A DNA stretch of 64,000 nucleotides from Muribaculaceae bacterium (GTDB taxonomy: Bacteria > Bacteroidota > Bacteroidia > Bacteroidales > Muribaculaceae). The stretch is taken from contig JAFQSX010000032.1 of assembly GCA_017409345.1 (NCBI GenBank), positions 62,001-126,000 of the forward strand. Reading direction: 5' to 3'. Position 1 is the stretch's first letter; each line of letters opens with the position of its first letter. The position numbers and the translations under genes are program-made. Under the pieces are notes generated by a model that worked only from the letters and a program-made list of their open reading frames with translations, did no database searches and was not told the origin of the DNA. This document shows positions 1-64,000 of the stretch, piece after piece.

Positions 1-139
1 TCAAATAAATTGGATATATTGCACTCATTGACACTATTGTCTTACAGCTATTCAAAATATTACCTTAGTCGTCAGTCAATGCGTGTGGATGGATATAATT
101 CAACAAAAGAGATGTCTTGTATATGTTGTCTTTTGCGTT

Positions 140-1114
140 TTATGCTAATGATTCGGGATGCCCACTTGAAGAGGCTATTTCTTCATCATTTTTTATCGGT
201 TTCATAGACCGATTGTCGGTTGGCTTCATTTTGAGTTTTATCTCATCAAATCCTTGCCCATACACACCATTAACATTGGCTTGTGTGATGAATGCGTTAT
301 TGTCAATAGACTTAATAATGCGGAATATTGTGACCGATTCAATTTTACGACACATTACTAATAGCACTTTAACATCTTGTTTACTATACCATCCGGTACC
401 ATTTAGTACGGTACAACCACGATTGGCCTCGTTGTTTATCGCTGTTGCTATTTCTTTCCATTTGGGAGAGAAGATTGTAAATTGTACGGCTTGTCGGTTG
501 GTGTTGATAATCATGTCGGCAACAATTGAAGCCACAAAAAGCACGACTAAACCATATACAATCTTATTGATGTCTTGAAATAATATGTAAGATGATGAAA
601 TAATGAAAAAGTCGGTGTAAAGCATTGTTCGACCGATGCTTACGTTGCTTTTTTTGGACACCATTGCAGCCACAATGTCTGTGCCTCCTGTACTACCATT
701 GTGTGTAAACGCCATACCGATACCAAGTCCACAACAAACACCACCAATCAGTACATTCATAAATGTCTCGCCTTGTACTAATGGCTTTCCTCCAAGTAAG
801 TCAAGGAAAAATGGTTGCATAAAACCAATCATTATAGAGATGACAGTAGCCCCAAAAATAGTGCGAAGTACAAATCGTTTTCCAACGATTTTATAGGCAA
901 AGGCTAGTAATAAAAGGTTTATACTATATTGTGTTATTGCAACAGGTATGTCAAATGCAAAATAAATCAATGAGCCTATACCTGATACTCCTCCCATAAC
1001 CACTTTTTCGGGAAGGATGAAAGCCGTAAACCCAAAAGAATAAATTGCAATACCAAGGACTATCATGATGTAATCCTTTGATGAAATCCATAAATTTTTA
1101 CTACTTAAACGCAT
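140..1114 (-). CDS. YitT family membrane protein (DUF2179 C-terminal domain)
   Basis: Integral inner-membrane protein of the YitT/DUF2179 family, transport function uncertain in the family. About 324 residues from the start I choose: an N-terminal half with five or six hydrophobic segments, including the Gly-rich stretch GGVSGIGSLIYF and the family-typical FTHNGSTGGTDI, followed by a soluble C-terminal domain of about 90 residues (from near VQFTIFSP) that matches DUF2179. The open frame reaches 1216, but the first 34 residues there are polar and precede a better start at 1114, which lies 18 nt after a TAACTTTG -7 box (1133-1140, minus strand). The C-terminal tail is charged. It stands alone, divergent from the outer membrane protein at 1308. 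Family assignment is firm; substrate is unknown. Confidence 0.85.
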   Translation of the reverse strand: MRLSSKNLWISSKDYIMIVLGIAIYSFGFTAFILPEKVVMGGVSGIGSLIYFAFDIPVAITQYSINLLLLAFAYKIVGKRFVLRTIFGATVISIMIGFMQPFFLDLLGGKPLVQGETFMNVLIGGVCCGLGIGMAFTHNGSTGGTDIVAAMVSKKSNVSIGRTMLYTDFFIISSSYILFQDINKIVYGLVVLFVASIVADMIINTNRQAVQFTIFSPKWKEIATAINNEANRGCTVLNGTGWYSKQDVKVLLVMCRKIESVTIFRIIKSIDNNAFITQANVNGVYGQGFDEIKLKMKPTDNRSMKPIKNDEEIASSSGHPESLA

Positions 1115-1132
1115 GTTGATTTTATTTGTTCT

Positions 1133-1140
1133 CAAAGTTA
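1133..1140 (-). promoter_or_regulatory. -7 promoter box for the YitT gene
   Basis: TAACTTTG on the minus strand matches the Bacteroidota -7 consensus TAnnTTTG. It sits 18 nt before the ATG at 1114 and supports that start over the longer frame. Confidence 0.6.
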
Positions 1141-1273
1141 ATATTAAATTTACAATCGGCAAGTCTCTTTTTGAGATTTTTTTGTTTGTGGTATATTTTT
1201 GTAGGATATTGGTCAAATTGGACTATGCTAAATTTATTTGCTGAAAAGTTAGGGAATAGTTCATTATTTTTTA

Positions 1274-1281
1274 TAATTTTG
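1274..1281 (+). promoter_or_regulatory. -7 promoter box for the outer membrane protein gene
   Basis: TAATTTTG matches TAnnTTTG and lies 26 nt before the ATG at 1308 in an AT-rich intergenic stretch. Confidence 0.5.
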
Positions 1282-1307
1282 AGAGTTGAAAAATTTATGA
1301 AATAAAA

Positions 1308-2066
1308 ATGAAGAATAGAATATTTGTAACAATACTTTTTGCATTGTTAATGTCCAAAAGCCTTGTCGCCGAAGAATTGATGTTTTTTAATACCGATAAG
1401 GCTTCTAAATTTTTAGAATGTGATGTACATGCCATTGTCGGAACCTCGGTGTTATCACAAGATTATGCCGACCATGTACCATCAATAACAGCGGTCAATG
1501 TTTCTCCGGGGTGTGGAGGCGGAATTGGTGCATCCGTGCAATTTGCCTTTAAAGATTTCTTTGCGATAGGTACCGGTCTTGACCTTATGGCAATAAATAA
1601 CAAATACTCAATGGCTCTGATTGATGTAAAAGGGTCAGGGTCGCATTGCAGTGCATTCGTCTCCAATCAGGCATTTAATGTGACGATTCCTTTATATGTT
1701 TCAGTGCGATTTAATGTGGCGTCTAACGTGAGGTGGAATGTTGATGGAGGTATATATTTTGGATTAGGTATAGGAGGAACACAAAAGGCTGATACCTATA
1801 CAACAACTCAAAATGAATTAGGGCAAATTGTAACTAAATATCAACATTATAAATGGGACTATTATAATGAGACGCACCCAATTATTCATACTATTGACGA
1901 TGTTGATTGGGGATTGATTATTGGCACTAATTTGTTGTTTCACAGCCATTATAAAGTTGGGGTAGAGGCTCGTGTGAGTACCAAAAATGCTACTGCTGAT
2001 AAAGGAATCATACACCCTAATGTGTATAATCACCTATTTGCAATGAAAATTGGATATCAATTCTAA
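1308..2066 (+). CDS. Outer membrane beta-barrel family protein, secreted
   Basis: A 252-residue protein with a clear signal peptide (about residues 1-21, ending near SLVAEE) and alternating hydrophobic/polar strands rich in Gly and aromatics, ending in MKIGYQF. A terminal aromatic residue is the usual signature of an outer membrane barrel. It resembles the small PorT/OmpW-like barrels that Bacteroidota encode in large numbers, but I cannot name a specific family. One stretch (GGGIGASVQFAFKDFFAIGTGLDL) has the strand-turn-strand pattern of these proteins. Single gene with its own promoter; the neighbours do not suggest a role. Confidence 0.65.
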   Translation: MKNRIFVTILFALLMSKSLVAEELMFFNTDKASKFLECDVHAIVGTSVLSQDYADHVPSITAVNVSPGCGGGIGASVQFAFKDFFAIGTGLDLMAINNKYSMALIDVKGSGSHCSAFVSNQAFNVTIPLYVSVRFNVASNVRWNVDGGIYFGLGIGGTQKADTYTTTQNELGQIVTKYQHYKWDYYNETHPIIHTIDDVDWGLIIGTNLLFHSHYKVGVEARVSTKNATADKGIIHPNVYNHLFAMKIGYQF

Positions 2067-2144
2067 TATCTGAGGATAACCATATAAACTCAATGAAGAG
2101 TTAATAGGTATTGTCGAAAATAAACACAAAATGCGGAATTTTAA

Positions 2145-3899
2145 TTATCGCATTTCTGAGGCGTATTTTTGGGCATTAGAAAGGACTCTTAAGAAGTTAC
2201 CACCCCATATTTTTGCAATATCTTCATCGCTAAAACCTCGTTCAATGAGGCGCATTGTGATTTGTATTAAGTCATTATCTCCATTACAACCTTTTACACC
2301 TGCACCTCCATCAAAATCACTCCCAATGCCAACATGATCAATGCCTGCGACATCAATTATGTGACAAAGATGATTCATGAAATCTTCGATGTTACTTGAT
2401 TTTGGGTTTGAAGTAAGAAATTCATCAACAAGACAAGCCTGTGCAACACCTCCGGTCTCGGCAATAGCACGCAATTGCTCGTCAGATAGATTCCTATCGC
2501 AATTATATATAGCACGAGATGAGGAATGAGATGCAAAGACCGGGACTTCCGATAGATTCATTACATCCCAAAAGGTCGCATCCGATGCATGAGATAAATC
2601 AATAAGAATTCCCAATCGATTCATTTCGGCAATAACTTTTTTCCCAAACGGACTTAACCCGTTCCATTTTGGCCCGGATTTATCCGAAGAACTATCGCAA
2701 ATATCATTATTGATAGAATGGCAAAGAGTAATATATGTGACACCTTTTTTGAAATATTCTTCAATTAAATTTATGTCCTTGCCTAAAGCATATCCATTCT
2801 CTATACCTATTAAAAAGGCTTTTTTCCCTTCTGATTTCAATTTGTATATGTCATGAGTAGTACGAGCAATACCGCATGACTCGTAATTGCGTTCTACTTG
2901 TTGATATATGCTTTCAATGAGATCGTCAATGCGATTTTTTGCCTTTAAACGCCCGTTGGGAGAAAGTTCACCTTGTCTCACCCAACAAGCAAGATATTGA
3001 GCATCAAGATATCCTTCTTGCATTTTTGGGATATCTACTTGATATTGTCCTCTATTGCCTATAGAATATGTCCCTTTAAAATCAAGAGGAGAGTCGGTGT
3101 GCGTGTCTATTGAAATAATTTTGCGATGCAACTCTTTGGCATGACGATAAGTCGATGCCTTCTTGATGAAAAAATCAAAGATGCTTGATGCAATAGGGTA
3201 GTTGTCTTCAAACATCCTTTCGGGGTGAAATTGTACACCCCATATTGGATAACCATCAACGTTTTCAATTACTTCAATTACATTGTCATGACTCCACCCC
3301 GAAACAATAAATCCCGGAGCAACATCCTTGATGGCTTGGTGGTGATAAGAGTTTGCAACAAAAGAATCAACCCTTGTGATATTAGAAATCCACGAATCGG
3401 TTTGCAGAATTACTTCATGGTCGGCATTTCGGTGTTGAAATAAAGTATCGCCGGGGAATTGAGATGGTAGGTCTTGAAACAATGTCCCACCAAAAGCAAC
3501 ATTAATCAATTGTTCGCCACGGCATATTCCAAGCATCGGAATGCAATGTTGAGCTGCCAATTTGATTAGATGTATATCATATATATCACGAACCGAATCG
3601 GGAACACCACATTCATCAACCATCTCTTCACCAAAATAAGAGGGGTGAATATCTCCACCTCCGGTCATAATAATGCCATCAATGCAACCTACAACCTCTC
3701 GAAGAATCATGCTATCGGTACACACAGGAATCATCATTGCAATCCCACCGGAACGATTCACCGCATCGCAATAAGATTTAGAAACCGAAGAACTTAACTC
3801 GCTATTTGAACAAGATATGCCAATTATAGGCTTATGCTGAACCCCATAGGCATATATACATATAAAACAAATTAAAAATAATATATAAACACGCTTCAT
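2145..3899 (-). CDS. Secreted fusion: class I glutamine amidotransferase-like peptidase C26 plus membrane dipeptidase M19
   Basis: 584 residues with an N-terminal signal segment (1-19) and two catalytic domains. Residues about 22-248 form a peptidase C26 (gamma-glutamyl hydrolase/PuuD-like) domain: nucleophile Cys126 in GICRG, His225 and Glu227 in QFHPER. Residues about 258-580 form a peptidase M19 (renal dipeptidase-like) domain with the metal ligands in order: HTD (267-269), Glu367 in IGIENG, His437 in DLSHAS, His458 in SHSS, and the Asp-containing GIGSDFDGG (525-532). All key residues of both domains are present. C26 enzymes cut gamma-glutamyl bonds and M19 enzymes cut dipeptides, so the pair may act in sequence on gamma-glutamyl or peptidoglycan-derived peptides in the periplasm; this is inference. 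Single gene with a TACCTTTG box upstream. Confidence 0.85.
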   Translation of the reverse strand: MKRVYILFLICFICIYAYGVQHKPIIGISCSNSELSSSVSKSYCDAVNRSGGIAMMIPVCTDSMILREVVGCIDGIIMTGGGDIHPSYFGEEMVDECGVPDSVRDIYDIHLIKLAAQHCIPMLGICRGEQLINVAFGGTLFQDLPSQFPGDTLFQHRNADHEVILQTDSWISNITRVDSFVANSYHHQAIKDVAPGFIVSGWSHDNVIEVIENVDGYPIWGVQFHPERMFEDNYPIASSIFDFFIKKASTYRHAKELHRKIISIDTHTDSPLDFKGTYSIGNRGQYQVDIPKMQEGYLDAQYLACWVRQGELSPNGRLKAKNRIDDLIESIYQQVERNYESCGIARTTHDIYKLKSEGKKAFLIGIENGYALGKDINLIEEYFKKGVTYITLCHSINNDICDSSSDKSGPKWNGLSPFGKKVIAEMNRLGILIDLSHASDATFWDVMNLSEVPVFASHSSSRAIYNCDRNLSDEQLRAIAETGGVAQACLVDEFLTSNPKSSNIEDFMNHLCHIIDVAGIDHVGIGSDFDGGAGVKGCNGDNDLIQITMRLIERGFSDEDIAKIWGGNFLRVLSNAQKYASEMR

Positions 3900-3925
3900 A
3901 TAATTGCAAAAATTAATTCATATTG

Positions 3926-3933
3926 CAAAGGTA
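3926..3933 (-). promoter_or_regulatory. -7 promoter box for the C26/M19 gene
   Basis: TACCTTTG on the minus strand, 26 nt before the ATG at 3899. Confidence 0.55.
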
Positions 3934-4027
3934 AAAATAAATCACAAGAAACATAAATCCCCAAAGCATAGAAATGAATATAGAAAGAGTGTGTCCATCT
4001 TGCCGTGTTTGACAAAAATATAAAATA

Positions 4028-4067
4028 AAAATCGCTAAGTGTTGTAAGTTCAACTGCTTAGCGATTT
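4028..4067 (-). terminator. Intrinsic terminator of tRNA-Met
   Basis: An 11-bp perfect stem (AAATCGCTAAG at 4029-4039 with its complement at 4057-4067, further paired inside) followed on the minus strand by a TTTTATTTTAT tract. It sits 7 nt after the 3' end of the tRNA. Confidence 0.75.
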
Positions 4068-4073
4068 GTTGTG

Positions 4074-4147
4074 TGGTCCCACTTGGGCTTGAACCAAGGA
4101 CTCCCTGATTATGAGTCAGGTGCTCTAACCAACTGAGCTATGGGACC
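4074..4147 (-). tRNA. tRNA-Met (anticodon CAT)
   Basis: A complete cloverleaf on the minus strand: acceptor GGTCCCA paired with TGGGACC, D arm AGCTCAGTTGGTTAGAGC, anticodon stem CCTGA/TCAGG around loop CTCATAA, T arm with GGTTCAAGCC, discriminator A. No CCA is encoded (ACA follows). Anticodon CAT reads Met, but a tRNA-Ile with lysidine-modified CAT cannot be fully excluded by eye. It lacks the C1-A72 mismatch of initiator tRNA, so it is not tRNA-fMet. Confidence 0.9.
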
Positions 4148-4383
4148 TGAATTTACGATATACACTCCGTTGTTTTCTATTTGAGAAAGGGGAGTATCGT
4201 CGCAATATTCTTTTGTGGCTTATTGATTATTTGAATCAAAAGCGAGTGCAAAGTTAAGTGTATTTATTTTATTTTGCAAGAAAAATTGTGTTTTTTTGCT
4301 TTGTCGATGTGAGTTAATGTGGATTAACTATATTTTTGCGAAAAAATTATAATATATTTTATGTGAGATTTGAAAATATTATT

Positions 4384-4391
4384 TATCTTTG
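4384..4391 (+). promoter_or_regulatory. -7 promoter box for the LRR surface protein
   Basis: TATCTTTG matches TAnnTTTG; the ATG at 4445 follows after a 53-nt AT-rich leader. Confidence 0.65.
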
Positions 4392-4444
4392 CCACATATT
4401 GTATCAAATAGCGAACAACCAATTTATTAACTAAATTTACTAAT

Positions 4445-7400
4445 ATGAACATTTTTACTACTCTAAAACGTGCTACATTGCTCAGCGCAGCTGTGCTTTG
4501 TGGATTCGTGGCAAATGCTCAATTTGACTACGAAGGTATTACCTACAAGGTATCGGGCACTACAGTAATTATCCAAAAGCCATCGGCTACTATTGGAACT
4601 TACTCTGGTGACCTTGTTATTCCCGAAACAGTTCCTTACAATGGTAAGGATTACACAGTAGCAAGTGCTTCTGCTACAGCATTCAAAGGTAATGAAGCTA
4701 TCACAAGTATTCAATTGCCTAACTCTATCAACAAATTTATCAAAGGTCAGTTCTCAAAATGTACTAACTTGAGAAAAGTAAATATCCCAACAGGTGTTAC
4801 TGCTTTCCCTGGTAACGTATTTGAATACTGTTCTTCTCTTGACTCAATCGTTATCCCTGCTAACATTACATCTATCAATGGCTCACAATTTAACGGTTGT
4901 ACAGGTTTGAAATATATCGAGTTTGCTGAAGCAGAAACAGAAATCGAAGTTGACAATGCCAGCGGTCTTCAAGCAAAATATACTGCAGGTAGCGGTGATG
5001 CTGCTGTAGATTATATCAGCACTCTTGAAGAAGTGGTAGTAAATCGTCCAATGACTTCAATGCAACCTGCTAAAAACCCATGGCGTGGTAACACTTCAAT
5101 CAAGAAAGTAACATTTGGTGGCAAATGTACAGCTGTTTACTCAAACATGTTTGAAAACTGTACTTCACTTACAGAAATCAACATCCCTGCAACAGTGACT
5201 TCTCTTGCTGCAAATGCATTCGCTAACACAGGTATCGCTTCTCTTGACCTTCACGGTGGTATCGCTACAATCTCAAGCTCTGCTTTCCAAGGTTGTAAAA
5301 ATCTTACTACAGTGAAACTCAACGAAGGTACTACTTTCATTGATGCTCTTGCATTCAATGGTTCACCAGTATCATCTCTTTCATTGCCAGCTTCATTGAC
5401 AACTATCGGCAAACAAGCGTTTAACAATTGTGCTCTCACAGGCGACATCGTTCTTCCTGCTGCAGTAGCTCGTATCAACGACTTGGCTTTCTCTGGCAAC
5501 ACTGCAATGAAAACAATGGCACTTCCTGCTTCACTTACTAACCTCGGTGAAGGTGTGTTCCAAGGCTGTACTGGTCTTACTGCTATCACTGTTGACGCAG
5601 CTAACACTGCATACAAAGTAAAAGAAACAGGTGTTGTAACAACTATCGACGGTGCAACTGCTCTTGCTTATCCAGTAGCTTCAGCTAATGCTTCAGTTGT
5701 AGATGCTGAAATCACAAAAGTAGGTGCTTATACATTCCAAAACGCAACTAACCTTGCTACTATCACTCTTGATAACTGTGTTAACTATGGTGACTATTCA
5801 CTTGCTAACACAGGTGCTGAAACACTTGCAGTTAAAGGCACAGTAGGTCGTTATGTTGCTGCTAACAATGCAAAATTGACTTCTCTTTCAATTGATTGTA
5901 ACGAAGTTCCTGTAGGTATCGCTCAAAACTGTGCTGCTCTTGCTACATTTACAAGCGCTCAAGATGTTCTTGTTGTAAAACAAGATGCATTTGCAGGTAC
6001 TACAGCATTGAAAGAAATCAACCTCGGTGGTCTCCTTTGTATCCTCGAAGCAGGTGCATTTGCTGACTGCGGCGTTGAAACACTTATTGTAGGTGCTGCT
6101 ACTCCAGCTGCTATGGCTCAAGGCGTGTTTACTGAGGCTAATTCAGGTATTACTTGTAAAGTTCCTACTTCAGCAGTTGAAGCTTACAAAGCTGCTGCAG
6201 GTTGGCAATATCTTAATGTAGTAGGTGATGCTAACATCGCACTTAAGGGTGAAAACATCACAATGCCTTATGGTCTCTACTATGCAGGTAAAGATGGTAT
6301 GATCCACGGTATCGGTAATATGGGAGAAGAAGCAAGTTATGATGTAGGTGGTGTTCCTCACACTTTCCAACTCGTTGAATTCAAAAACCGTATCTACGGT
6401 GCAAGCGCAGGTGTATCATTTACTTATACAGCTACAGCAGGTAATGAAGGTGATGGTAAATTGTTCTACATTTCTCAAATCGACGGTAACACATTCCAAG
6501 CAGTCGTTCTTGACAACGCTGGTAACAATGCATACAAAGACCCAATGGGACTTTATATCTATGGTGACACTCTTTATGTAAACGACCGTAATGTTTGCGT
6601 TCGTAAGATTTCAGCCGACGCTATCGCTCTTCCTCAAGACTATCCTTCTTGGATGGAAAACAACTGGATGGGTTACTATAACCAAAACTGGGTATATGGT
6701 TGTATCAAGGCCGGTTTCGCTATCACTCAAGATGAAGGTGCTCCACTTTATTGGGTAGGTATGCGTTATAATGGTAATGGTATCTATCGCTTCAAACAAG
6801 AAAATATCGGTACATCAGCAGTTCCAGGTGCAGTTCCCGATGCAACAAAATATGGTCCTATCTTGGCTGGCGTAATGTCACAACCAAGTGCATTCTATAT
6901 CGACGAAGCAAACAATCACTTCTATGTATATATTTGTGCCGGTAATGGTATCAGCGCAGGTCTTTATCGTGTAAACTTAGATGCTCTTCTTGCGAATCCT
7001 GATCCAAGTGACTTCTCAGCTCTCAACCCAATCTTGGTTGACGGTTCACCAATTAAACTTGAAGGTGCTGCAGGTTCACAAGAAACTGCTATCACTCAAC
7101 TTTCTCCAAGTGAAGATGGTTACCTCTACTGGTGTTATATCGCTCCAAGCGATGCTACAAAAGTTGTAGGTACTCCAGCTGAAGCATTTGACGAAACTAA
7201 CCCATTGCACAAAACCGGTATCAAACGTATCAAACTTGGTGAAGAAACTCCAAACGTAGAACTTCACATTGCCGGCGTTGAAGGTTATGGCGTTGTTCCT
7301 GTGAAATATACTCCTGGTAAAGATGGTGTTGAATCAGTAGTTGTAGCAATTGATCGTCTCCAAGTTATTGGTGATGCTGTAACAGTAATGGAAGATGCAG

Positions 7401-7555
7401 TTGTTTACGTTTACAACACTGCAGGAGTTCTCGTAGCTCAAGAAGCTGTTAATGGCGTAGAATCAGTTTCATTGGCTGACCAAGCTAATGGTGTTTACGT
7501 TGTTAAGGCTGTCTTTGCTGACGGTGCAGAACAAGTAGTAAAAGTTGTTCGCTAA
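4445..7555 (+). CDS. BspA-like leucine-rich-repeat surface protein with T9SS-type sorting tail
   Basis: 1036 residues. Signal peptide at 1-25 (ends CGFVANA). Residues about 30-590 hold many LRR_5/BspA-type repeats of 22-24 residues with the pattern of CTSLTEINIPATVTSL and GCTGLTAITV. Residues about 600-950 are repeat-poor, rich in Tyr, Trp and Gly, with repeated strands such as GLYYAGKDGMIHGIG and GLYIYGDTLYVN, suggestive of a beta-propeller. The last 70 residues have the shape of a type A type-IX-secretion sorting domain and end in GAEQVVKVVR. LRR_5 proteins of this kind bind host or microbial surfaces; here that is inference. Codon use is strongly biased (AAC, GGT, GCT, CTT), unlike its neighbours, which points to high expression. 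Own promoter upstream, strong terminator downstream. Confidence 0.85.
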   Translation: MNIFTTLKRATLLSAAVLCGFVANAQFDYEGITYKVSGTTVIIQKPSATIGTYSGDLVIPETVPYNGKDYTVASASATAFKGNEAITSIQLPNSINKFIKGQFSKCTNLRKVNIPTGVTAFPGNVFEYCSSLDSIVIPANITSINGSQFNGCTGLKYIEFAEAETEIEVDNASGLQAKYTAGSGDAAVDYISTLEEVVVNRPMTSMQPAKNPWRGNTSIKKVTFGGKCTAVYSNMFENCTSLTEINIPATVTSLAANAFANTGIASLDLHGGIATISSSAFQGCKNLTTVKLNEGTTFIDALAFNGSPVSSLSLPASLTTIGKQAFNNCALTGDIVLPAAVARINDLAFSGNTAMKTMALPASLTNLGEGVFQGCTGLTAITVDAANTAYKVKETGVVTTIDGATALAYPVASANASVVDAEITKVGAYTFQNATNLATITLDNCVNYGDYSLANTGAETLAVKGTVGRYVAANNAKLTSLSIDCNEVPVGIAQNCAALATFTSAQDVLVVKQDAFAGTTALKEINLGGLLCILEAGAFADCGVETLIVGAATPAAMAQGVFTEANSGITCKVPTSAVEAYKAAAGWQYLNVVGDANIALKGENITMPYGLYYAGKDGMIHGIGNMGEEASYDVGGVPHTFQLVEFKNRIYGASAGVSFTYTATAGNEGDGKLFYISQIDGNTFQAVVLDNAGNNAYKDPMGLYIYGDTLYVNDRNVCVRKISADAIALPQDYPSWMENNWMGYYNQNWVYGCIKAGFAITQDEGAPLYWVGMRYNGNGIYRFKQENIGTSAVPGAVPDATKYGPILAGVMSQPSAFYIDEANNHFYVYICAGNGISAGLYRVNLDALLANPDPSDFSALNPILVDGSPIKLEGAAGSQETAITQLSPSEDGYLYWCYIAPSDATKVVGTPAEAFDETNPLHKTGIKRIKLGEETPNVELHIAGVEGYGVVPVKYTPGKDGVESVVVAIDRLQVIGDAVTVMEDAVVYVYNTAGVLVAQEAVNGVESVSLADQANGVYVVKAVFADGAEQVVKVVR

Positions 7556-7576
7556 TACATACTTCTATTAAATATT

Positions 7577-7609
7577 AAGGGTCTCGGGTTTTTCCCGAGG
7601 CCTTTTTTG
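7577..7609 (+). terminator. Intrinsic terminator after the LRR protein gene
   Basis: Stem GGGTCTCGGG (7579-7588), TTTTT loop, CCCGAGGCC (7594-7602) and a T-run. It sits 22 nt after the stop codon. Confidence 0.85.
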
Positions 7610-7627
7610 TTTTTTAATGAAAATCAC

Positions 7628-7635
7628 TACCTTTG
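7628..7635 (+). promoter_or_regulatory. -7 promoter box for the PepC-type peptidase
   Basis: TACCTTTG with a TTTG (7606-7609) 18 nt upstream as a -33 candidate. It lies inside the longer open frame starting at 7633, which supports the later start at 7675. Confidence 0.6.
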
Positions 7636-7674
7636 TATTTAGAATGGAAAAATATAAACAAAAAAATAAATAAG

Positions 7675-8877
7675 ATGAAGAAAGTATTATTGGCAATGCT
7701 TGGCGTTGGGGTAGCAATGAGTGCTATGGCCGATGATAAAGTTGAAAAGAAAGACTCGGTTGAGGGTTTTAAGTTTGAAGATGTGAAAGTGGTGAAAACT
7801 ACATCGGTTAAAGACCAAAATATGTCGGGGACATGTTGGTGCTTTGCCGGAACATCGTTTTTTGAAGATGAAATACTTCGTAAAACCGGAATGGAATTAG
7901 ATTTGTCAGAGATGTTTACCGTGCGTTATTGCTACGAAGAAAAGGCCGACCGCTATTTGCGTATGTATGGCTCAACCGCATTCTCTCCCGGGGGTAGTAT
8001 TCTTGATGTCCCCTTGGTGTGGGAAAAGATTGGCGCAGTGCCCGAGGAGGTATATTCGGGATTGGGATATGGCGAAGAAAAACATAACCACGGCGAGCTT
8101 CATGAAGTGCTCCAAGCCTATATGAAAGGAGTGGAGTCAAATCGTAATCGTCGCATTTCAACTGCATGGCGCAAGGGATTGAATGGAATTCTTGACGCTT
8201 ATCTTGGTGCAGTGCCCGAAACATTCACTTATCAAGGTAAAACATATACTCCACAATCATTCGCTCAATCATTGGGGTTGAATATGGAAGACTATGTAGC
8301 AGTGACATCATTTACACATCACCCATTCTATAAACCATTTGTGCTCGAAGTGGCTGATAATTGGTTCTGGGGATTGTATGAAAATGTTAAGCTCGACGAG
8401 TTGAAGGCTATCGTGGATAATGCTGTTGAAAATGGTTATTCGGTAGTGTGGGCAGCCGATGTGAGCGAAAAAGGCTTTAAATATCGCGAAGGTTATGCAT
8501 TGATGCCAAAGGGTAAAGGTGTGTCATCATTGGAAGGGACCGAACTTTCACGTTGGGTGACATTGAGCGACCAAGACCGAGAAAGAGAGCGTTATAAAAT
8601 CGAAGGTCCTTGCGAAGAAATAGAAGTGACACAAGAGATGCGTCAAGATATGTTTGACCGTCAAGAAACAACCGACGACCATGGTATGGTTATCGTAGGG
8701 GTCGCTAAAGACCAAAAGGGCAACCGCTATTATAAGGTTAAAAACTCATGGGATACAAACCAAGTATATGGCGGATTCTTCTATGTTTCTGAACCATATT
8801 TCCTTGCAAAAACAGTGAGCATTCTTGTAAATAAAGAAGCACTCCCTAAAGATATAGCAAAGAAAATAGGCAAATAA
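7675..8877 (+). CDS. Periplasmic C1B cysteine peptidase (aminopeptidase C / bleomycin hydrolase family)
   Basis: 400 residues from the ATG at 7675; an upstream in-frame start at 7633 would lie within the promoter. Signal peptide at 1-19 (MKKVLLAMLG...SAMA), so unlike cytoplasmic PepC this copy is exported. Catalytic residues of the papain-like C1B family are present: oxyanion Gln48, nucleophile Cys54 in GTCWCFAG, His336 in DDHGMVIVG and Asn357 in VKNSWD. C1B enzymes are aminopeptidases trimming peptides from the N terminus. Bacteroidota commonly have exported members, probably used for peptide foraging. It is followed immediately by a palindromic repeat; no operon partner. Confidence 0.9.
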   Translation: MKKVLLAMLGVGVAMSAMADDKVEKKDSVEGFKFEDVKVVKTTSVKDQNMSGTCWCFAGTSFFEDEILRKTGMELDLSEMFTVRYCYEEKADRYLRMYGSTAFSPGGSILDVPLVWEKIGAVPEEVYSGLGYGEEKHNHGELHEVLQAYMKGVESNRNRRISTAWRKGLNGILDAYLGAVPETFTYQGKTYTPQSFAQSLGLNMEDYVAVTSFTHHPFYKPFVLEVADNWFWGLYENVKLDELKAIVDNAVENGYSVVWAADVSEKGFKYREGYALMPKGKGVSSLEGTELSRWVTLSDQDRERERYKIEGPCEEIEVTQEMRQDMFDRQETTDDHGMVIVGVAKDQKGNRYYKVKNSWDTNQVYGGFFYVSEPYFLAKTVSILVNKEALPKDIAKKIGK

Positions 8878-8886
8878 TGAGCATTG

Positions 8887-8963
8887 GCCCCTCCGGGGCT
8901 ATGCCCCGCCTCCCCTAAGGGCAAGGGAGGACTGCCGGGTTGATGCGCAAAGATGGGATTGAT
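8887..8963. repeat. Palindromic repeat A, upstream copy
   Basis: About 77 bp containing two hairpins: CGGGGC-TAT-GCCCCG (8894-8908) and CCTCCC...GGGAGG (8909-8930), then a conserved tail containing GCCGGGTTGATGCGCAA. It is near-identical to 9494-9570 in the same orientation, with only a handful of differences. It begins 10 nt after the pepC-type stop codon. Confidence 0.85.
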
Positions 8964-9013
8964 ACCTTCAATACTAAAAAGGTCGACTGGCGGTAGGTGA
9001 TAGCATATGCATT

Positions 9014-9054
9014 GCTCCCCTGTCTTAGGGGAGCTGTCGCTTGCGACTGAGGGG
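9014..9054. repeat. Palindromic repeat B (left terminal inverted repeat)
   Basis: Two hairpins, GCTCCCCT-GTCTT-AGGGGAGC (9014-9034) and GTCGC-TT-GCGAC (9036-9047), then GAGGGG. This has the same order of parts as the reverse complement of repeat A (long CTCCCC hairpin, short GC-rich hairpin, GAGGGG), but the short hairpin has different bases with preserved pairing. It therefore forms an inverted pair with the copy at 9494. Confidence 0.8.
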
Positions 9055-9094
9055 TTTGAAGAGAAAAATATGCGATTTTTTTAGAATATAACTT

Positions 9095-9493
9095 ATGGCT
9101 GATTATCAGTTGTCAAATAGAAAGGAGTTGCGAGAAGAACGAAAAGTATTGCGGACTTTTGGCACGGCGGCAGAGGCTGTCTTATGGACGTCTCTAAAGG
9201 CGAGAAGACTTGATGGTTGGCGCTGGAGACGGCAATTCTCAATAGGAAGTTATATACTTGATTTTTATTGTCCGAAAGCTAAACTATGTATTGAACTTGA
9301 TGGTGCATCGCATTTTACTCCCTACGGGTTGGAAGCCGATAGCAATCGTAGCCAGTTCTTGTCGAAATTAGGGATTAGGGTGCTGAGGTTTGAAAATAGA
9401 GTGTTGAAGGAAACTCCGGAGTTAGTAATAGAAACAATTAGAAATGCATTAAATGAGGCGACTTGTGAGAATGTGCATTTTGATGGGGATTGA
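9095..9493 (+). CDS. DUF559 / Vsr-like endonuclease domain protein
   Basis: 132 residues, almost entirely one DUF559 domain of the PD-(D/E)XK nuclease fold. Visible motifs: Glu27 in the first helix (TAAEAVLW), Asp56 in IGSYILDFYCP, Glu67 and Asp69 in CIELDG, His73, and GIRVLRFENRVV-like strand at 93-103. These are the usual metal-binding residues, so the nuclease is probably active. No signal peptide. Such small stand-alone proteins are widespread, with no well established role. Here the gene sits exactly between inverted palindromic repeats, with the stop codon TGA directly followed by the right repeat. This argues that gene and repeats move or are kept together. No other repair or restriction gene is adjacent. 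Confidence 0.85.
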   Translation: MADYQLSNRKELREERKVLRTFGTAAEAVLWTSLKARRLDGWRWRRQFSIGSYILDFYCPKAKLCIELDGASHFTPYGLEADSNRSQFLSKLGIRVLRFENRVLKETPELVIETIRNALNEATCENVHFDGD

Positions 9494-9570
9494 CCCCTCC
9501 GGGGCTATGCCCCACCTCCCCTAAGGGCAGGGGAGGATTGCCGGGTTGATGCGCAAGGATGGTGATTGAT
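9494..9570. repeat. Palindromic repeat A, downstream copy (right terminal inverted repeat)
   Basis: Same 77-bp unit as 8887-8963, beginning on the base after the DUF559 stop codon. The second hairpin is more nearly perfect here (CCTCCCCT...AGGGG-type arms, 9515-9537). The conserved tail to 9570 contains GCCGGGTTGATGCGCAA. Confidence 0.85.
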
Positions 9571-9645
9571 TTCTCTAGAGCATTGTTCTAACTCATTTAA
9601 TGCTAGGGTTGATAGGTATGAGATTATAAATAAAAAATAAAAGTT

Positions 9646-11505
9646 ATGAAACTTAGAAATATTTTGTTGTTGTCGGCGGTAGTGTCGTTGAGTGCAATGG
9701 CGACGAAACCACAAGTAGATGTAGTAAATCCTCCTTATTGGTGGACAGGTATGGCACAAGATACATTGCAAGTGATGGTGCATGGCGAAGGTATTCGTGA
9801 TGCCGAAGTGTCGTTGGCCGATTACCCCGGAGTGCAGTTGGTTGATGTGTCGCGATTGGATAGCCCCAACTATCAATTCCTTTATTTTGTGGTAGGCGAT
9901 GACGCTCAGTCCGGAGAGATGAATCTCACATTCTCGCACGGGAATAAGAAAACAAAGATAAAATATGAACTAAAGGCTCGTGATCGTAAGCCTGAGGAAT
10001 ATGTGGGATTTGATGCGAGCGATGTGTTGTATCTCATCATGCCCGACCGTTTTGCAAATGGAAATCCCGAAAATGACAATGTGGCAACATTGAAAAATAA
10101 AACCGTGGCAGATAGAAGTAATCACAATGGACGCCACGGGGGAGATATTAAGGGGATTCAAGATCATCTCGATTATATTGATTCGCTTGGCGTTACTGCA
10201 ATATGGGTAAATCCGGTGCTAACTAATGATATGCCCGGAGGCGCATATCATGGATATGCTACTACCGATTATTATAATATCGACCCCCGATTTGGCACAA
10301 ATGAGGAGTGGAACACCCTTGTTGAAGAGGCTCACAAACGCGATATAAAAGTGGTGATGGATATGATATTTAACCATTGTGGGAGCGACCACTATTGGTT
10401 TGCTGATCGTCCCTCAAAGGATTGGTTTAACTTCCCCGACGGATATGTGCAAACAAACTATCGATTAACTACGATTCATGACCCTTATGTGAGTGAATAT
10501 GATAAGAAACGCACTACCGATGGTTGGTTTGTTGAGTCGATGCCCGATTTAAATCAAAACAATCCTCATCTGATGAAATATTTGGTGCAAAACTCTATAT
10601 GGTGGATTGAGTCGTCGAAAATTGATGGTATAAGAATGGATACCCACCCATATGCGTTTCTACAACCAATGGCACAATGGATTGATGCTGTGGAAAAGGA
10701 ATATCCTCATTATAATATAGTAGGGGAGTGCTGGTATGGAAATGAAGGTGGTGAAGCATTCTGGCAACGAGGTAGCAAGGTGTGTACCGAAGGCGATTCA
10801 AATCTTCCTACGGTGATGGACTTTGTGTTGTCGCAAACCGCTCGCAAGGCATTTAGTGAACAAACAAATCCATGGACCGGCTTGAATGCAATTTATGACC
10901 ATCTTTCACTCGACTATCTATTCCCTGAGCCTCAAAAAATTCTTACATTCTTGGATAATCATGATACCGACCGCTTTTTGCTTGAACAGCCCGAGGATTT
11001 GGGTTGGTGGAAACAAGCGCAAACATTTTTGCTCACTTCGCGCGGTATCCCTCAAATATATTATGGTACAGAATTGTTGATGAGTGGCTCGAAAGAGGGT
11101 AGCGATGGCTATGTGCGCCGCGATTTCCCCGGTGGATTCCCCGGCGATGAGACAAATGCGTTTACTGCCGAAGGTCGCACCGCTATGCAAAATGATGCAC
11201 ATGCATTTCTTACAAAGGTGCTTAATTGGCGAAAAGGTGAAGCGAATGAGGTGATTGCTAAGGGTTCGTTGAAACACTTTATGCCTCAGAATGGTATATA
11301 TGCTTATACTCGTAAATTTGGCGATAAAGAAATTCATGTGTTGATGAATGGCAATGACGAAGAGTTGACTACAACCATGGAGCGCACTCTCGAAGTAATG
11401 CCTATCGGTGCTGAATATAAAGATGCATTAACGGGAAATAAAGTGAAAATTGAAGAAGAAATGACCTTTGCTCCTCGTGCGATATATATTCTTCAAAACT
11501 TTTAA
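9646..11505 (+). CDS. GH13 alpha-amylase family enzyme, neopullulanase/cyclomaltodextrinase type (SusA-like)
   Basis: 619 residues, about the length of Bacteroides SusA. Signal peptide 1-19, then an N-terminal cyclomaltodextrinase-type beta domain (about 22-115), the GH13 barrel (about 120-530) and a C-terminal beta domain. Catalytic triad: nucleophile Asp332 in GIRMDTHPY, acid/base Glu361 in VGECWYG, and transition-state stabiliser Asp440 in FLDNHDTDR. The conserved DMIFNHCG is also present. The enzyme should cut alpha-1,4 bonds in maltooligosaccharides or cyclodextrins in the periplasm. There are no SusC/SusD genes here, so it is outside a classical starch utilisation locus. The phosphoesterase gene starts 5 nt after its stop, probably the same transcript. 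Confidence 0.92.
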   Translation: MKLRNILLLSAVVSLSAMATKPQVDVVNPPYWWTGMAQDTLQVMVHGEGIRDAEVSLADYPGVQLVDVSRLDSPNYQFLYFVVGDDAQSGEMNLTFSHGNKKTKIKYELKARDRKPEEYVGFDASDVLYLIMPDRFANGNPENDNVATLKNKTVADRSNHNGRHGGDIKGIQDHLDYIDSLGVTAIWVNPVLTNDMPGGAYHGYATTDYYNIDPRFGTNEEWNTLVEEAHKRDIKVVMDMIFNHCGSDHYWFADRPSKDWFNFPDGYVQTNYRLTTIHDPYVSEYDKKRTTDGWFVESMPDLNQNNPHLMKYLVQNSIWWIESSKIDGIRMDTHPYAFLQPMAQWIDAVEKEYPHYNIVGECWYGNEGGEAFWQRGSKVCTEGDSNLPTVMDFVLSQTARKAFSEQTNPWTGLNAIYDHLSLDYLFPEPQKILTFLDNHDTDRFLLEQPEDLGWWKQAQTFLLTSRGIPQIYYGTELLMSGSKEGSDGYVRRDFPGGFPGDETNAFTAEGRTAMQNDAHAFLTKVLNWRKGEANEVIAKGSLKHFMPQNGIYAYTRKFGDKEIHVLMNGNDEELTTTMERTLEVMPIGAEYKDALTGNKVKIEEEMTFAPRAIYILQNF

Positions 11506-11510
11506 AGTCA

Positions 11511-12014
11511 ATGAAAAAGATAGGGATATTATCTGATACACATTCTTGTTGGGATGATCGCTATGCCAAACATTTTGCCGGTTGTGATGAGATATGGCAT
11601 GCCGGTGATGTGGGGGATGTTGATGTGATACGTCGGTTGGAAGAGATAGCCCCAATCGTAAGGGCTGTATCAGGTAATATCGATCATGGCGAAGTGTGTC
11701 GTCGGTGTCGAGAGGTAGAATGTTTTGAAGTTGAGGGTGTAAAGGTGTGGATGACTCATATTGGAGGTTATCCCGGTCGCTATTCTCCGGGCGTAAAACG
11801 TATATTGTTTGAAAATCAAATAAATCTCATGGTTACGGGGCACTCTCATATTCTAAAGGTAATGTGGGATAAAGAAATCTCGGTCTTGCATATTAATCCC
11901 GGGGCAGCTGGCTATCATGGTTGGCAGAAGGAGCGTACGCTCGTTAGATTGGTGATTGATAACGGAGATATGCGTGATTTGGAAGTTATCGAGTTGGGAA
12001 AAGTTAAGTGTTGA
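11511..12014 (+). CDS. YfcE/MJ0936-family metallophosphoesterase
   Basis: 167-residue single-domain calcineurin-like phosphoesterase. Metal-binding motifs in order: SDTH (Asp9, His11), HAGDVGD, SGNID, MTHIGGYPGR and TGHSHI. It matches the small cytoplasmic YfcE/MJ0936 phosphodiesterases, whose physiological substrates are mostly unknown. It starts 5 nt after the amylase stop and is followed by a tiny membrane peptide gene and a SPOR lipoprotein gene, suggesting a four-gene operon without an obvious common theme. Confidence 0.9.
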   Translation: MKKIGILSDTHSCWDDRYAKHFAGCDEIWHAGDVGDVDVIRRLEEIAPIVRAVSGNIDHGEVCRRCREVECFEVEGVKVWMTHIGGYPGRYSPGVKRILFENQINLMVTGHSHILKVMWDKEISVLHINPGAAGYHGWQKERTLVRLVIDNGDMRDLEVIELGKVKC

Positions 12015-12028
12015 TAATAAAAGTGAAT

Positions 12029-12145
12029 ATGAGTAAGTGGGAGAATAAACCTTTGTGGGAGAAGGGACTATATTGGATAATATTATTGTTTCATGTTGTG
12101 GCTTTTGTTGTAATTGTATGGGCTTCGATTAATTGGTTTGAATGA
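12029..12145 (+). CDS. 38-residue single-pass membrane peptide
   Basis: A short frame from ATG 12029 to TGA 12143-12145. The N terminus is polar and Trp-rich (MSKWENKPLWEKGLY), followed by one hydrophobic helix of about 20 residues (WIILLFHVVAFVVIVWASI) and a short WFE end. This is the composition of a genuine bitopic micropeptide. It fills the 143-nt gap between phosphoesterase and SPOR lipoprotein genes in the same direction, and no other frame there is plausible. No strong ribosome binding site is visible. I do not recognise a family. Confidence 0.55.
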   Translation: MSKWENKPLWEKGLYWIILLFHVVAFVVIVWASINWFE

Positions 12146-12157
12146 CAAGGTGTTGAT

Positions 12158-12679
12158 ATGAAAATTATGAAGTTTTTTTGTATAATCTCGATATTGATGT
12201 TGGCGTTGGTTTCATGTAAAACGACTGAGAAGAATTATCGTGAAGCATACGAATTGGCCAAGGGGTCTGGGACCATTCAGGATACATTGATAGCGAATTT
12301 AATAGCCGCAGATCAAGCCCCGGTAGATGTAGAAGTTGCCGGAGGGGTAATGAAAATGCGCAAAGAGTTTGTCTCAATTGTTATGGATGAAGGAGTAACA
12401 AAAGATATGCTTAAGCGATATAATGTCGTTGTAGGACGTTTTCGTCAATTATTTAATGCTCGTTCGATGTCAAAACGAATGGCGTCGTTGGGATATCAAT
12501 CATTTCTAGTGGTTGATCGCACAACATCATATTTTGTTGTGGCTGCTTCTACCGATCAGCAAGAAGAAGCATTGGGATTGTATAATAAAATATTGTCCGA
12601 TAATCGAGTTGTGTATAAATCGCCATTTCCATGGGTGCTTGAACCGGCACAATATATTCGTCAAAAAAGCAGAAAATAG
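12158..12679 (+). CDS. SPOR-domain lipoprotein
   Basis: 173 residues. Signal peptide with lipobox LALVSC (Cys20) predicts a lipid anchor. After a polar linker, residues about 88-150 fit a SPOR domain (YNVVVGRFRQ...YFVVAAST-type strand/helix pattern). SPOR domains bind denuded septal peptidoglycan, so the protein is probably an envelope protein at division sites. Last gene of the amylase operon; a long hairpin terminator follows about 210 nt downstream. Confidence 0.75.
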   Translation: MKIMKFFCIISILMLALVSCKTTEKNYREAYELAKGSGTIQDTLIANLIAADQAPVDVEVAGGVMKMRKEFVSIVMDEGVTKDMLKRYNVVVGRFRQLFNARSMSKRMASLGYQSFLVVDRTTSYFVVAASTDQQEEALGLYNKILSDNRVVYKSPFPWVLEPAQYIRQKSRK

Positions 12680-12888
12680 CAAAAAGATGCTAAATAACAT
12701 TATTATGTGGCATTTTAGTGGCTGCTGTATTGAGAAAAATGCATTAAATGGAAAATTTTATGGAAAAATGTTTGGTCGATTAAATAATTTTATATATTTT
12801 TGGGGTAGATAATAAGACAAATACTTTTTTTGCCTCAAAAAAACGACCGTTTTTTCAAAATATATATGTTTTTATAGATTGTAGATTT

Positions 12889-12928
12889 AAAGTGAGCGTT
12901 ATCGTGAGATAATGCTCACTTTGCTTTT
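12889..12928 (+). terminator. Intrinsic terminator
   Basis: A 15-bp stem, 12889-12903 paired with 12908-12922 around a GTGA loop, followed by TGCTTTT. The likely end of the amylase operon transcript, although about 210 nt past the last stop codon. Confidence 0.75.
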
Positions 12929-12993
12929 ATTAACAATTGTAGCTTGTGCGTGAAAAATATCATGGCATATTTGCAAAATTCAAAACTTCATAT

Positions 12994-13001
12994 TAACTTT
13001 G
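12994..13001 (+). promoter_or_regulatory. -7 promoter box for tRNA-Leu
   Basis: TAACTTTG, 42 nt before the first base of the tRNA. Confidence 0.65.
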
Positions 13002-13043
13002 CGTCACTTTTTGGTGGGATTACAAAATTCTGCTGATAAAGTT

Positions 13044-13127
13044 GCTCGAATGGTGGAATGGTAGACACGAAGGACTTAAAATCCTTTGGCTATTGCAGCT
13101 GTGCGGGTTCAAGTCCCGCTTCGAGTA
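13044..13127 (+). tRNA. tRNA-Leu (anticodon TAA)
   Basis: 84-nt class II tRNA with acceptor GCTCGAA/TTCGAGT (G1-U72 wobble), D arm TGGTGGAATGGTAGACACG, anticodon stem AAGGA/TCCTT around CTTAAAA, a long variable arm, T arm GCGGGTTCAAGTCCCGC and discriminator A. CCA is not encoded. Anticodon TAA decodes UUA/UUG. Confidence 0.95.
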
Positions 13128-13134
13128 CGAAGAG

Positions 13135-13165
13135 TCCTCCAAATGTATTTTTGGAGGATTTTTTT
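13135..13165 (+). terminator. Terminator after tRNA-Leu
   Basis: Stem TCCTCCAAA (13135-13143) with its complement ending at 13158, followed by seven T. Confidence 0.85.
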
Positions 13166-13190
13166 GATTAATAAATGAAAGAATGAAAAT

Positions 13191-13442
13191 ATGAGATATA
13201 GTTTTAGAACTCAGGGAACATGTAGCCGAGTTATTGAGTTGGATATAGAGAATGGAGTAGTATCAAATGTCGTCTTTTATGGCGGTTGTGATGGAAATTT
13301 AAAAGGTATATCTCAATTGGTTGAAGGGATGCAGGTGTCAGAAGTTATATCTCGATTGAAGGGGATTAGATGTGGCACAAAGCCAACTTCGTGCCCTGAT
13401 CAATTGGCAACTGCACTAGAACAGGTTGTGTCAATCAAATAA
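13191..13442 (+). CDS. TSCPD domain protein (TIGR03905 family)
   Basis: 83 residues that match the small TSCPD proteins. Four spaced cysteines are visible (Cys11 in GTCSR, Cys33 in GGCDG, Cys61 and Cys68 in IRCGTKPTSCPDQLA), likely binding metal. The TSCPD domain also occurs at the C terminus of some ribonucleotide reductases, but the role of the stand-alone form is not established. It starts 25 nt after the tRNA-Leu terminator. Cytoplasmic, no signal. Confidence 0.85.
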   Translation: MRYSFRTQGTCSRVIELDIENGVVSNVVFYGGCDGNLKGISQLVEGMQVSEVISRLKGIRCGTKPTSCPDQLATALEQVVSIK

Positions 13443-13546
13443 ATTATAGAGTAGATTGTTGGTCAAGTTTTATAGGAGAAATGATTTATAGATAAAAATG
13501 TTGATAATTAATTGTTTGATAATTATGTCAAACTAAAAATAATATC

Positions 13547-13554
13547 TAAATTTG
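13547..13554 (+). promoter_or_regulatory. -7 promoter box for the paired membrane protein operon
   Basis: TAAATTTG, about 100 nt before the ATG at 13655. Confidence 0.5.
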
Positions 13555-13654
13555 CGATATATATATAATGGCTGTATTGTTGTTAAATTAAGCCTGTTTG
13601 AGAATACAAATTATAGCCACACTAATCAAAGAAAATAAATTAGGACAAAATAAA

Positions 13655-15601
13655 ATGGAAAAGTTTAAGAATTTAAAAGTCGTTATTTCCGGTCAATTTG
13701 GAAATGGCGCTGAATATAAATATGGGTATCCTTTAGTTCCAAATACCGATGATCCACAAAATAACTGGATTAAGATGGATATGGTGGAGAAGGATCCGCT
13801 AGATGCTCGAAATTATTTTCCACAAGTTGCAGGTCCTATTTATAAAATGAGAGTGTCAACCTATGGTTCTTATTATGCATTGGTCGCTCCTTGTAAATAT
13901 GATACATCAGGTCGAAATGGCTATTATAGCATTACACTTTTTGTGGCAAAGGGTACAAAATATACCGGTCGTCAAGTGAGAATGACTCTTAATGCGCTTA
14001 ATGTGCTTTTGTATGAAGCAAATAACTTTGATGAATCAGCATCAACATTGGTCGAACAATGTTTTGAACAAAATGGTTGGTCAACCGAAGCGCAAGAACA
14101 ATTGATTATGCCGGTTAAATCGGTCCCTGCATATAAGGATGCTTATCGTGAATATGAAACCGAAGATGATCTTGACACTATAATGCAATATTCAATGCAA
14201 CCCGAGTATACCGGATGTCGTTGGATTTATCTAGTAGAAACAGGTGTTGAACCTGAATCGCAATTGTCAAAATTGACTACTCGTATTAGAATGAGATATG
14301 ATATTGAATGTCCTAATGAGGATATAAAAGTAAATAAAGCAGCAACAATTGATGGTGATTTATTGAATATCGTATATGGAAAACCAAATTTTGATGACTA
14401 TACTGTGTCGGTAAAAGTTGGGACTCCTGAATCAAAGAAATATCTCAATTATGCAGCCGGAAAAGTTGTGGTTAAGTCGGCCGAAGAAGCAGGTATCGTT
14501 TTTGAAAAGTCAATTAGAGTGTTGCTTTTTGATACTGATGGAAAGGCTATAAAGACAATTCCTAGAATAACTGTAAATGATGTCCCTTCTCCCGGTTCGG
14601 TAGTAAAAGTGAAAGATTCGGATTTGGGCTCAAAATTGCATATTAAAATCGTCGCCGGTCTTTATGAAGATGCGGAAGATGAGATAGACGCTAACCTATT
14701 GGTTAAGGCTCCTCAAATGAGGGTTACATTGAAGCCTCGTGTGGGAGGAGTGAAATTAAATGTCAATATAGGTGGCAAGGAGTTCTCATGTGTTGAAACC
14801 GTCAGTCCTTCCGACCCATTAAGCCAGAGTTTGCAAAGAGGCACCTTTAATGGATATAAGGTGACTCGTCGTCAAAATACCGATGAATATGATATTGATG
14901 TAACATCAGGTCGTTCGGCTGCAGTAGGGGGAGGATCTCGTATTTCTCCTCGAGGAGGAGATGATTCTAATCGTAATCCCATATTTGCTCGCATAATTTT
15001 AATTGTAGTTACATTTGCTATTGGTATAGGCGCAGGTGTTATTCTCGGTCTTTCGTTGTCTTCTACCGAAGAGTCGGCAAATACTGAAAATGTAGAGATG
15101 GCGGATTCTGTGAAGCCTGAAGAATCGGCACTCATTGACACAAAAAAGGATGTTGTAGTGCAAGAAGAGGTACAACCCGAAGAGGTTAAAGTGGAAGAAC
15201 CTGCTGAGGAGCCGAAACAAGAAGAAACGCCAACAGAAGAACCTAAACCAGCAGAAACTACGGCCGTACCAACCGTAAATGCAATAAAATATGAAACATT
15301 GACTGCTGATGAAAAAGCCGATTTGGCATATCTTAAGAAGGCTGATAAGTGGGAGCCAACAAAAGTGAAATCGCAACGCTTCAAAGATATGTTTACTCAA
15401 CTCAATAATGGTAACATTGATTGTTTAGTGCCATTGTTTAGTGGATTGGCTGACGAGCATGTGAATGGATATGCCAAGGCGGTAGTGAAAAATATTCCAA
15501 ATCTATCGGCTGACCAAAAAGAAAAGTCAAAGAAGTATCTTAAGGTAAACGACAAAGGATATATCCCCATGTCGTGGGCCGCAAAGAATGTTGGCAAATA
15601 A
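13655..15601 (+). CDS. Unrecognised bitopic membrane protein with large N-terminal region and C-terminal domain shared with the next gene
   Basis: 648 residues from the ATG at 13655; the frame extends upstream to a TTG at 13598 that is a less likely start. There is no signal peptide. Residues 1-435 form a large, probably cytoplasmic region in which I recognise no family; it looks like two or more mixed alpha/beta or beta-sandwich domains. A Gly/Arg/Ser linker leads to one transmembrane helix (about 445-468, ARIILIVVTFAIGIGAGVIL). Then comes a Glu/Pro/Lys-rich spacer (about 470-540) and a compact C-terminal domain (about 545-648) with KVKSQRFKDMFTQLNNGNID and MSWAAK motifs. The same helix, spacer and domain recur in the next gene, 17 nt downstream. 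Topology suggests cytoplasmic N terminus and extracytoplasmic C-terminal domain. Confidence 0.75.
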   Translation: MEKFKNLKVVISGQFGNGAEYKYGYPLVPNTDDPQNNWIKMDMVEKDPLDARNYFPQVAGPIYKMRVSTYGSYYALVAPCKYDTSGRNGYYSITLFVAKGTKYTGRQVRMTLNALNVLLYEANNFDESASTLVEQCFEQNGWSTEAQEQLIMPVKSVPAYKDAYREYETEDDLDTIMQYSMQPEYTGCRWIYLVETGVEPESQLSKLTTRIRMRYDIECPNEDIKVNKAATIDGDLLNIVYGKPNFDDYTVSVKVGTPESKKYLNYAAGKVVVKSAEEAGIVFEKSIRVLLFDTDGKAIKTIPRITVNDVPSPGSVVKVKDSDLGSKLHIKIVAGLYEDAEDEIDANLLVKAPQMRVTLKPRVGGVKLNVNIGGKEFSCVETVSPSDPLSQSLQRGTFNGYKVTRRQNTDEYDIDVTSGRSAAVGGGSRISPRGGDDSNRNPIFARIILIVVTFAIGIGAGVILGLSLSSTEESANTENVEMADSVKPEESALIDTKKDVVVQEEVQPEEVKVEEPAEEPKQEETPTEEPKPAETTAVPTVNAIKYETLTADEKADLAYLKKADKWEPTKVKSQRFKDMFTQLNNGNIDCLVPLFSGLADEHVNGYAKAVVKNIPNLSADQKEKSKKYLKVNDKGYIPMSWAAKNVGK

Positions 15602-15618
15602 GTAAATAGTCTATACTG

Positions 15619-16332
15619 ATGTCGATTGATTTAAATAAATACATTGATGCGTTTCGTCGGGGGATTGCCAATGTGGGGAAAAACTTCACAACGGATGATG
15701 AGAGCCCGGATGTTAAAGGCAAAGGTGATTTAATTAAATATAATCCCTATTTAGCGAAAATTGCTATTGTAGTTGTTATCTTTGTTGTTGGTTTTGCTGC
15801 GGGTGTAATGTTAGAACGCTCAATGTCAATGCCTGAAGGAGATGTGGTTTTGGCTCAAGAAGAAAGTGCTGAAGATGCATTGAAAAACGAATTGGCTGGC
15901 GAAGTCGAAACGGAATCACAACCTATGCAGCAAAGCGAACAGAAGACTGTAGAAGAACCTAAAGCGCAAACAACTCCTACACCAGTAGTGGCACAAAGTA
16001 GTGCTAAATCTTTTGATTCGTTGACTGCTGAAGAACAAAACGATGTAAAATGCCTCAAAGCTGACGATGTGTGGTCTTCTTCGAAAGTAAAGTCTCAACG
16101 CTTTAAAAATATGTTTGCACAACTCAATAGTGGCAATATCGATTGCTTGGATGCGACATTTAATGGTTATTCCAAAGAGCATATTAATGGATATGTGGTA
16201 AATGTTATTTCAAGTATAAAAAAACTAACCCCCGAAGAGCGTGAAAAAGCAAAAAAATATCTTCGTGAAGATGATGGCGGTGAGATAAAAATGTCGTGGG
16301 CTGCCAAGAAAATAGGCGAAATGGCAAAATAA
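15619..16332 (+). CDS. Bitopic membrane protein sharing its C-terminal domain with the upstream gene
   Basis: 237 residues. A short basic cytoplasmic head (1-44), one transmembrane helix (about 45-65, YLAKIAIVVVIFVVGFAAGV), an acidic/Gln/Pro-rich spacer (about 70-128) and a C-terminal domain (about 130-237). That domain aligns along its length with the end of the upstream protein: KVKSQRFKNMFAQLNSGNID, EHINGY, KKYL and MSWAAKK are shared nearly word for word. It looks like a partial duplicate of the upstream gene that lacks its 440-residue N-terminal part. The two are surely co-transcribed (17-nt gap) and probably assemble together. No function recognised. Confidence 0.75.
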   Translation: MSIDLNKYIDAFRRGIANVGKNFTTDDESPDVKGKGDLIKYNPYLAKIAIVVVIFVVGFAAGVMLERSMSMPEGDVVLAQEESAEDALKNELAGEVETESQPMQQSEQKTVEEPKAQTTPTPVVAQSSAKSFDSLTAEEQNDVKCLKADDVWSSSKVKSQRFKNMFAQLNSGNIDCLDATFNGYSKEHINGYVVNVISSIKKLTPEEREKAKKYLREDDGGEIKMSWAAKKIGEMAK

Positions 16333-16361
16333 CGAAAAAGCAATTAAATCTTAATATATCA

Positions 16362-16398
16362 CGAGTCTGTATATATAATGATACAGACTCGCGTTGTA
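16362..16398 (+). terminator. Hairpin terminator after the paired membrane protein genes
   Basis: Perfect 11-bp stem CGAGTCTGTAT (16362-16372) with ATACAGACTCG (16381-16391); the T tract after it is weak. Confidence 0.6.
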
Positions 16399-16494
16399 TT
16401 TAGAGGGGATTTGGACGTTTGGATGCAGAACTTTTAAAGGGGCATTAATTTGGTTTGTTTAGTTGTTTACAAAAAAAACATAAATTGGTTGTTA

Positions 16495-17301
16495 TTATTC
16501 AGTGAGATGTTTTTTAGGCACAAGACGAGAACTTAATTCCCAAAGGAGGTATATTGGGAAGAATACGGCCGAAAGGGTGAATGGATCGCCCGTGGGTGTG
16601 ATCATTGCTGCCAAGATGAGTAGTACAACTATGGCATGACGGCGATATTTTGAGAAAAAATCTCGCGAAAGAAAACCCATTTTGCCAAGTAACCATGCCA
16701 ATAGAGGTAACTCAAATGCAACTCCCATCATAAATGTTATGATAAAGAAGTTGTCCATATAGGAATCAAGAGAAATTGTATTAGGGATTGCTTCGCTTAA
16801 TTGATAGTCGGCAAGGAATCGTAAAGTAAGAGGGAATACTAAAAAGTATCCGACGGCGACCCCAAGATAGAACATTATATTGCCAAAGAAAAACGCAGTT
16901 TTGATGCCTCTTTTTTCGTTTTCGTATAGGGCAGGGCTGATAAATGTCCATAATTGATATATGATAAATGGGAATGCAACTGTGATTGCTAGCCAACAAG
17001 ATGTGGATATGTGGATAAAAAACTGCGAAGCAAGTTTTATGTTTATAAGAGTGACTTTAAAAGGGGTACTTGTCGGCTCTTCGGTTGTTAGGGATGATAT
17101 GTAATCAAAAAAAAGATATAAAGGGAAGTTGCCATCGCATGGAGCAAGAATAATATTGTCAAATATCCAATGCATGGCGATGAATAACCCTATGGCGATG
17201 ACGAGCGTAACTGCAACAATGCGAAAAAGCACCCCGCGCAGTACGTCAAGGTGTCCCCAAAAACTCATTTCTTGAGATGTGGAGTCGTTTCTGTTGTTCA
17301 C
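16495..17301 (-). CDS. tatC: Twin-arginine translocase subunit TatC
   Basis: 268-residue six-helix inner-membrane protein. The N-terminal region carries the TatC hallmark MSFWGHLDVLRGVLFR, and later segments such as PFIIYQLWTFISPALYENEKR and GVAFELPLL are typical of the family. TatC recognises the twin-arginine signal peptide and recruits TatA for export of folded proteins. It is downstream of tatA on the same strand with a 24-nt gap. No tatB is present, as is usual for a minimal TatAC system. Confidence 0.97.
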   Translation of the reverse strand: MNNRNDSTSQEMSFWGHLDVLRGVLFRIVAVTLVIAIGLFIAMHWIFDNIILAPCDGNFPLYLFFDYISSLTTEEPTSTPFKVTLINIKLASQFFIHISTSCWLAITVAFPFIIYQLWTFISPALYENEKRGIKTAFFFGNIMFYLGVAVGYFLVFPLTLRFLADYQLSEAIPNTISLDSYMDNFFIITFMMGVAFELPLLAWLLGKMGFLSRDFFSKYRRHAIVVLLILAAMITPTGDPFTLSAVFFPIYLLWELSSRLVPKKHLTE

Positions 17302-17325
17302 GATGGGGAAGTCGTTGAGGTGAAA

Positions 17326-17550
17326 TTAATCTGGTTTCCCCTTGTTGATAGTTTCGTCTTCGTCAATTTTGTTGATTTCGTCTTTGGCTTCTTTCATTCC
17401 TTGTTTGAAGCTCTTTACGCCTTTACCGAGTCCACGCATTAATTCGGGAATTTTTTTACCTCCAAAAAGAAGAAGCACAACAACAAGTATAATTATCCAT
17501 TCCCATCCACTGGGCATGCTGAATGCTGGAATAAGGTTGAAAATAGTCAT
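17326..17550 (-). CDS. tatA: Twin-arginine translocase subunit TatA/TatE
   Basis: 74 residues. Short N-terminal stretch, one transmembrane helix (about 16-32, [19 protein letters not shown]), the conserved FG followed by the amphipathic helix [20 protein letters not shown], and a charged tail. This is the pore-forming TatA subunit. A TAACTTTA box lies 44 nt upstream on the minus strand, divergent from the fabD promoter. The pair tatA-tatC forms the operon. Confidence 0.96.
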
Positions 17551-17593
17551 AAAAATAGGTCAATAAATTGTTATAAATATATTTTTCAGCATG

Positions 17594-17601
17594 TAAAGTT
17601 A
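17594..17601 (-). promoter_or_regulatory. -7 promoter box for tatAC
   Basis: TAACTTTA on the minus strand, one base off TAnnTTTG, 43 nt before the tatA ATG. Confidence 0.4.
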
Positions 17602-17643
17602 CAGAAATATGTCGAATATTCCTCATTTTTAAAGAAAAAAGCG

Positions 17644-17651
17644 TAACTTTG
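17644..17651 (+). promoter_or_regulatory. -7 promoter box for fabD
   Basis: TAACTTTG, 35 nt before the ATG at 17687. Confidence 0.65.
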
Positions 17652-17686
17652 CACTCCTTTTATTACACATATATTATTTATTGAAT

Positions 17687-18565
17687 ATGAAAGCATTTGT
17701 TTTTCCAGGTCAAGGGGCTCAATTTGTGGGTATGGGAAAAGACCTTTACGACAATAACCCTGTGGCTCGTGAAATGTTTGAAAAAGCAAACGAAGTTTTA
17801 GGTTTCCGTATTACAGATTTGATGTTTGAAGGCACTGACGAAGATCTTCGTCAAACAAAGGTTACTCAACCTGCTATTTTCCTTCACTCTGTAATCTTGG
17901 CGAAGACACTCGGTGACGAGTTTAAGCCAGAAATGACTGCCGGTCACTCTCTTGGTGAATTTTCGGCTTTAGTGGCAGCAGGAGCACTTAATTTTGAAGA
18001 TGGACTCCGTCTTGTGTCGGCTCGCGCGCAAGCAATGCAAAAAGCATGTGAACTTAAACCATCAACAATGGCTGCCGTTCTTGCATTGCCCGATGAAAAG
18101 GTAGAAGAAATTTGTGCAGGAATTGAAGGTGTAGTTGTTTGTGCTAACTACAATTGCCCCGGTCAGTTGGTAATTTCAGGTGAAGAACCTGCAATAGATG
18201 CAGCATGTGAGCAACTTCTTGCAGCCGGAGCAAAACGTGCATTGAAACTCAAAGTGGGTGGTGCATTTCACTCGCCATGTATGGAGCCTGCTCGCGCAGA
18301 ATTGGCTGAAGCGATTGAGAATACTAATTTCTCAACTCCAGTGTGCCCTGTATATCAAAATGTTGATGCTAAACCTCACACCGATCCAGAAGAAATCAAG
18401 GCAAATCTTGTGGCTCAATTGACCGCTCCTGTACGTTGGACTCAATCAGTTCAAAATATGGTTGCAGATGGAGCAACAGAATTTGTTGAACTCGGTCCGG
18501 GTAAGGTGCTTCAAGGTCTTGTTGCAAAAATATCTCGTGAAGTTGCCGTTTCAGGTAAACAATAA
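17687..18565 (+). CDS. fabD: Malonyl-CoA:ACP transacylase FabD
   Basis: 292 residues from the ATG at 17687; the frame also has a TTG two codons earlier. FabD loads malonyl onto acyl carrier protein for fatty acid synthesis. Visible family marks: FPGQGAQFVGMG at the N terminus, nucleophile Ser88 in GHSLGE, and GGAFHSPCM with the catalytic His. Length is normal for the family. Codon use is biased to GCT, GGT and CTT, as expected for an essential, well expressed gene. Stand-alone, with own promoter and terminator. Confidence 0.97.
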   Translation: MKAFVFPGQGAQFVGMGKDLYDNNPVAREMFEKANEVLGFRITDLMFEGTDEDLRQTKVTQPAIFLHSVILAKTLGDEFKPEMTAGHSLGEFSALVAAGALNFEDGLRLVSARAQAMQKACELKPSTMAAVLALPDEKVEEICAGIEGVVVCANYNCPGQLVISGEEPAIDAACEQLLAAGAKRALKLKVGGAFHSPCMEPARAELAEAIENTNFSTPVCPVYQNVDAKPHTDPEEIKANLVAQLTAPVRWTQSVQNMVADGATEFVELGPGKVLQGLVAKISREVAVSGKQ

Positions 18566-18589
18566 TATAGATATTATATAATGTATATG

Positions 18590-18619
18590 GCGCATCCTCG
18601 CTAAAGGATGCGCTTTTTT
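18590..18619 (+). terminator. Intrinsic terminator of fabD
   Basis: Stem GCGCATCCT (18590-18598) with AGGATGCGC (18605-18613), then six T. Confidence 0.9.
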
Positions 18620-18665
18620 GTTTATTAATTATTAGTTTTTCCTTTCTAAATTCCCTAAAAATTGT

Positions 18666-18673
18666 TAACTTTG
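18666..18673 (+). promoter_or_regulatory. -7 promoter box for the SulP transporter
   Basis: TAACTTTG, 50 nt before the ATG at 18724. Confidence 0.65.
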
Positions 18674-18723
18674 CGCCCTCAAAAAGATTGAAAAAGTTTT
18701 AGGTATTAATTAAGGAACAGATT

Positions 18724-20436
18724 ATGAAACTGTCAGGTTCTATTGATTTTCAACCGAAGTTATTATCTTCGTTGAAACATTATTCATTGTCAAAATTTAA
18801 AGATGACCTTATCGCAGGTATCGTGGTGGGTATTGTGGCATTGCCTTTGGCGATAGCCTTTGGGATTGCATCGGGAGTGAGCCCTACGACCGGGTTGATT
18901 ACTGCAATTATTGGCGGTTTTTTGGTGTCGGCGTTTGGAGGTAATTCTGTGCAGATAGGAGGTCCGACAGGTGCGTTTATCGTAATTGTATATAATATTA
19001 TTGCAACATACGGATTGCAAGGTCTTGCTATTGCAACATTTATGGCGGGATTGATACTAGTAGTTATGGGCTTGTTTCATCTCGGTACGGTGATAAAATT
19101 TATACCTTATCCTATTGTGGTGGGATTTACGGCCGGTATTGCTTTGACAATATTCTCTACTCAAATAAATGACTTCCTTGGCTTGGGTTTGAAAGATGTT
19201 CCCAGTGAATTTATTCCAAAATGGGGCGTGTATTTCCAAAATATGCAGAATATCGATTGGACAACCTTGGCGGTGGGATTGGTGTCATTACTTATTATTA
19301 TATTAACACCAAAGATTTCAAAGAAATTGCCCGGTGCATTAATCGCGATTATTGTGGTTACAGTTGCAGTTTATTTCTTGAAAGATGTATTAAACTTGAG
19401 TGTTGAAACTATTGGCGACCGATTTGGCTCAATGTCAAGTGATATTCCTTCACCTCATGGTTTTGAGATTTCAATGTCGACAATTAATCAGTTGCTCCCC
19501 TCGGCGTTTACAATCGCAGTGTTGTGTGCAATCGAGTCGTTGTTGTCGGCAACTGTGGCCGATGGTGTAACAGGGTCTAGAACTAATAGTAATACGGAAT
19601 TGATAGGACAGGGTATTGCCAATGTTGCAGTCCCATTCTTTGGTGGTATCCCTGTGACCGGTGCTATTGCTCGCACAATGACAAATATTACTAATGGAGG
19701 GCGCACTCCGGTGGCAGGTGTTGTTCACACAATAGTGTTGTTGCTTATTTTCTTATTCTTGATGCCTCTTATTAATTATGTGCCAATGGCGTGTCTTGCA
19801 GCGGTGCTTTTGGTTGTGTCATATAATATGAGTGGGTGGCGCACTGTAGTTGGAATTTTTAAATCTCCTAAAAGTGATATTTCTGTATTGCTAGTTACAT
19901 TCTTCTTGACAGTAATCTTTGATCTCACAATCGCGATTGAGATAGGTTTGCTCCTTGCTGTGGTGTTATTCCTTCGTCGAGTGATGGAAAATACCGAAAT
20001 TAAGGTTTATAGCGAACAACTTGATATCGCTGAAGGGACAGAATCAAACACTCACGAGGTGCTTGATGTCGCAAAAGGTGTAGAGGTATATGAGATAGAT
20101 GGGCCATTCTTCTTTGGTGTGGCAACAAAGTTTGATGAAATGATGCGTACTTCTTCAATGGCTAATAAGCCCGTTGTGCGAATTATCCGTATGCGTAAGG
20201 TTCCATTTATAGATTCTACAGGTATCCACAATCTAGAATTGCTCATCCGATCATCTCAAAACGATGGAATGCATGTGGTGTTATCAGGAGTAAAAGAAAA
20301 TGTGCGTCAGGTTCTTCATCATGCTAATATTGATAAGTTGATAGGCGAAGATCATATTTGTGACCATATTACGAAGGCGGTAGTGATGGCCAACGCAATT
20401 GTTGCAAAAAAAGATCAAAATATGCACAAGTGTTAA
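18724..20436 (+). CDS. SulP/SLC26-family anion transporter with STAS domain
   Basis: 570 residues. N-terminal transport domain (about 20-420) with 10-14 hydrophobic segments, including the SulP signature stretch GIVVGIVALPLAIAFGIASG and VQIGGPTGAFIVIVYNI. The C-terminal STAS domain (about 450-560) contains RMRKVPFIDSTGIHNLE. SulP proteins move sulfate, bicarbonate or dicarboxylates across the inner membrane; the bacterial branch includes BicA and DauA, and the substrate cannot be read here. Single gene with own promoter, between fabD and a tiny lipoprotein gene. Confidence 0.93.
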   Translation: MKLSGSIDFQPKLLSSLKHYSLSKFKDDLIAGIVVGIVALPLAIAFGIASGVSPTTGLITAIIGGFLVSAFGGNSVQIGGPTGAFIVIVYNIIATYGLQGLAIATFMAGLILVVMGLFHLGTVIKFIPYPIVVGFTAGIALTIFSTQINDFLGLGLKDVPSEFIPKWGVYFQNMQNIDWTTLAVGLVSLLIIILTPKISKKLPGALIAIIVVTVAVYFLKDVLNLSVETIGDRFGSMSSDIPSPHGFEISMSTINQLLPSAFTIAVLCAIESLLSATVADGVTGSRTNSNTELIGQGIANVAVPFFGGIPVTGAIARTMTNITNGGRTPVAGVVHTIVLLLIFLFLMPLINYVPMACLAAVLLVVSYNMSGWRTVVGIFKSPKSDISVLLVTFFLTVIFDLTIAIEIGLLLAVVLFLRRVMENTEIKVYSEQLDIAEGTESNTHEVLDVAKGVEVYEIDGPFFFGVATKFDEMMRTSSMANKPVVRIIRMRKVPFIDSTGIHNLELLIRSSQNDGMHVVLSGVKENVRQVLHHANIDKLIGEDHICDHITKAVVMANAIVAKKDQNMHKC

Positions 20437-20538
20437 AAGAGTGTGCAAAAATTATACAAAAATTTGTTTTTTTTGGGACGAGAAAAAATTTATTTGAAAA
20501 AAAACATAATTTTTGTTTGGTAGTTCGGAAATAAGTAT

Positions 20539-20546
20539 TACCTTTG
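20539..20546 (+). promoter_or_regulatory. -7 promoter box for the Ala/Asp-repeat lipoprotein
   Basis: TACCTTTG with TTTG-containing sequence about 20 nt upstream; 53 nt before the ATG at 20600. Confidence 0.65.
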
Positions 20547-20599
20547 TACCGTTTTTGAAGCAAAAAATATTGTTTTATTATTTAATCTAAAAAAAGAAA

Positions 20600-20797
20600 A
20601 TGAAAAAGTTAGTTTTATTACTTGCTGTTGTATTCAGCGTATCTTTGTTCTCTTGTGGTGGTGCTAAAACTGAAGCTGCTGCTGCTGATTCTGCTGCTGT
20701 TGATTCAGCTGTAGTTGTTGATTCAGCTGCTCAAGATACTGCTGCTGTTGATTCAGCTGCTCAAGATACTGCTAAAGCTGATTCTGCTAAAGCATAA
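20600..20797 (+). CDS. 65-residue Ala/Asp-repeat lipoprotein
   Basis: Signal peptide with lipobox SLFSC (Cys19), then a mature part of about 46 residues built of Ala, Asp, Ser, Val and Thr only, with short units such as VDSAAQDTA repeated. At DNA level there is a 27-30 bp tandem duplication (20717-20746 and 20747-20773). Own promoter and a strong terminator argue it is truly expressed. Function unknown; such low-complexity lipoproteins may act as abundant envelope spacers, which is conjecture. Confidence 0.8.
   Translation: MKKLVLLLAVVFSVSLFSCGGAKTEAAAADSAAVDSAVVVDSAAQDTAAVDSAAQDTAKADSAKA
20717..20773 (+). repeat. 30-bp in-frame tandem repeat within the small lipoprotein
   Basis: Two adjacent copies beginning GTTGATTCAGCTGCTCAAG, the second complete for 27 bases. 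Units are a multiple of three, so copy number changes would keep the frame. Confidence 0.85.
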
Positions 20798-20827
20798 TTA
20801 GAGTAAATACAGCAAAGGAAAAAATTA

Positions 20828-20855
20828 GCTGACCTAGGGTCAGCTTTTTTTTTGT
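20828..20855 (+). terminator. Intrinsic terminator after the small lipoprotein
   Basis: Stem AGCTGACC (20828-20835) with GGTCAGCT (20839-20846) and a run of nine or more T. Confidence 0.92.
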
Positions 20856-20913
20856 CTTATTTCAAAATATAAAAAAGAGAATAAGTGCTATTGGTAAATT
20901 CTAGATGGTTTCG

Positions 20914-20921
20914 TATCTTTG
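20914..20921 (+). promoter_or_regulatory. -7 promoter box for the lipid kinase operon
   Basis: TATCTTTG, 19 nt before the ATG at 20941. Confidence 0.65.
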
Positions 20922-20940
20922 TGTAAATAAATAAAAAACG

Positions 20941-21924
20941 ATGAATAATCAACGACTTTTGCTGATAGTAAATCCGATATCGGGCACTGCTGATAAAAGT
21001 AGATTGCCTCAGTTTGTGTCGCAAGGCATAAAAGAGGCAATGGGCTATGATGTGGATTTAAAAATGACAACGGCAAAAGGCGATGCGAATCGATTTGCTA
21101 CTGAAGCCGTTGCACAGGGCTATTATGGCGTAATTGTAGCAGGGGGTGATGGAACTGTAAATGAAGTCGCGACAGCATTATGTGATACAAATGTTGCATT
21201 GGGAATTATCCCATCGGGGTCAGGAAACGGCTTGGCTCGTCACTTGGAAATCCCGGTTGATTATGATTTGTCTCTTGAGGTGATTAAACAAAATAATGTT
21301 GTATCGTGTGACTATGCAACGGTTAATGATCGACCTTTTTTCTGTACATTTGGTGTAGGCTTTGATGCTGCGGTAAGCGATAGATTTTCAAGACAAAGTA
21401 AACGAGGCCGGTTTATGTATTTTAAAAGTGCAATAGAAGAGTATATAAAATTTGAGCCTCAAGTATATACCATAAGTGCAAATGGTAAAATATTTACACA
21501 AAACGCTTTTTTAGTAGCGTGTTGTAATGCGTCTCAATATGGGAATAATGCATATATAGCTCCCGATGCAAGTATGTCGGATGGATTATTAGATATAATA
21601 ATAATTCATGCCGGGTCGCCAATTGATACTGCGATGTTGGGTGTTGATTTATTTACCGGATACATCAATCGAAATACTTTGTTGCAGTCATTTCAAGCTC
21701 CGGCTGCCGTAATTTATCGTTCACAAGAGGGGACTGCCCATATTGATGGAGATCCTATTGATTTAGGTGAAATAATGGATGTGAAATGCCATAGAAGTGG
21801 CTTGAAAATATTTGTTCCGAAAGGTAAACATAGTCATTTTCGCCCAATAATAACACCCATAAATAACATAGTGACTGATGCTCGCATTTTAATGTCAAAT
21901 TTCTTCAATAAACGAAAGAAATGA
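20941..21924 (+). CDS. Diacylglycerol/lipid kinase family protein (YegS/LCB5-like)
   Basis: 327 residues of the DAGK catalytic family. N-terminal nucleotide-binding domain with LLIVNPISGT and GGDGT (68-72), then GIIPSGSGNGLARHL; the C-terminal beta-rich domain carries YIAPDASMSDGLLDII and AHIDGDP. These enzymes phosphorylate diacylglycerol, phosphatidylglycerol or sphingoid bases. Bacteroidota make sphingolipids, so a sphingoid base is a possible substrate, but nothing in the sequence decides this. First gene of a probable operon; its stop overlaps the helicase start (ATGA). Confidence 0.92.
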   Translation: MNNQRLLLIVNPISGTADKSRLPQFVSQGIKEAMGYDVDLKMTTAKGDANRFATEAVAQGYYGVIVAGGDGTVNEVATALCDTNVALGIIPSGSGNGLARHLEIPVDYDLSLEVIKQNNVVSCDYATVNDRPFFCTFGVGFDAAVSDRFSRQSKRGRFMYFKSAIEEYIKFEPQVYTISANGKIFTQNAFLVACCNASQYGNNAYIAPDASMSDGLLDIIIIHAGSPIDTAMLGVDLFTGYINRNTLLQSFQAPAAVIYRSQEGTAHIDGDPIDLGEIMDVKCHRSGLKIFVPKGKHSHFRPIITPINNIVTDARILMSNFFNKRKK

Positions 21925-23246
21925 AACAGTCATTAATTATAAATAACATAAAACAACGCCTGGGAATTGAGCAACTCAATGAAATGCAACAAGAAGTGGC
22001 TAGGCTCTCGGCATCTAAATTGTTATTATTGTCTCCAACCGGAAGTGGTAAGACTGTTGCTTTTGTGATTGCTTTATTGCGAACAATCACTGCTCCGCGA
22101 GGAAAAGTGCAAGCCGTGATAATTGCTCCGACTAGAGAGTTGGTTATGCAGATTGCCGAAGTGATTCGTCCGATTGCTACCGGATATAAAACAGTGGCTT
22201 GTTATGGTGGTCACTCTATGATTGATGAGGCTCGGTCGTTGACATCTTCAATTCCTGATATCATAGTATCCACTCCTGGAAGATTGCTTGACCATCTAAA
22301 TCGAGGAAATGTTGATTTGACCGGAGTAAATGCTCTAGTTCTTGATGAGTATGATAAAGCCCTTGATTTAGGATTTCATGATGAAATGCGTAGGGTAGTG
22401 CGCCCAATGAAATCGTTACTTTTAACAGTATTGACATCGGCAACGGTACTTGCCGAAATGCCTGTATTCATTGATTTTAAGTCTCCCATAATTCTTGATT
22501 ATACTGAAAAGACTGAGGCACCACGCTATCGCATGCAAGTGGTTAATGTGGCAAGTCCGGTGCGAGATAAATTACAATCATCGCTTGATTTGCTTCGATC
22601 ATTGCCAAATGGCAAAGTGATTTTGTTTGTGAATCATCGCGAAAGTGCAAGCCGAGTATATGACTTTTTACGTCAAAATAGGTTGCCTGTTGGATTATAT
22701 CATGGTGGCCTTGAACAAATTGATCGTGAAAAGGCTATCGACCTGCTAAATAACGGAACGACACCTATATTGGTTTCGACCGATCTTGCTTCGCGCGGGT
22801 TGGATATTGATCAGGTGCAAGCCGTAGTTCATTATCACATGCCTCCATCAGCCGAAAGTTGGACTCATCGCAATGGTCGTACGGCTCGAATGGGGGCCGA
22901 TGGAACTGTTTATGTCATCACCGCCGAAGGAGAAAATATACCCGATTATATTGATTTTGATCGTGATTACGTTCCAACTGGTGAAAAAAATGAAAATCCG
23001 ATTAAGTCAGATGTCGCCACTTTGCATTTCAATGCAGGAAAGAAAGAGAAAATATCGCGTGGCGATGTGGTGGGGTTTATGATTAACAAAGGAGGATTGG
23101 AGTCATCGCAAGTGGGTAAAATAGTGGTGAAAGACCATTGTGTGCTTGTCGCCGTGCCTCGCAATCGTGCCGATGAGGTGCTGACAATGCTCGCTCCTCA
23201 TAAAATAAAAAATAAGCGGGTGAGAATAACAAAAATAAAAGTGTGA
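21921..23246 (+). CDS. DEAD-box family RNA helicase, DEYD variant, with DbpA-like C-terminal RNA-binding domain
   Basis: 441 residues. RecA-like domain 1: motif I SPTGSGKT (38-45), APTREL (69-74), TPGR (118-121), motif II DEYD (142-145) in place of DEAD, SAT (173-175). Domain 2: VSTDLASRGLDID and HRNGRTARMG in place of the usual HRIGRTGR. The last 70 residues (GDVVGFMINKGGLE...NKRVRITKIKV) fit the DbpA RNA-binding domain that targets 23S rRNA hairpin 92. It may help large-subunit assembly. The ATG overlaps the lipid kinase stop by 4 nt, so they are translationally coupled. The Q motif is weakly recognisable near LNEMQQE. Confidence 0.9.
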   Translation: MKQSLIINNIKQRLGIEQLNEMQQEVARLSASKLLLLSPTGSGKTVAFVIALLRTITAPRGKVQAVIIAPTRELVMQIAEVIRPIATGYKTVACYGGHSMIDEARSLTSSIPDIIVSTPGRLLDHLNRGNVDLTGVNALVLDEYDKALDLGFHDEMRRVVRPMKSLLLTVLTSATVLAEMPVFIDFKSPIILDYTEKTEAPRYRMQVVNVASPVRDKLQSSLDLLRSLPNGKVILFVNHRESASRVYDFLRQNRLPVGLYHGGLEQIDREKAIDLLNNGTTPILVSTDLASRGLDIDQVQAVVHYHMPPSAESWTHRNGRTARMGADGTVYVITAEGENIPDYIDFDRDYVPTGEKNENPIKSDVATLHFNAGKKEKISRGDVVGFMINKGGLESSQVGKIVVKDHCVLVAVPRNRADEVLTMLAPHKIKNKRVRITKIKV

Positions 23247-24376
23247 TGTTGCGTAAACTAATAAATATCGTAATAGCATATAGTTTTGTTTTGGCTGTCA
23301 CAAGTTGTCAAGGACAGGGAATAACGAGTGATGTTGTAGAGGGTGATACATTGACCACTAAGGCGCAACTGCTCACTATCGTTGATTGTGGCTCATATAC
23401 ACTTGTAGATGTGGAAAATCCATGGAAAGAGGGCTCAAAGTTACAACGCTATGCTCTTGTGCATCGCGATAGTGTTATGTCAGAGAATTTGCCTTCAGAC
23501 GCTACATTGGTGCGAGTGCCTATAACATCAGCCTTGGTTTATTCGTCGGTTCATGCCGGTGCATTCCATGAGGTTGGTTGTGTCAATGCTGTTACCGGTA
23601 TTGTTGATGCCGAATATTATAAAATCCCTGAAATAGTTGAGGGCGTTGAGGCGGGTACGGTTGTTGATGCCGGAAATTCAATGGCTCCTTCGATTGAAAA
23701 GATTGTGGAACTTTCGCCACAAGCAATTTTGACCTCTCCATTCCAAAATGCCGGACATGGAGCAATCGAAAAACTCGGCATTCCCATCATTGAATGTGCC
23801 GATTATATGGAATCAACTCCTCTTGGTCGTGCCGAATGGATAAAACTTATTGGAGAACTGTTGTGTAAGCGCAAAGAGGTCGCAGATATATATAATAGTG
23901 TGGTTGAGGAATATAACACTTTGGTATCGAGTGTGAAAGATGTGAAAGAGAAACCGATTGTCATAAGCGAAATGATGACTGATGGAGTGTGGTTTCTTCC
24001 CGGAGGAAAGAGTTATATGGCTCAGATGTATGCAGATGCGGGTGCAATATATCCATGGAGAGATAATGAATCAACAGGTTCTCTTCAATTAGATTTTGCT
24101 ACCGTATATGATAAGGCTTATAATGCTAATTTTTGGTTGATAAAGAGTCCCGAACATAATTTTTCGCTTAAGGATCTCGAGTCGAAATATCCTCTAAATA
24201 AAAAAATGGAGGCATTCTCAAAGGGTGGGGTGTATGTAATAAATACTGTTGAATCATCTTTTTTTGAGGATTTCCCATTTCACCCCGAGCGCTTATTGCG
24301 TGAATATATTATATTGTTTCACCCCGAAGCAATTGATGGAGACAAGTCGTTTAGTTACCTCCGTCAAGTAAAATAA
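23246..24376 (+). CDS. ABC transporter substrate-binding lipoprotein, cobalamin/siderophore type
   Basis: 376 residues from the ATG at 23246; a GTG one codon earlier is possible. Signal peptide ends in a lipobox near VTSC. The body is a class III periplasmic binding protein (BtuF/FhuD fold), with typical EIVELSPQAILTS and VVDAGNSMAPSIEKI strands and ISEMMTDGVWFLPGGKSYM in the second lobe. It should capture a corrinoid, haem or iron-siderophore ligand for the permease and ATPase encoded two and three genes downstream. The start overlaps the helicase stop codon. No cobalamin riboswitch precedes this operon. Confidence 0.85.
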   Translation: MLRKLINIVIAYSFVLAVTSCQGQGITSDVVEGDTLTTKAQLLTIVDCGSYTLVDVENPWKEGSKLQRYALVHRDSVMSENLPSDATLVRVPITSALVYSSVHAGAFHEVGCVNAVTGIVDAEYYKIPEIVEGVEAGTVVDAGNSMAPSIEKIVELSPQAILTSPFQNAGHGAIEKLGIPIIECADYMESTPLGRAEWIKLIGELLCKRKEVADIYNSVVEEYNTLVSSVKDVKEKPIVISEMMTDGVWFLPGGKSYMAQMYADAGAIYPWRDNESTGSLQLDFATVYDKAYNANFWLIKSPEHNFSLKDLESKYPLNKKMEAFSKGGVYVINTVESSFFEDFPFHPERLLREYIILFHPEAIDGDKSFSYLRQVK

Positions 24377-24401
24377 ACATCAAATTAAATCGAATATAAT
24401 A

Positions 24402-25742
24402 ATGGCAAAATACTCAAAGGCTTTTTGGACGGCAAATGCTGCGGAAATGTTGGAACGCATGGCATATTATGCTGTGTTTATAGTGATTACATTATATTTG
24501 TCAAACACCTTGGGATTCTCCGACATTGAGGCAAGTCTTATTTCGGGATTGTTCTCGGGAGGGCTATACCTTTTGCCATTATTTACCGGTGCTTTTGCCG
24601 ATAAGATAGGTTATCGCAAATCAATCATTGTGGCATTTGCATTACTATCGGCAGGCTACCTTCTTCAAGGACTCTTGCCAATAATGCTTGAAAGTGGAGG
24701 CTTGGTACAATATGGAGAGAATACAGTCTATACCGGCCTCATTGAAAGTTGGGAACGATATCTAATAATTCCCATTCTCATTATATTGATGATAGGAGGG
24801 TCGTTTATCAAGTCAATCATATCGGCCTCTGTAGCCCGTGAAACCACATCTGAAACACGCGCCAAGGGGTATTCAATATTCTATATGATGGTGAATATTG
24901 GTTCGTTTACCGGCAAAAGTGTGATTGACCCATTGCGCTCGTTTGTGGGAGAATCGGCATATATTTATATCAACTTTTTCTCGGCAATACTTTGTGTATT
25001 AGCATTTATTGCGATATTGCTGTTCTATCATTCGGCACACCACTCAGGCGAAGGAAAAAGTGTGAAAGAGGTGATGCAAGGATTGGTGAAAGTGTTTTCC
25101 AATGGGCGATTGCTCATATTGATACTCATCGTTACCGGATTTTGGATTGTGCAACAGCAGTTATATGCTACAATGCCTAAATATGTGATTCGTCTTGCGG
25201 GCGAAACCGCACGTCCGGGTTGGATTGCCAATGTTAACCCATTTGTAGTGGTTGTATTTGTGAATTTGATTACTCAATTCATGGCGCGCCGTAAGGCATT
25301 GACATCGATTGTGATAGGTATGTTCCTTATTCCGGTGTCGGCAATAGTGATGGCTATGGGAAATATCTTCAGTGGCGAAATTTTGGGCATGCACCCCATC
25401 ACCTTTATGATGATTGTGGGTATTGTGTTCCAAGCCTTGGCCGAGTGTTTTATCTCGCCTCGTTACCTTGAATATTTCTCCCTTCAAGCTCCAAAAGGAG
25501 AGGAGGGCTTGTATTTGGGATTCAGTCATCTACATTCATTCCTTTCATCAATATTAGGGTTTGGACTTTCGGGCATTCTACTCTCGAAATATTGCCCCGA
25601 CCCCAATGGATTTGAAAGTATGGAGGCATGGCATGCTGCTGCGGTCAATGCTCATTATATTTGGTATTGGTTTGCCGCAATCGGACTAATCTCGGCATTT
25701 GCATTGATAATTTATGCCCGGGTAAACAAAGCGAAAGAATAA
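24402..25742 (+). CDS. Major facilitator superfamily transporter, POT-like
   Basis: 446 residues, about 12 hydrophobic segments. The N terminus WTANAAEMLERMAYYAVFIVI resembles the ER-x-x-Y-Y motif of proton-dependent oligopeptide (POT) carriers, and FADKIGYRKS is the MFS loop 2-3 motif. The substrate is unknown. It is placed between the binding protein gene and the permease gene of an ABC importer, 25 nt after one and 35 nt before the other. A shared role in handling the same ligand or its breakdown products is plausible but not shown. Confidence 0.85.
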   Translation: MAKYSKAFWTANAAEMLERMAYYAVFIVITLYLSNTLGFSDIEASLISGLFSGGLYLLPLFTGAFADKIGYRKSIIVAFALLSAGYLLQGLLPIMLESGGLVQYGENTVYTGLIESWERYLIIPILIILMIGGSFIKSIISASVARETTSETRAKGYSIFYMMVNIGSFTGKSVIDPLRSFVGESAYIYINFFSAILCVLAFIAILLFYHSAHHSGEGKSVKEVMQGLVKVFSNGRLLILILIVTGFWIVQQQLYATMPKYVIRLAGETARPGWIANVNPFVVVVFVNLITQFMARRKALTSIVIGMFLIPVSAIVMAMGNIFSGEILGMHPITFMMIVGIVFQALAECFISPRYLEYFSLQAPKGEEGLYLGFSHLHSFLSSILGFGLSGILLSKYCPDPNGFESMEAWHAAAVNAHYIWYWFAAIGLISAFALIIYARVNKAKE

Positions 25743-25777
25743 GAAGATACAAGTTCTATTTGAATAGATTTAAATAA

Positions 25778-26809
25778 ATGAAAGCAACCTCTCATCGCTC
25801 AGCAATCACACTTGTAGCATTATCACTCCTTGTGGTGGTGTTGTTGCCGTTGAATTTGGTGTATGGCTCAATTGACATCCCATTTGGCGAAGTGTTGAAT
25901 GCGCTTATCGGTGAGCCGGTGTCGAAACATACATGGGAAACAATTGTGGTTGAAACACGATTGCCTATGGCTCTGACTGCCGCTCTTGCCGGTGCAGCCT
26001 TGGCTGTGGCGGGATTGTTGTTGCAAACCACTTTCGACAATCCGCTTGCCGGTCCATCAATCCTTGGAGTGTCAACCGGTTCGAGCCTTGGTGTGGCAGT
26101 GGTGATGCTTGCAATGGGTGGAGTGGTGAGCGAAGCCTTGACCTCTTATTTTAGCATTCTGCTTGGTGCCATTGCCGGTGCGGCAGTGGTGATGATGATA
26201 TTGCTATTCTTTTCATCGATAGTGAAATCAACTGCAATGTTGCTCATTATAGGTATAATGGTGGGTTATCTCACTTCGTCGGCAATCTCATTGCTCAACT
26301 TCTTTTCCACACAAGAGGGTGTTCACTCGTTTGTGATATGGGGAATGGGTAATTTTACCGGAGTAACCCTTGACCGAATGCCGTTGTTCTCTATATTGAT
26401 AATTGTGTCGCTTGGCCTGTCGTTTATGCTCGTCAAACCATTAAATGCCTTATTGTTGGGTGCTAGATATGCCGAGAATTTGGGAGTGAGCATTAAAGCC
26501 ACTCGTAATAAATTGCTGTTATTGTCGGGAATACTCACTGCCGTTGTTACAGCATTTTGTGGACCGATTGGATTCCTTGGCTTGGTGGTGCCACATATTG
26601 CACGCTTGGCGTTACGTTCATCTAACCACACCGTTTTGCTCCCTGCTACAGCTCTTGCCGGGGCTGTTATAGCATTGTTATGCAACCTCATCAGTGTGCT
26701 ACCGGCATCATGGGGTGTGATACCAATTAATGCAATTACCCCTATAATCGGAGTTCCTATCATTATATATATTATTATCAATCGTAAAAAGATATTATAT
26801 TTCAATTGA
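25778..26809 (+). CDS. FecCD/BtuC-family ABC transporter permease
   Basis: 343 residues, about nine or ten transmembrane segments. Family marks: LPMALTAALAGAALAVAGLLLQTTF near the N terminus (RLP...GA.L..sG...Q), NPLAGPSILGVSTG, and GPIGFLGLVVPHIARL that contacts the ATPase. It is the membrane subunit for import of B12, haem or ferric siderophores. It overlaps the end of the spacer to the ATPase gene, which starts 2 nt after its stop. Confidence 0.93.
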   Translation: MKATSHRSAITLVALSLLVVVLLPLNLVYGSIDIPFGEVLNALIGEPVSKHTWETIVVETRLPMALTAALAGAALAVAGLLLQTTFDNPLAGPSILGVSTGSSLGVAVVMLAMGGVVSEALTSYFSILLGAIAGAAVVMMILLFFSSIVKSTAMLLIIGIMVGYLTSSAISLLNFFSTQEGVHSFVIWGMGNFTGVTLDRMPLFSILIIVSLGLSFMLVKPLNALLLGARYAENLGVSIKATRNKLLLLSGILTAVVTAFCGPIGFLGLVVPHIARLALRSSNHTVLLPATALAGAVIALLCNLISVLPASWGVIPINAITPIIGVPIIIYIIINRKKILYFN

Positions 26810-26811
26810 TT

Positions 26812-27606
26812 ATGTCACACCAAGCAATGTTATCGACTAATGATCTCGCAGTGGGGTATCGCAATGGAAAGCGCATATCAACAGTGCTTGAACATATTAA
26901 TGTGTCGCTTTATCCCGGGGAATTAGTGTGTCTGCTTGGCGCGAATGGGATAGGAAAATCCACGTTGCTACGAACAATATCGGGAGTTCAATCGCCATTG
27001 AATGGTGTAATTGAGATTAATGGTCGTGATTTAACAACATATTCATCTAAAGAACTATCCAAACTAGTAGGTATTGTTTATACCGACCGCACTCTTGCCG
27101 GAGCGTTAACCGTGAAGGAACTTGTGTCGCTTGGTCGCCAACCTTATACCGGGTTCTTCGGACGTCTCGACGATGAAGACCTCTGTGTAGTGGTTGAGGC
27201 TATTGAAAATGTGGGTATGAGCCATAAAACACACGATTATGTGGCAACGCTCTCCGATGGAGAACGACAAAAGGCAATGATAGCCCGCGCGTTGGCACAA
27301 GAAACTCCTATTATAATTCTTGATGAACCTACTGCCTTCCTCGATGTGGCTTCGCGTATCGAAACGATGCAGTTGCTTCGCAATCTAGCTCAATCACAAC
27401 GAAAAGCGGTGTTGTTATCCACTCACGACGTGGGTCTGTCGCTCCCTCTCACCGACCGCTTATGGCTCGTAACAGCCAATTCAACAATGATAGAAGGCTC
27501 CACCTCGCAACTAATCACTGACGGCTCACTCCAAAGCCTTTTCCCCGGTCGCAACATCACCTTCGACACCTCGGTAATGGACTACCGACCAATTCATAAT
27601 GCTTAA
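26812..27606 (+). CDS. ABC transporter ATP-binding protein, BtuD/FhuC type
   Basis: 264 residues from the ATG at 26812; the frame has a TTG two codons earlier that overlaps the permease stop. Walker A GANGIGKST, Q-loop region, signature LSDGERQKAMIARAL (Asp instead of the usual second Gly), Walker B IIILDEPTAFLD, and the H-loop STHDVG. It powers the BtuC-like permease. Last gene of the operon starting with the lipid kinase; a hairpin follows at 27676. Confidence 0.93.
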   Translation: MSHQAMLSTNDLAVGYRNGKRISTVLEHINVSLYPGELVCLLGANGIGKSTLLRTISGVQSPLNGVIEINGRDLTTYSSKELSKLVGIVYTDRTLAGALTVKELVSLGRQPYTGFFGRLDDEDLCVVVEAIENVGMSHKTHDYVATLSDGERQKAMIARALAQETPIIILDEPTAFLDVASRIETMQLLRNLAQSQRKAVLLSTHDVGLSLPLTDRLWLVTANSTMIEGSTSQLITDGSLQSLFPGRNITFDTSVMDYRPIHNA

Positions 27607-27675
27607 TGCGGATTAAGATTTATTTTGTAGGGACTGGTATGAAGTGGGGATAAATTCACTTAAGGATATGACAAA

Positions 27676-27711
27676 AAAGCGGTGAGCCTGTTTGTTGGGG
27701 CTCACCGCTTT
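27676..27711 (+). terminator. Hairpin terminator of the ABC importer operon
   Basis: Perfect 13-bp stem AAAGCGGTGAGCC (27676-27688) with GGCTCACCGCTTT (27699-27711). Followed by only short T runs; preceded by six A, so it may act in both directions. Confidence 0.75.
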
Positions 27712-27820
27712 GGTCTATATATTAATTAAGGTTTCGCTATTTTACAAATAAAAATTTGTTGTTGATAGCAAGAATTGATTATTGCGGTGTAAAGATAGTT
27801 TGTTAATTGGGAATAATTGC

Positions 27821-27828
27821 TAAATTTG
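27821..27828 (+). promoter_or_regulatory. -7 promoter box for the AraC-type regulator
   Basis: TAAATTTG with TTTG at 27799-27802 as -33 candidate. Confidence 0.5.
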
Positions 27829-27939
27829 TAGAGTTTTTTAATAGTCATTTTGTGGGTATTTATTGCTTAATTATGTAATAATAAAATGGATGTCGTTGAT
27901 AATTAGGCTGTTAGATGTATATAAATAAAGGTTGGTGTA

Positions 27940-28827
27940 ATGGCGAAGGAAATAAGATTATTGACTAAACGAGGCGGATTTGAACTTTTCGATAGCGAGG
28001 ATAGTCATGTTACCGGCTTTGCTGTAGCTGAATTCGCGCAAGGAGATGAGTATGTTGATGCTCATACCCATTATTATTATATAATACTTGTACGAAAAGG
28101 GATGATAAAGTTGACCTGTAAACTATATAATTATAAACTAATCTCAGAGGGTACAATGGCATTTGTCCCTCGCAGTGGAAAATATTATTTCACAGCCGAA
28201 GAGGATTCTGAAGTGATATTTTTTGCGTTCACCACAACGATTATTCGCACCGACAAGGAGATGTTGAACTATTTTTGTACCCATGCCGCCAAACGTGATT
28301 ATTCGTTTAACACTCTGCCAATATGTACGGCGATGAGCGATTTGCTTATGATAATAAGCAGACAAATTAAGGAACGTCGCATGAGAAATAAAAGAATCTG
28401 CAGGTTGTGGAACTCATATTTCTTTCACATAATGCAATCATATTATCTTCGCGATGATGTAACTGCATTTATGAGGCCTATAATATCAGGGGCTGTTGAT
28501 TTCGAGGCGTTTATTGAAAATAATTACATCGAAGCAGGCGGCAACGTGTCGCGATTGGCAGCGCTGTCGGGCTTGTCATACGACACGTTCTATCAGAAGT
28601 TTGTACGCATCTATGGTGTTACCGCCAAAGAGTGGCTCGACCAACGAATGAAAGAGCAGATGCAGTTGCTTGCAAAGGTGCCAAATATGACTACGGTATA
28701 TATGGCATCAGAAATGAATATTACCTCTCAACGATTAAACAAACTTTGTCACCGCTTGTGGGGAGTAACCCCCAAAATGTTCATACAACAAATAAAAAAT
28801 GGAGATGTGTCATCAGTTGAATCTTGA
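27940..28827 (+). CDS. AraC family transcriptional regulator
   Basis: 295 residues. N-terminal cupin-like sensing domain (about 15-110, DAHTHYYYIILVRKG) and a C-terminal AraC helix-turn-helix pair (about 190-285), first helix pair VSRLAALSGLSYDTFYQKF and second ending in WGVTPKMF. The ligand is unknown. Flanked by the end of the ABC importer operon and a convergent CapA-like gene, so its targets cannot be inferred from context. Confidence 0.88.
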   Translation: MAKEIRLLTKRGGFELFDSEDSHVTGFAVAEFAQGDEYVDAHTHYYYIILVRKGMIKLTCKLYNYKLISEGTMAFVPRSGKYYFTAEEDSEVIFFAFTTTIIRTDKEMLNYFCTHAAKRDYSFNTLPICTAMSDLLMIISRQIKERRMRNKRICRLWNSYFFHIMQSYYLRDDVTAFMRPIISGAVDFEAFIENNYIEAGGNVSRLAALSGLSYDTFYQKFVRIYGVTAKEWLDQRMKEQMQLLAKVPNMTTVYMASEMNITSQRLNKLCHRLWGVTPKMFIQQIKNGDVSSVES

Positions 28828-28867
28828 CACACCTCCATATCTTTGTAGCTATAAATTATAGCGTGAA

Positions 28868-29986
28868 TTATCTTCGGGTTATTTCGCCTGTGGGGGAGAT
28901 GTTGAGGCGAGTATCGGGGAAGTCGATTTTTGACAATCGGTCGATGTCGAGCGCTGCGCCATGTTTGGGGTCGAGAATGGGTCCTTTGCCTTGGCGTTGT
29001 ATAAAGCTATGGATTTGTCCTTTTTGGAACACACCTTTGCTGTCGACTGTCACATCAAGCAATGGAGCATAGCCAAATGGAATGGCGATGCTCATGCCCT
29101 TGGGTGTGCAGAAATTGCCTAAACTATATGCGATAATACGGTCTTTGTAAATTTCCATGGCACGAACCACATGAGGGCTGTGACCAAATATCACATCCCC
29201 TCCGGCATCGACACACATTCGTGCAAACTTATATACATCGCCACGACTCAATCCGTTGTTGAAAATCTCGCGGCGTTTGGGAACATGACGGGCTCCCAAT
29301 CCTTCGCAACCGCCATGGAACGATACCACTACGATGTCAGCAACTTTGTCGGCGGCACGCACCACCGAGTCGGCACTCGCAAGGTCATCGAGGTGATAAG
29401 CTCCGGGGCTTGTGCTAAATGCACATAGCGCATATTTAATTCCGTCTTTTTCTATTATGGTGTAGCCGGCTTCCTTTTTTACACCTGAATATGGCATCTT
29501 CACACGTTTGAGAGTGGCAATAGTAGAGTCAACACCCATGCCATGGAAGTCGTTGGCGTGATTGTTGGTAATAACCATCGCAGTAAATCCCGCATCCACA
29601 AGATATTTCGCATATCGTTGAGGCATCATAAAGTTGACAGCCGAAAACGTGTTCTTCATCTTTTGTGATTGTGGAGTGCGGTCGAGCAATACCCCTTCGA
29701 GATTGCCAACAATAAAATCACCTTGTGCGATTATTGGTTTTACACTATCAAAAAGTGATTTGCCATCATCGGCAGTCATATAACGATTATCCCAAGGACA
29801 TTGCGACCCCATCATAATATCGCCCATCATCATCACTCTTACTGAAGATGGTTTTTGAGGAGTATTAATGGAGTCAATTGTGGTTACACTATCATTAGTA
29901 ATATCGCTTTTTGGGGTATTTGAGCCACAACTTATCGTAGGCAAAATTAATATTACACTTAATAATATTGAGATGATCGGTTTCAT
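28868..29986 (-). CDS. CapA/PgsA-family lipoprotein (metallophosphoesterase-like)
   Basis: 372 residues. Lipobox PTISC (Cys20) after a signal peptide. The PGA_cap domain (about 48-330) shows VRVMMMGDIMMG, GNLEGVL, NNHANDFHGMG and SFHGGCEG and FGHSPHVV, the metal-binding pattern of the calcineurin-like CapA superfamily. Members take part in poly-gamma-glutamate capsule export or related envelope polymers. No capBC genes are nearby, so its role here is open. Single gene on the minus strand. Confidence 0.88.
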   Translation of the reverse strand: MKPIISILLSVILILPTISCGSNTPKSDITNDSVTTIDSINTPQKPSSVRVMMMGDIMMGSQCPWDNRYMTADDGKSLFDSVKPIIAQGDFIVGNLEGVLLDRTPQSQKMKNTFSAVNFMMPQRYAKYLVDAGFTAMVITNNHANDFHGMGVDSTIATLKRVKMPYSGVKKEAGYTIIEKDGIKYALCAFSTSPGAYHLDDLASADSVVRAADKVADIVVVSFHGGCEGLGARHVPKRREIFNNGLSRGDVYKFARMCVDAGGDVIFGHSPHVVRAMEIYKDRIIAYSLGNFCTPKGMSIAIPFGYAPLLDVTVDSKGVFQKGQIHSFIQRQGKGPILDPKHGAALDIDRLSKIDFPDTRLNISPTGEITRR

Positions 29987-30035
29987 GTCTAATTATACTA
30001 TGTTTGTCGAGAAGAATAATATGCGAGTCCTTTCA

Positions 30036-31862
30036 TTAGAATTTTTGCATATCGACCAATCGTTTATAGAATCCATTGAGCGCAAGTAAATCATCATGAG
30101 TGCCACTTTCTACAATGCGTCCTTCGTGCATCACACATATCATATCTGCGTTCTTGATTGTTGACAATCGGTGTGCGATAACGAGGGTGGTGCGGTCTTT
30201 CATTAATCGATCAAGTGCTTCTTGCACGAGTTTTTCGCTTTCAGAGTCTAAGGCGGATGTCGCTTCATCAAGAATCAAAATAGGCGGATTTTTGAGTATG
30301 GCGCGAGCAATAGAAAGACGTTGACGTTGCCCTCCCGATAGTTTACAGCCACGGTCGCCAATATTGGTTTCATATCCGTTTTCAGATTCCATGATAAAGT
30401 CATGAGCATTGGCTATTCGTGCAGCCTCTTCTACTTGCTGCATTGTAGCATCTTTTACTCCAAATGTGATATTACCGTAGAACGTATCGTTAAATAATAT
30501 CGCCTCTTGGTTTACATTGCCCATTACAGCACGCAAATCATATACTTTGAGGTCTTTAATGTTGATGCCATCGACAAAGATTTCTCCGCTGTCAACATCA
30601 TAGAAACGAGGAAGGAGATCGGCCATAGTCGATTTACCTGAGCCCGATTGACCTACCAATGCTACGGTTTTTCCGGCAGGGATGTTGAGGCTTACATTAT
30701 GTATAACAGGAGTGCTTCCATAACTGAAAGTTACATTACGATATTCAATATTTCCTTTGAAATTATTGAATGTTTTAGGCGATTCTGGATCTTTTATGGG
30801 GTTGTCACTGCCGAGAATCTTATCAACGCGTTCCATTGAAGCAAGACCTTTTTGGATGGCGTATGTGGCTTTTGAAAGGTCTTTGGCAGGATTGATAATG
30901 CTATAGAAGATCACCATATAATATATGAATCCTGCAGCATTAATGTCGGAATATCCGCCAAGAATCAATGTGCCGCCAAACCATAATACGATTGCAATAG
31001 CCGTTGTTCCCAACAATTCGCTCATGGGGTGAGCCAATGATTGGCGACGTGCCACATTGTTTGATATGTTATAGAATTTTTGAGTGCCGTCGTGGAATCT
31101 CTTTTTTACCTTCTCTTCAGCATTAAAGGCTTTGATGATGCGTAATCCTCCAAGCGTTTCTTCGAGGAATGACATGATGAGTCCTACTTGATTTTGTCCT
31201 TCAAGAGATTTGCGTTTAAGGCGTTTACCCACCTTACCCATTACAAGGCCCGCAATAGGAAGAAGAACCAGTACAAATAGGGTTAATTGCCAAGATACGG
31301 TAACCATCATGGTCAAGCAGACGATAATCATTACCGGGTTTTTAAATAACATATCAAGTGATGCCATAATTGAGTTTTCAACCTCTGTGACATCCCCACT
31401 CATGCGAGCGATAACATCACCTTTTCGTTCTGAGGTAAAAAAAGCAATGGGTAATGATACGATTTTATCATAAACACAGTTTCGCAAGTCGCGTACGACT
31501 CCCGAGCGCAAAGGGACAATAAAGTAAGAACTCAAATATGCAGCGCCGGTTTTGAGTAAGGTCATTATAACTAATGCAATAGCGAGCATGGCAAGCGTAA
31601 ATGATGCTCCATATTGATTGAGCATTTCTTGTGTGTAGTAGTAGAAATTATTAATTACCACATTTTTTAGGCTTGCGCTATCCCAAGGCATAAACGTATA
31701 GGTGGCTTGCTTAATTTCAAACAACATCTCCAAAATGGGGACGATGATAGCAAACGAGAACAAAGTCAAAAACGCCGCTAAAATATTAAAAATGATATTT
31801 AGCGCAATATATTTCTTATAGGGAGCAACAAATCTCCTCAAAATTTTAAAAAAATCTTTCAT
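30036..31862 (-). CDS. ABC exporter, permease-ATPase fusion (MsbA/lipid-A-export like)
   Basis: 608 residues. N-terminal six-helix ABC type 1 exporter domain (about 18-320) and C-terminal ATPase (about 360-600): Walker A GQSGSGKST, signature LSGGQRQRLSIARA, Walker B ILILDEATSALD and H-loop IAHRLSTI. Closest in architecture to MsbA-type lipid flippases, which work as homodimers; the substrate is not proven. The -7 box TAACTTTG ends 4 nt before the ATG, so the mRNA may have almost no leader. Confidence 0.9.
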   Translation of the reverse strand: MKDFFKILRRFVAPYKKYIALNIIFNILAAFLTLFSFAIIVPILEMLFEIKQATYTFMPWDSASLKNVVINNFYYYTQEMLNQYGASFTLAMLAIALVIMTLLKTGAAYLSSYFIVPLRSGVVRDLRNCVYDKIVSLPIAFFTSERKGDVIARMSGDVTEVENSIMASLDMLFKNPVMIIVCLTMMVTVSWQLTLFVLVLLPIAGLVMGKVGKRLKRKSLEGQNQVGLIMSFLEETLGGLRIIKAFNAEEKVKKRFHDGTQKFYNISNNVARRQSLAHPMSELLGTTAIAIVLWFGGTLILGGYSDINAAGFIYYMVIFYSIINPAKDLSKATYAIQKGLASMERVDKILGSDNPIKDPESPKTFNNFKGNIEYRNVTFSYGSTPVIHNVSLNIPAGKTVALVGQSGSGKSTMADLLPRFYDVDSGEIFVDGINIKDLKVYDLRAVMGNVNQEAILFNDTFYGNITFGVKDATMQQVEEAARIANAHDFIMESENGYETNIGDRGCKLSGGQRQRLSIARAILKNPPILILDEATSALDSESEKLVQEALDRLMKDRTTLVIAHRLSTIKNADMICVMHEGRIVESGTHDDLLALNGFYKRLVDMQKF

Positions 31863-31866
31863 GTCA

Positions 31867-31874
31867 CAAAGTTA
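31867..31874 (-). promoter_or_regulatory. -7 box 4 nt before the ABC exporter start
   Basis: TAACTTTG on the minus strand, then TGAC, then ATG (31862). This spacing places the expected transcription start at or beside the A of ATG. Confidence 0.55.
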
Positions 31875-31991
31875 CGGCTTTTTCTTGTAATTTCGTGAAA
31901 CAATTGCCATAAACAGAAATTAAATGCGCAAATGTTGAAAAATAAAATGATAAATTTTAGTAAATGTTGCTGTGATAACAAATAAAATAAT

Positions 31992-31999
31992 TAAATTTG
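31992..31999 (+). promoter_or_regulatory. -7 promoter box for mdh
   Basis: TAAATTTG, 71 nt before the ATG at 32071. Confidence 0.55.
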
Positions 32000-32070
32000 C
32001 ATAGATATATTGTCCAACTATGGATTATTGAGAATTTAATTTTATAAATCGATTTATAAATAATAGTATT

Positions 32071-32997
32071 ATGTCAAAAGTTACAGTTGTAGGCGCCGGA
32101 AATGTGGGCGCAACATGTGCAAATGTATTGGTAACAACAGGTGTTGCCGACGAAGTTGTATTGATCGACATCAAAGAAGGTCTTTCAGAAGGTAAAGCAA
32201 TGGATATCATGCAAACAGCTAATATCCTTAACATCAACACTCGTCTCACAGGTGTTACTAACGATTATGAAAAAACAGCAGGTAGCGATGTAGTAGTTAT
32301 CACTTCAGGTATTCCTCGTAAACCAGGTATGACTCGCGAAGAACTTATCGGTGTTAACGCTGGTATCGTAAAATCTGTTACTGATAGCGTTTTGAAATAT
32401 TCTCCTAATGCAGTTATCGTGTGTGTATCTAACCCAATGGATACAATGACTTATCTTATCCACAAAACAAGCGGTCTTCCTAAAAACCGCATCATCGGTA
32501 TGGGTGGTGCACTCGATAGCGCACGTTTCAAATTCTATCTCAGCCAAGCACTCAACGCTAATCCTAACGAAATCGAAGGTATCGTAATCGGCGGTCATGG
32601 TGATACTACAATGATTCCTTTGACTCGTTATGCTGCATATCGTGGTATTCCTGCTTCAACTCTTCTTGAAGCTGATACTCTTGCAAAAGTTGCTGCTGAT
32701 ACAATGGTTGGTGGTGCTACTTTGACCGGTCTTCTTGGAACATCGGCTTGGTATGCTCCAGGTGCTGCTGCTGCACAAGTGGCTGCTGCTGTAATCCACG
32801 ACCAAAAGAAACTTATCCCTTGTAGCGCATTGCTTGAAGGCGAATATGGCGAAAGCGATATCTGCATCGGTGTTCCTTGTATCCTCGGTAAAGGTGGTAT
32901 TGAAAAAATCGTTGAATTTGACCTTAACGACGAAGAAAAAGCACTCTTCAAGAAAAGTGCCGACGCTGTGCGCAACACTAATGCTGCACTCGCTTAA
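32071..32997 (+). CDS. mdh: Malate dehydrogenase
   Basis: 308 residues, LDH-like malate dehydrogenase type. NAD-binding GAGNVGATCAN at the N terminus with the acidic residue VVLIDIKEG that selects NAD; substrate Arg residues in ITSGIPRKPGMTREE and ALDSARF; catalytic His176 in GGHGDTTMIPL. Converts malate and oxaloacetate; in fermentative Bacteroidota it runs toward malate in the fumarate/succinate branch. Codon choice is strongly biased (GGT, AAC, CTT), marking a highly expressed gene. Monocistronic with its own promoter. Confidence 0.96.
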   Translation: MSKVTVVGAGNVGATCANVLVTTGVADEVVLIDIKEGLSEGKAMDIMQTANILNINTRLTGVTNDYEKTAGSDVVVITSGIPRKPGMTREELIGVNAGIVKSVTDSVLKYSPNAVIVCVSNPMDTMTYLIHKTSGLPKNRIIGMGGALDSARFKFYLSQALNANPNEIEGIVIGGHGDTTMIPLTRYAAYRGIPASTLLEADTLAKVAADTMVGGATLTGLLGTSAWYAPGAAAAQVAAAVIHDQKKLIPCSALLEGEYGESDICIGVPCILGKGGIEKIVEFDLNDEEKALFKKSADAVRNTNAALA

Positions 32998-33105
32998 TAA
33001 ATTAGCAAGTTAAGGGCTTTGTGCCTAAAACAATAAGCAAAGAATGGAGCATACACGGTGCTGTGGCATTAAGTGTGTGCTCCTTATTTTAAATGCTCTT
33101 TATTT

Positions 33106-33618
33106 ATGAAAGAAATTAATCCTATTGAAATTAAAGACAATTTTATAAAACTGATTTCGAGTGATTGGATGCTTATCGCAGCCGGCGATGAAACGAAATA
33201 TAACATGATGACTGCCAGTTGGGGTGGTATAGGAGAGTTGTGGGGAAAGCATGTAGCAACGGCTTATGTGCGCCCAGAGCGTTATACTGACCAATTTATT
33301 GCTGCTACACATCGTTTCACACTCTCATTCTTCACCTCTGATATGAAAAAGATGCTCGGAGTGATGGGAAAGGAAAGTGGTCGTAACTTCGACAAAATGA
33401 AATTCGAAGGATTAACAGCAAAAACATTGCCAACAGGGCAGGTGACATTTGAAGAAGCACGATTAGTGCTTGATTGTAAAGTGTTATATGTAGATGAGTT
33501 GCAAGCCGATAAATTCCTTGATGAGGAGTCATTGGCAAAATGGTATAACGATGAACCCGGAGGTTCTTTGCACAATATTTATATAGCCGAGATTGTTGGC
33601 GCATGGATTAATGAATAA
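33106..33618 (+). CDS. Flavin reductase-like FMN-binding protein
   Basis: 170 residues from the ATG at 33106; an upstream GTG at 33073 is unlikely. It shows the flavin reductase-like fold: MMTASWGGIGELWGKHVATAYVRPERYT, then FTLSFF and a late GG..HN..I.EIV-like strand. Such proteins bind FMN and act as flavin or ferric reductases or as electron carriers; the partner is unknown. Between mdh and a thioredoxin lipoprotein gene 13 nt downstream, with which it is probably co-transcribed. Confidence 0.85.
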   Translation: MKEINPIEIKDNFIKLISSDWMLIAAGDETKYNMMTASWGGIGELWGKHVATAYVRPERYTDQFIAATHRFTLSFFTSDMKKMLGVMGKESGRNFDKMKFEGLTAKTLPTGQVTFEEARLVLDCKVLYVDELQADKFLDEESLAKWYNDEPGGSLHNIYIAEIVGAWINE

Positions 33619-33631
33619 AAAGGTATAGATT

Positions 33632-34168
33632 ATGAATAAATTTAAATTTTTAGTAATGGCAGTTGTTTTAGCAATGGCGACTGCATGTGGATCAAGTAAT
33701 ACCGAAAAAGGTGAAAATGATTCGACTGCTAATGCAACAACTGAACAAGCAACTAATGCTGACGCAGAAAATGTAGGTGATCAGAAAGTTGAAGCAATAA
33801 CTCAAGAGGAGAAGGTTATTTCATACAATGGAACTCTTCTTGATGTTCCAGAAGGGAGTGTGCTAACCCCTGCAACAATTCAAGCAACTGCTCATGCGAC
33901 ATTGATTGAGTTTGGTGCAACTTGGTGTGGCCCTTGTAAACAAGCAAAGCCTATAGTTGAAAATTTAGCAGGTAAATATGAAGGGAAAGCAGAATTCCTT
34001 TATGTTGATATTGATAAATGTCCCGAAATCGCCAAAGAATTTGGTGTCGGTCAAGCAGTACCTGTCGTAGTTGTTGCAAAAGCCGATGGTACATTTGTGA
34101 AAGTTGAAGGGCTTGATGCGATCAAAAATCAACTTGAACCAAAGTTGGTAGAAGCAATAGGCAAATAA
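33632..34168 (+). CDS. Thioredoxin-fold lipoprotein
   Basis: 178 residues. Signal peptide with lipobox ATAC (Cys19); a polar Asn/Thr/Glu linker; then a thioredoxin domain (about 80-175) with active site WCGPC (Cys99, Cys102) and cis-Pro region QAVPVVVV. An envelope-anchored thiol oxidoreductase, probably reducing or isomerising disulfides in the periplasm. It follows the flavin reductase gene by 13 nt, so a redox link is possible but unproved. Confidence 0.9.
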   Translation: MNKFKFLVMAVVLAMATACGSSNTEKGENDSTANATTEQATNADAENVGDQKVEAITQEEKVISYNGTLLDVPEGSVLTPATIQATAHATLIEFGATWCGPCKQAKPIVENLAGKYEGKAEFLYVDIDKCPEIAKEFGVGQAVPVVVVAKADGTFVKVEGLDAIKNQLEPKLVEAIGK

Positions 34169-34345
34169 TCAGAAGTATAATACATTCAATCAATGGAGTG
34201 GCAAATATGTTACTCCATTTTTTTGTTTTTGACCAATAAGCCTTGTTTTATTGGTTAAATATGTTATCGAATGAATAAATAGTGTGAAAAAATATAAAAA
34301 ATAGTAGTTAATTAAAAATAAAGGTGTATATTTGCAAGCCGAATT

Positions 34346-34418
34346 GCGGTAATAGCTCAGTTGGTAGAGCATCAGCTTCCCAAGCTGAGGGTCGCGAGTT
34401 CGAGCCTCGTTTACCGCT
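34346..34418 (+). tRNA. tRNA-Gly (anticodon CCC)
   Basis: 73 nt: acceptor GCGGTAA/TTACCGC, D arm AGCTCAGTTGGTAGAGC, anticodon stem TCAGC/GCTGA around TTCCCAA (anticodon CCC), T arm CGAGTTCGAGCCTCG, discriminator T as in glycine tRNAs. CCA not encoded. Reads GGG codons. Confidence 0.95.
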
Positions 34419-34450
34419 CATTCGTAAGACAAATACTAATATAAAACAAG

Positions 34451-34485
34451 AAAAAGCCTCTCACTGTTGAAGTGCGAGGCTTTTT
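34451..34485. terminator. Bidirectional terminator between tRNA-Gly and the convergent lipoprotein gene
   Basis: Stem AAAAAGCCTC (34451-34460) with GAGGCTTTTT (34476-34485), with additional inner pairing; A-run on one side and T-run on the other serve both strands. Confidence 0.9.
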
Positions 34486-34502
34486 CTTATAGGAAAATTT
34501 GA

Positions 34503-34967
34503 TTAATGAGCATGATTGTGTCCTTCACAATTGGCATGGTCGTGGTGCTCATGCCCTTCGTGGTTGTGAGACTTGGCCGAACATTCTTTTACGCCAAGTT
34601 TGATGGCAGTAATTGAGTCGTGAGCCATTTCTCCATGGTGATGATGATCAATAAATATTGAAACAGTATCACCGGTCTGCCATGCAGCAATCTTGTCTTG
34701 ATTAGATTTGCTGTAATCAAAATCTTTTGTTTCTCCACCGGGGATTGTTGCAATAGTTATTTTGCCTGAAGAATAATCCCCTTGTTGAGCAACTCCCACA
34801 ACAACCATTTCATGATTGTGGTTATGACATTCGGTGTGGTGGGCATGCTCAGTGCATGTAGTAGAGTCATGACTATCTTCGGTTACAGACTTTCCATTAT
34901 TAGAAGATGTACATGCTGAAATTGCTATGGCAATGGCTGCAATACTTAATAGTTTAATTGTTTTCAT
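34503..34967 (-). CDS. Histidine-rich lipoprotein, probably metal-binding
   Basis: 154 residues. Lipobox ISAC (Cys19). The mature protein has 21 histidines in three clusters: near the N terminus (HAHHTECHNHNHE), in the middle (DHHHHGEMAH) and at the C terminus (HNHEGHEHHDHANCEGHNHA). A short beta-rich segment lies between them (about 55-110). Such clusters usually bind zinc, nickel or copper; a periplasmic or surface metal sponge or sensor is likely, but the metal is unknown. It lies 6 nt after the stop of the OmpA/TPR lipoprotein gene, so the two share a transcript. Confidence 0.85.
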   Translation of the reverse strand: MKTIKLLSIAAIAIAISACTSSNNGKSVTEDSHDSTTCTEHAHHTECHNHNHEMVVVGVAQQGDYSSGKITIATIPGGETKDFDYSKSNQDKIAAWQTGDTVSIFIDHHHHGEMAHDSITAIKLGVKECSAKSHNHEGHEHHDHANCEGHNHAH

Positions 34968-34973
34968 TATAAA

Positions 34974-36656
34974 TTATAATAAAGAAGAGAGATTGAAATT
35001 GGCAAATTCAGGATCTTTAATGGCTTTATTTGCAATAGAGTTATCAATCTTTGATGCTTGACGAAGATTGCTGATTATCATGTTTTCATTATTTGTGCGA
35101 GCGCCAAGTACAGCCATCAAATAATAAGTTGTAGCATCGGGTGAAGTGATTGAAGCAAGAGTTCTCTTTGCGTTGCTATAATCTTTAGTTAGGATTTGAG
35201 CAAGAGCTGCGTTGTTGGTTTTGCTATCCTCAAATGCTTTTGCTGCTGCTGCATTGTTGCCTGTTTTTAGGTAGTAAACACCAAGTGCTTCTTTTACCGC
35301 ATCAACGCTTCCTGCATTTCCTAATTGTTCATTTGCTTTACTATATTCACCATTAATCATAGAAATAAGGCCAAGATTCATGTTGGCTTCACTTGAAGGA
35401 TTGATGCTTGCTGATTTTTTGAAATTGGCAGTTGCAGAGGTGTAATCTTTTGCAACGAATTGACATGCGCCGAGATTGTTAAATGCTCGATAATCATTTC
35501 CATAAATACCGGCAGTGGTATTGTAAATTTCAATTTTCTTATTGTTGTCGTTGGTCAATGTTGCGCAGTAGAGCAATTCATCTACGGTCAATGATTTTGG
35601 CTCTTTTTCGTATGCTTCTTGAATTTGTTCGTCACTTTTGCCGATAACATCTACAGTAGCAGTTAGACGAGAGTAGCGAAGTTGAGGGAGAATTTCAATT
35701 GCAAGTTGATCAAAAACAGATGATAAATTGCGAATTTCTTTTTCGCGAACTTCTGGGTCTTTGTACATAGAAAGAACGCTCAAAATAAGTTCTTTGTCTT
35801 GAATGTTACTTTCAGCAACGAGTTTTTGGAAACCTTCCCAGTCTTGAGCAGTAAATTGAGCGGTGAGTTCACCAAAATCAGCGATTTTTTGTTCTTTTAA
35901 ATGCTTTTCAAGATATGCACTTGTGTTTTTTTCGCGTTTTTCGGCGAGTTTTTCATTAAATTCCACACCACCTTCAGGAGAAGCATAAGAAGAGATATTT
36001 ATTTCTTTGATTTTGCGAGTAGAGTCAGCGTTAGCATTAGCAAGGTTTTTATTGAAGTTTTGCATTGATTCACTACGTAACTCTCCATCACGAATGTTGG
36101 CTTGATTGATGAGGAATTTAATGTCGGCCGAGTATTTTTCATTAATAATACGTTGGAATTTGTCGGGGGCAATAGCCGGAGTCGTAGCTTCAACGCTTGC
36201 TAATGATGCAGTAGTGTTAACTCCTTGGGCAACTTTAACTCGAGGAAGTACATATTGTTTGTTGCCTTGTTTTACATCAAAGTTAAGGAATAATTCAGCA
36301 TCTTCCATGTTTGGTTGATAGTCATACGAAACAGGAATAGTGATTGTTCCACCATTGTCATAACTGATTGTGGGACTATTGCCACGAACTTTTTCTCCTT
36401 GATAAGTATAAGGTTGAGATGCAATCTCAGTGCCATTAACATTAAGGTAGGGGGTTACTGTAACCTCTGCATTTTTGACAAAGATTTTTGCAGGAATCTT
36501 ACCGGTAATTGTTCCAGGAACTTTTTCACCTGATACTTCAAGAGGATTAGGATTGACAGAGAAGTATTTGCTGTCAAATTGTGAGATTTTCTTATTGCAA
36601 CCAGTTAGAATTGTTGCACCACCCACGAGGAGTGCGAGTAACAGTTTTTTGTTCAT
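34974..36656 (-). CDS. OmpA-like/TPR lipoprotein
   Basis: 560 residues. Lipobox ILTGC (Cys20). An N-terminal beta-rich region (about 25-150), then an OmpA-like peptidoglycan-associated segment (about 160-250; ISSYASPEGGVEFNEKLAEKRE is the motif with the Arg contact), then TPR-type helical repeats (about 350-540). It probably tethers the outer membrane to the cell wall through peptidoglycan. This multi-domain form is common in Bacteroidales. The promoter box TATTTTTG is at 36713-36720 (minus); the His-rich lipoprotein follows. Confidence 0.8.
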   Translation of the reverse strand: MNKKLLLALLVGGATILTGCNKKISQFDSKYFSVNPNPLEVSGEKVPGTITGKIPAKIFVKNAEVTVTPYLNVNGTEIASQPYTYQGEKVRGNSPTISYDNGGTITIPVSYDYQPNMEDAELFLNFDVKQGNKQYVLPRVKVAQGVNTTASLASVEATTPAIAPDKFQRIINEKYSADIKFLINQANIRDGELRSESMQNFNKNLANANADSTRKIKEINISSYASPEGGVEFNEKLAEKREKNTSAYLEKHLKEQKIADFGELTAQFTAQDWEGFQKLVAESNIQDKELILSVLSMYKDPEVREKEIRNLSSVFDQLAIEILPQLRYSRLTATVDVIGKSDEQIQEAYEKEPKSLTVDELLYCATLTNDNNKKIEIYNTTAGIYGNDYRAFNNLGACQFVAKDYTSATANFKKSASINPSSEANMNLGLISMINGEYSKANEQLGNAGSVDAVKEALGVYYLKTGNNAAAAKAFEDSKTNNAALAQILTKDYSNAKRTLASITSPDATTYYLMAVLGARTNNENMIISNLRQASKIDNSIANKAIKDPEFANFNLSSLL

Positions 36657-36712
36657 TTTTTATAGTTTTTATTGTTATAAATTTCAGTATATATATTTAA
36701 TGTAATTTCGTG

Positions 36713-36720
36713 CAAAAATA
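36713..36720 (-). promoter_or_regulatory. -7 promoter box for the OmpA/TPR lipoprotein operon
   Basis: TATTTTTG on the minus strand, 56 nt before the ATG at 36656. Confidence 0.45.
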
Positions 36721-36816
36721 GTAATAAAAACCGAGTTCACATATATTTTTATATTAAGATGTGTCAATTTTTATAATAAATAATGGTAGTGTTGCAAATA
36801 AATGAGGAATTATAAT

Positions 36817-36824
36817 TAATTTTG
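36817..36824 (+). promoter_or_regulatory. -7 promoter box for speA
   Basis: TAATTTTG, 59 nt before the ATG at 36884. Confidence 0.5.
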
Positions 36825-36883
36825 TTGCTTAATTAATGTGTTTAGTAAAAATTATATTAACATAATTCATACTTAATAGGCCG

Positions 36884-38782
36884 ATGAGAAAATGGCGCAT
36901 AGAAGATAGTTCTGAACTATATAATATCAATGGATGGGGATTGAAATATTTCTCAATCAATGAAAAAGGTCATGTTGCAGTAACCCCAAAAGAGGGATAT
37001 GCCTCGGTTGACCTTAAAGAGGTGATGGATGAATTGCAAGTGCGAGATATTGTGTCACCGGTATTGTTGCGATTCCCAGACATATTGGATAATCGTATTG
37101 AAAAGATTTCTCGTTGCTTTAAACAAGCAGCGAAAGAATATAATTATCAAGCGCAAAATTATTTGATTTATCCTATTAAGGTTAATCAAATGCGTCCCGT
37201 TGTTGAAGAACTTGTAACTCATGGTAAAAAATTCAATATTGGACTAGAAGCAGGTTCAAAACCGGAATTACATGCTGTATTGGCTACGAATATAGCCGAG
37301 AACGCATTGATAATATGTAACGGCTATAAAGATGAAGATTATATTGAGTTGGCTTTGTTGGCGCAAAAGATGGGTCGTCGCATTTATCTTGTTGTGGAAA
37401 AACTCAATGAGTTGCGTCTTATTACAGAGATTGCTAAACGCATAAGTATCAAGCCTAATATTGGTATTCGTATTAAATTGTCAAGTTCAGGCTCGGGCAA
37501 ATGGGAAGAGTCGGGTGGTGATCAATCAAAGTTTGGTCTTAATTCAAGTGAACTGCTTGAGGCTCTTGACTTCATGGAAAAAAACAAGATGGAAGAGTGC
37601 CTAAAATTCATCCATTTCCATATAGGTAGTCAAATCACAAAAATCCGTCGCATCAAAAATGCATTGCGTGAAGCAACTCAATTTTATGTGCAGTTATCAA
37701 AGTTGGGCTTTGATATCGATTTTGTTGATATAGGTGGTGGACTCGGTGTTGATTATGATGGGACCCGTAGTTCGGCAAGTGAGAGCAGCATGAATTATTC
37801 AATTCAAGAATATGCCAATGATGCAATCTCGGCAATTGTTGATGCTTGCGAAAAGAATAATTTGAAACAACCTAATGTGATTACCGAGAGTGGACGCTCT
37901 TTGTCGGCTCATCACTCGGTATTGATATTTGAAGTCCTCGAAACGGCATCTCTTCCTATGTGGAAAGAAACAGAGGAGGTTGACGAAAATAGTCATGAGT
38001 TGGCTCGTGAGTTATATGAAATATGGGATAAATTGAGTAATGCACGTCTATTTGAAAGTTGGCATGATGCTCTTGAAATTCGAGAAACAGCCCTTGACCT
38101 CTTTAGTCTTGGCATGCTTGACTTACGCACTCGTGCACAAATTGAAAAATTATTTTGGTCAATTGCGCGTGAGGTGGGAGAGATCGCTTCTTCAATGAAA
38201 CATTCGCCCGATGAATTCCGTAAGATTGCCAAGATGTTGCCTGATAAATATTTCTGTAACTTCTCTTTGTTTCAATCATTACCCGACTCATGGGCTATAG
38301 ACCAAGTGTTCCCAATTATGCCTATCGCACGATTAGAAGAGCGACCTAATCGCACAGCAACTTTGCAAGATATCACTTGTGACTCAGATGGTAAGATTGC
38401 TAACTTTATTTCCAATCATGGTATCGCCAATTCATTACCGGTACACACATTGAAACCAAATGAGCCATATTATTTGGGCGTCTTCTTGGTGGGTGCATAT
38501 CAAGAGATATTAGGAGATATGCACAATCTGTTTGGAGATACAAATGCTGTACATATTAGTGTGTATAAGGATCGTTATGAAATAGATCAAGTGATTGAGG
38601 GAGAGACTGTTGCTGAGGTGCTTGATTATGTGCAATTTAATCCTAAGAAACTTGTTCGTAATGTTGAAACTTGGGTGACTGCATCAATGAAAGCCGGACG
38701 CATTACTCCCGAAGAAGGTCGTGAATTTTTGAGCAACTATCGTTCGGGATTGTATGGATACACCTATCTAGAACGCGACTAA
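36884..38782 (+). CDS. speA: Biosynthetic arginine decarboxylase
   Basis: 632 residues, the length of the SpeA family. PLP-binding Lys99 in LIYPIKVNQ; Gly-rich phosphate-binding region in FVDIGGGLGVDYDGT; ITESGRSLSAHHSVL follows. It makes agmatine from arginine, the first step to putrescine/spermidine by the agmatine route. Neither agmatine deiminase nor carbamoylputrescine amidase is encoded in the window. Followed 32 nt later by truA. Confidence 0.96.
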   Translation: MRKWRIEDSSELYNINGWGLKYFSINEKGHVAVTPKEGYASVDLKEVMDELQVRDIVSPVLLRFPDILDNRIEKISRCFKQAAKEYNYQAQNYLIYPIKVNQMRPVVEELVTHGKKFNIGLEAGSKPELHAVLATNIAENALIICNGYKDEDYIELALLAQKMGRRIYLVVEKLNELRLITEIAKRISIKPNIGIRIKLSSSGSGKWEESGGDQSKFGLNSSELLEALDFMEKNKMEECLKFIHFHIGSQITKIRRIKNALREATQFYVQLSKLGFDIDFVDIGGGLGVDYDGTRSSASESSMNYSIQEYANDAISAIVDACEKNNLKQPNVITESGRSLSAHHSVLIFEVLETASLPMWKETEEVDENSHELARELYEIWDKLSNARLFESWHDALEIRETALDLFSLGMLDLRTRAQIEKLFWSIAREVGEIASSMKHSPDEFRKIAKMLPDKYFCNFSLFQSLPDSWAIDQVFPIMPIARLEERPNRTATLQDITCDSDGKIANFISNHGIANSLPVHTLKPNEPYYLGVFLVGAYQEILGDMHNLFGDTNAVHISVYKDRYEIDQVIEGETVAEVLDYVQFNPKKLVRNVETWVTASMKAGRITPEEGREFLSNYRSGLYGYTYLERD

Positions 38783-38794
38783 TACTACCTCTTA

Positions 38795-38802
38795 TACATT
38801 TG
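38795..38802 (+). promoter_or_regulatory. -7 promoter box for truA
   Basis: TACATTTG, 12 nt before the truA ATG at 38815, giving a very short leader. Confidence 0.4.
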
Positions 38803-38814
38803 TATTAAATAGAG

Positions 38815-39564
38815 ATGAGTAGATATTTCATGCATCTATCTTACAATGGTGCCCCATTTCATGGATGGCAGTCGCAACCAAATGCAATCTCGGTGCAATC
38901 AACTATTGAGGATGCATTATCTACAATAATGCGCGAGCCTATGAAGATCGTTGGAGCCGGACGCACCGATGCCGGAGTGAATGCTCATTCAATGGTTGCA
39001 CATTTTGACACCTCTATTCCTATTGAAAATACGGAAGCTTTAGTGCGTGGATTAAATTCATTGGTGGGTAAAGATATTGCTATTTATTCAATAAAATCGG
39101 TCCATGATGATGCTCATGCCCGATTTGATGCGATATCACGTACATATCACTATTATGCTCACAATAAAAAGTCTCCGTTTCTTAACAATTTTAGTTGGCA
39201 AGCGCCATCTACGCTCGATTATGCTAAAATGAATGAGGCTGCTAAAATATTGCTTGAAACTGACGATTTTACTTCATTTGCAAAGTTGCATGCCGATAAT
39301 AAAACCAATATTTGTCGTGTTACCTATGCAAAATGGGAACAATTGAGCGATGATCGATGGGTGTTTGTTATTACGGCCGATCGTTTTTTGCGCAATATGG
39401 TTAGAGCAGTGGTTGGAACTCTTGTTGAGGTGGGGCGTGGAAAGATTTCAATAGAAGAATTTAAACACATCATAGATAAGAAAAATCGCTGTTCAGCCGG
39501 GACATCTATGCCCGGTCATGCATTATTCTTATGGGATGTGTCTTATTCGTATTATCGTCCTTAA
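38815..39564 (+). CDS. truA: tRNA pseudouridine synthase A
   Basis: 249 residues. Catalytic Asp52 in GAGRTDAGVNA, the N-terminal MHLSYNGAPFHGWQ, and later FLRNMVRAVVGTLVEVG are typical. TruA makes pseudouridine at positions 38-40 of the tRNA anticodon arm. Convergent with the gene at 39574; only 9 nt separate them. Confidence 0.97.
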   Translation: MSRYFMHLSYNGAPFHGWQSQPNAISVQSTIEDALSTIMREPMKIVGAGRTDAGVNAHSMVAHFDTSIPIENTEALVRGLNSLVGKDIAIYSIKSVHDDAHARFDAISRTYHYYAHNKKSPFLNNFSWQAPSTLDYAKMNEAAKILLETDDFTSFAKLHADNKTNICRVTYAKWEQLSDDRWVFVITADRFLRNMVRAVVGTLVEVGRGKISIEEFKHIIDKKNRCSAGTSMPGHALFLWDVSYSYYRP

Positions 39565-39573
39565 AATCTATTA

Positions 39574-41001
39574 TCACTTAACGGTTATTGATGTAGAGGC
39601 TGAATATTCGTCTAAATGGGCTTTGAGAATATGAGTGCCTTTCCCTTTTGTATGTAATGTGTCGTTCTTGAATTTTCCAAGGCTTTTGGAGCACGAAAAT
39701 TTAACCCCTTTTACATTGGTGTCAATTAGGATCCCATATTTATTGTATCCGTATATAATAGGAGTATATTTATCGCCGACGTTAAGCGTTGTTTGATATT
39801 GAGCAAATGCAATTGAAGATATTCTGTTATCGATAGGCACTTTGGCAATAGCAAATAACCCGTTTGCAACAGTGCGTTCTTTACCGTCGCTAGGAATATT
39901 ACATATACCTAAATTTTTAACATAGAGTTCGCTAGAACCTCCACCATCAAGGTTTATGGCATCATCGCAACCCACATAACGCATTATGTCGGCAAGAACT
40001 TTTGATGTGCATCCATCAGAGATATTTGATCTGCCATCTACAATTAGTATTGTTAGGTAGCGTCCATTGATATCGTTTCCTATGGCAGTGCGAGGATGTA
40101 GCCCGTTGAGATGTTTTAGGATATCTATTGGATCGGTTGTAATACCATCACATAATATTACCGGATAGCCACTAACAACCTCATTGGGATAGATTATTGT
40201 CCCATTTGGAAGTGTGACAGATGTAGAAATTTCAATGATTTCACCTTTTTTTAGTTGATTAATTGTCAACCCTTGAAAATCGGTTCCTGATAATACATAA
40301 CAATTAGAAGGGATAGATGTTGCTCCTCCGACATTTGGTGCGGATTCAACTCTTAATTTGACTGATTTTCCAACTGTAATTGGCGTTTCAATGGGTGAAA
40401 TGATGACTTCAGATGCATTCAAAACACTATCGGTGGTTTCTCCATAGATAGGAGAATATAAAGTTAAACTATTTTTTGATGCAACAGTGTTTACTCCTGA
40501 TAAATAGGCAATATTATCTCCTATTGTAGCAATGCAGTTTATTTTCAGTTCATTCATTAATGATTGCTTGTCAGTCATCCATGCCCATTGGGTGCGTCCG
40601 TTGTTGTCAACATATATAGGTTCTCCATTTGAAATTTGAGAGCCTATAGAGTTGCCCTTGCGCATATTGAAAAAATCGGCATTCACTCCAAGGAAGAATT
40701 GAGTGGAGTCATTGTCGTTATCCATTGCCATCCCCGAGACTTCTTGGCGCGCATAAATAGTGTTTTTTGCCTTTAATACTCGCATGTCGATAACGGGATT
40801 GGAAAGGTCGGTTGTAGTATAAAAAATATTTAGGTTTTGATGCCCTGTTAATCGTAGAGAGGTGAGAGTTGTCCCCGGTCCAACTTTGATGTGATTTATG
40901 GTGTCAACATTGTAGGTGTTGCCTTGTAAAATCCAATTATCTGCATTAATTGCAGTGGTCGAAAAAATAATGGCTATAAGGCCCAAAAAGAAACGGATCA
41001 T
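39574..41001 (-). CDS. Secreted phosphodiester glycosidase-like protein (NAGPA domain)
   Basis: 475 residues with a signal peptide (1-20). The NAGPA-type domain (about 130-390) has the signature LTILIVDGRSNISDGCT and CDDAINLDGGGSSELY, matching N-acetylglucosamine-1-phosphodiester alpha-N-acetylglucosaminidase-like proteins. Residues about 395-475 look like an Ig-like beta domain. The family removes sugars from sugar-phosphodiesters; in bacteria the substrate may be a cell-wall polymer. A TAACTTTA box lies only 2 nt before the ATG. Convergent with truA. Confidence 0.8.
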   Translation of the reverse strand: MIRFFLGLIAIIFSTTAINADNWILQGNTYNVDTINHIKVGPGTTLTSLRLTGHQNLNIFYTTTDLSNPVIDMRVLKAKNTIYARQEVSGMAMDNDNDSTQFFLGVNADFFNMRKGNSIGSQISNGEPIYVDNNGRTQWAWMTDKQSLMNELKINCIATIGDNIAYLSGVNTVASKNSLTLYSPIYGETTDSVLNASEVIISPIETPITVGKSVKLRVESAPNVGGATSIPSNCYVLSGTDFQGLTINQLKKGEIIEISTSVTLPNGTIIYPNEVVSGYPVILCDGITTDPIDILKHLNGLHPRTAIGNDINGRYLTILIVDGRSNISDGCTSKVLADIMRYVGCDDAINLDGGGSSELYVKNLGICNIPSDGKERTVANGLFAIAKVPIDNRISSIAFAQYQTTLNVGDKYTPIIYGYNKYGILIDTNVKGVKFSCSKSLGKFKNDTLHTKGKGTHILKAHLDEYSASTSITVK

Positions 41002-41049
41002 GGTAAAGTTAAGGGGGTAATTAGTTGTGTGAAAGGAATGTCGTTGAAA

Positions 41050-41982
41050 TCAACCATTATAGGTGTTGATGTGACGTTGCTTTTTCTCTTCAAATATCTC
41101 TTCTATGGCAAAGAAAATTCCACTTTCTTCAACATCGCCAAATTCATCGTTTATTGCTGTGCCAAACATTTTCATTGTTGGAGATAAACTCATATAGGCA
41201 TTTACCAACGGAGGAATGTTGAATCCACATTCGCGAATTGATTTGTTGAGGATTTTATAATCTTCTTTAAAACACCCACCGACAAATAGTGTATTCATTG
41301 CGTTTATGTCGATGTCGGTTTCTAATGGCTTAATTGGTTTGACCAATTCTTCATGGTCAGGGAAGTATTTATGTAGGAAAAATAATATCATATTACGGCA
41401 ATTTTGAGAATAATTAGGATACATTGTTACTTTGCCGAAAAGATACTTAATTTCAGGATATACAACTGTTAAAGCACCTAATCCATCCCATAAATTATCA
41501 AGGGCGTATAATGCTTTAGCACCGGCCTTTGATGATTGATATTCTAATCTCACAAATGAACGACCGAGTTCGAGCGTATAGGGAAGGTAGTCGTTTAAAA
41601 ATTTGGGCGAGAAACTAAACATGTGCGAAGTTGCAATGCGAGGCATGCCATTTTCTTGCATTTTTATGTTGCTTCCGGTGATGAAACGATATCCACCAAT
41701 AATAAGTTCTGCATCTGGATCCCATACAATTAGTTGTTGGCAAGGAGGTGTCATTGTGTCAAATTCATCAATATCGCAATCTTTGCCGGTTCCTCCTCCT
41801 GCAGCACGAAATGCAAATTCGCGAAGACGTCCTATCTCGCGCATTGTATTTGGAGCATTAAATGCATCAACAACATATATTTTGTTGCCGCCTTTATTAG
41901 TGTCACGCAAGAAACGTTCTTCTGTCAACTCGGCTTTGATTAATTGTAATGGTATTGCGTCAATTATATTTTGTTCCATCAT
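41050..41982 (-). CDS. glsB: GNAT-like N-acyltransferase, probable glycine lipid synthase GlsB
   Basis: 310 residues of the OlsB/hemolysin-type N-acyltransferase fold: IGRLREFAFRAAGGGTGKDCDIDEFD near the N terminus, IIGGYRFITG strand, and LELGRSFVRLEYQ. In Bacteroides the neighbouring pair GlsB (acyl-ACP:glycine N-acyltransferase) and GlsA (O-acyltransferase) makes glycine lipids and their flavolipin/commendamide relatives. The same two-gene order is seen here, with 31 nt between genes. Assignment rests on family and pairing; the amine substrate cannot be read from sequence. Confidence 0.75.
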   Translation of the reverse strand: MMEQNIIDAIPLQLIKAELTEERFLRDTNKGGNKIYVVDAFNAPNTMREIGRLREFAFRAAGGGTGKDCDIDEFDTMTPPCQQLIVWDPDAELIIGGYRFITGSNIKMQENGMPRIATSHMFSFSPKFLNDYLPYTLELGRSFVRLEYQSSKAGAKALYALDNLWDGLGALTVVYPEIKYLFGKVTMYPNYSQNCRNMILFFLHKYFPDHEELVKPIKPLETDIDINAMNTLFVGGCFKEDYKILNKSIRECGFNIPPLVNAYMSLSPTMKMFGTAINDEFGDVEESGIFFAIEEIFEEKKQRHINTYNG

Positions 41983-42013
41983 AAATACAAAATGAGAATC
42001 GCATGTATGCGAT

Positions 42014-42853
42014 TTAATTTGTTAGGTTATATACAATCTGTTTCACTTCATCGGCTTTGTCTTGTGTACTTTGCCCATTTTTAGGTTGTAATGACTGCCA
42101 ATTGATCAGTGAACCTATTGATATAGTAAATGTTGAGTTCTCACAACGGAATAATTCACGGGGAAGATATATCATCTCAATATTGAACTTTATTCCGAGC
42201 TGAGTTCGTAATTTTGCAAAATTATAAAAAAATGGCGAATTATTACCATTAAAAAACAAAGGAATTACATCTCTATGATATTCAATGCATTTATTGATAA
42301 ACATTTTTTGCCATTTTAAGTCGCGAATAATCCCATTTTTGCCTCGTCGAGACACTAATCCTGCCGGGAAAATTATTATGGGATCATTACCGGCAAAAGC
42401 CTCTTCTATGGCTTGGAATGATTGCCGGCTTTGCTTACCATGCTTGTTTATGGGTAAAAATACTCCATTAAGGGGCTTTATAGCCATTAGAAGGTCATTC
42501 ACGATAAAATGTATCTTGCCTCCAAAATAATTGGATATAAAATCAATTAATGCAATTCCGTCAAGACCTCCAAGGGGGTGATTTGAAACTATTACTACTC
42601 GACGATTGTCTTTTGGGGGTAGTTTCTCATAACCGATAGCATTAATTGATATGTTGAGGTCTTTTAGCACTCCATGGCAAAAGTCAGCATCGTATTTGCC
42701 TTTGTTGCTTTCAAGCAATTTATTTAATCGTTCTTGACAAATTGTTCGTTCAAGCCAACGAATGATAAATTGAGGTATATAGCGATAATGGCGAGGCAAG
42801 CGCTCGCGCAACACCGCATCAACATCAATTTTTATTATCGACGACTGATTCAT
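42014..42853 (-). CDS. glsA: PlsC-like O-acyltransferase, probable glycine lipid synthase GlsA
   Basis: 279 residues. Acyltransferase motif I is VSNHPLGGLDGIAL, which has five residues between His and Asp rather than the usual four of PlsC; the glycine/ornithine-lipid branch often shows HPxGGxD. Motif III-like FPAGLVSRR follows. It should add the second, ester-linked acyl chain to an N-acyl glycine made by the downstream gene. Its -7 box TAAATTTG lies 4 nt before ATG, predicting a leaderless mRNA. Divergent from the glycan operon at 42921. Confidence 0.75.
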   Translation of the reverse strand: MNQSSIIKIDVDAVLRERLPRHYRYIPQFIIRWLERTICQERLNKLLESNKGKYDADFCHGVLKDLNISINAIGYEKLPPKDNRRVVIVSNHPLGGLDGIALIDFISNYFGGKIHFIVNDLLMAIKPLNGVFLPINKHGKQSRQSFQAIEEAFAGNDPIIIFPAGLVSRRGKNGIIRDLKWQKMFINKCIEYHRDVIPLFFNGNNSPFFYNFAKLRTQLGIKFNIEMIYLPRELFRCENSTFTISIGSLINWQSLQPKNGQSTQDKADEVKQIVYNLTN

Positions 42854-42857
42854 ATTG

Positions 42858-42865
42858 CAAATTTA
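42858..42865 (-). promoter_or_regulatory. -7 box 4 nt before glsA
   Basis: TAAATTTG on the minus strand, then CAAT, then ATG at 42853. Confidence 0.55.
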
Positions 42866-42908
42866 CTGATTTTCCTACTTATTTTTAGAATATTTGTGTA
42901 AAAATAAT

Positions 42909-42916
42909 TAAGTTTG
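42909..42916 (+). promoter_or_regulatory. -7 box 4 nt before the glycan operon
   Basis: TAAGTTTG, then CACT, then ATG at 42921; divergent from and about 45 nt away from the glsA box. Confidence 0.5.
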
Positions 42917-42920
42917 CACT

Positions 42921-44345
42921 ATGACAACAAATGACCATGTGTTTGCATATGCTCAATTAGGCTATGTTCTGCTTGTAATCGTTGCACTAATAATATTCCC
43001 GGGTGCATCATTCTTTCCTACATTATTGGCAATGATAGGTGTATGGGTCGTGGTATCTATTGTGTATCAGCGGATGCCATGGCGCAGTAGTGTGGGGTGG
43101 TGGACTCTGCTCATTGCCGCTACAATAATGGCAATAGGGGCGATAACAAACATACATTACTTTACTGCGGAATCAGGAGCAACGACCGAATTCCCGATAT
43201 TGCAAAATGCAGATTCTTTGCGATTTTATAATGATGCATTATATACCATTGGAAGTCCCCATGGGATTCCTACTGATTTGAAAAATCATGGGTATGGATT
43301 ATTGATATCGTTGTTGTGGAGAATAACAGGTGTTACAATAGTATCTCCTATAGTGGTTAATATGTTTTCAATGTTGCTCTCAATAATTTTGTGCGGAGGT
43401 ATTGCATGGCGCATGTTAAGAGGAGAAACGGGCAAAAGTGGTAGATGGATTGCATCATGTGCTATGGTAATGAGTGCATCGGTGTGCTACTTTTTGAATT
43501 CGGGGACATTGTTATTAAAAGAAGCATTACTCATTTTGGCATTTTCTTTAATTGGATTTGCAATGACTTCGTTGGTGAAATATTCTCCTCGTCGTAGTGC
43601 AAATATCAAGATGATGATTATGTTTGCTATCGGTGTGATTATTATAGCCTTTTTGAGATATAATTATTTGTTTATGCCTATTGTTGGAGCAGTCATTTTA
43701 GTGAAGTGGCAACGCCGACATTTGTCAATGGGAGCCATATTGATGTCAATATGTGCAATAGGATGGATTGTGTCGATATTGTTTTATAGTACAGCATTGG
43801 TTTTAGATACGACAGTCAACATAATTGGAGGAGAAAGGCTTGGGGATGCTTTTTTCTCGGGAGATCCACAACATGATGCATACAATGGGATTGTTGATGG
43901 TTATTTGAGTTTCCCATGGTGGAAAAAAGTGTTGTATTTGCCGCTTTCGGCAGCAGTACAATATCTTATCCCTCTTCCATGGGGATTTACTGATGATGTC
44001 CATTTTGGATATACTCTTGCATATGCCCATATAAGTTATCCATGGTATGCCGTTGGTGGATTAATACTGTATTATATTATCGGAGGGGCTCGTCGTTCGC
44101 CTGATGTGTTGCGAAGAATGACATTCTGGGGCATATTGATGTGGTTAGTCCCTGCATTTTTGTTTGCTGGAACGGTATCTCGATATGCTTTACCCATGTT
44201 ACCATTATTAATTCCAGCTGCAGTATATGTTGTTGCCATGTGGAAATCATTCGCAACATTGAAACGATGGATATGGTGCTATTCAATTTTATTGGTAATA
44301 GGGTTGATAGGAGGATATGTTGTGCAGAAAGGAGGTATATTGTGA
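42921..44345 (+). CDS. Polytopic membrane protein of a glycan operon, glycosyltransferase- or polymerase-like
   Basis: 474 residues with about 11-12 hydrophobic segments and one larger polar loop after the third (about 72-120, TAESGATTEFPILQNADSLRFYNDAL), which has the acidic-rich first-loop look of GT-C fold enzymes. A second loop near 290-320 holds AFFSGDPQHDAYNG. I do not recognise the family. Its place before a GT2 gene, an epimerase and a DUF115-like gene suggests a lipid-linked glycan polymerase, flippase or mannosyltransferase-like enzyme. Its last codons contain the ribosome binding site of the next gene and the two overlap by 4 nt. Confidence 0.7.
   Translation: MTTNDHVFAYAQLGYVLLVIVALIIFPGASFFPTLLAMIGVWVVVSIVYQRMPWRSSVGWWTLLIAATIMAIGAITNIHYFTAESGATTEFPILQNADSLRFYNDALYTIGSPHGIPTDLKNHGYGLLISLLWRITGVTIVSPIVVNMFSMLLSIILCGGIAWRMLRGETGKSGRWIASCAMVMSASVCYFLNSGTLLLKEALLILAFSLIGFAMTSLVKYSPRRSANIKMMIMFAIGVIIIAFLRYNYLFMPIVGAVILVKWQRRHLSMGAILMSICAIGWIVSILFYSTALVLDTTVNIIGGERLGDAFFSGDPQHDAYNGIVDGYLSFPWWKKVLYLPLSAAVQYLIPLPWGFTDDVHFGYTLAYAHISYPWYAVGGLILYYIIGGARRSPDVLRRMTFWGILMWLVPAFLFAGTVSRYALPMLPLLIPAAVYVVAMWKSFATLKRWIWCYSILLVIGLIGGYVVQKGGIL
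44331..44336 (+). promoter_or_regulatory. Strong Shine-Dalgarno site deciding a GTG start
   Basis: GGAGGT five nt before GTG (44342). Strong sites like this are rare in this window; it fixes the GT2 start at a GTG that overlaps the previous stop, rather than the ATG far upstream at 44141. Confidence 0.8.
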
Positions 44346-45124
44346 AAATAACAATAATAACTGCAACTCGAAATAATGTCACTACATTATCAAAGACAAT
44401 AGATAGTGTTCTATCACAATCATATTCAGATATAGAATATATAATCGTTGATGGTGCAAGTACGGATGGCTCATTAGAGATTATTAAAGATTATGCCAAT
44501 AGGTATCCTCATAAAATAAAATATATTAGTGAACCAGATAAAGGGGTATATAGTGCAATAAATAAGGGGATAAGAATGTCAACAGGAGATGTAGTTGGCA
44601 TTCTGCATGGGAATGATTGTTTTTCTTCCGATGATGTGTTGAGTAGGGTGTATGAAGAGATGACCAAAAATGATTCACCGTTTTTATATGGAGATGTGAA
44701 ATATACTAAGGTGGGGAGTGAAAAAGTTGTGCGCTATTATTCTGCCGCACAGTTCACCCCGTCTCATCTATTGCAAGGAATTGCGCCTCCACACCCTTCA
44801 TTATATATGCGCCGATATTTGTTTGATGACTTTGGGTTATATAAAGAAAATTATCTTATCGGAGCCGATTTTGATATGTTTCTACGATTAATGATTGTCA
44901 ATAATATTCATGGTAAATATTTGCCAATGGATATGGTGACAATGACAACCGGAGGGCTATCAACTCAAATTTATCATCAAATTTTTACAAATAATCGTGA
45001 AAAATATCGTGCTTTGCGAGAAAATTCATGTAATGTTAGTGTTTATTTGCTTTTAAAACGGTATCTTTGCACTTTGAAAAGTTTTAGAAAAAAGAAACCG
45101 TTACGCAACAACCTCAAAAAATAG
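44342..45124 (+). CDS. Glycosyltransferase family 2
   Basis: 260 residues from the GTG at 44342. GT-A fold: MKITIITATRNNVTTLSKTI start, IIVDGASTDGSLE, and DKGVYSAINKGIRMSTGDVVGILHGND, where the usual SDD/DxD has become GND followed by a downstream DD. It transfers a sugar from a nucleotide donor to a growing glycan at the inner face of the membrane. It overlaps both neighbours (4 nt upstream, 1 nt downstream), so the operon is translationally coupled. Confidence 0.9.
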   Translation: MKITIITATRNNVTTLSKTIDSVLSQSYSDIEYIIVDGASTDGSLEIIKDYANRYPHKIKYISEPDKGVYSAINKGIRMSTGDVVGILHGNDCFSSDDVLSRVYEEMTKNDSPFLYGDVKYTKVGSEKVVRYYSAAQFTPSHLLQGIAPPHPSLYMRRYLFDDFGLYKENYLIGADFDMFLRLMIVNNIHGKYLPMDMVTMTTGGLSTQIYHQIFTNNREKYRALRENSCNVSVYLLLKRYLCTLKSFRKKKPLRNNLKK

Positions 45125-46008
45125 TGTTAATTACGGGCTCATGCGGATTCCTTGGACGTTATCTTTGTCATGAGTTTAGTGACTGCGATGTTACTACATT
45201 GGGATTGAATCCTAATAATAACATTGTGTGTGACTTGTCAATTAATGTGCCTAAATTTTCTCGAGGTTTTGATTTGGTTGTGCATGCGGCAGGAGACCCT
45301 CGTAACGAAAAGGCTGATGCAGTAAACCATTTTGGAACAATAAATTTATGTAAAGGGTTGGAGTCTGATCCGCCTCGTGAATTTGTGTTTATCTCATCGG
45401 TACAAGTATATGGCAAAACAAAGGGTGAAGATTATGATGAGAGTGAGCCGATTGAGCCATTTACTGAGTACGGAAAATCAAAAGCCAAGGCTGAAGAATT
45501 TCTAAAACAGTGGTGCTGTGAACGAGGAGTCAAACTTTCTATTATTCGTCCTCCATTGATTGTAGGGACACGAATGAAAGGGACTTTGCGATCAATGGTA
45601 AATGGTATATATAGAGGATATTATTTCCATTTTAAAAATAATAGTGCTCGTCGTAGTGTAGTCCATGCAGTTGATGTATCGCATGTAGTAAGATTGATAT
45701 CTCCTATAGGTGGAATATTTAATGTTACTGATGGCGCACATCCATCGGTATATGATTTAGCCGAAGCATTTGCATATAGAATGGGAAATCGTCGCATATA
45801 TACAATTCCCATGTGGATGGCTAGATTGGCTGCTAAATGTGGGGATGTAGTAGGTTATAATAATTCTCCAATAACTACGGTTAAATTGTCGCATCTCACT
45901 GATACTCTTACTTTCAACTCTGATGCAATCTCTAAGGTGATTGATTGGACTCCGAATGTTGTGACCAATTATCTGCGAACTCATAATTATGATGAAAACA
46001 GCCTCTGA
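45124..46008 (+). CDS. NAD-dependent epimerase/dehydratase (extended SDR)
   Basis: 294 residues. Starts at a GTG overlapping the GT2 stop. Rossmann motif ITGSCGFLGRYL, the SDR active-site Ser in FISSVQVYG and the YxxxK motif TEYGKSKAK, then IIRPPLIVG. A nucleotide-sugar 4-epimerase, reductase or dehydratase for the glycan made by this operon; the substrate is not identifiable. Its final bases overlap the next gene by 20 nt. Confidence 0.88.
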   Translation: MLITGSCGFLGRYLCHEFSDCDVTTLGLNPNNNIVCDLSINVPKFSRGFDLVVHAAGDPRNEKADAVNHFGTINLCKGLESDPPREFVFISSVQVYGKTKGEDYDESEPIEPFTEYGKSKAKAEEFLKQWCCERGVKLSIIRPPLIVGTRMKGTLRSMVNGIYRGYYFHFKNNSARRSVVHAVDVSHVVRLISPIGGIFNVTDGAHPSVYDLAEAFAYRMGNRRIYTIPMWMARLAAKCGDVVGYNNSPITTVKLSHLTDTLTFNSDAISKVIDWTPNVVTNYLRTHNYDENSL

Positions 46009-46846
46009 TAAAATAGGATTTTTTGTTGATAATTTGGGCTTGTCAATTAAGAGTTTATTTAAGTTGATGCTAAAATCTCGCAAATCAACAATCTTAAAGG
46101 TGGCATCAGACGAGGATTCAATTATAATCATGGGTAATGGTCCATCTCTAAATGATGCGATTGTAAATTCTTTTGATAAATTAACGACTATACCCACATT
46201 GGCTGTGAATTTTGCCGCAAATGCACCTCAATTCACTCAATTACGTCCGCGCTATTATGTGCTTGCTGACCCTCATTTTTTTGTGGCGACCGATGATGTA
46301 AATGTAAAGAAATTAATGGCTAATATGTCGTCAATAGACTGGAAGATGACACTATTCGTCCCATTTGAAGCGAAAAAACGTGGATTTGCAATCAATAATG
46401 AGAATATAAAAGTGGAATATTTTAATTTCATTGCAGTTGAAGGCTTTGAGTGGATTGAGAATTGGGCTTATGCATCGGGAAGAGGAATGCCTCGCCCTCG
46501 CAATGTGCTTATTCCATCGATTATGATTGCGATGAAATTGGGGTATGGTAATATTTATGTTACAGGTGCCGACCACTCTTGGACTAAAACATTATCTGTC
46601 AATGAACGTAATGAGGTTGTGTCGATTCAACCACATTTCTACAAGGAAGATGAACAGGAACAAAGACGCATAAAAGTTGACTATCTCAAATATCCTCTTC
46701 ATCAAATTATTTATAGCTTCTATGTTGCATTTAAAGCATATCACAAAATTCAACACTATGCATTGCATCGTGGAGTAAAGGTGTATAATTCTACTCCCGA
46801 AAGTTTTATCGATGCGTTCCCTCGTAAGCCGTTGGGCGATATATAG
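45989..46846 (+). CDS. DUF115/GT42-like protein with GNGPSL motif
   Basis: 285 residues. After a 45-residue N-terminal part comes SIIIMGNGPSLNDAI, the nucleotide-binding signature seen both in DUF115 (Maf/MptE-like) proteins and in GT42 sialyltransferases, then VNFAANAPQF and YYVLADPHFF and a later YVTGADHSWTKTL. It is the last gene of the glycan operon (20-nt overlap with the epimerase). DUF115 proteins in other bacteria transfer nonulosonic acids to proteins. As nonulosonic acid genes occur 10 kb away, a similar donor is possible here, but that is inference and the fold assignment is by motif only. Confidence 0.55.
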   Translation: MMKTASDKIGFFVDNLGLSIKSLFKLMLKSRKSTILKVASDEDSIIIMGNGPSLNDAIVNSFDKLTTIPTLAVNFAANAPQFTQLRPRYYVLADPHFFVATDDVNVKKLMANMSSIDWKMTLFVPFEAKKRGFAINNENIKVEYFNFIAVEGFEWIENWAYASGRGMPRPRNVLIPSIMIAMKLGYGNIYVTGADHSWTKTLSVNERNEVVSIQPHFYKEDEQEQRRIKVDYLKYPLHQIIYSFYVAFKAYHKIQHYALHRGVKVYNSTPESFIDAFPRKPLGDI

Positions 46847-46927
46847 ATAGAGATAATTTAAAACTGCAATAACAAATTTTCTTGATAAAAATTGAGGAGA
46901 TTTGTTTTTTTATTCAAGATAAATATA

Positions 46928-46935
46928 TACCTTTG
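46928..46935 (+). promoter_or_regulatory. -7 promoter box for riboswitch 1 and the DUF4465 gene
   Basis: TACCTTTG directly upstream of the riboswitch; TTTG at 46901-46904 may be the -33 element. Confidence 0.65.
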
Positions 46936-46944
46936 CAACGAAAC

Positions 46945-47100
46945 ATTCGGGAAACGTGTGAAATTCACGTACTGTCGCGCAACTGTGAACATTACTTCCC
47001 CGCAAATTGTTGGAGTGGTAATAAAAGTCAGATACCGAGGTGGTTGAAACTCCACCATTAGTCGCTTTCGCTCGAAAAGTGAGACTAAGCAAAAATATCT
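46945..47100 (+). ncRNA. Cobalamin riboswitch 1
   Basis: The aptamer core reads CGGGAAACGTGTGAAATTC..., then ACTGTCGCGCAACTGT and AGTCAGATACCGAGG, the B12 riboswitch pattern. After it come GGTGG...CCACC and a long arm TTAGTC...GACTAA whose loop contains TTTCGCTCGAAAAG. The same parts, with compensating changes, recur at 52243. It is followed by an intrinsic terminator, so B12 binding should stop transcription of the DUF4465 gene. Confidence 0.9.
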
Positions 47101-47143
47101 GATGACCTCTCCGGTAGATGTTTTCATCAATGTATTAATCGCT

Positions 47144-47189
47144 TGTCAATACTTCAAGAGCCTCGGCTAAGAAGTGATTGACATTTTTT
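47144..47189 (+). terminator. Intrinsic terminator, expression platform of riboswitch 1
   Basis: Stem TGTCAAT-A-CTTC (47144-47155) with GAAG-TG-ATTGACA (47171-47183), then six T. It ends 27 nt before the ATG at 47217, the expected place for a transcriptional off-switch. Confidence 0.8.
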
Positions 47190-47216
47190 ATTACAAATAT
47201 TTAAAATATTATTAAG

Positions 47217-47999
47217 ATGAAAACATTTAGATTTTTGCGAAATGGAGCAATGATGATGCTCGTTACAGCATTATTTACTGCTTGTAGTGACGATGACGAC
47301 ACTCAGTTGAGAGTGGATTTTGACGATGCACAAGGTATCACTTACAACGAGCAAGGCTATTGGGATAAGGTTTATGACACCAATGAGACCTCCTTTTCAA
47401 TCGATGGTGTGATTTTCAGTCACCAAGCATCGGCTACCGAGTGGGGTGGATACACCTATTATTCATGGTATGGCTTCTGCCCATCTAAATCAACTGATAA
47501 TACTGACTATAGCGATGGAGACTGGACCTCTAATCAATGGGGTGCTATAACCGGAGGTGGTGTAGCTGGAAATGGTGACGCATATCTCCTTGGGTTCTGG
47601 AACTCAAGCGAAGATACAAATACTCGTCCCGTTCCACCTGCATGTAGTATCAGTTATGGAGGTGGTGCATTCGACCCCGAAGAGGTGTATGTAACCAATA
47701 GTGCATGGGGGTATTATGCTATGAAAAATGGATCAGCATTTAATAAACAATTTGTTGATGGCGATAAATGCACTCTTCACATTTACGGAGTGCGTGGTGG
47801 CGTGATTTCTGGCAAAGTAGAAGTTTTACTTGCTGATGGCGCGAATATTCTCAATACATGGAAGCGTGTAGATCTTGACCCGCTTGGCGACGATATAGAA
47901 ATGATTTATTTTCAAATCACATCAACCGACACCGGAGCATGGGGTATGAATAATCCTGCATTTTTCTGCCTCGACAATCTTAAAATTGACCTCGAATAA
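47217..47999 (+). CDS. DUF4465 surface lipoprotein under B12 riboswitch control
   Basis: 260 residues. Signal peptide, lipobox FTACS followed by four Asp, the acidic export signal that places Bacteroidota lipoproteins on the cell surface. The rest is one DUF4465 domain rich in Trp, Tyr and Gly (TEWGGYTYYSWYGFCPSKST, NAYLLGFW-like strands, SAWGYYAMKNGS, CLDNLKI end). Control by a cobalamin riboswitch points to a role in corrinoid capture. My recollection is that BtuH-type surface B12-binding lipoproteins of gut Bacteroidota are related, but I cannot confirm homology from sequence alone. Monocistronic. Confidence 0.82.
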   Translation: MKTFRFLRNGAMMMLVTALFTACSDDDDTQLRVDFDDAQGITYNEQGYWDKVYDTNETSFSIDGVIFSHQASATEWGGYTYYSWYGFCPSKSTDNTDYSDGDWTSNQWGAITGGGVAGNGDAYLLGFWNSSEDTNTRPVPPACSISYGGGAFDPEEVYVTNSAWGYYAMKNGSAFNKQFVDGDKCTLHIYGVRGGVISGKVEVLLADGANILNTWKRVDLDPLGDDIEMIYFQITSTDTGAWGMNNPAFFCLDNLKIDLE

Positions 48000-48088
48000 G
48001 AGATCCGAATATACATAATAGGGATAATTTGTTTTTAGAAGTGCGAGCGGCATGTTGAGAGATTCAATGTGTCGCTTTTATTATTATT

Positions 48089-49660
48089 TTAGTTAATCGC
48101 TCCAATTTTCATGACATCGTCATCGAATGTGTCACGAGTAATGGCTCTGCCTTTAAGTCGATTGCGATAGGTGTATATTGTGTTGAGTGAAAGGCCTAAG
48201 AAACGAGCGATTTGTTCGCTATCATCAATGCCGAGGCGAAGGAATGCTAGAATACGGAGTTCGGTGTTTAGTTTCATTTCTGGGAGATCAAATCGCTTAT
48301 CTTCCATGAGTAGATTGTTTACTTCGGAAACAAATGAGGGATAAATATGAATAAATGCATTGTCAAAAATTTTGTAGAACATTTGACTTTGTTCGGCAAG
48401 CATTTTTTCCGATTCAATAAGTGAATATAAGTCATTTACTTGATTTGCTTTTATCTTACGCTTTGCTACGCGATGGAATTCTACTAATTTCTCAATGTAT
48501 ATAGAACTTAATGATAGAAATTGACTGATATATGTGTCTTTAGTAACATTGGCTTGGGCGAGTCTGATTTTTAATTCGTTAAGTTTTTTTATCTCTTTAC
48601 GAAGGAAAAGAAGTGAACTTATAATAGCAATTAATGCTATGATAAGAGCTACAACAAGCCATGTGAGCCATGTGAGTTTTGTTTCATCTTGTTTCTTGAA
48701 TGATTGAGCAATAATTGGGTATGCTTCAGCGGTTTGTAGGGCTCGAATTCGAGAGCCTGATTCTACTGCATTATTGAGTGATAGGGCTAAATATCGATAT
48801 GCCCTTGATAGGTCTCCGTTATTAAATAGCCCGACTCCTAATTGTTGGAGTGCAGTTCCCTCAAGTGTCCCGGAATATATGTCAGAAAGGGAGGCTAATG
48901 CCAAGTAGTATAATTGTTTTGTCTCTCCATCTTTTTGTTTTTCATAGTGCTCTGCTAAGTGACTAGATGCTCGTGCAAATTCAAAGTCTTCAATATTGGC
49001 TTTTTTTAACACCTCTGATAGTTCGGCGACCATCATTGCTGTGTTTTTTTTAAGAGCATAAATTTGTGCTAAATATAAGTGATGGCTTGGAGAGCCTTTT
49101 TCAATAAGTGTAGTTAAGGAATCAGTTGCATTTAGTGCTCTTTCTGCATAATATTTACTGAATTTTTCGATAGGATAGAATGAAGAGGCAAAATAGAAAA
49201 GCCTATTCCCTGTTTCGTAAAAATGAATTTTATTTTGAGGATATATAATTTTAGCAATTGAATCATATATCTCTATTGCTTCTTTGATGACTCCTTGAAC
49301 GGGCAATAATGCAACTCGGGATAAAAAAAGTCGCTGCTCCATATCTTGTCTATTTGCTACTTTTGCAGCATCAATGCCTTTTTGGTAGTAAAATAACGCG
49401 GAGTCAATGTTGTTTCGACTATATTTGTCGCCTATTTTTTCGTATATATTAGGCAGTGCTGAAACTTGTGCTTTTGATGCATCTCTCTTTAAAGAGTCTA
49501 TTGTCAGCAAAAGGCTCTGCATATACCTTTCTCGTTGAGATATTGTTAAGTCAAGTTTGTCAAGTGCTTTGTCAAGATTTTGTGGTAATGATTCCTTTGT
49601 AGTTGCATTACCGACGAATATTAAAAATAAAAAAAGAAGAGTTAGTATTGTTTTTCTCAT
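48089..49660 (-). CDS. DUF6377-type membrane regulator: TPR sensor, one transmembrane helix, LuxR-like DNA-binding end
   Basis: 523 residues. Signal peptide or first helix 1-20; helical TPR-type periplasmic region (about 30-310); transmembrane helix near 332-352 (WLVVALIIALIAIISSLLFL); coiled region; and a C-terminal helix-turn-helix (about 455-505, ELRILAFLRLGIDDSEQIARFLGLSLNTIYTYRNRLKGRA). This design, common in Bacteroidales next to outer membrane uptake genes, carries a signal from periplasm to DNA. The promoter box TATCTTTG is at 49693-49700 (minus). It lies between the two B12-controlled loci, so a role in their control is possible. Confidence 0.85.
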   Translation of the reverse strand: MRKTILTLLFLFLIFVGNATTKESLPQNLDKALDKLDLTISQRERYMQSLLLTIDSLKRDASKAQVSALPNIYEKIGDKYSRNNIDSALFYYQKGIDAAKVANRQDMEQRLFLSRVALLPVQGVIKEAIEIYDSIAKIIYPQNKIHFYETGNRLFYFASSFYPIEKFSKYYAERALNATDSLTTLIEKGSPSHHLYLAQIYALKKNTAMMVAELSEVLKKANIEDFEFARASSHLAEHYEKQKDGETKQLYYLALASLSDIYSGTLEGTALQQLGVGLFNNGDLSRAYRYLALSLNNAVESGSRIRALQTAEAYPIIAQSFKKQDETKLTWLTWLVVALIIALIAIISSLLFLRKEIKKLNELKIRLAQANVTKDTYISQFLSLSSIYIEKLVEFHRVAKRKIKANQVNDLYSLIESEKMLAEQSQMFYKIFDNAFIHIYPSFVSEVNNLLMEDKRFDLPEMKLNTELRILAFLRLGIDDSEQIARFLGLSLNTIYTYRNRLKGRAITRDTFDDDVMKIGAIN

Positions 49661-49692
49661 TTGTGTTTTTTGTTAGGTTGGAATGTAGTTGA

Positions 49693-49700
49693 CAAAGATA
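49693..49700 (-). promoter_or_regulatory. -7 promoter box for the DUF6377 regulator
   Basis: TATCTTTG on the minus strand, 32 nt before the ATG at 49660 and downstream of the hairpin at 49726, so this gene has its own promoter. Confidence 0.6.
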
Positions 49701-49720
49701 TAAATAAAAAGATAAAATTG

Positions 49721-49951
49721 CAAATAAAAAAGCCATCCTTCACAGGGCGGCTTTTTTATTTTTCTTGGTTTCCCAAGTTAAACAAACCTAACATAAAACA
49801 CGATTATCAATTTTTCTTAAAGGATGCTTATAAACGCATCTAAATCTAACATTAAATACTAACCCTAAAAATTATTCCCTATATATTGTTTCTTTTTTAT
49901 AGTAACCAAAGTTAGAAATCATCTAACCTAGAAGACTAATTAATTATTTTA
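49721..49951 (-). ncRNA. Candidate small RNA or short leader transcript
   Basis: On the minus strand a perfect TATCTTTG box (49957-49964) is followed by about 200 nt with no coding frame above 16 codons and then a strong terminator hairpin (49726-49757). The next gene has its own promoter beyond the terminator. This is the layout of an independently transcribed small RNA of about 225-230 nt. No family recognised. Two short frames (11-12 codons) precede the hairpin, so a peptide leader is the alternative. Confidence 0.4.
49726..49757. terminator. Bidirectional hairpin terminator upstream of the DUF6377 gene
   Basis: Stem AAAAAAGCC (49726-49734) with GGCTTTTTT (49749-49757) and inner pairing. 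Good U tract on the minus strand; T-run on the plus strand as well. Confidence 0.75.
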
Positions 49952-49964
49952 CGATGCAAAGATA

Positions 49965-50223
49965 TAGGATAAATCAACTACAAAAAGCATAATATAACTA
50001 TAATATAAATACAAAATAAATAAATATTATAATAATATCCTGATATATAGCTTAATGTATTTTTGAATATATATTATTAATATAAATATATATATAGAGT
50101 ATTATTATGTGGAGATGTTATTTATTGCTGAAAAAATGGTCAAAAATACCTCTTGTTTCCTTGAAAAATAATATTAATAGATTAATAATTTGTTATTAGA
50201 AGATAAATTTTAATTGGGTAAAG
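49965..50223. other. Very AT-rich intergenic stretch
   Basis: About 260 bp made largely of A/T with runs such as TATATATATAGAG. I see no gene or repeat unit in it. It follows the divergent promoter box at 49957 and precedes a possible 19-codon frame at 50224. Confidence 0.5.
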
Positions 50224-50283
50224 ATGATTGAATTCATCATCTGGATGATACTTGCTTTACTTAAATTCTTTAGAAAACTTTAA
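50224..50283 (+). CDS. Possible 19-residue hydrophobic peptide
   Basis: Frame ATG 50224 to TAA 50281-50283: MIEFIIWMILALLKFFRKL. It is a hydrophobic helix with a basic C-terminal end, like small membrane-active peptides and type I toxins. It lies just before a strong hairpin (50293-50323). There is no clear promoter or ribosome binding site, so the call is tentative. Confidence 0.2.
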   Translation: MIEFIIWMILALLKFFRKL

Positions 50284-50292
50284 TTATAAAAA

Positions 50293-50323
50293 AAGGTGTA
50301 CCAATATAATCTTGGTGCACCTT
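50293..50323. terminator. Hairpin terminator between the AT-rich region and the Crp-type gene
   Basis: 12-bp stem AAGGTGTACCAA (50293-50304) with TTGGTGCACCTT (50312-50323), one G-U pair. Minus-strand reading is followed by a TTTTTTATAA tract, so it mainly ends the Crp/Fnr transcript. Confidence 0.8.
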
Positions 50324-50356
50324 ATATGGGGTTATTTAATGAAATGAGATGATTAG

Positions 50357-51037
50357 TTATATTTGTCTAATTAGATTGACCAAATCTGGTCGAGAAATTA
50401 CGATAATCTCATTTTGAGAATAATCAATCATTCCTCTTTGTTTCATTGATTCAAGTGTGGCGATAAAAGAGGTGCGTTGAACGCCAAATAATGAATATAA
50501 ATCACGTTGTTTACAAGTTATTTTTATGTCTGTACCACTTTTTTGAGTTAATGCTATGATCCAAAAAGCAATTCGTTCTTCAAGATTACCCGATGACAAT
50601 GCGAGAATTCCGTCAACTGATTTTTGCGCATTCATAGAAAGAATGTTCAAGAAATTGTATAAGAATACGTGGTCGCGGTTTAAGATAGTAATATAGTCAT
50701 TTTTTGATATTTGTAGAATGCTCACATCGGTAATAGCATCAACTGTACATGGATAGTTAGTGCCTAGTCCAAATAAAAATTCAGGAGCTATTACATTGGG
50801 AGAAGCAAGGGTTTGTGATACTTTGAATCGTTCAGAAGCATTTGCAATTGTAGAACGGACTTCTCCGGAAATTATTAGTTTAACATGAGTGCATGGTTCG
50901 CCCGACGAAATAATACGTTCTCCTGCAAGGTATTTTAAAAAGTGAAACTTTGCTTTACCTACGATGTCAGATATGCGTTCAGAACTTGCGCCATGAAAAA
51001 GAGGTAACCCTTTTAATATTTCATACATGCTATCCAT
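50357..51037 (-). CDS. Crp/Fnr family transcriptional regulator
   Basis: 226 residues. N-terminal cyclic-nucleotide-binding-like beta barrel (about 12-125, with GERIISSGEPCTHVKLIISGEVR) and C-terminal winged helix (about 150-222, KQRDLYSLFGVQRTSFIATLESMKQRG). The barrel lacks an obvious RxSAE-like cAMP site and there is no Fnr cysteine cluster, so the effector is unknown. Downstream on the same strand as the BASS transporter gene but with its own box TAAATTTG (51063-51070). Targets unknown. Confidence 0.9.
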   Translation of the reverse strand: MDSMYEILKGLPLFHGASSERISDIVGKAKFHFLKYLAGERIISSGEPCTHVKLIISGEVRSTIANASERFKVSQTLASPNVIAPEFLFGLGTNYPCTVDAITDVSILQISKNDYITILNRDHVFLYNFLNILSMNAQKSVDGILALSSGNLEERIAFWIIALTQKSGTDIKITCKQRDLYSLFGVQRTSFIATLESMKQRGMIDYSQNEIIVISRPDLVNLIRQI

Positions 51038-51062
51038 AATGACAATCTTTTTTACTATAACG

Positions 51063-51070
51063 CAAATTTA
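51063..51070 (-). promoter_or_regulatory. -7 promoter box for the Crp/Fnr gene
   Basis: TAAATTTG on the minus strand, 25 nt before the ATG at 51037. Confidence 0.55.
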
Positions 51071-51107
51071 GGAGTAAAGTTTTAATACTCAAAATAATAT
51101 ACTAATT

Positions 51108-52034
51108 TTAAGTTTTTTTGCATATCCTGCTCGTTTTATATAACTGGTAAGAATTTATTATATTTTGCCATGCAATATAACTGGCAGGTCCTACTGAAGC
51201 AAGTGGATGTAACCATGTTAAAGTCATCCAGATTGCTAAAATTGTATTTTTTTGACCTAATCCTTGAGCGGCTGCAACTTTATCTCCATATCTAGAACCT
51301 ATTTGTCGGCCAATCCAAAATTGTAAAATGCAGGCAATTGCCGCGCCAATTGCAATATATATCATTGATGGGATTTCGGAAGGGGGTTCGTTGATGATGA
51401 AACTAACAGCTCTGCCTACTACGATAAATAATGCAATTGACCAAAGGTAAAAAGAAATGCCCTGATGAGATGCTATGGTTTTGTTGACTTTAGGAAAGAG
51501 GTATTGTAACACAAATGCTATCAGTATTGGAAGTATTAATAGAGGTGCAACTCGATGGAGTATCTCGATGCTAGTGTCAAATAAGGCATCGGAATGGATG
51601 TCGCTACCATTAATTGAAATTTTGACAAAGATTATTGGAGCAATAATAGCAACTGCAAGATTGCTAATTATCGAAAAAGATGTTACTCGCGATACACTTC
51701 CTCCCAACATTCCGGTAACTACCGGTGCGGCTGAGGCTGTAGGGCATAAGAAACATATCATTATTCCTTGAGCCACAATTTGGTTGATTGGAGCAATAAT
51801 AAAGTATGATAAGAATGCTCCTCCAATTTGTATAACAAGTAAAGCCCAAGACATTTGTGTAATCTTGATCTCATTTGGCTTAACTTTGCAAAAAGTGATA
51901 ACAAGCATCACGAAAATAAGATATGGAGTAATGAATGATATTTTATTAATTATATCATGCAAAAATATTCCACCAATCATTGCAATTGGAAGCATCCATG
52001 GTTTCAATTGCTGTCTAAACTTTACAAAATTCAT
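51108..52034 (-). CDS. BASS-family transporter (bile acid:sodium symporter-like)
   Basis: 308 residues with 9-10 hydrophobic segments. The internal repeat of the BASS/SBF fold is visible: ICFLCPTASAAPVVTGMLGGS in the first half and AAAQGLGQKNTILAIWMTLTW in the second, each marking a broken helix. Substrates in this superfamily include bile acids, pantoate, keto acids and arsenite; not determinable here. It is flanked by the B12-controlled btuB locus and a Crp/Fnr gene. The -7 box TAACTTTG ends 4 nt before ATG, predicting a leaderless mRNA. Confidence 0.85.
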   Translation of the reverse strand: MNFVKFRQQLKPWMLPIAMIGGIFLHDIINKISFITPYLIFVMLVITFCKVKPNEIKITQMSWALLVIQIGGAFLSYFIIAPINQIVAQGIMICFLCPTASAAPVVTGMLGGSVSRVTSFSIISNLAVAIIAPIIFVKISINGSDIHSDALFDTSIEILHRVAPLLILPILIAFVLQYLFPKVNKTIASHQGISFYLWSIALFIVVGRAVSFIINEPPSEIPSMIYIAIGAAIACILQFWIGRQIGSRYGDKVAAAQGLGQKNTILAIWMTLTWLHPLASVGPASYIAWQNIINSYQLYKTSRICKKT

Positions 52035-52038
52035 GGAG

Positions 52039-52046
52039 CAAAGTTA
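52039..52046 (-). promoter_or_regulatory. -7 box 4 nt before the BASS transporter
   Basis: TAACTTTG on the minus strand, then CTCC, then ATG at 52034. Confidence 0.55.
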
Positions 52047-52066
52047 CGGAATAAAATTGAAAGTTG

Positions 52067-52208
52067 AATTGAGTGTTAAGAATTGAACGTTGAAAATTAT
52101 TGGCATTGATGATATGGCACGCTATATCAGAAATGAATAGATGTATGCTGGTCTATTGTGTTAGTTTTTTGCTAAATAATGGAAATTATCAACTCTCAAC
52201 ACTCAATT
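52067..52208. repeat. Pair of 20-bp imperfect inverted repeats, possible MITE remnant
   Basis: AATTGAGTGTTAAGAATTGA at 52067-52086 and the inverted copy at 52189-52208 match at 18 of 20 positions and enclose about 100 bp without a gene. Similar GTGTTGAGAGTTGA-type words are common filler in Bacteroidales genomes. Confidence 0.5.
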
Positions 52209-52223
52209 ATCAATTATTTATAC

Positions 52224-52231
52224 TATCTTTG
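52224..52231 (+). promoter_or_regulatory. -7 promoter box for riboswitch 2 and btuB
   Basis: TATCTTTG just upstream of the cobalamin aptamer. Confidence 0.65.
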
Positions 52232-52240
52232 CAGAGAAAT

Positions 52241-52400
52241 ATTCGGGAAACGTGTGAGAATCACGTGCTGTCGCGCAACTGTATAGCGGTTAATTTATAT
52301 AATTGACACGAAGTCAGGAACCGAGGTGGTTGAAAATCCATCCTTAGTCGCTTTCGCTCGAAAAGTGTGGCTAAATCACATACTTGCTCCTGATATAGTT
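52241..52400 (+). ncRNA. Cobalamin riboswitch 2
   Basis: Core ATTCGGGAAACGTGTGAGAATC, then GCTGTCGCGCAACTGT and AAGTCAGGAACCGAGG, followed by the same GGTGGTTGAAA and TTAGTCGCTTTCGCTCGAA arm as riboswitch 1. Its stem closes as TTAGTC/GGCTAA here versus TTAGTC/GACTAA there, so pairing is kept. I do not see a terminator with a T-run before btuB; a long ATTGTC/GACAAT pairing lies near the start codon, so control may be translational. Confidence 0.9.
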
Positions 52401-52479
52401 TCAGTTGAATGCTTGGTGATTGTCAAAAAAACTCTTTTGAGAGGTAAGCGAACAAAGACAATTTAACCGAGTAATTTTT

Positions 52480-54492
52480 TTGAAACAAAAGTTACACATA
52501 TTATTAATTCTTGTTGCCTCTGTATTGCCGAGTTATGCTATGGAATCAGAAGCCGAATCGCTTGATACTCTTTCGTTGAGCGAGGTGACTATTACAGAAA
52601 GTCGTCGCAAGGAGATAATTCAATCCCAACGACTTGATGGGGCGCAATTACAAAGTTTAAACTCTCAATCAGTAGCTGATGCATTACGCTATTTTTCAGG
52701 GATACAGGTTAAAGATTTTGGAGGCGTAGGAGGGATAAAGACAATAAATATACGTTCAATGGGGTCGCATCATGTTGGCGTTTTCTATGATGGAATCCAA
52801 TTAGGTAATGCACAGAATGGTCAGATCGATTTAGGTCGATATTCGCTTGATAATATTGAGGAGATAAATCTCTATAATGGACAAAAAAGCAATATCTTTC
52901 AAAGTGCTAAGGATTTTGGTTCGTCGGGAACGATTTATATTCGCACTCGTCGTCCTCGATGGAAGAATGATGAAAATTGGCACCTTATGGGTCAAATTAA
53001 GACCGGAAGTTTTGGGTTAGTGAATCCAGAAGTGGTGTGGGAACAACGATTGGGCGATCGCATAAGTCTTTCTGCAAGTGCTTCATATACCAATGCCGAT
53101 GGAGAATATGATTTTCGTTATCGGCGTCTAAATCTAGATGGGACTGTGGCTTACGATACTACTGCGACTCGTCACAATAGCGATATCGAGGCATTTAGAA
53201 CCGAAGTGTCAACATTCGGATTCCTAGATAAAGGGCAGTGGTGTGTGAAAGTGTATTATTATGACTCTGAGAGAGGAATTCCAGGTGCTATAGTAAATAA
53301 TGTGTTTCGTAATGGAGAACGACAATGGGATCGAAACCTTTTTGTTCAGGGTAGTTTTGAATACTCATTTTCATCTCGTTATCAAATGAAAGGTAGTGCT
53401 AAATGGGCGTGGGATTATATGCGTTTTCTTCGCGATGATCCCAAAGAATTATATATTGACAATCGTTATTATCAACAAGAGGCTTATTTATCGGTGGCAA
53501 ATATTTTTAGAATGACATCGTGGTGGGACCTCTCAGCAAGTGTTGATGCGCAATGGAATACAATGAATGCGGATATGTCTAATTTTATGTATCCAACACG
53601 TTGGTCGCAATATGTATCGGTCGCATCGGCATTTAAATATAGGGGATTGAGTGCTCAGGCAAGCCTATTAGGAACGTTTGTTCAAGATCGCATAGGAAAT
53701 GAGTATGTAGGTGGTCGTCACACGACTTGCCGCGATGAGTTTACTCCTGCTTTGTTCCTTTCGTGGCAACCGCTATCCTCAGCCGATTGGCATATAAACG
53801 GCTTTGTGAAAAAAGCATTCCGTATGCCCACATTCAATGACCTTTATTACACCGAAGTGGGAAATAAGGACCTTGAGCCTGAATACACTTGGCAATATAG
53901 CATAGGAAGCAGTTATAATAAAACCACAAACCACCCTGTGTTTAAATCATTCTCGGTTAAAGGTGATGCTTATTATAATAAGGTGACAAATAAAATTGTA
54001 GCATACCCATCGGGACAGCAGTTTCGTTGGACGATGCTTAATCTTGGAATGGTTGAAATTCTTGGAGTGGAATTAGGAGCCGAAACAGCGATGAAATTTG
54101 GCAAAGTAGATGGTGCGTTGCGCTTGAACTACACTTATCAGAAGGCTCGCGACTTCACCGACCGTGCCGACTCATATTATGGCGACCAAATTCCATATAT
54201 CCCATTACATTCGGGGTCGGTTGCCGGGCGTTTGTCATGGCGAGGTTGGGATCTTAATTATAGCTTCATCTACACCGGTGAGCGATATAATGCGCAAGAG
54301 AATATTCCACAAAATCATGAGCAACCATGGTACACTCATGATGCTTCGCTTGTGTGGAATTTCCCGTTGAACAAGGTTGAGTGTCGAGTGGGATTAGAGG
54401 TTAATAATATATTTGACCAAAATTATGAGGTAATACTTAATTACCCCATGCCCGGTCGCAATTATAAGGTAACATTAAAAGTAAACATATAG
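52480..54492 (+). CDS. btuB: TonB-dependent cobalamin receptor BtuB
   Basis: 670 residues. The only start that keeps the signal peptide (1-20) is a TTG at 52480; the first ATG in frame falls at the end of the signal. Ton box-like segment DTLSLSEVTITE, plug domain (about 45-150, with GGVGGIKTINIRSMG and YNGQKSNIFQSAKDFG) and a 22-strand type barrel ending in GRNYKVTLKVNI with the C-terminal LEVNNIFDQNYEV box. It imports corrinoids across the outer membrane. Control by riboswitch 2 and the BtuG-like gene two genes downstream make the cobalamin role strong. Confidence 0.92.
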   Translation: MKQKLHILLILVASVLPSYAMESEAESLDTLSLSEVTITESRRKEIIQSQRLDGAQLQSLNSQSVADALRYFSGIQVKDFGGVGGIKTINIRSMGSHHVGVFYDGIQLGNAQNGQIDLGRYSLDNIEEINLYNGQKSNIFQSAKDFGSSGTIYIRTRRPRWKNDENWHLMGQIKTGSFGLVNPEVVWEQRLGDRISLSASASYTNADGEYDFRYRRLNLDGTVAYDTTATRHNSDIEAFRTEVSTFGFLDKGQWCVKVYYYDSERGIPGAIVNNVFRNGERQWDRNLFVQGSFEYSFSSRYQMKGSAKWAWDYMRFLRDDPKELYIDNRYYQQEAYLSVANIFRMTSWWDLSASVDAQWNTMNADMSNFMYPTRWSQYVSVASAFKYRGLSAQASLLGTFVQDRIGNEYVGGRHTTCRDEFTPALFLSWQPLSSADWHINGFVKKAFRMPTFNDLYYTEVGNKDLEPEYTWQYSIGSSYNKTTNHPVFKSFSVKGDAYYNKVTNKIVAYPSGQQFRWTMLNLGMVEILGVELGAETAMKFGKVDGALRLNYTYQKARDFTDRADSYYGDQIPYIPLHSGSVAGRLSWRGWDLNYSFIYTGERYNAQENIPQNHEQPWYTHDASLVWNFPLNKVECRVGLEVNNIFDQNYEVILNYPMPGRNYKVTLKVNI

Positions 54493-54496
54493 AATT

Positions 54497-55432
54497 ATGA
54501 AATCAAGAAGCAAATATGTGGCAATGATGGCGCTGGCCTTGACAATAGTGTCGTGTAGCGATAGCGACAAAGATGAACCGGCACCGGTGCCACCGGTTGA
54601 ACCAACAATGACAAGCACTCGCTTGAACGTTACGGTATTGGATTATTCGCCTGCTCCAGGGCAGTTTGTTAACGAAATTCCTGAATATGAGGTAGGTGAT
54701 ACCTATGAGTCAATGAATCGCAAAGCCACTGAGTCACTTTGCAATGGCGATATGATTTCGCTCGGTGCTTGGGGTGGTAGTGTTACTATTAAATTGCCTC
54801 AATCGCTTCCTAACGTAGAGGGTAAAGCCGACTTCAGAGTGGTGGGAAATGCCGTGTATGCCAATGACGCTTCAAATGCCATTCGCATCGGTTCGCCCGA
54901 ACCGGGAATAGTGATGGTAATGCGCGATGAGAATAGCAATGGATTACCCGATGATACATGGTATGAGCTTCGTGGGAACCAACATGTAAATGCTTTGGCA
55001 AACTATCAAGTGACATATCATCGCCCTACAGCCGATGCTGCTGATAATCAATATATAGCATGGAATGCCACAAATGGTGATAATGGATATATCAATCGCA
55101 CAATCGAACATCAACAAGATTATTTCCCTATGTGGCTCAGCAAAGTGGAAACGATGACTTTCTCCGGTCGCCGTTTGCCCGATAATGGCGTGTTTAACAC
55201 CGAGACTAATAAGTTTGACCTTTCATGTTATGATGGCTATGCCGATTCACACCCCAATAATGTAGAGGCTTCGTGTCTAGATATCGACAATGCGGTAAAT
55301 TCAGCCGGGGTAAAGGTGTCGCTTGCATCGATTGATTTCATAAAAGTTTACACCGGAGTATTGCAAGCCAATGGCCCATTGGGTGAATGTTCTACCGAAG
55401 TAGCAGCCATTGAGCAAATTATATATAAATAA
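54497..55432 (+). CDS. Surface lipoprotein of the btuB locus
   Basis: 311 residues. Lipobox LTIVSC (Cys20) followed by SDSDKDEP, an acidic surface-export signal. The body is one Trp/Tyr/Asn-rich beta domain; SLGAWGGSVTIKL, GIVMVMRDENSNGLPDDTWYEL and FIKVYTGVLQ are visible. It resembles the proteins annotated simply as cell surface protein beside btuB in Bacteroidales. Placement between btuB and the BtuG-like gene, starting 4 nt after the first and overlapping the second, suggests it is a corrinoid-uptake accessory on the cell surface. Exact function unknown. Confidence 0.82.
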   Translation: MKSRSKYVAMMALALTIVSCSDSDKDEPAPVPPVEPTMTSTRLNVTVLDYSPAPGQFVNEIPEYEVGDTYESMNRKATESLCNGDMISLGAWGGSVTIKLPQSLPNVEGKADFRVVGNAVYANDASNAIRIGSPEPGIVMVMRDENSNGLPDDTWYELRGNQHVNALANYQVTYHRPTADAADNQYIAWNATNGDNGYINRTIEHQQDYFPMWLSKVETMTFSGRRLPDNGVFNTETNKFDLSCYDGYADSHPNNVEASCLDIDNAVNSAGVKVSLASIDFIKVYTGVLQANGPLGECSTEVAAIEQIIYK

Positions 55433-56568
55433 TGCGAGTCTCAGCTTTAATATTATCTATAATCTCGTTAGCGGTTCTCACCGGTTGCCGTGAGGATATT
55501 TATATACACCCATCAACATCGACCGAGGTGGAGCCTCCACGCATCACCGGTGTTGACGGTTTCTATCTAATAAATGAGGGGAATATGGGGTCAAACAAGG
55601 CCACTCTTGATTATTTTGATGAGACACAAGGTATTTATCATCGGAATATTTATGCCGAACGTAACCCAAATGTCGTCAAGGATTTGGGTGATGTGGGGAA
55701 TGATGTGGAGATATATGGCTCAAAACTTTATGCAGTAATCAACTGCTCTCATAAAGTTGAGGTAATGCGTGCTTCTGATGCCGTGAGTGTGGCTCGTATT
55801 GACATTCCAAACTGTCGCTATGTGATAGGATATGGACCGCATGTGTATGTGAGTAGTTATGTGTCACCGGTGCAAGATGATCCAAAGGCGCCATTGGGAG
55901 CAATTTTTAAGGTCGACACTGCATCAATGAAGATAGTGGATAGGGTAGATGTGGGGTATCAGCCCGAAGAGATGGTTATCTCCAATGGTAAGATATATAT
56001 TGCCAACTCAGGTGGATATCGTGCTCCCAATTATGATCGCACAGTATCGGTAGTTGATTTGCAATCGTTTGAAGTTATAAAAGATATTGATGTCGCAATA
56101 AATTTACATCGAGTAAAGCGACATAAAAATGGAATGATTTATGTTTCGTCACGTGGAGATAATGCGTTGGTGCCTTCATGCTTGTATGTCATTGATCCAA
56201 CGATAGATAAAGTGGTTGCAGAAATTAATACACCTATAAGTGATATGTGGATTCATGGCGATTCGGCATATATTTATGCTTCGGCTCGAAATGAGGCCAT
56301 GCATACCACTACTATAAGTTATTCTATCCTCGATTTGAATACATTGAGGGTGGTTGACGATAAAATTATAAAGGACGGCACTGATGCTAATATTAAAATG
56401 CCTCATGGCATTGCTGTTCATCCTATTACCGGTGAAATCTATATCACTGATGCTCGCAACTATGTGTCATCGGGTCGCATACATTGCTATTCCCCCGATG
56501 GAATTCTGAAATGGACACAAACAACCGGTGAGATTCCCTCGCAATTTGCATTCAAAACAACGCACTAA
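55432..56568 (+). CDS. btuG: BtuG-like beta-propeller surface lipoprotein
   Basis: 378 residues. Lipobox VLTGC (Cys19). The mature protein is built of YncE/DUF5074-type propeller blades (GFYLINEGNMGSNKATLDYF, VEIYGSKLYAVIN, PEEMVISNGKIYIANSGG, DMWIHGDSAYIYAS, PHGIAVHPITGEIYITDA). In Bacteroides thetaiotaomicron BtuG of this fold caps BtuB and binds B12 extremely tightly. Same locus order and riboswitch here support the call. The ATG overlaps the previous stop by one base. Confidence 0.85.
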   Translation: MRVSALILSIISLAVLTGCREDIYIHPSTSTEVEPPRITGVDGFYLINEGNMGSNKATLDYFDETQGIYHRNIYAERNPNVVKDLGDVGNDVEIYGSKLYAVINCSHKVEVMRASDAVSVARIDIPNCRYVIGYGPHVYVSSYVSPVQDDPKAPLGAIFKVDTASMKIVDRVDVGYQPEEMVISNGKIYIANSGGYRAPNYDRTVSVVDLQSFEVIKDIDVAINLHRVKRHKNGMIYVSSRGDNALVPSCLYVIDPTIDKVVAEINTPISDMWIHGDSAYIYASARNEAMHTTTISYSILDLNTLRVVDDKIIKDGTDANIKMPHGIAVHPITGEIYITDARNYVSSGRIHCYSPDGILKWTQTTGEIPSQFAFKTTH

Positions 56569-56659
56569 CCCTTTTTTAATGTGGGCTTAGGAATGTGGAG
56601 TGCTGAATTATATATAACCATGTTCATGGCTCTATAATTCACGTCAAAACACAATATTT

Positions 56660-57793
56660 CTAAAGATTGTGGAATCGTTTATATTGATATTTCTCGAATG
56701 GGAATGAGAGAATGGCTTCGCACATCTGTTTTAGTGTGTCGGGTTGTGCATAAGGGTTACGTGCAATACGCGCCATATTTCGAGTCTCTTCGGATGTTAC
56801 ATTTTTTAGTCCTACAATTATATCATCAACAGAAGTCCCGCAATGAATTACCGATTTTCCGGCGGTGCGTCCTTGTTGGCGAATACCGATATTTAAGGTC
56901 GGTATTCCTGCCGATGGCACTTCGATTAATCCACTTGAAGAATTACCCACAACAGCAGTGACATAGCGAAGCGCAGATAAATACCTAATCCTACCCAATG
57001 ATGGCACTACACACATTCGTTGGGGATTGTTGTCGCGATATTTATTGATGAGGTCAATCATTGGAGCCGAATTCTCATCATTATTTGGAAGAGTGAAAAG
57101 TAATTTATATTCCGGTATAGAGTCAAGTGCAGTGAGTAGATTTTGCATTTGCTCGGTTGGAGAAGCCTTCTCGAGTGTAGCCGGATGTAGAGTAACCAAT
57201 AGGCATTTGTCGGAAAGTGTGAAATTAATTGATTGCTCTAATTCGTTGAGAGGCATAATTTCAACATTGATTGCATTATGCACACCTATCGCGCCTGTGT
57301 TTATCACTCGATTGGGTTCTTCTCCCATCTGAATCACACGATTGCGATATTCCTCGGTTTCGGTTAAATGCAAAGTGCTTAATTTTGTTATGGCGTGACG
57401 CATTGAGTCATCAAATGCGCCTTCTGAAATCTCTCCTCCGGCAATGTGTACGATATGTAATTTATTAAGTATAGCAGCAGTTGCTACTCCAAGCATTTCA
57501 AATCTATCTCCCAATATTATACAACAATCAAAGGTGTTGTTTTTGAAAATATTGTCAAAACCGGATATCGTTTGTGACGTAATTTCAGCAGGAGTCCCCG
57601 AGGTTGGGATGTCGGCGGCTATCTTAAAACCGTCGGCTACAATTTCCTTCCAAGTAAAACCATACTCTGGTAAATAGTGCATATTTGTCGCTAAAATGTA
57701 TATCTCAACATTTCGTTTCTTGGATAATTCTTGAGCCAAAGGAGAAAGTAACCCCCAATCAGCACGAGTTCCGGTGGCAATTGCTATTTTCAT
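56660..57793 (-). CDS. neuC: UDP-N-acetylglucosamine 2-epimerase, hydrolysing (NeuC/LegG type)
   Basis: 377 residues, GT-B-like epimerase fold. IAIATGTRADWGLL start, ILGDRFEMLGVATAA, HIAGGEISEGAFDDSMRHAITKLS and VGNSSSGLIEVPSAGIP are typical for hydrolysing 2-epimerases. It yields ManNAc from UDP-GlcNAc in sialic acid synthesis, or the 2,4-diacetamido analogue in legionaminic acid synthesis. Follows neuB by 8 nt; last gene of the operon. The 4,6-dehydratase upstream favours the legionaminic-type reading. Confidence 0.9.
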   Translation of the reverse strand: MKIAIATGTRADWGLLSPLAQELSKKRNVEIYILATNMHYLPEYGFTWKEIVADGFKIAADIPTSGTPAEITSQTISGFDNIFKNNTFDCCIILGDRFEMLGVATAAILNKLHIVHIAGGEISEGAFDDSMRHAITKLSTLHLTETEEYRNRVIQMGEEPNRVINTGAIGVHNAINVEIMPLNELEQSINFTLSDKCLLVTLHPATLEKASPTEQMQNLLTALDSIPEYKLLFTLPNNDENSAPMIDLINKYRDNNPQRMCVVPSLGRIRYLSALRYVTAVVGNSSSGLIEVPSAGIPTLNIGIRQQGRTAGKSVIHCGTSVDDIIVGLKNVTSEETRNMARIARNPYAQPDTLKQMCEAILSFPFEKYQYKRFHNL

Positions 57794-57801
57794 TCTTTTA
57801 A

Positions 57802-58806
57802 TTAAATTTCAATTAATTCATCGGTTGAGAAGTCTTTTGTTGCGTAAGTGCCAACAATATTATCCCATTGCATTGGAGATATACCTCCACCGGGACGTTT
57901 TACTGTGATGTTTTTTTCGGTAAGAATCTCTCCTTTTTTTATATGGCAAGCAGCGACAATGCTTTTACGAGCGATTGCGATATTTTTTCGTTCTGACTCA
58001 GAAATTTGTTTTGCTCCGGAACCGAGCGCACATTCAATATGTCGAATCGCATCGACCATGGCTTTGAGTTGGTGAGGTTCGAGCGACGCTTTGTGATCGG
58101 GACCGGGAAGGTTATTGTCAAGAGTGAAATGTTTTTCAATCACAGTAGCCCCCAATGCCACAGCGGCAATAGGTACTTCGATGCCACGGGTGTGGTCGCT
58201 ATATCCCACAGGTATGTTAAATCTCTTGGCAATATCGTGCATAGCGCGAAGGTTTACATCGTTCCAAGGGGTGGGATATTCGGTATTACAATGTAGCAAA
58301 GTTATATTTTCTTCGGGAGTCCCGTTTGATGTTAGTACCTTAAGAGCGGCTTCAATATCGGAGAGGTCACACATACCGGTCGACATAATCACGCGTCCAC
58401 CTTTTTGCGCTATGCTGCGTAGATAGGGCAGGTTTGTGATTTCACCCGAAGGGATTTTCCACAAATCTAAGTTAAGCGAGTGAAGAAACTCAATGCTTTC
58501 GAGATCGAAAGCTGTAGAGAGAAATTTTATACCGCATTTTTTGCAATGCTCAATGAGTAAGAAATGGTCGTGGCGCGATAACTCAAGTTGTTGCAACATT
58601 TTTAGTTGCGAATCTTCGCCACCTGTATTAGCCTTTTGATAATCGGCTTTGGTGGCGTGTCGCGAAACGAGTTTTTCTGATTTAAACGTTTGGAATTTTA
58701 CATAATCCACACCAGCCTCGGCAGCGACCTCAATGAGGCGTTTTGCCATGTCGATACTTCCATTGTGGTTTACGCCGGCCTCGGCTATGATAAGCGTTTT
58801 ACTCAT
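57802..58806 (-). CDS. neuB: N-acetylneuraminate/legionaminate synthase (NeuB type)
   Basis: 334 residues. TIM-barrel NeuB domain (about 1-270): IAEAGVNHNGSIDMAKRL, VKFQTFKSEKLVS, IPSGEITNLPYLRSI, MSTGMCDLSDIE and SDHTRGIEVPIAAVALGATVIEKHFTLD-type strand; C-terminal SAF/antifreeze-like domain (about 275-334, ITVKRPGGGISP). It condenses phosphoenolpyruvate with a hexosamine to form a nine-carbon acid. Overlaps the neuD gene by 4 nt. Confidence 0.95.
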   Translation of the reverse strand: MSKTLIIAEAGVNHNGSIDMAKRLIEVAAEAGVDYVKFQTFKSEKLVSRHATKADYQKANTGGEDSQLKMLQQLELSRHDHFLLIEHCKKCGIKFLSTAFDLESIEFLHSLNLDLWKIPSGEITNLPYLRSIAQKGGRVIMSTGMCDLSDIEAALKVLTSNGTPEENITLLHCNTEYPTPWNDVNLRAMHDIAKRFNIPVGYSDHTRGIEVPIAAVALGATVIEKHFTLDNNLPGPDHKASLEPHQLKAMVDAIRHIECALGSGAKQISESERKNIAIARKSIVAACHIKKGEILTEKNITVKRPGGGISPMQWDNIVGTYATKDFSTDELIEI

Positions 58807-59441
58807 TTTGCTTTGATTTTAAGAATAGCGGGGTTTCCTGAGTAGATACCTTTTACTCTGAATGATTTGCGCACCAACGAACCGGCTCCAATGACGCAGC
58901 CGTCGCAGATTGATGTGCCGTTGGCCATCACCGATTGGCTACCAAGGAATACATCATTGCCCACAGTGCAACCGCCGTTTACCATCGCTCCGGTTGAAAT
59001 GTGGCAATAATCCCCAACGATGGCGTCATGCTCCACGTTGCTGTGGGTATTGATGATGCACCCGGTTCCTATTTTTGCATCGGCATTGACCATTGCAAAA
59101 TGCATCACCACAGTACCTTCGCCTATTGTGGCTCGCTTTGAAACGTAGGCTGTTGATGCAACAAGAGTGGCTAATTTGCCTCCGGCTTCTCTGATTTTGT
59201 CGTGTAAGCGTTTGCGCAATGAGGGGTCTTTTATGCTGCCTACGGTTACAATAAATGATGCTGAGTTGACATATTTGGGCATATCGTCATCGCAACCTAT
59301 CACTTTGTAGCCGAGTATCTCATTGCCTATTTCCGATGGGTGGTCGAGAATACCTACAATGTTGTAGCCACACGATTCAGCTACTTCGATAACCGATTTA
59401 CAGTGGCCGCCACCTCCCACGAGAATCAGATTTTTATTCAT
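58803..59441 (-). CDS. neuD: Sugar O/N-acetyltransferase, NeuD/PglD type
   Basis: 212 residues. N-terminal Rossmann-like part (LILVGGGGHCKSVIEVAESCGY) and C-terminal left-handed beta-helix of hexapeptide repeats (about 95-200; IGEGTVVMHFAMVNADAKIGTGCIIN, HDAIVGDYCHISTGAMVNG). The catalytic His in STGAMVNGG region fits PglD/NeuD. It may acetylate the 4-amino intermediate of legionaminic acid or the finished nonulosonic acid. Overlaps neuB. Confidence 0.88.
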   Translation of the reverse strand: MNKNLILVGGGGHCKSVIEVAESCGYNIVGILDHPSEIGNEILGYKVIGCDDDMPKYVNSASFIVTVGSIKDPSLRKRLHDKIREAGGKLATLVASTAYVSKRATIGEGTVVMHFAMVNADAKIGTGCIINTHSNVEHDAIVGDYCHISTGAMVNGGCTVGNDVFLGSQSVMANGTSICDGCVIGAGSLVRKSFRVKGIYSGNPAILKIKAK

Positions 59442-59453
59442 GCCACAGGTCGT

Positions 59454-60443
59454 TTATACGTTATAAATGTTTGATTTGTATTTTTTGAGATTGTCTTCGC
59501 AAGTGAACCATTTGATAGTCTCTTCAAGACCACGGCGAATGTCGTATTCAGGTTCAAAACCGGTGAGGCTTTTAATCTTGGTGTTGTCGCCCCATAGACG
59601 GAACACTTCTGAATTCTTAGGACGAAGACGTTGGGTGTCTTCCACGAAATTAACATTTTTACCCATGATATCGGCAATGAGATTGAGGGTGTCGCGCATA
59701 GATATTTCGTAGTTGCTACACACATTTACCTCTTGACCTATTGCTTCGTCGCAATCGGCAAGTTGGATAAATCCGCGGCAAGTATCTTTTACGAAGTTGA
59801 AATCGCGAGTGGGAGTGAGGTCACCGAGTTTTATCTCAGTGGCACCATTGGCAATCTGTGTGATAATCGTTGGGATGATCGCACGTGCGCTTTGGCGAGG
59901 TCCGTAGGTGTTGAATGGGCGAACGATAACCACAGGCAATTCAAACGCATTATAAAAACTCATAGCCATGGCATCAGCGCCGATTTTTGTTGCTGAATAG
60001 GGCGATTGTGGTTGTTTAGGATGTTTTTCGTCAATAGGCACATATTGAGCAGTGCCATATACTTCGGACGTCGATGTTACAAGCACTCTGCGCACTCCGT
60101 TTTCTTTGGCTGCTTGACAGATGTTGAGCGTACCTTTCACATTTGTGTCAACATAACTATCGGGCGCTATATATGAATAAGGAATTGCTATTAATGCTGC
60201 CAAATGGAAGATGGTGTCAACATCGCGTGAAATGTGTTTACAATAGTGCGGGTCACGCACGTCTCCGGTAACTACTTCTAGATTAGGGTGGTTGATCCCT
60301 TCAAGCCATCCCCAATTATTGAAAGAGTTGTATTGCGAAAGTGCACGCACTTTGTATCCTTCATTGAGCAACATTTCAGTTAAATGCGAACCGATAAATC
60401 CGTCGGCGCCTGTAACAAGCATTATTTTGTTTTTATCCATCAT
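59454..60443 (-). CDS. legB: NAD-dependent 4,6-dehydratase of nonulosonic acid synthesis (LegB-like)
   Basis: 329 residues, extended SDR. VTGADGFIGSHLTEMLL, STSEVYGTAQ, catalytic YSATK, and VRPFNTYGPRQSARAIIPTII. It matches LegB-type UDP-GlcNAc 4,6-dehydratases. The reaction begins legionaminic/bacillosamine-type synthesis and is not needed for plain sialic acid, so it shapes the interpretation of this operon. Twelve nt before the neuD gene. The partner aminotransferase (LegC) is not in the window. Confidence 0.82.
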   Translation of the reverse strand: MMDKNKIMLVTGADGFIGSHLTEMLLNEGYKVRALSQYNSFNNWGWLEGINHPNLEVVTGDVRDPHYCKHISRDVDTIFHLAALIAIPYSYIAPDSYVDTNVKGTLNICQAAKENGVRRVLVTSTSEVYGTAQYVPIDEKHPKQPQSPYSATKIGADAMAMSFYNAFELPVVIVRPFNTYGPRQSARAIIPTIITQIANGATEIKLGDLTPTRDFNFVKDTCRGFIQLADCDEAIGQEVNVCSNYEISMRDTLNLIADIMGKNVNFVEDTQRLRPKNSEVFRLWGDNTKIKSLTGFEPEYDIRRGLEETIKWFTCEDNLKKYKSNIYNV

Positions 60444-60474
60444 ATGTATTTTTTATTATTTGCAATAATGATTA

Positions 60475-60942
60475 TTAAGCCCATTTTTTGAAATAGTAGA
60501 TATATTCCTTTCCATTGTCGGCTCTATAAATAAGCGTCATTTTTTTTCCATTTAATTCAACGATATTAAGTGTTGAGATTCTGGCTTTAGGAAGGTACGT
60601 TTCGGGTAATGGGGAATACTTGTTGGACCCCTGGTTGGGGTTGTCGTTATCTGTGTGAGTGAAATTTAGTAATATTTGAGTGTCGTCATTAGCATAACTC
60701 CATGTACCCCATGATTCGTATCGGTCATGAGTAGTATCGTTTGCTCTAACCATATTAATAACCGATGCTTGAAATTTCCATAGTACATTGTCTTGATATG
60801 ATGAATCCTTTTCTCCATCAATGGTAATCGTTTCAAGTTTCCAAGTGCCGAATAAATCGCCAATATCTCCATTGTTATGAGTGCAAGCATTAAACGATAA
60901 TGCAATGACGATTAATAATATGATGCGTGATATTGTTTTCAT
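60475..60942 (-). CDS. Lipocalin-like lipoprotein
   Basis: 155 residues. Lipobox LSFNAC (Cys20), then a small beta domain opening with LFGTWKLETITIDG, the GxW signature of bacterial lipocalin-like proteins, and GTWSYANDDTQILLNF, ending in IYYFKKWA. Single-domain envelope lipoprotein of unknown ligand. It overlaps the Wzi-like gene stop (ATGA) and precedes legB by 31 nt, so it is embedded in the polysaccharide operon. Confidence 0.75.
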   Translation of the reverse strand: MKTISRIILLIVIALSFNACTHNNGDIGDLFGTWKLETITIDGEKDSSYQDNVLWKFQASVINMVRANDTTHDRYESWGTWSYANDDTQILLNFTHTDNDNPNQGSNKYSPLPETYLPKARISTLNIVELNGKKMTLIYRADNGKEYIYYFKKWA

Positions 60943-62474
60943 TTTTTACCGATATTTAGAAGTCCGTTATAGCATACTGTTACACAAGAACCGAAGTTGT
61001 CGCCAAACATCGAGCCTTGATCAAATGCAATTTGTGCTTTGAATGATAACCCTTTAATTGTAGGAGGATTGTAGTTTACTTCGGCCATCACCGAGGTGTT
61101 CTCTACCGCTTTTGCACGAGGAATACGTCCATCGCCCCATGCTTTGCGATATCCACCAAGGAGACGATAATCTACTGCATTACTGATGTTTCCCATTAAT
61201 CCCACATGGAAGCCTCTCACGAGGTTGTCAACAAACATAGGATATCCATCGGTGTTATATATTGGAGAACGCATGAATGGCGAGCCGATTGCCATGCCAT
61301 AGTGTGCATAAGAGTTGTAGAAAGCATTGTTGTAGTATTCATCGCCACCTGTTGCTTGGTCAGTGATTGTTGTGCCGGGACTATCGGCCGAAGCCCAATG
61401 TATTGGTCCGGATTGATTGGTAAAATCAAGATATTCTACTACTGCACCATTAACCCATCCTTTGCGAGCACTTTTGTATTCAAGCCCCCAAAGACCATCA
61501 AACCCATTCATCTTGCCTATGCCTGAACCATCTTCCCATGGCCATTGGAAATATGCTTTTAATTCATCGTCGTTTTTGAGTCGATATCGAGCCATGAAGT
61601 CCCAACTGCCTAGGTGGTTGCCTGCTACAAATCCCTCTTTGTCGCTCAGTTTTGGGATAAACATCTCAAACATATCTCCGAGGTTGGCTGTGCGATGGTC
61701 GGTATGATCATATTTCCCATTACGATAATATTCGGTATAGCCGCCAAATTGCGCTGCTGCTTGCGCTCCGATTGTGATAGAGAATCGTTCATCGGGTTTG
61801 GTGCGGAAATAGGCACGTTTATATGAATACCATGTGTCTTGCGAAATGTGGCTATTGTAGTGGTTAAAGTGATTTCTAACCCAGTCATTGTCGGTAACTT
61901 TGCCGTATGAAATTTCTCCGCTTATTTGTACCCAACCATTAGTGAACGGAATGTTTTGAAAATCGATAAATCCGGCACGCAATTCGGGAATGGGGCGAGA
62001 GTTGCCACTCTCAATCAAGTCCCCGCTTGTGAGACTATTGTTGAGCATTTTTGACGCATGTTCCTTGAGCCCGGCAGTGAGGAATACTCCACGATATTTT
62101 ACCTCTCCATATAATTGTTGAAGCCATATATAAGCCGGTTTCTCGCTGTGAGAATCAAATTGTGAAGTAGTAGGGTTGAAACGTAAATATTCTACTCCCG
62201 AACTCCATCCGGTTAAAAAATCTACCCCAAAACCATAACTAAATCTAGTATCGGTTGAAAGAGGTTTCCAAGCACTCAATCGTAATAATGAGTTATCTCT
62301 TTGAGTTATTATTCCATGGTTGAGTGACGATATATAGTAGGGAGCAAAATCTCCATCCCCGATAGTCCCTATTATAGTTGCTTTGTAATCAATAGGAACT
62401 TCGGCATTTATGGAAGTCATAATGCTCATTGCAAATATAACAGCGAATTTTCTTGCTGACTTAAAAATGCCCAT
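60939..62474 (-). CDS. Wzi-like capsule assembly outer membrane protein
   Basis: 511 residues from the ATG at 62474; the frame extends to 62531, but that adds an unlikely stretch before the signal peptide and includes the promoter. Signal peptide then an 18-strand type barrel with WKPLSTDTRFSYGFGVDFLTGW, QLYGEVKYRGVFLTAGLKE, and GNHLGSWDFMARYR, matching the Wzi/capsule assembly family. Wzi holds capsule polymer on the outer surface. First gene of the operon leading to nonulosonic acid genes. Confidence 0.85.
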   Translation of the reverse strand: MGIFKSARKFAVIFAMSIMTSINAEVPIDYKATIIGTIGDGDFAPYYISSLNHGIITQRDNSLLRLSAWKPLSTDTRFSYGFGVDFLTGWSSGVEYLRFNPTTSQFDSHSEKPAYIWLQQLYGEVKYRGVFLTAGLKEHASKMLNNSLTSGDLIESGNSRPIPELRAGFIDFQNIPFTNGWVQISGEISYGKVTDNDWVRNHFNHYNSHISQDTWYSYKRAYFRTKPDERFSITIGAQAAAQFGGYTEYYRNGKYDHTDHRTANLGDMFEMFIPKLSDKEGFVAGNHLGSWDFMARYRLKNDDELKAYFQWPWEDGSGIGKMNGFDGLWGLEYKSARKGWVNGAVVEYLDFTNQSGPIHWASADSPGTTITDQATGGDEYYNNAFYNSYAHYGMAIGSPFMRSPIYNTDGYPMFVDNLVRGFHVGLMGNISNAVDYRLLGGYRKAWGDGRIPRAKAVENTSVMAEVNYNPPTIKGLSFKAQIAFDQGSMFGDNFGSCVTVCYNGLLNIGKK

Positions 62475-62499
62475 TTGTTTCAATTTAATTATTAATGTG

Positions 62500-62507
62500 T
62501 AAAGATA
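62500..62507 (-). promoter_or_regulatory. -7 promoter box for the Wzi-legB-neu operon
   Basis: TATCTTTA on the minus strand (one base off consensus), 25 nt before the ATG at 62474. Confidence 0.4.
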
Positions 62508-62546
62508 GTAATAAAAAATGTGAAGCATCATAATTTTGCAATAAAA

Positions 62547-62575
62547 AAGGTGATAAATTTCGTATTTATCACCTT
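62547..62575 (-). terminator. Intrinsic terminator of the flippase gene
   Basis: Perfect 12-bp stem AAGGTGATAAAT (62547-62558) with ATTTATCACCTT (62564-62575); on the minus strand it is followed by a TTTTATT tract. It lies 215 nt after the flippase stop. Confidence 0.8.
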
Positions 62576-62790
62576 ATATATTTACATTGGCATAGATGTT
62601 TGTCTGTTAAATAAAATAAGTGAATCACAGACAATCCAAATATCCATAAACAAAAGTTAGATTAAGATAATAATGTCATTAAGCCATGAATCTTAATGAC
62701 TATGCAAATTTACATTTATCTATATATAAACACAAATATCCTGATGTTAAATGTTTGTTAAAATAGATGGCTGCTTTCTAGAAAAAGTAT

Positions 62791-64000
62791 TTATTGATGT
62801 TTTTTTCTGAAGCGATACATGACGTAATCAATAGCATCTTTCTGAATTTGAGAATGAAGTAGATGGTTTACTAATAAGTAAATAGATAACCCAACGACCG
62901 ATTGTGCAATTAGTAGTAATATTACATTGCTGATTACCATTGAAAGTAAACACATGGGTACGATAATAATGCACACTTGAATTAAATATGGGATTAAATC
63001 GGCCACATAAGCCCATCGTGAGCGATTAGTAAGTGGGGCAGTGACACATATCGTTGCTATCCAACAAATTGCTGACGCTATAACTTGTCCCCAAAGCAAA
63101 ATTTTTACACCATATACAGGATCATTAGGTAGGGTCATTGCCATAAATGGGATTGTTGCAATGAGTGCAATTATCGCTACGCTATCACGCACTACTTCCA
63201 TATATACCACTAGGCGAGCCTTGCCAAGTGAAATGATATAGTTGTTGTAAAGAGAGTTAAGAACAGTAAATATACCTCTGACAAGGAGTAATTGAAACAA
63301 TACTATTGAAGGATCCCATTTTGTGCCGAATAGAAGATGGAAAATGGGTGTGGCCATAACTATTAGAAACCCTATTGCGGGGAATAAGAGATAGGCTGTG
63401 AACCGATTCATTTTGGTGGTAGTGCGAGTGTAGCGCTCAGGATCATCTTGCACTTGAGAAAGTACAGGAAGAAATGACGAGGTGAGAATTTGTGTTATTG
63501 ACATAACACCCATTTTGCTCCATTTGTCTGATTGTGTGTAATATCCTAAACTCACCAATCCCACTCTGTTCCCAATGAAAAACGAATAAATATTTTGGAA
63601 TAGAGTATTGAGAAATGAAGTAATCATCATACCTGAGCCGACATTGAAGAATGATTTCAATGCATTCCACGAAAAAGTCAATGACGGAAGCCAATGACTT
63701 GTAAACCAGAGTATAGCCGATTTTATTGCGGCTAATGAAATCGTTTGCCACACAACAGCCCATGCTCCATACCCATTGAGGGCTAATAGTATGCCAATGG
63801 CACCACTTATGATGAGACCAATTGAGTTGGATATTGCAATCATTTTTACATCCATTTTTTTCATCAATCGGTTGGTCTGTACGATTGCTGAAGCATTGAG
63901 TATAAATGATAGGAACATCACTCTTGATAGAGGAATTATGCGAGGGTCGTTTTGGAAACACCATGCAATGAGAGGAGCACAAACCCATAATATGGCATAA
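62791..64000 (-). CDS. Oligosaccharide flippase / polysaccharide export protein (MOP superfamily), 5' end beyond the window
   Basis: 402 residues are visible; the frame stays open to 63999, where it reads YAILWVCAPLIAWCFQND, so the gene starts beyond the right edge and the ATG at 63918 is internal. About 10 hydrophobic segments, with GLVSLGYYTQSDKWSKMGVMSI and VLSQVQDDPERYTRTTTKMNRF that are typical of the Wzx/MATE-like lipopolysaccharide flippase family. Missing part is probably about 80-100 residues. It should flip lipid-linked repeat units for the surface polysaccharide of this region. Confidence 0.88.
   Translation of the reverse strand, partial: YAILWVCAPLIAWCFQNDPRIIPLSRVMFLSFILNASAIVQTNRLMKKMDVKMIAISNSIGLIISGAIGILLALNGYGAWAVVWQTISLAAIKSAILWFTSHWLPSLTFSWNALKSFFNVGSGMMITSFLNTLFQNIYSFFIGNRVGLVSLGYYTQSDKWSKMGVMSITQILTSSFLPVLSQVQDDPERYTRTTTKMNRFTAYLLFPAIGFLIVMATPIFHLLFGTKWDPSIVLFQLLLVRGIFTVLNSLYNNYIISLGKARLVVYMEVVRDSVAIIALIATIPFMAMTLPNDPVYGVKILLWGQVIASAICWIATICVTAPLTNRSRWAYVADLIPYLIQVCIIIVPMCLLSMVISNVILLLIAQSVVGLSIYLLVNHLLHSQIQKDAIDYVMYRFRKKHQ

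Follow-up and report, generated by a model that had tools for sequence, protein, structure and literature searches.

In RAYT/REPtron systems (the GTAG superfamily), a single gene lies between inverted, tagged palindromes, and gene-less palindromes are dispersed elsewhere, often in pairs and in some cases inside genes, according to the accessible sections of a 2013 survey (PMC3733652). The same sections tie a dedicated enzyme to GTAG repeats and none to CGTC repeats, and describe in-frame palindromes. Among these are the Rickettsial palindromic elements (RPE), which resemble the copies reported below in lying in frame inside protein genes, although those sections mention no nuclease gene for RPE and assign RPE-4 and RPE-6 to the CGTC type. 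Homing endonucleases of the EDxHD family (I-Bth0305I; accessible part of PMC3943268) offer a second comparison, and a DUF559 gene was assigned to this family in the accessible text of PMC9403480. DUF559 itself has no assigned function, and many REP-like palindromes lack an agreed origin. The open-access literature, as far as its accessible text extends, showed no link between DUF559 and palindromic repeats, and no such report on RAYT/REPIN nucleases, REP-associated Vsr, in-frame inserts in synthetases, Vsr-like homing palindromes or intragenic Bacteroidetes repeats; subscription papers lie outside this coverage, and prior work may exist.

The locus described here, part of the window (the whole stretch of DNA analysed, 64,000 nucleotides), consists of a DUF559 nuclease gene with inverted, tagged hairpin repeats at its borders and is, with a probability of roughly two in three, one copy of a small mobile element. 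What it has in common with RAYT/REPtron is a gene that lies between inverted copies of a palindrome also found dispersed elsewhere. The enzyme is nonetheless a PD-(D/E)XK DUF559 nuclease and not an HUH tyrosine transposase (the window protein had no match to a Y1 transposase in Pfam at E 1e-3), the tags are CCTCACCC- or CCCCTC-like where RAYT repeats carry GTAG, and the DUF559 gene also occurs in frame within host proteins. GTAG or CTAC stood within 12 nt of 7 of the 82 flanking GC hairpins, by estimate no more than chance. With EDxHD homing endonucleases the locus shares a nuclease domain related by sequence profile (3r3p) and a conserved active site, a patchy presence, and apparent horizontal spread into one site of a conserved gene (LeuRS). 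Unlike those enzymes, it has no intron or intein around the gene in the scanned hosts, is bounded by hairpins, and has nuclease-less repeats elsewhere in the genome. Given the lack of a Y1 transposase match and of any excess of GTAG tags, the element is no RAYT/REPtron as defined. We do not place it in the homing family as defined either, and in our judgement its mode of action probably resembles that of a homing endonuclease gene furnished with RAYT/REP-style ends. DUF559 was also considered as the missing enzyme of the CGTC repeats and rejected, as CGTC-tagged palindromes in two core forms lay within 300 bp of none of 160 DUF559 loci. One flank (L057) holds, by eye, a single CGTC-like palindrome with an imperfect tag.

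The nuclease gene and its repeats in the window

A preliminary description of the locus had placed a DUF559 gene between inverted palindromic repeats, and both the PF04480 match of the gene and the alignment of repeat B as an inverted relative of repeat A bear this out (Table 1). The elements follow the order A> B< gene> A>. The two A copies were 91% identical over 80 nt (8877-8956 versus 9483-9562), and A aligned with the reverse complement of B over ~49 nt with a score of 34, which none of 2,000 letter shuffles equalled. Both repeats have a common build, namely a CCCCTC tag, a variable short hairpin and then a CTCCCCTAA..AGGGGAG hairpin. The right-hand repeat, which begins at 9494, does touch the stop codon (TGA, 9491-9493), as had been described. 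The further copy of A, which had been put 530 bp upstream of B, in fact begins ~120-130 bp before B; the figure of 530 bp is the interval separating copy 1 of A from copy 2. Element borders differ from locus to locus, and the 524-bp stretch from B to A is a candidate for the exact unit. The upstream A> and B< (8887-9056) form a REPIN-like pair; in its predicted single-strand fold the outer CCCCTC and GAGGGG ends base-pair with each other and enclose the inner hairpins (z -2.5; 4 of 200 shuffles were equally good). No known RNA family matched positions 8800-9700 at E 0.1.

Table 1. The element and its neighbouring genes, with positions counted from the first letter of the window
Feature	Position	Strand	Evidence or remark
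Papain-like (C1) cysteine peptidase gene, left neighbour	7633..8877	+	PF03051, E 1.4e-21
Repeat A, copy 1	8887..8956	+	CCCCTC tag, then two hairpins; tag faces away from gene; homologous to rc(B)
Repeat B, inverted relative of A	9008..9056	-	Alignment of A with rc(B)
DUF559 PD-(D/E)XK (Vsr/EDxHD-like) nuclease gene, 132 aa	9095..9493	+	PF04480, E 1.8e-29
Repeat A, copy 2	9494..9562	+	Immediately 3' of stop codon of DUF559 gene
Cyclomaltodextrinase-type alpha-amylase gene, right neighbour	9646..11505	+	PF00128, E 7.2e-59

The nuclease belongs to the same protein family as PDB entry 3hrl ("endonuclease-like protein"; single-sequence match at E 2.8e-17), presumably from Neisseria, although that entry is a structure alone, for which the search output names no role or repeats. 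A profile of the window protein and its relatives matched 3hrl at E 7e-29 and then 3r3p ("mobile intron protein", which we take to be I-Bth0305I) at E 6.5e-4, closely trailed by the restriction enzyme PvuRts1I at E 1.6e-3. Across 141 aligned DUF559 domains and proteins, Q47, D56, F57, E67, G70 and D82 were present in all and D69 and H73 in 140, in keeping with the earlier view that the nuclease is intact (Asp56, Glu67, Asp69). A defence-system reading was rejected, its sole support being a weak PADLOC match to DpdF (E 2e-5 over 51 residues), as was a phage origin, with matches in just 3 of 50,697 phage records (E 1e-6) and two weak PHROG matches.

Filled and empty sister sites were located through the amylase gene, which the peptidase gene also adjoins in the empty-site species. 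The peptidase-amylase gap measures 768 bp in the window genome (G000; 2.09 Mb, 75% complete) and in G414, and 699 bp in G418, and holds A, B, DUF559 and A. The site is empty in G422 (amylase 88% identical), where the 121-bp intergenic stretch shows no repeats and, by eye, one terminator-like hairpin, and it is also empty in G415 (amylase 79% identical), where the peptidase stop overlaps the amylase start; relatives with empty sites, which the preliminary description had suggested looking for, therefore exist. Judged by these comparisons, a genome either holds the whole block at this site or lacks all of it, and the change may have run in either direction. A further genome, G417, has an amylase protein 97% identical to that of G000 (as close as that of G414), with a different gene upstream of it and no core of repeat B (genome 80% complete). 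DNA identity between the window gene and its orthologue in G414 is 91.9% (dN 0.052, dS 0.216), and the dN/dS of 0.24 points to purifying selection.

Repeat families and hairpins beside DUF559 genes

Within the host genus, the core of repeat B (≤2 mismatches) occurred in 8 copies in G000, 2 in G414 and 8 in G418 and in none of the other 9 of 12 genomes, i.e., in exactly the three genomes with this nuclease at this site (Fisher, 0.0045); such absences are soft because the genomes of the genus are 63-99% complete. Five of the nine genomes without the B core carry other DUF559 copies. The repeat of the DUF559 gene in G415 (≤3 mismatches) was likewise found in that genome only, in four copies, two of them flanking the gene on either side. 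Altogether the genus holds 10 DUF559 copies in 8 of the 12 genomes, with such repeats beside all ten by eye. One of these is a second DUF559 gene of the window genome (C27, L010/L080), which is 52% identical to the window gene and its sister in the tree; inverted repeats enclose this gene too, alike in build and different in sequence. By eye, A/B-like repeats also appear to lie inside the reading frames of other genes in G000 (L002, 1501-1548; L003, 1501-1547), and at other DUF559 lineages of the genus (L356 in G421, L357 in G420) the B-like repeats vary in their first hairpin (CCCCTCAGTC..GACAGCTCCCC).

Across the phylum, PF04480 was present in 170 of 296 sampled genomes. Flanks were read at 41 standalone copies, comprising 39 genes from 39 genera (open frame ≤220 aa), hand-picked among the matches listed, one per genus and not always the best-scoring copy of that genus, and the two copies of the window's own genome. 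Some otherwise eligible genera near contig ends (G062, G092, G097, G140, G180 and G200) and one containing a stop (G294) were left out. GC-rich hairpins reached 5.6/kb in the first 100 bp upstream and 7.1/kb downstream and dropped to ~0.3/kb beyond 500 bp, out to 10 kb; in 72 of the 82 GC hairpins within 300 bp of DUF559, the 5' arm was pyrimidine. Under a strict definition (arm ≥8, ≥85% pyrimidine), fixed after the first loci had been viewed, 68 hairpins lay within 300 bp of DUF559 (2.77/kb) versus 5 in 81.7 kb of non-ORF sequence of the same loci at distances above 1 kb (0.061/kb). Counting either flank, a strict hairpin stood no farther than 300 bp from 28/41 DUF559 genes (17 on both sides), 0/30 vsr and 0/30 parE genes (Fisher, 4e-10), the controls being 30 loci each among the matches listed, read in equal windows. 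As 14 loci had been viewed before the test (12 and the two own-genome copies), the other 27 serve as a clean test, and 17 of them had a strict hairpin (9 on both sides) and 19 a looser one. Looser GC hairpins occurred within 300 bp, on any side, at 30-32/41 DUF559 loci, depending on the border used, at 0-1/30 Vsr loci and at 4/30 ParE loci. Copies without such ends, which the preliminary description had regarded as contrary evidence, do occur and are a minority: 13/41 lacked a strict hairpin and 11/41 a looser one within 300 bp. One of the 13, the own-genome copy L080, nevertheless has repeats by eye, too irregular for the hairpin criteria and scored as a miss.

A similar distribution was found at 79 named loci retrieved with a Sphingobium DUF559 query, mostly from Alphaproteobacteria, with a few from Verrucomicrobia, Planctomycetes, Nitrosomonas, Dethiobacter and Nomurabacteria. 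Strict hairpins there reached 4.05/kb at 0-100 bp upstream versus 0-0.11/kb more than 200 bp upstream, and were present at 42 loci (both sides at 14). For named plasmids, ten loci were fetched of 33 matched records and flanks were read in nine, with a loose hairpin within 260 bp in 9/9 and a strict one in 7/9. On Sinorhizobium meliloti pSymB, for example, one repeat pair precedes the DUF559 gene and another, partly degraded, follows it. It is very likely that the nuclease and the hairpins travel together.

The tags read at DUF559 flanks were CCCCTC and CCTCACCC-like. A tagged-repeat pattern (CCTCACCCN{1,4}CCCTCTCC; 2 hits in total for the reversed control) occurred in 59 of the 296 genomes, and DUF559 was present in 49/59 of these versus 121/237 of the others (Fisher, 7e-6), including 25 of the 28 genomes with at least three copies. 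The window genome has 0 copies of this pattern, its own repeats carrying the CCCCTC form. At 30 DUF559 loci from the 25 repeat-rich genomes, the exact pattern lay within 400 bp in 13 cases and a strict hairpin was present in 25. No DUF559 was found in the repeat-rich genomes G022 (20 copies), G104 (7) and G001 (6), and none of the 180 copies of the CCTCACCC-tagged repeat in G275 lies beside the only DUF559 gene of that genome (L314); the repeat mover of G275 may have been lost or be a different one. The preliminary description had held that repeats spread genome-wide with no link to DUF559 would count against the unit. This was not the case in the host genus, but the three repeat-rich genomes and the G275 copy of the phylum sample do so count.

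The same exceptions, and the occurrence of repeats far from any DUF559, would be expected if another enzyme acting in trans (e.g., a RAYT or other transposase) moved the hairpins and the DUF559 gene merely rode along. This is unlikely, given that two other small gene families had no strict hairpins at their loci, that each of two DUF559 lineages tested in the genus has a repeat family restricted to the genomes of that nuclease, that DUF559 is more frequent among tag-positive genomes, and that the nuclease is under purifying selection.

In-frame copies inside host proteins and the LeuRS site

At least 41 DUF559 matches, among the matches listed, lie in open frames longer than 350 aa; 40 of the 41 loci were fetched (G131 was left out). 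An open frame of at least 120 aa extended on both sides of the DUF559 domain in 32/40 cases. A GC hairpin stood beside the domain in 33/40 (23 on both sides) and a strict one in 26/40 (13 on both), leaving 7/40 without a loose and 14/40 without a strict hairpin. In many inserts the hairpins are translated; in L111, for instance, peptides such as SPLPLGEDLGEG flank the domain on either side. As with the terminal inverted repeats of insertion sequences and MITEs, several inserts have inverted tags and hairpins at their ends, with the tag outermost (the LeuRS insert of L150 has AAACCTCACCCCC at both ends). No target-site duplication was seen by eye at the insert ends, whose borders are approximate. 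Hosts were identified by Pfam for 12 long-frame proteins, none of which had an intein domain (E 1e-5). In these, DUF559 lies inside or beside LeuRS (at two different sites), the type I enzymes HsdR and HsdM and type ISP enzymes, in MetH between its two B12 domains, in RecG between the helicase lobes, in methylmalonyl-CoA mutase, a UvrD-like helicase and an M23 peptidase, and ahead of HemF.

For LeuRS, we surveyed the best 30 loci (those most like the LeuRS of G202) of 121 genomes in the genus of G202. The loop before FTTRPDT, counted from GKSVGA, was 28 aa long in 9 and 30-46 aa in 14, and held DUF559 in 7 of the 30; some of the 30-46-aa loops hold other repeat peptides. The seven filled sites were dispersed over the LeuRS tree, which requires 7 changes (at least 4 of them forced by well-supported branches), and were no more clustered than shuffled labels (500/500 shuffles were as low). 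In all three pairs with defined values, insert dS was below host dS: 0.42 versus 1.84 for L153/L159, 0.87 versus 2.92 for L151/L152 (host near saturation) and 0.71 versus 1.23 for L159/L177. For L153/L177, insert dS was 1.22 with the host saturated. Together with the patchy tree, these values suggest that the element moved between species into the same LeuRS site, or travelled with a piece of LeuRS. Insert dN/dS in this comparison was 0.07-0.14, and by this measure the nuclease is under purifying selection.

In a tree of 81 DUF559 domains, based on a short alignment and with many forks open, inserts grouped mainly by site across families (MetH, HsdR, RecG and HemF). Such clustering could be explained by homing or by old vertical descent, and inheritance may have been vertical in part. 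The HsdR insert L144 stands apart from the other four HsdR inserts, and a few inserts fall within the clade of another site, such as the UvrD-type insert L127 within the LeuRS clade and the M23-peptidase insert L138 within the MetH clade, which suggests jumps to new sites; the window gene and L080, sisters in one genome, are listed with these. On sequence comparison, the package of nuclease and hairpins is thus one that recurs in several phyla, sits in frame inside host genes and appears to have moved between species into one LeuRS site.

The LeuRS loop between GKSVGA and FTTRPDT looks like a tolerant insertion hot spot for several repeat families. Among L155-L180, in some species without DUF559, the same loop carries IASETKQS (which reads as a CGTC-type repeat) or SQKSKVESEQ.

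A proposed break-and-copy route and the other explanations

We read the element as transposase-less and homing-like, with nuclease-less ends that would have been dispersed as REP-like repeats. In this scheme the nuclease would nick or cut DNA at the target or at the folded repeat ends, and repair of the break would copy the element in, as in homing, with occasional jumps to new sites. Gene-less repeat pairs, such as A>..<B at 8887-9056 in the window, would then be nuclease-less derivatives spread by a resident nuclease, by analogy with RAYT/REPIN, and in-frame copies may be tolerated by host genes because the whole insert is translated. That the nuclease drives spread by such a break-and-copy route is, in our estimate, probable. 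The preliminary proposal that nuclease and repeats form one unit, spreading in a RAYT/REP- or homing-like manner, gains support from the filled and empty sister sites, the nuclease-matched repeat families in the genus, the controlled flanking enrichment, the in-frame insertions and the putative movement into the LeuRS site.

Alternatively, the hairpins could simply be fragile or recombinogenic, with host recombination shuffling whatever lies between them and the nuclease uninvolved. The lack of a visible target duplication and the unrelated repeat peptides in the LeuRS loop agree with this, as does a study of Legionella evolution (PMC12308824), in whose accessible text the hot spots of mutation and recombination include segments carrying a transposase and a DUF559 gene. 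Passive recombination would, however, leave unexplained why DUF559 is the one flanked family of the three tested and why nuclease lineage matches repeat family, and we hold it to be improbable. Very unlikely is a role as a Vsr-like mismatch nuclease for cytosine-methylation repair beside ordinary terminators or regulators: such repair was proposed for VsrA of Caulobacter, a DUF559 protein linked with a solitary cytosine methylase (accessible part of PMC12907096), but Vsr genes of the same phylum lacked strict hairpins (0/30), DUF559 presence is patchy, and the terminator reading was rejected because the hairpins are inverted on both sides at many loci, tagged and located inside reading frames.

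If the homing-like reading is true, a nuclease paired with its own hairpin family would supply the mover for one more set of repeats and account for odd in-frame inserts in synthetases, helicases and restriction enzymes. It would also be a new compact homing-like enzyme, with targets legible from naturally occurring pairs of filled and empty sites. The wider proposition is an even call: that standalone DUF559 genes in many phyla are autonomous copies of a separate class of transposase-less, hairpin-ended, homing-like elements, able to sit in frame within essential proteins, and that a third large REP-like superfamily (pyrimidine/purine hairpins, CCTCACCC-like tags) beside GTAG and CGTC arose from them.

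Some individual copies deserve separate mention. On the Pseudanabaena galeata plasmid pPg_02 (L186), DUF559 lies within a very large annotated gene, two genes past brxC, and is thus near a BREX-type defence gene. Two planctomycete copies (L249 and L261), in frames of ~420 aa, appear by eye to be fused to a hydroxymethylglutaryl-CoA-lyase-like enzyme. The LeuRS insert of L166 is shortened, with no hairpin ends visible, and looks like an element decaying in place with its frame still open.
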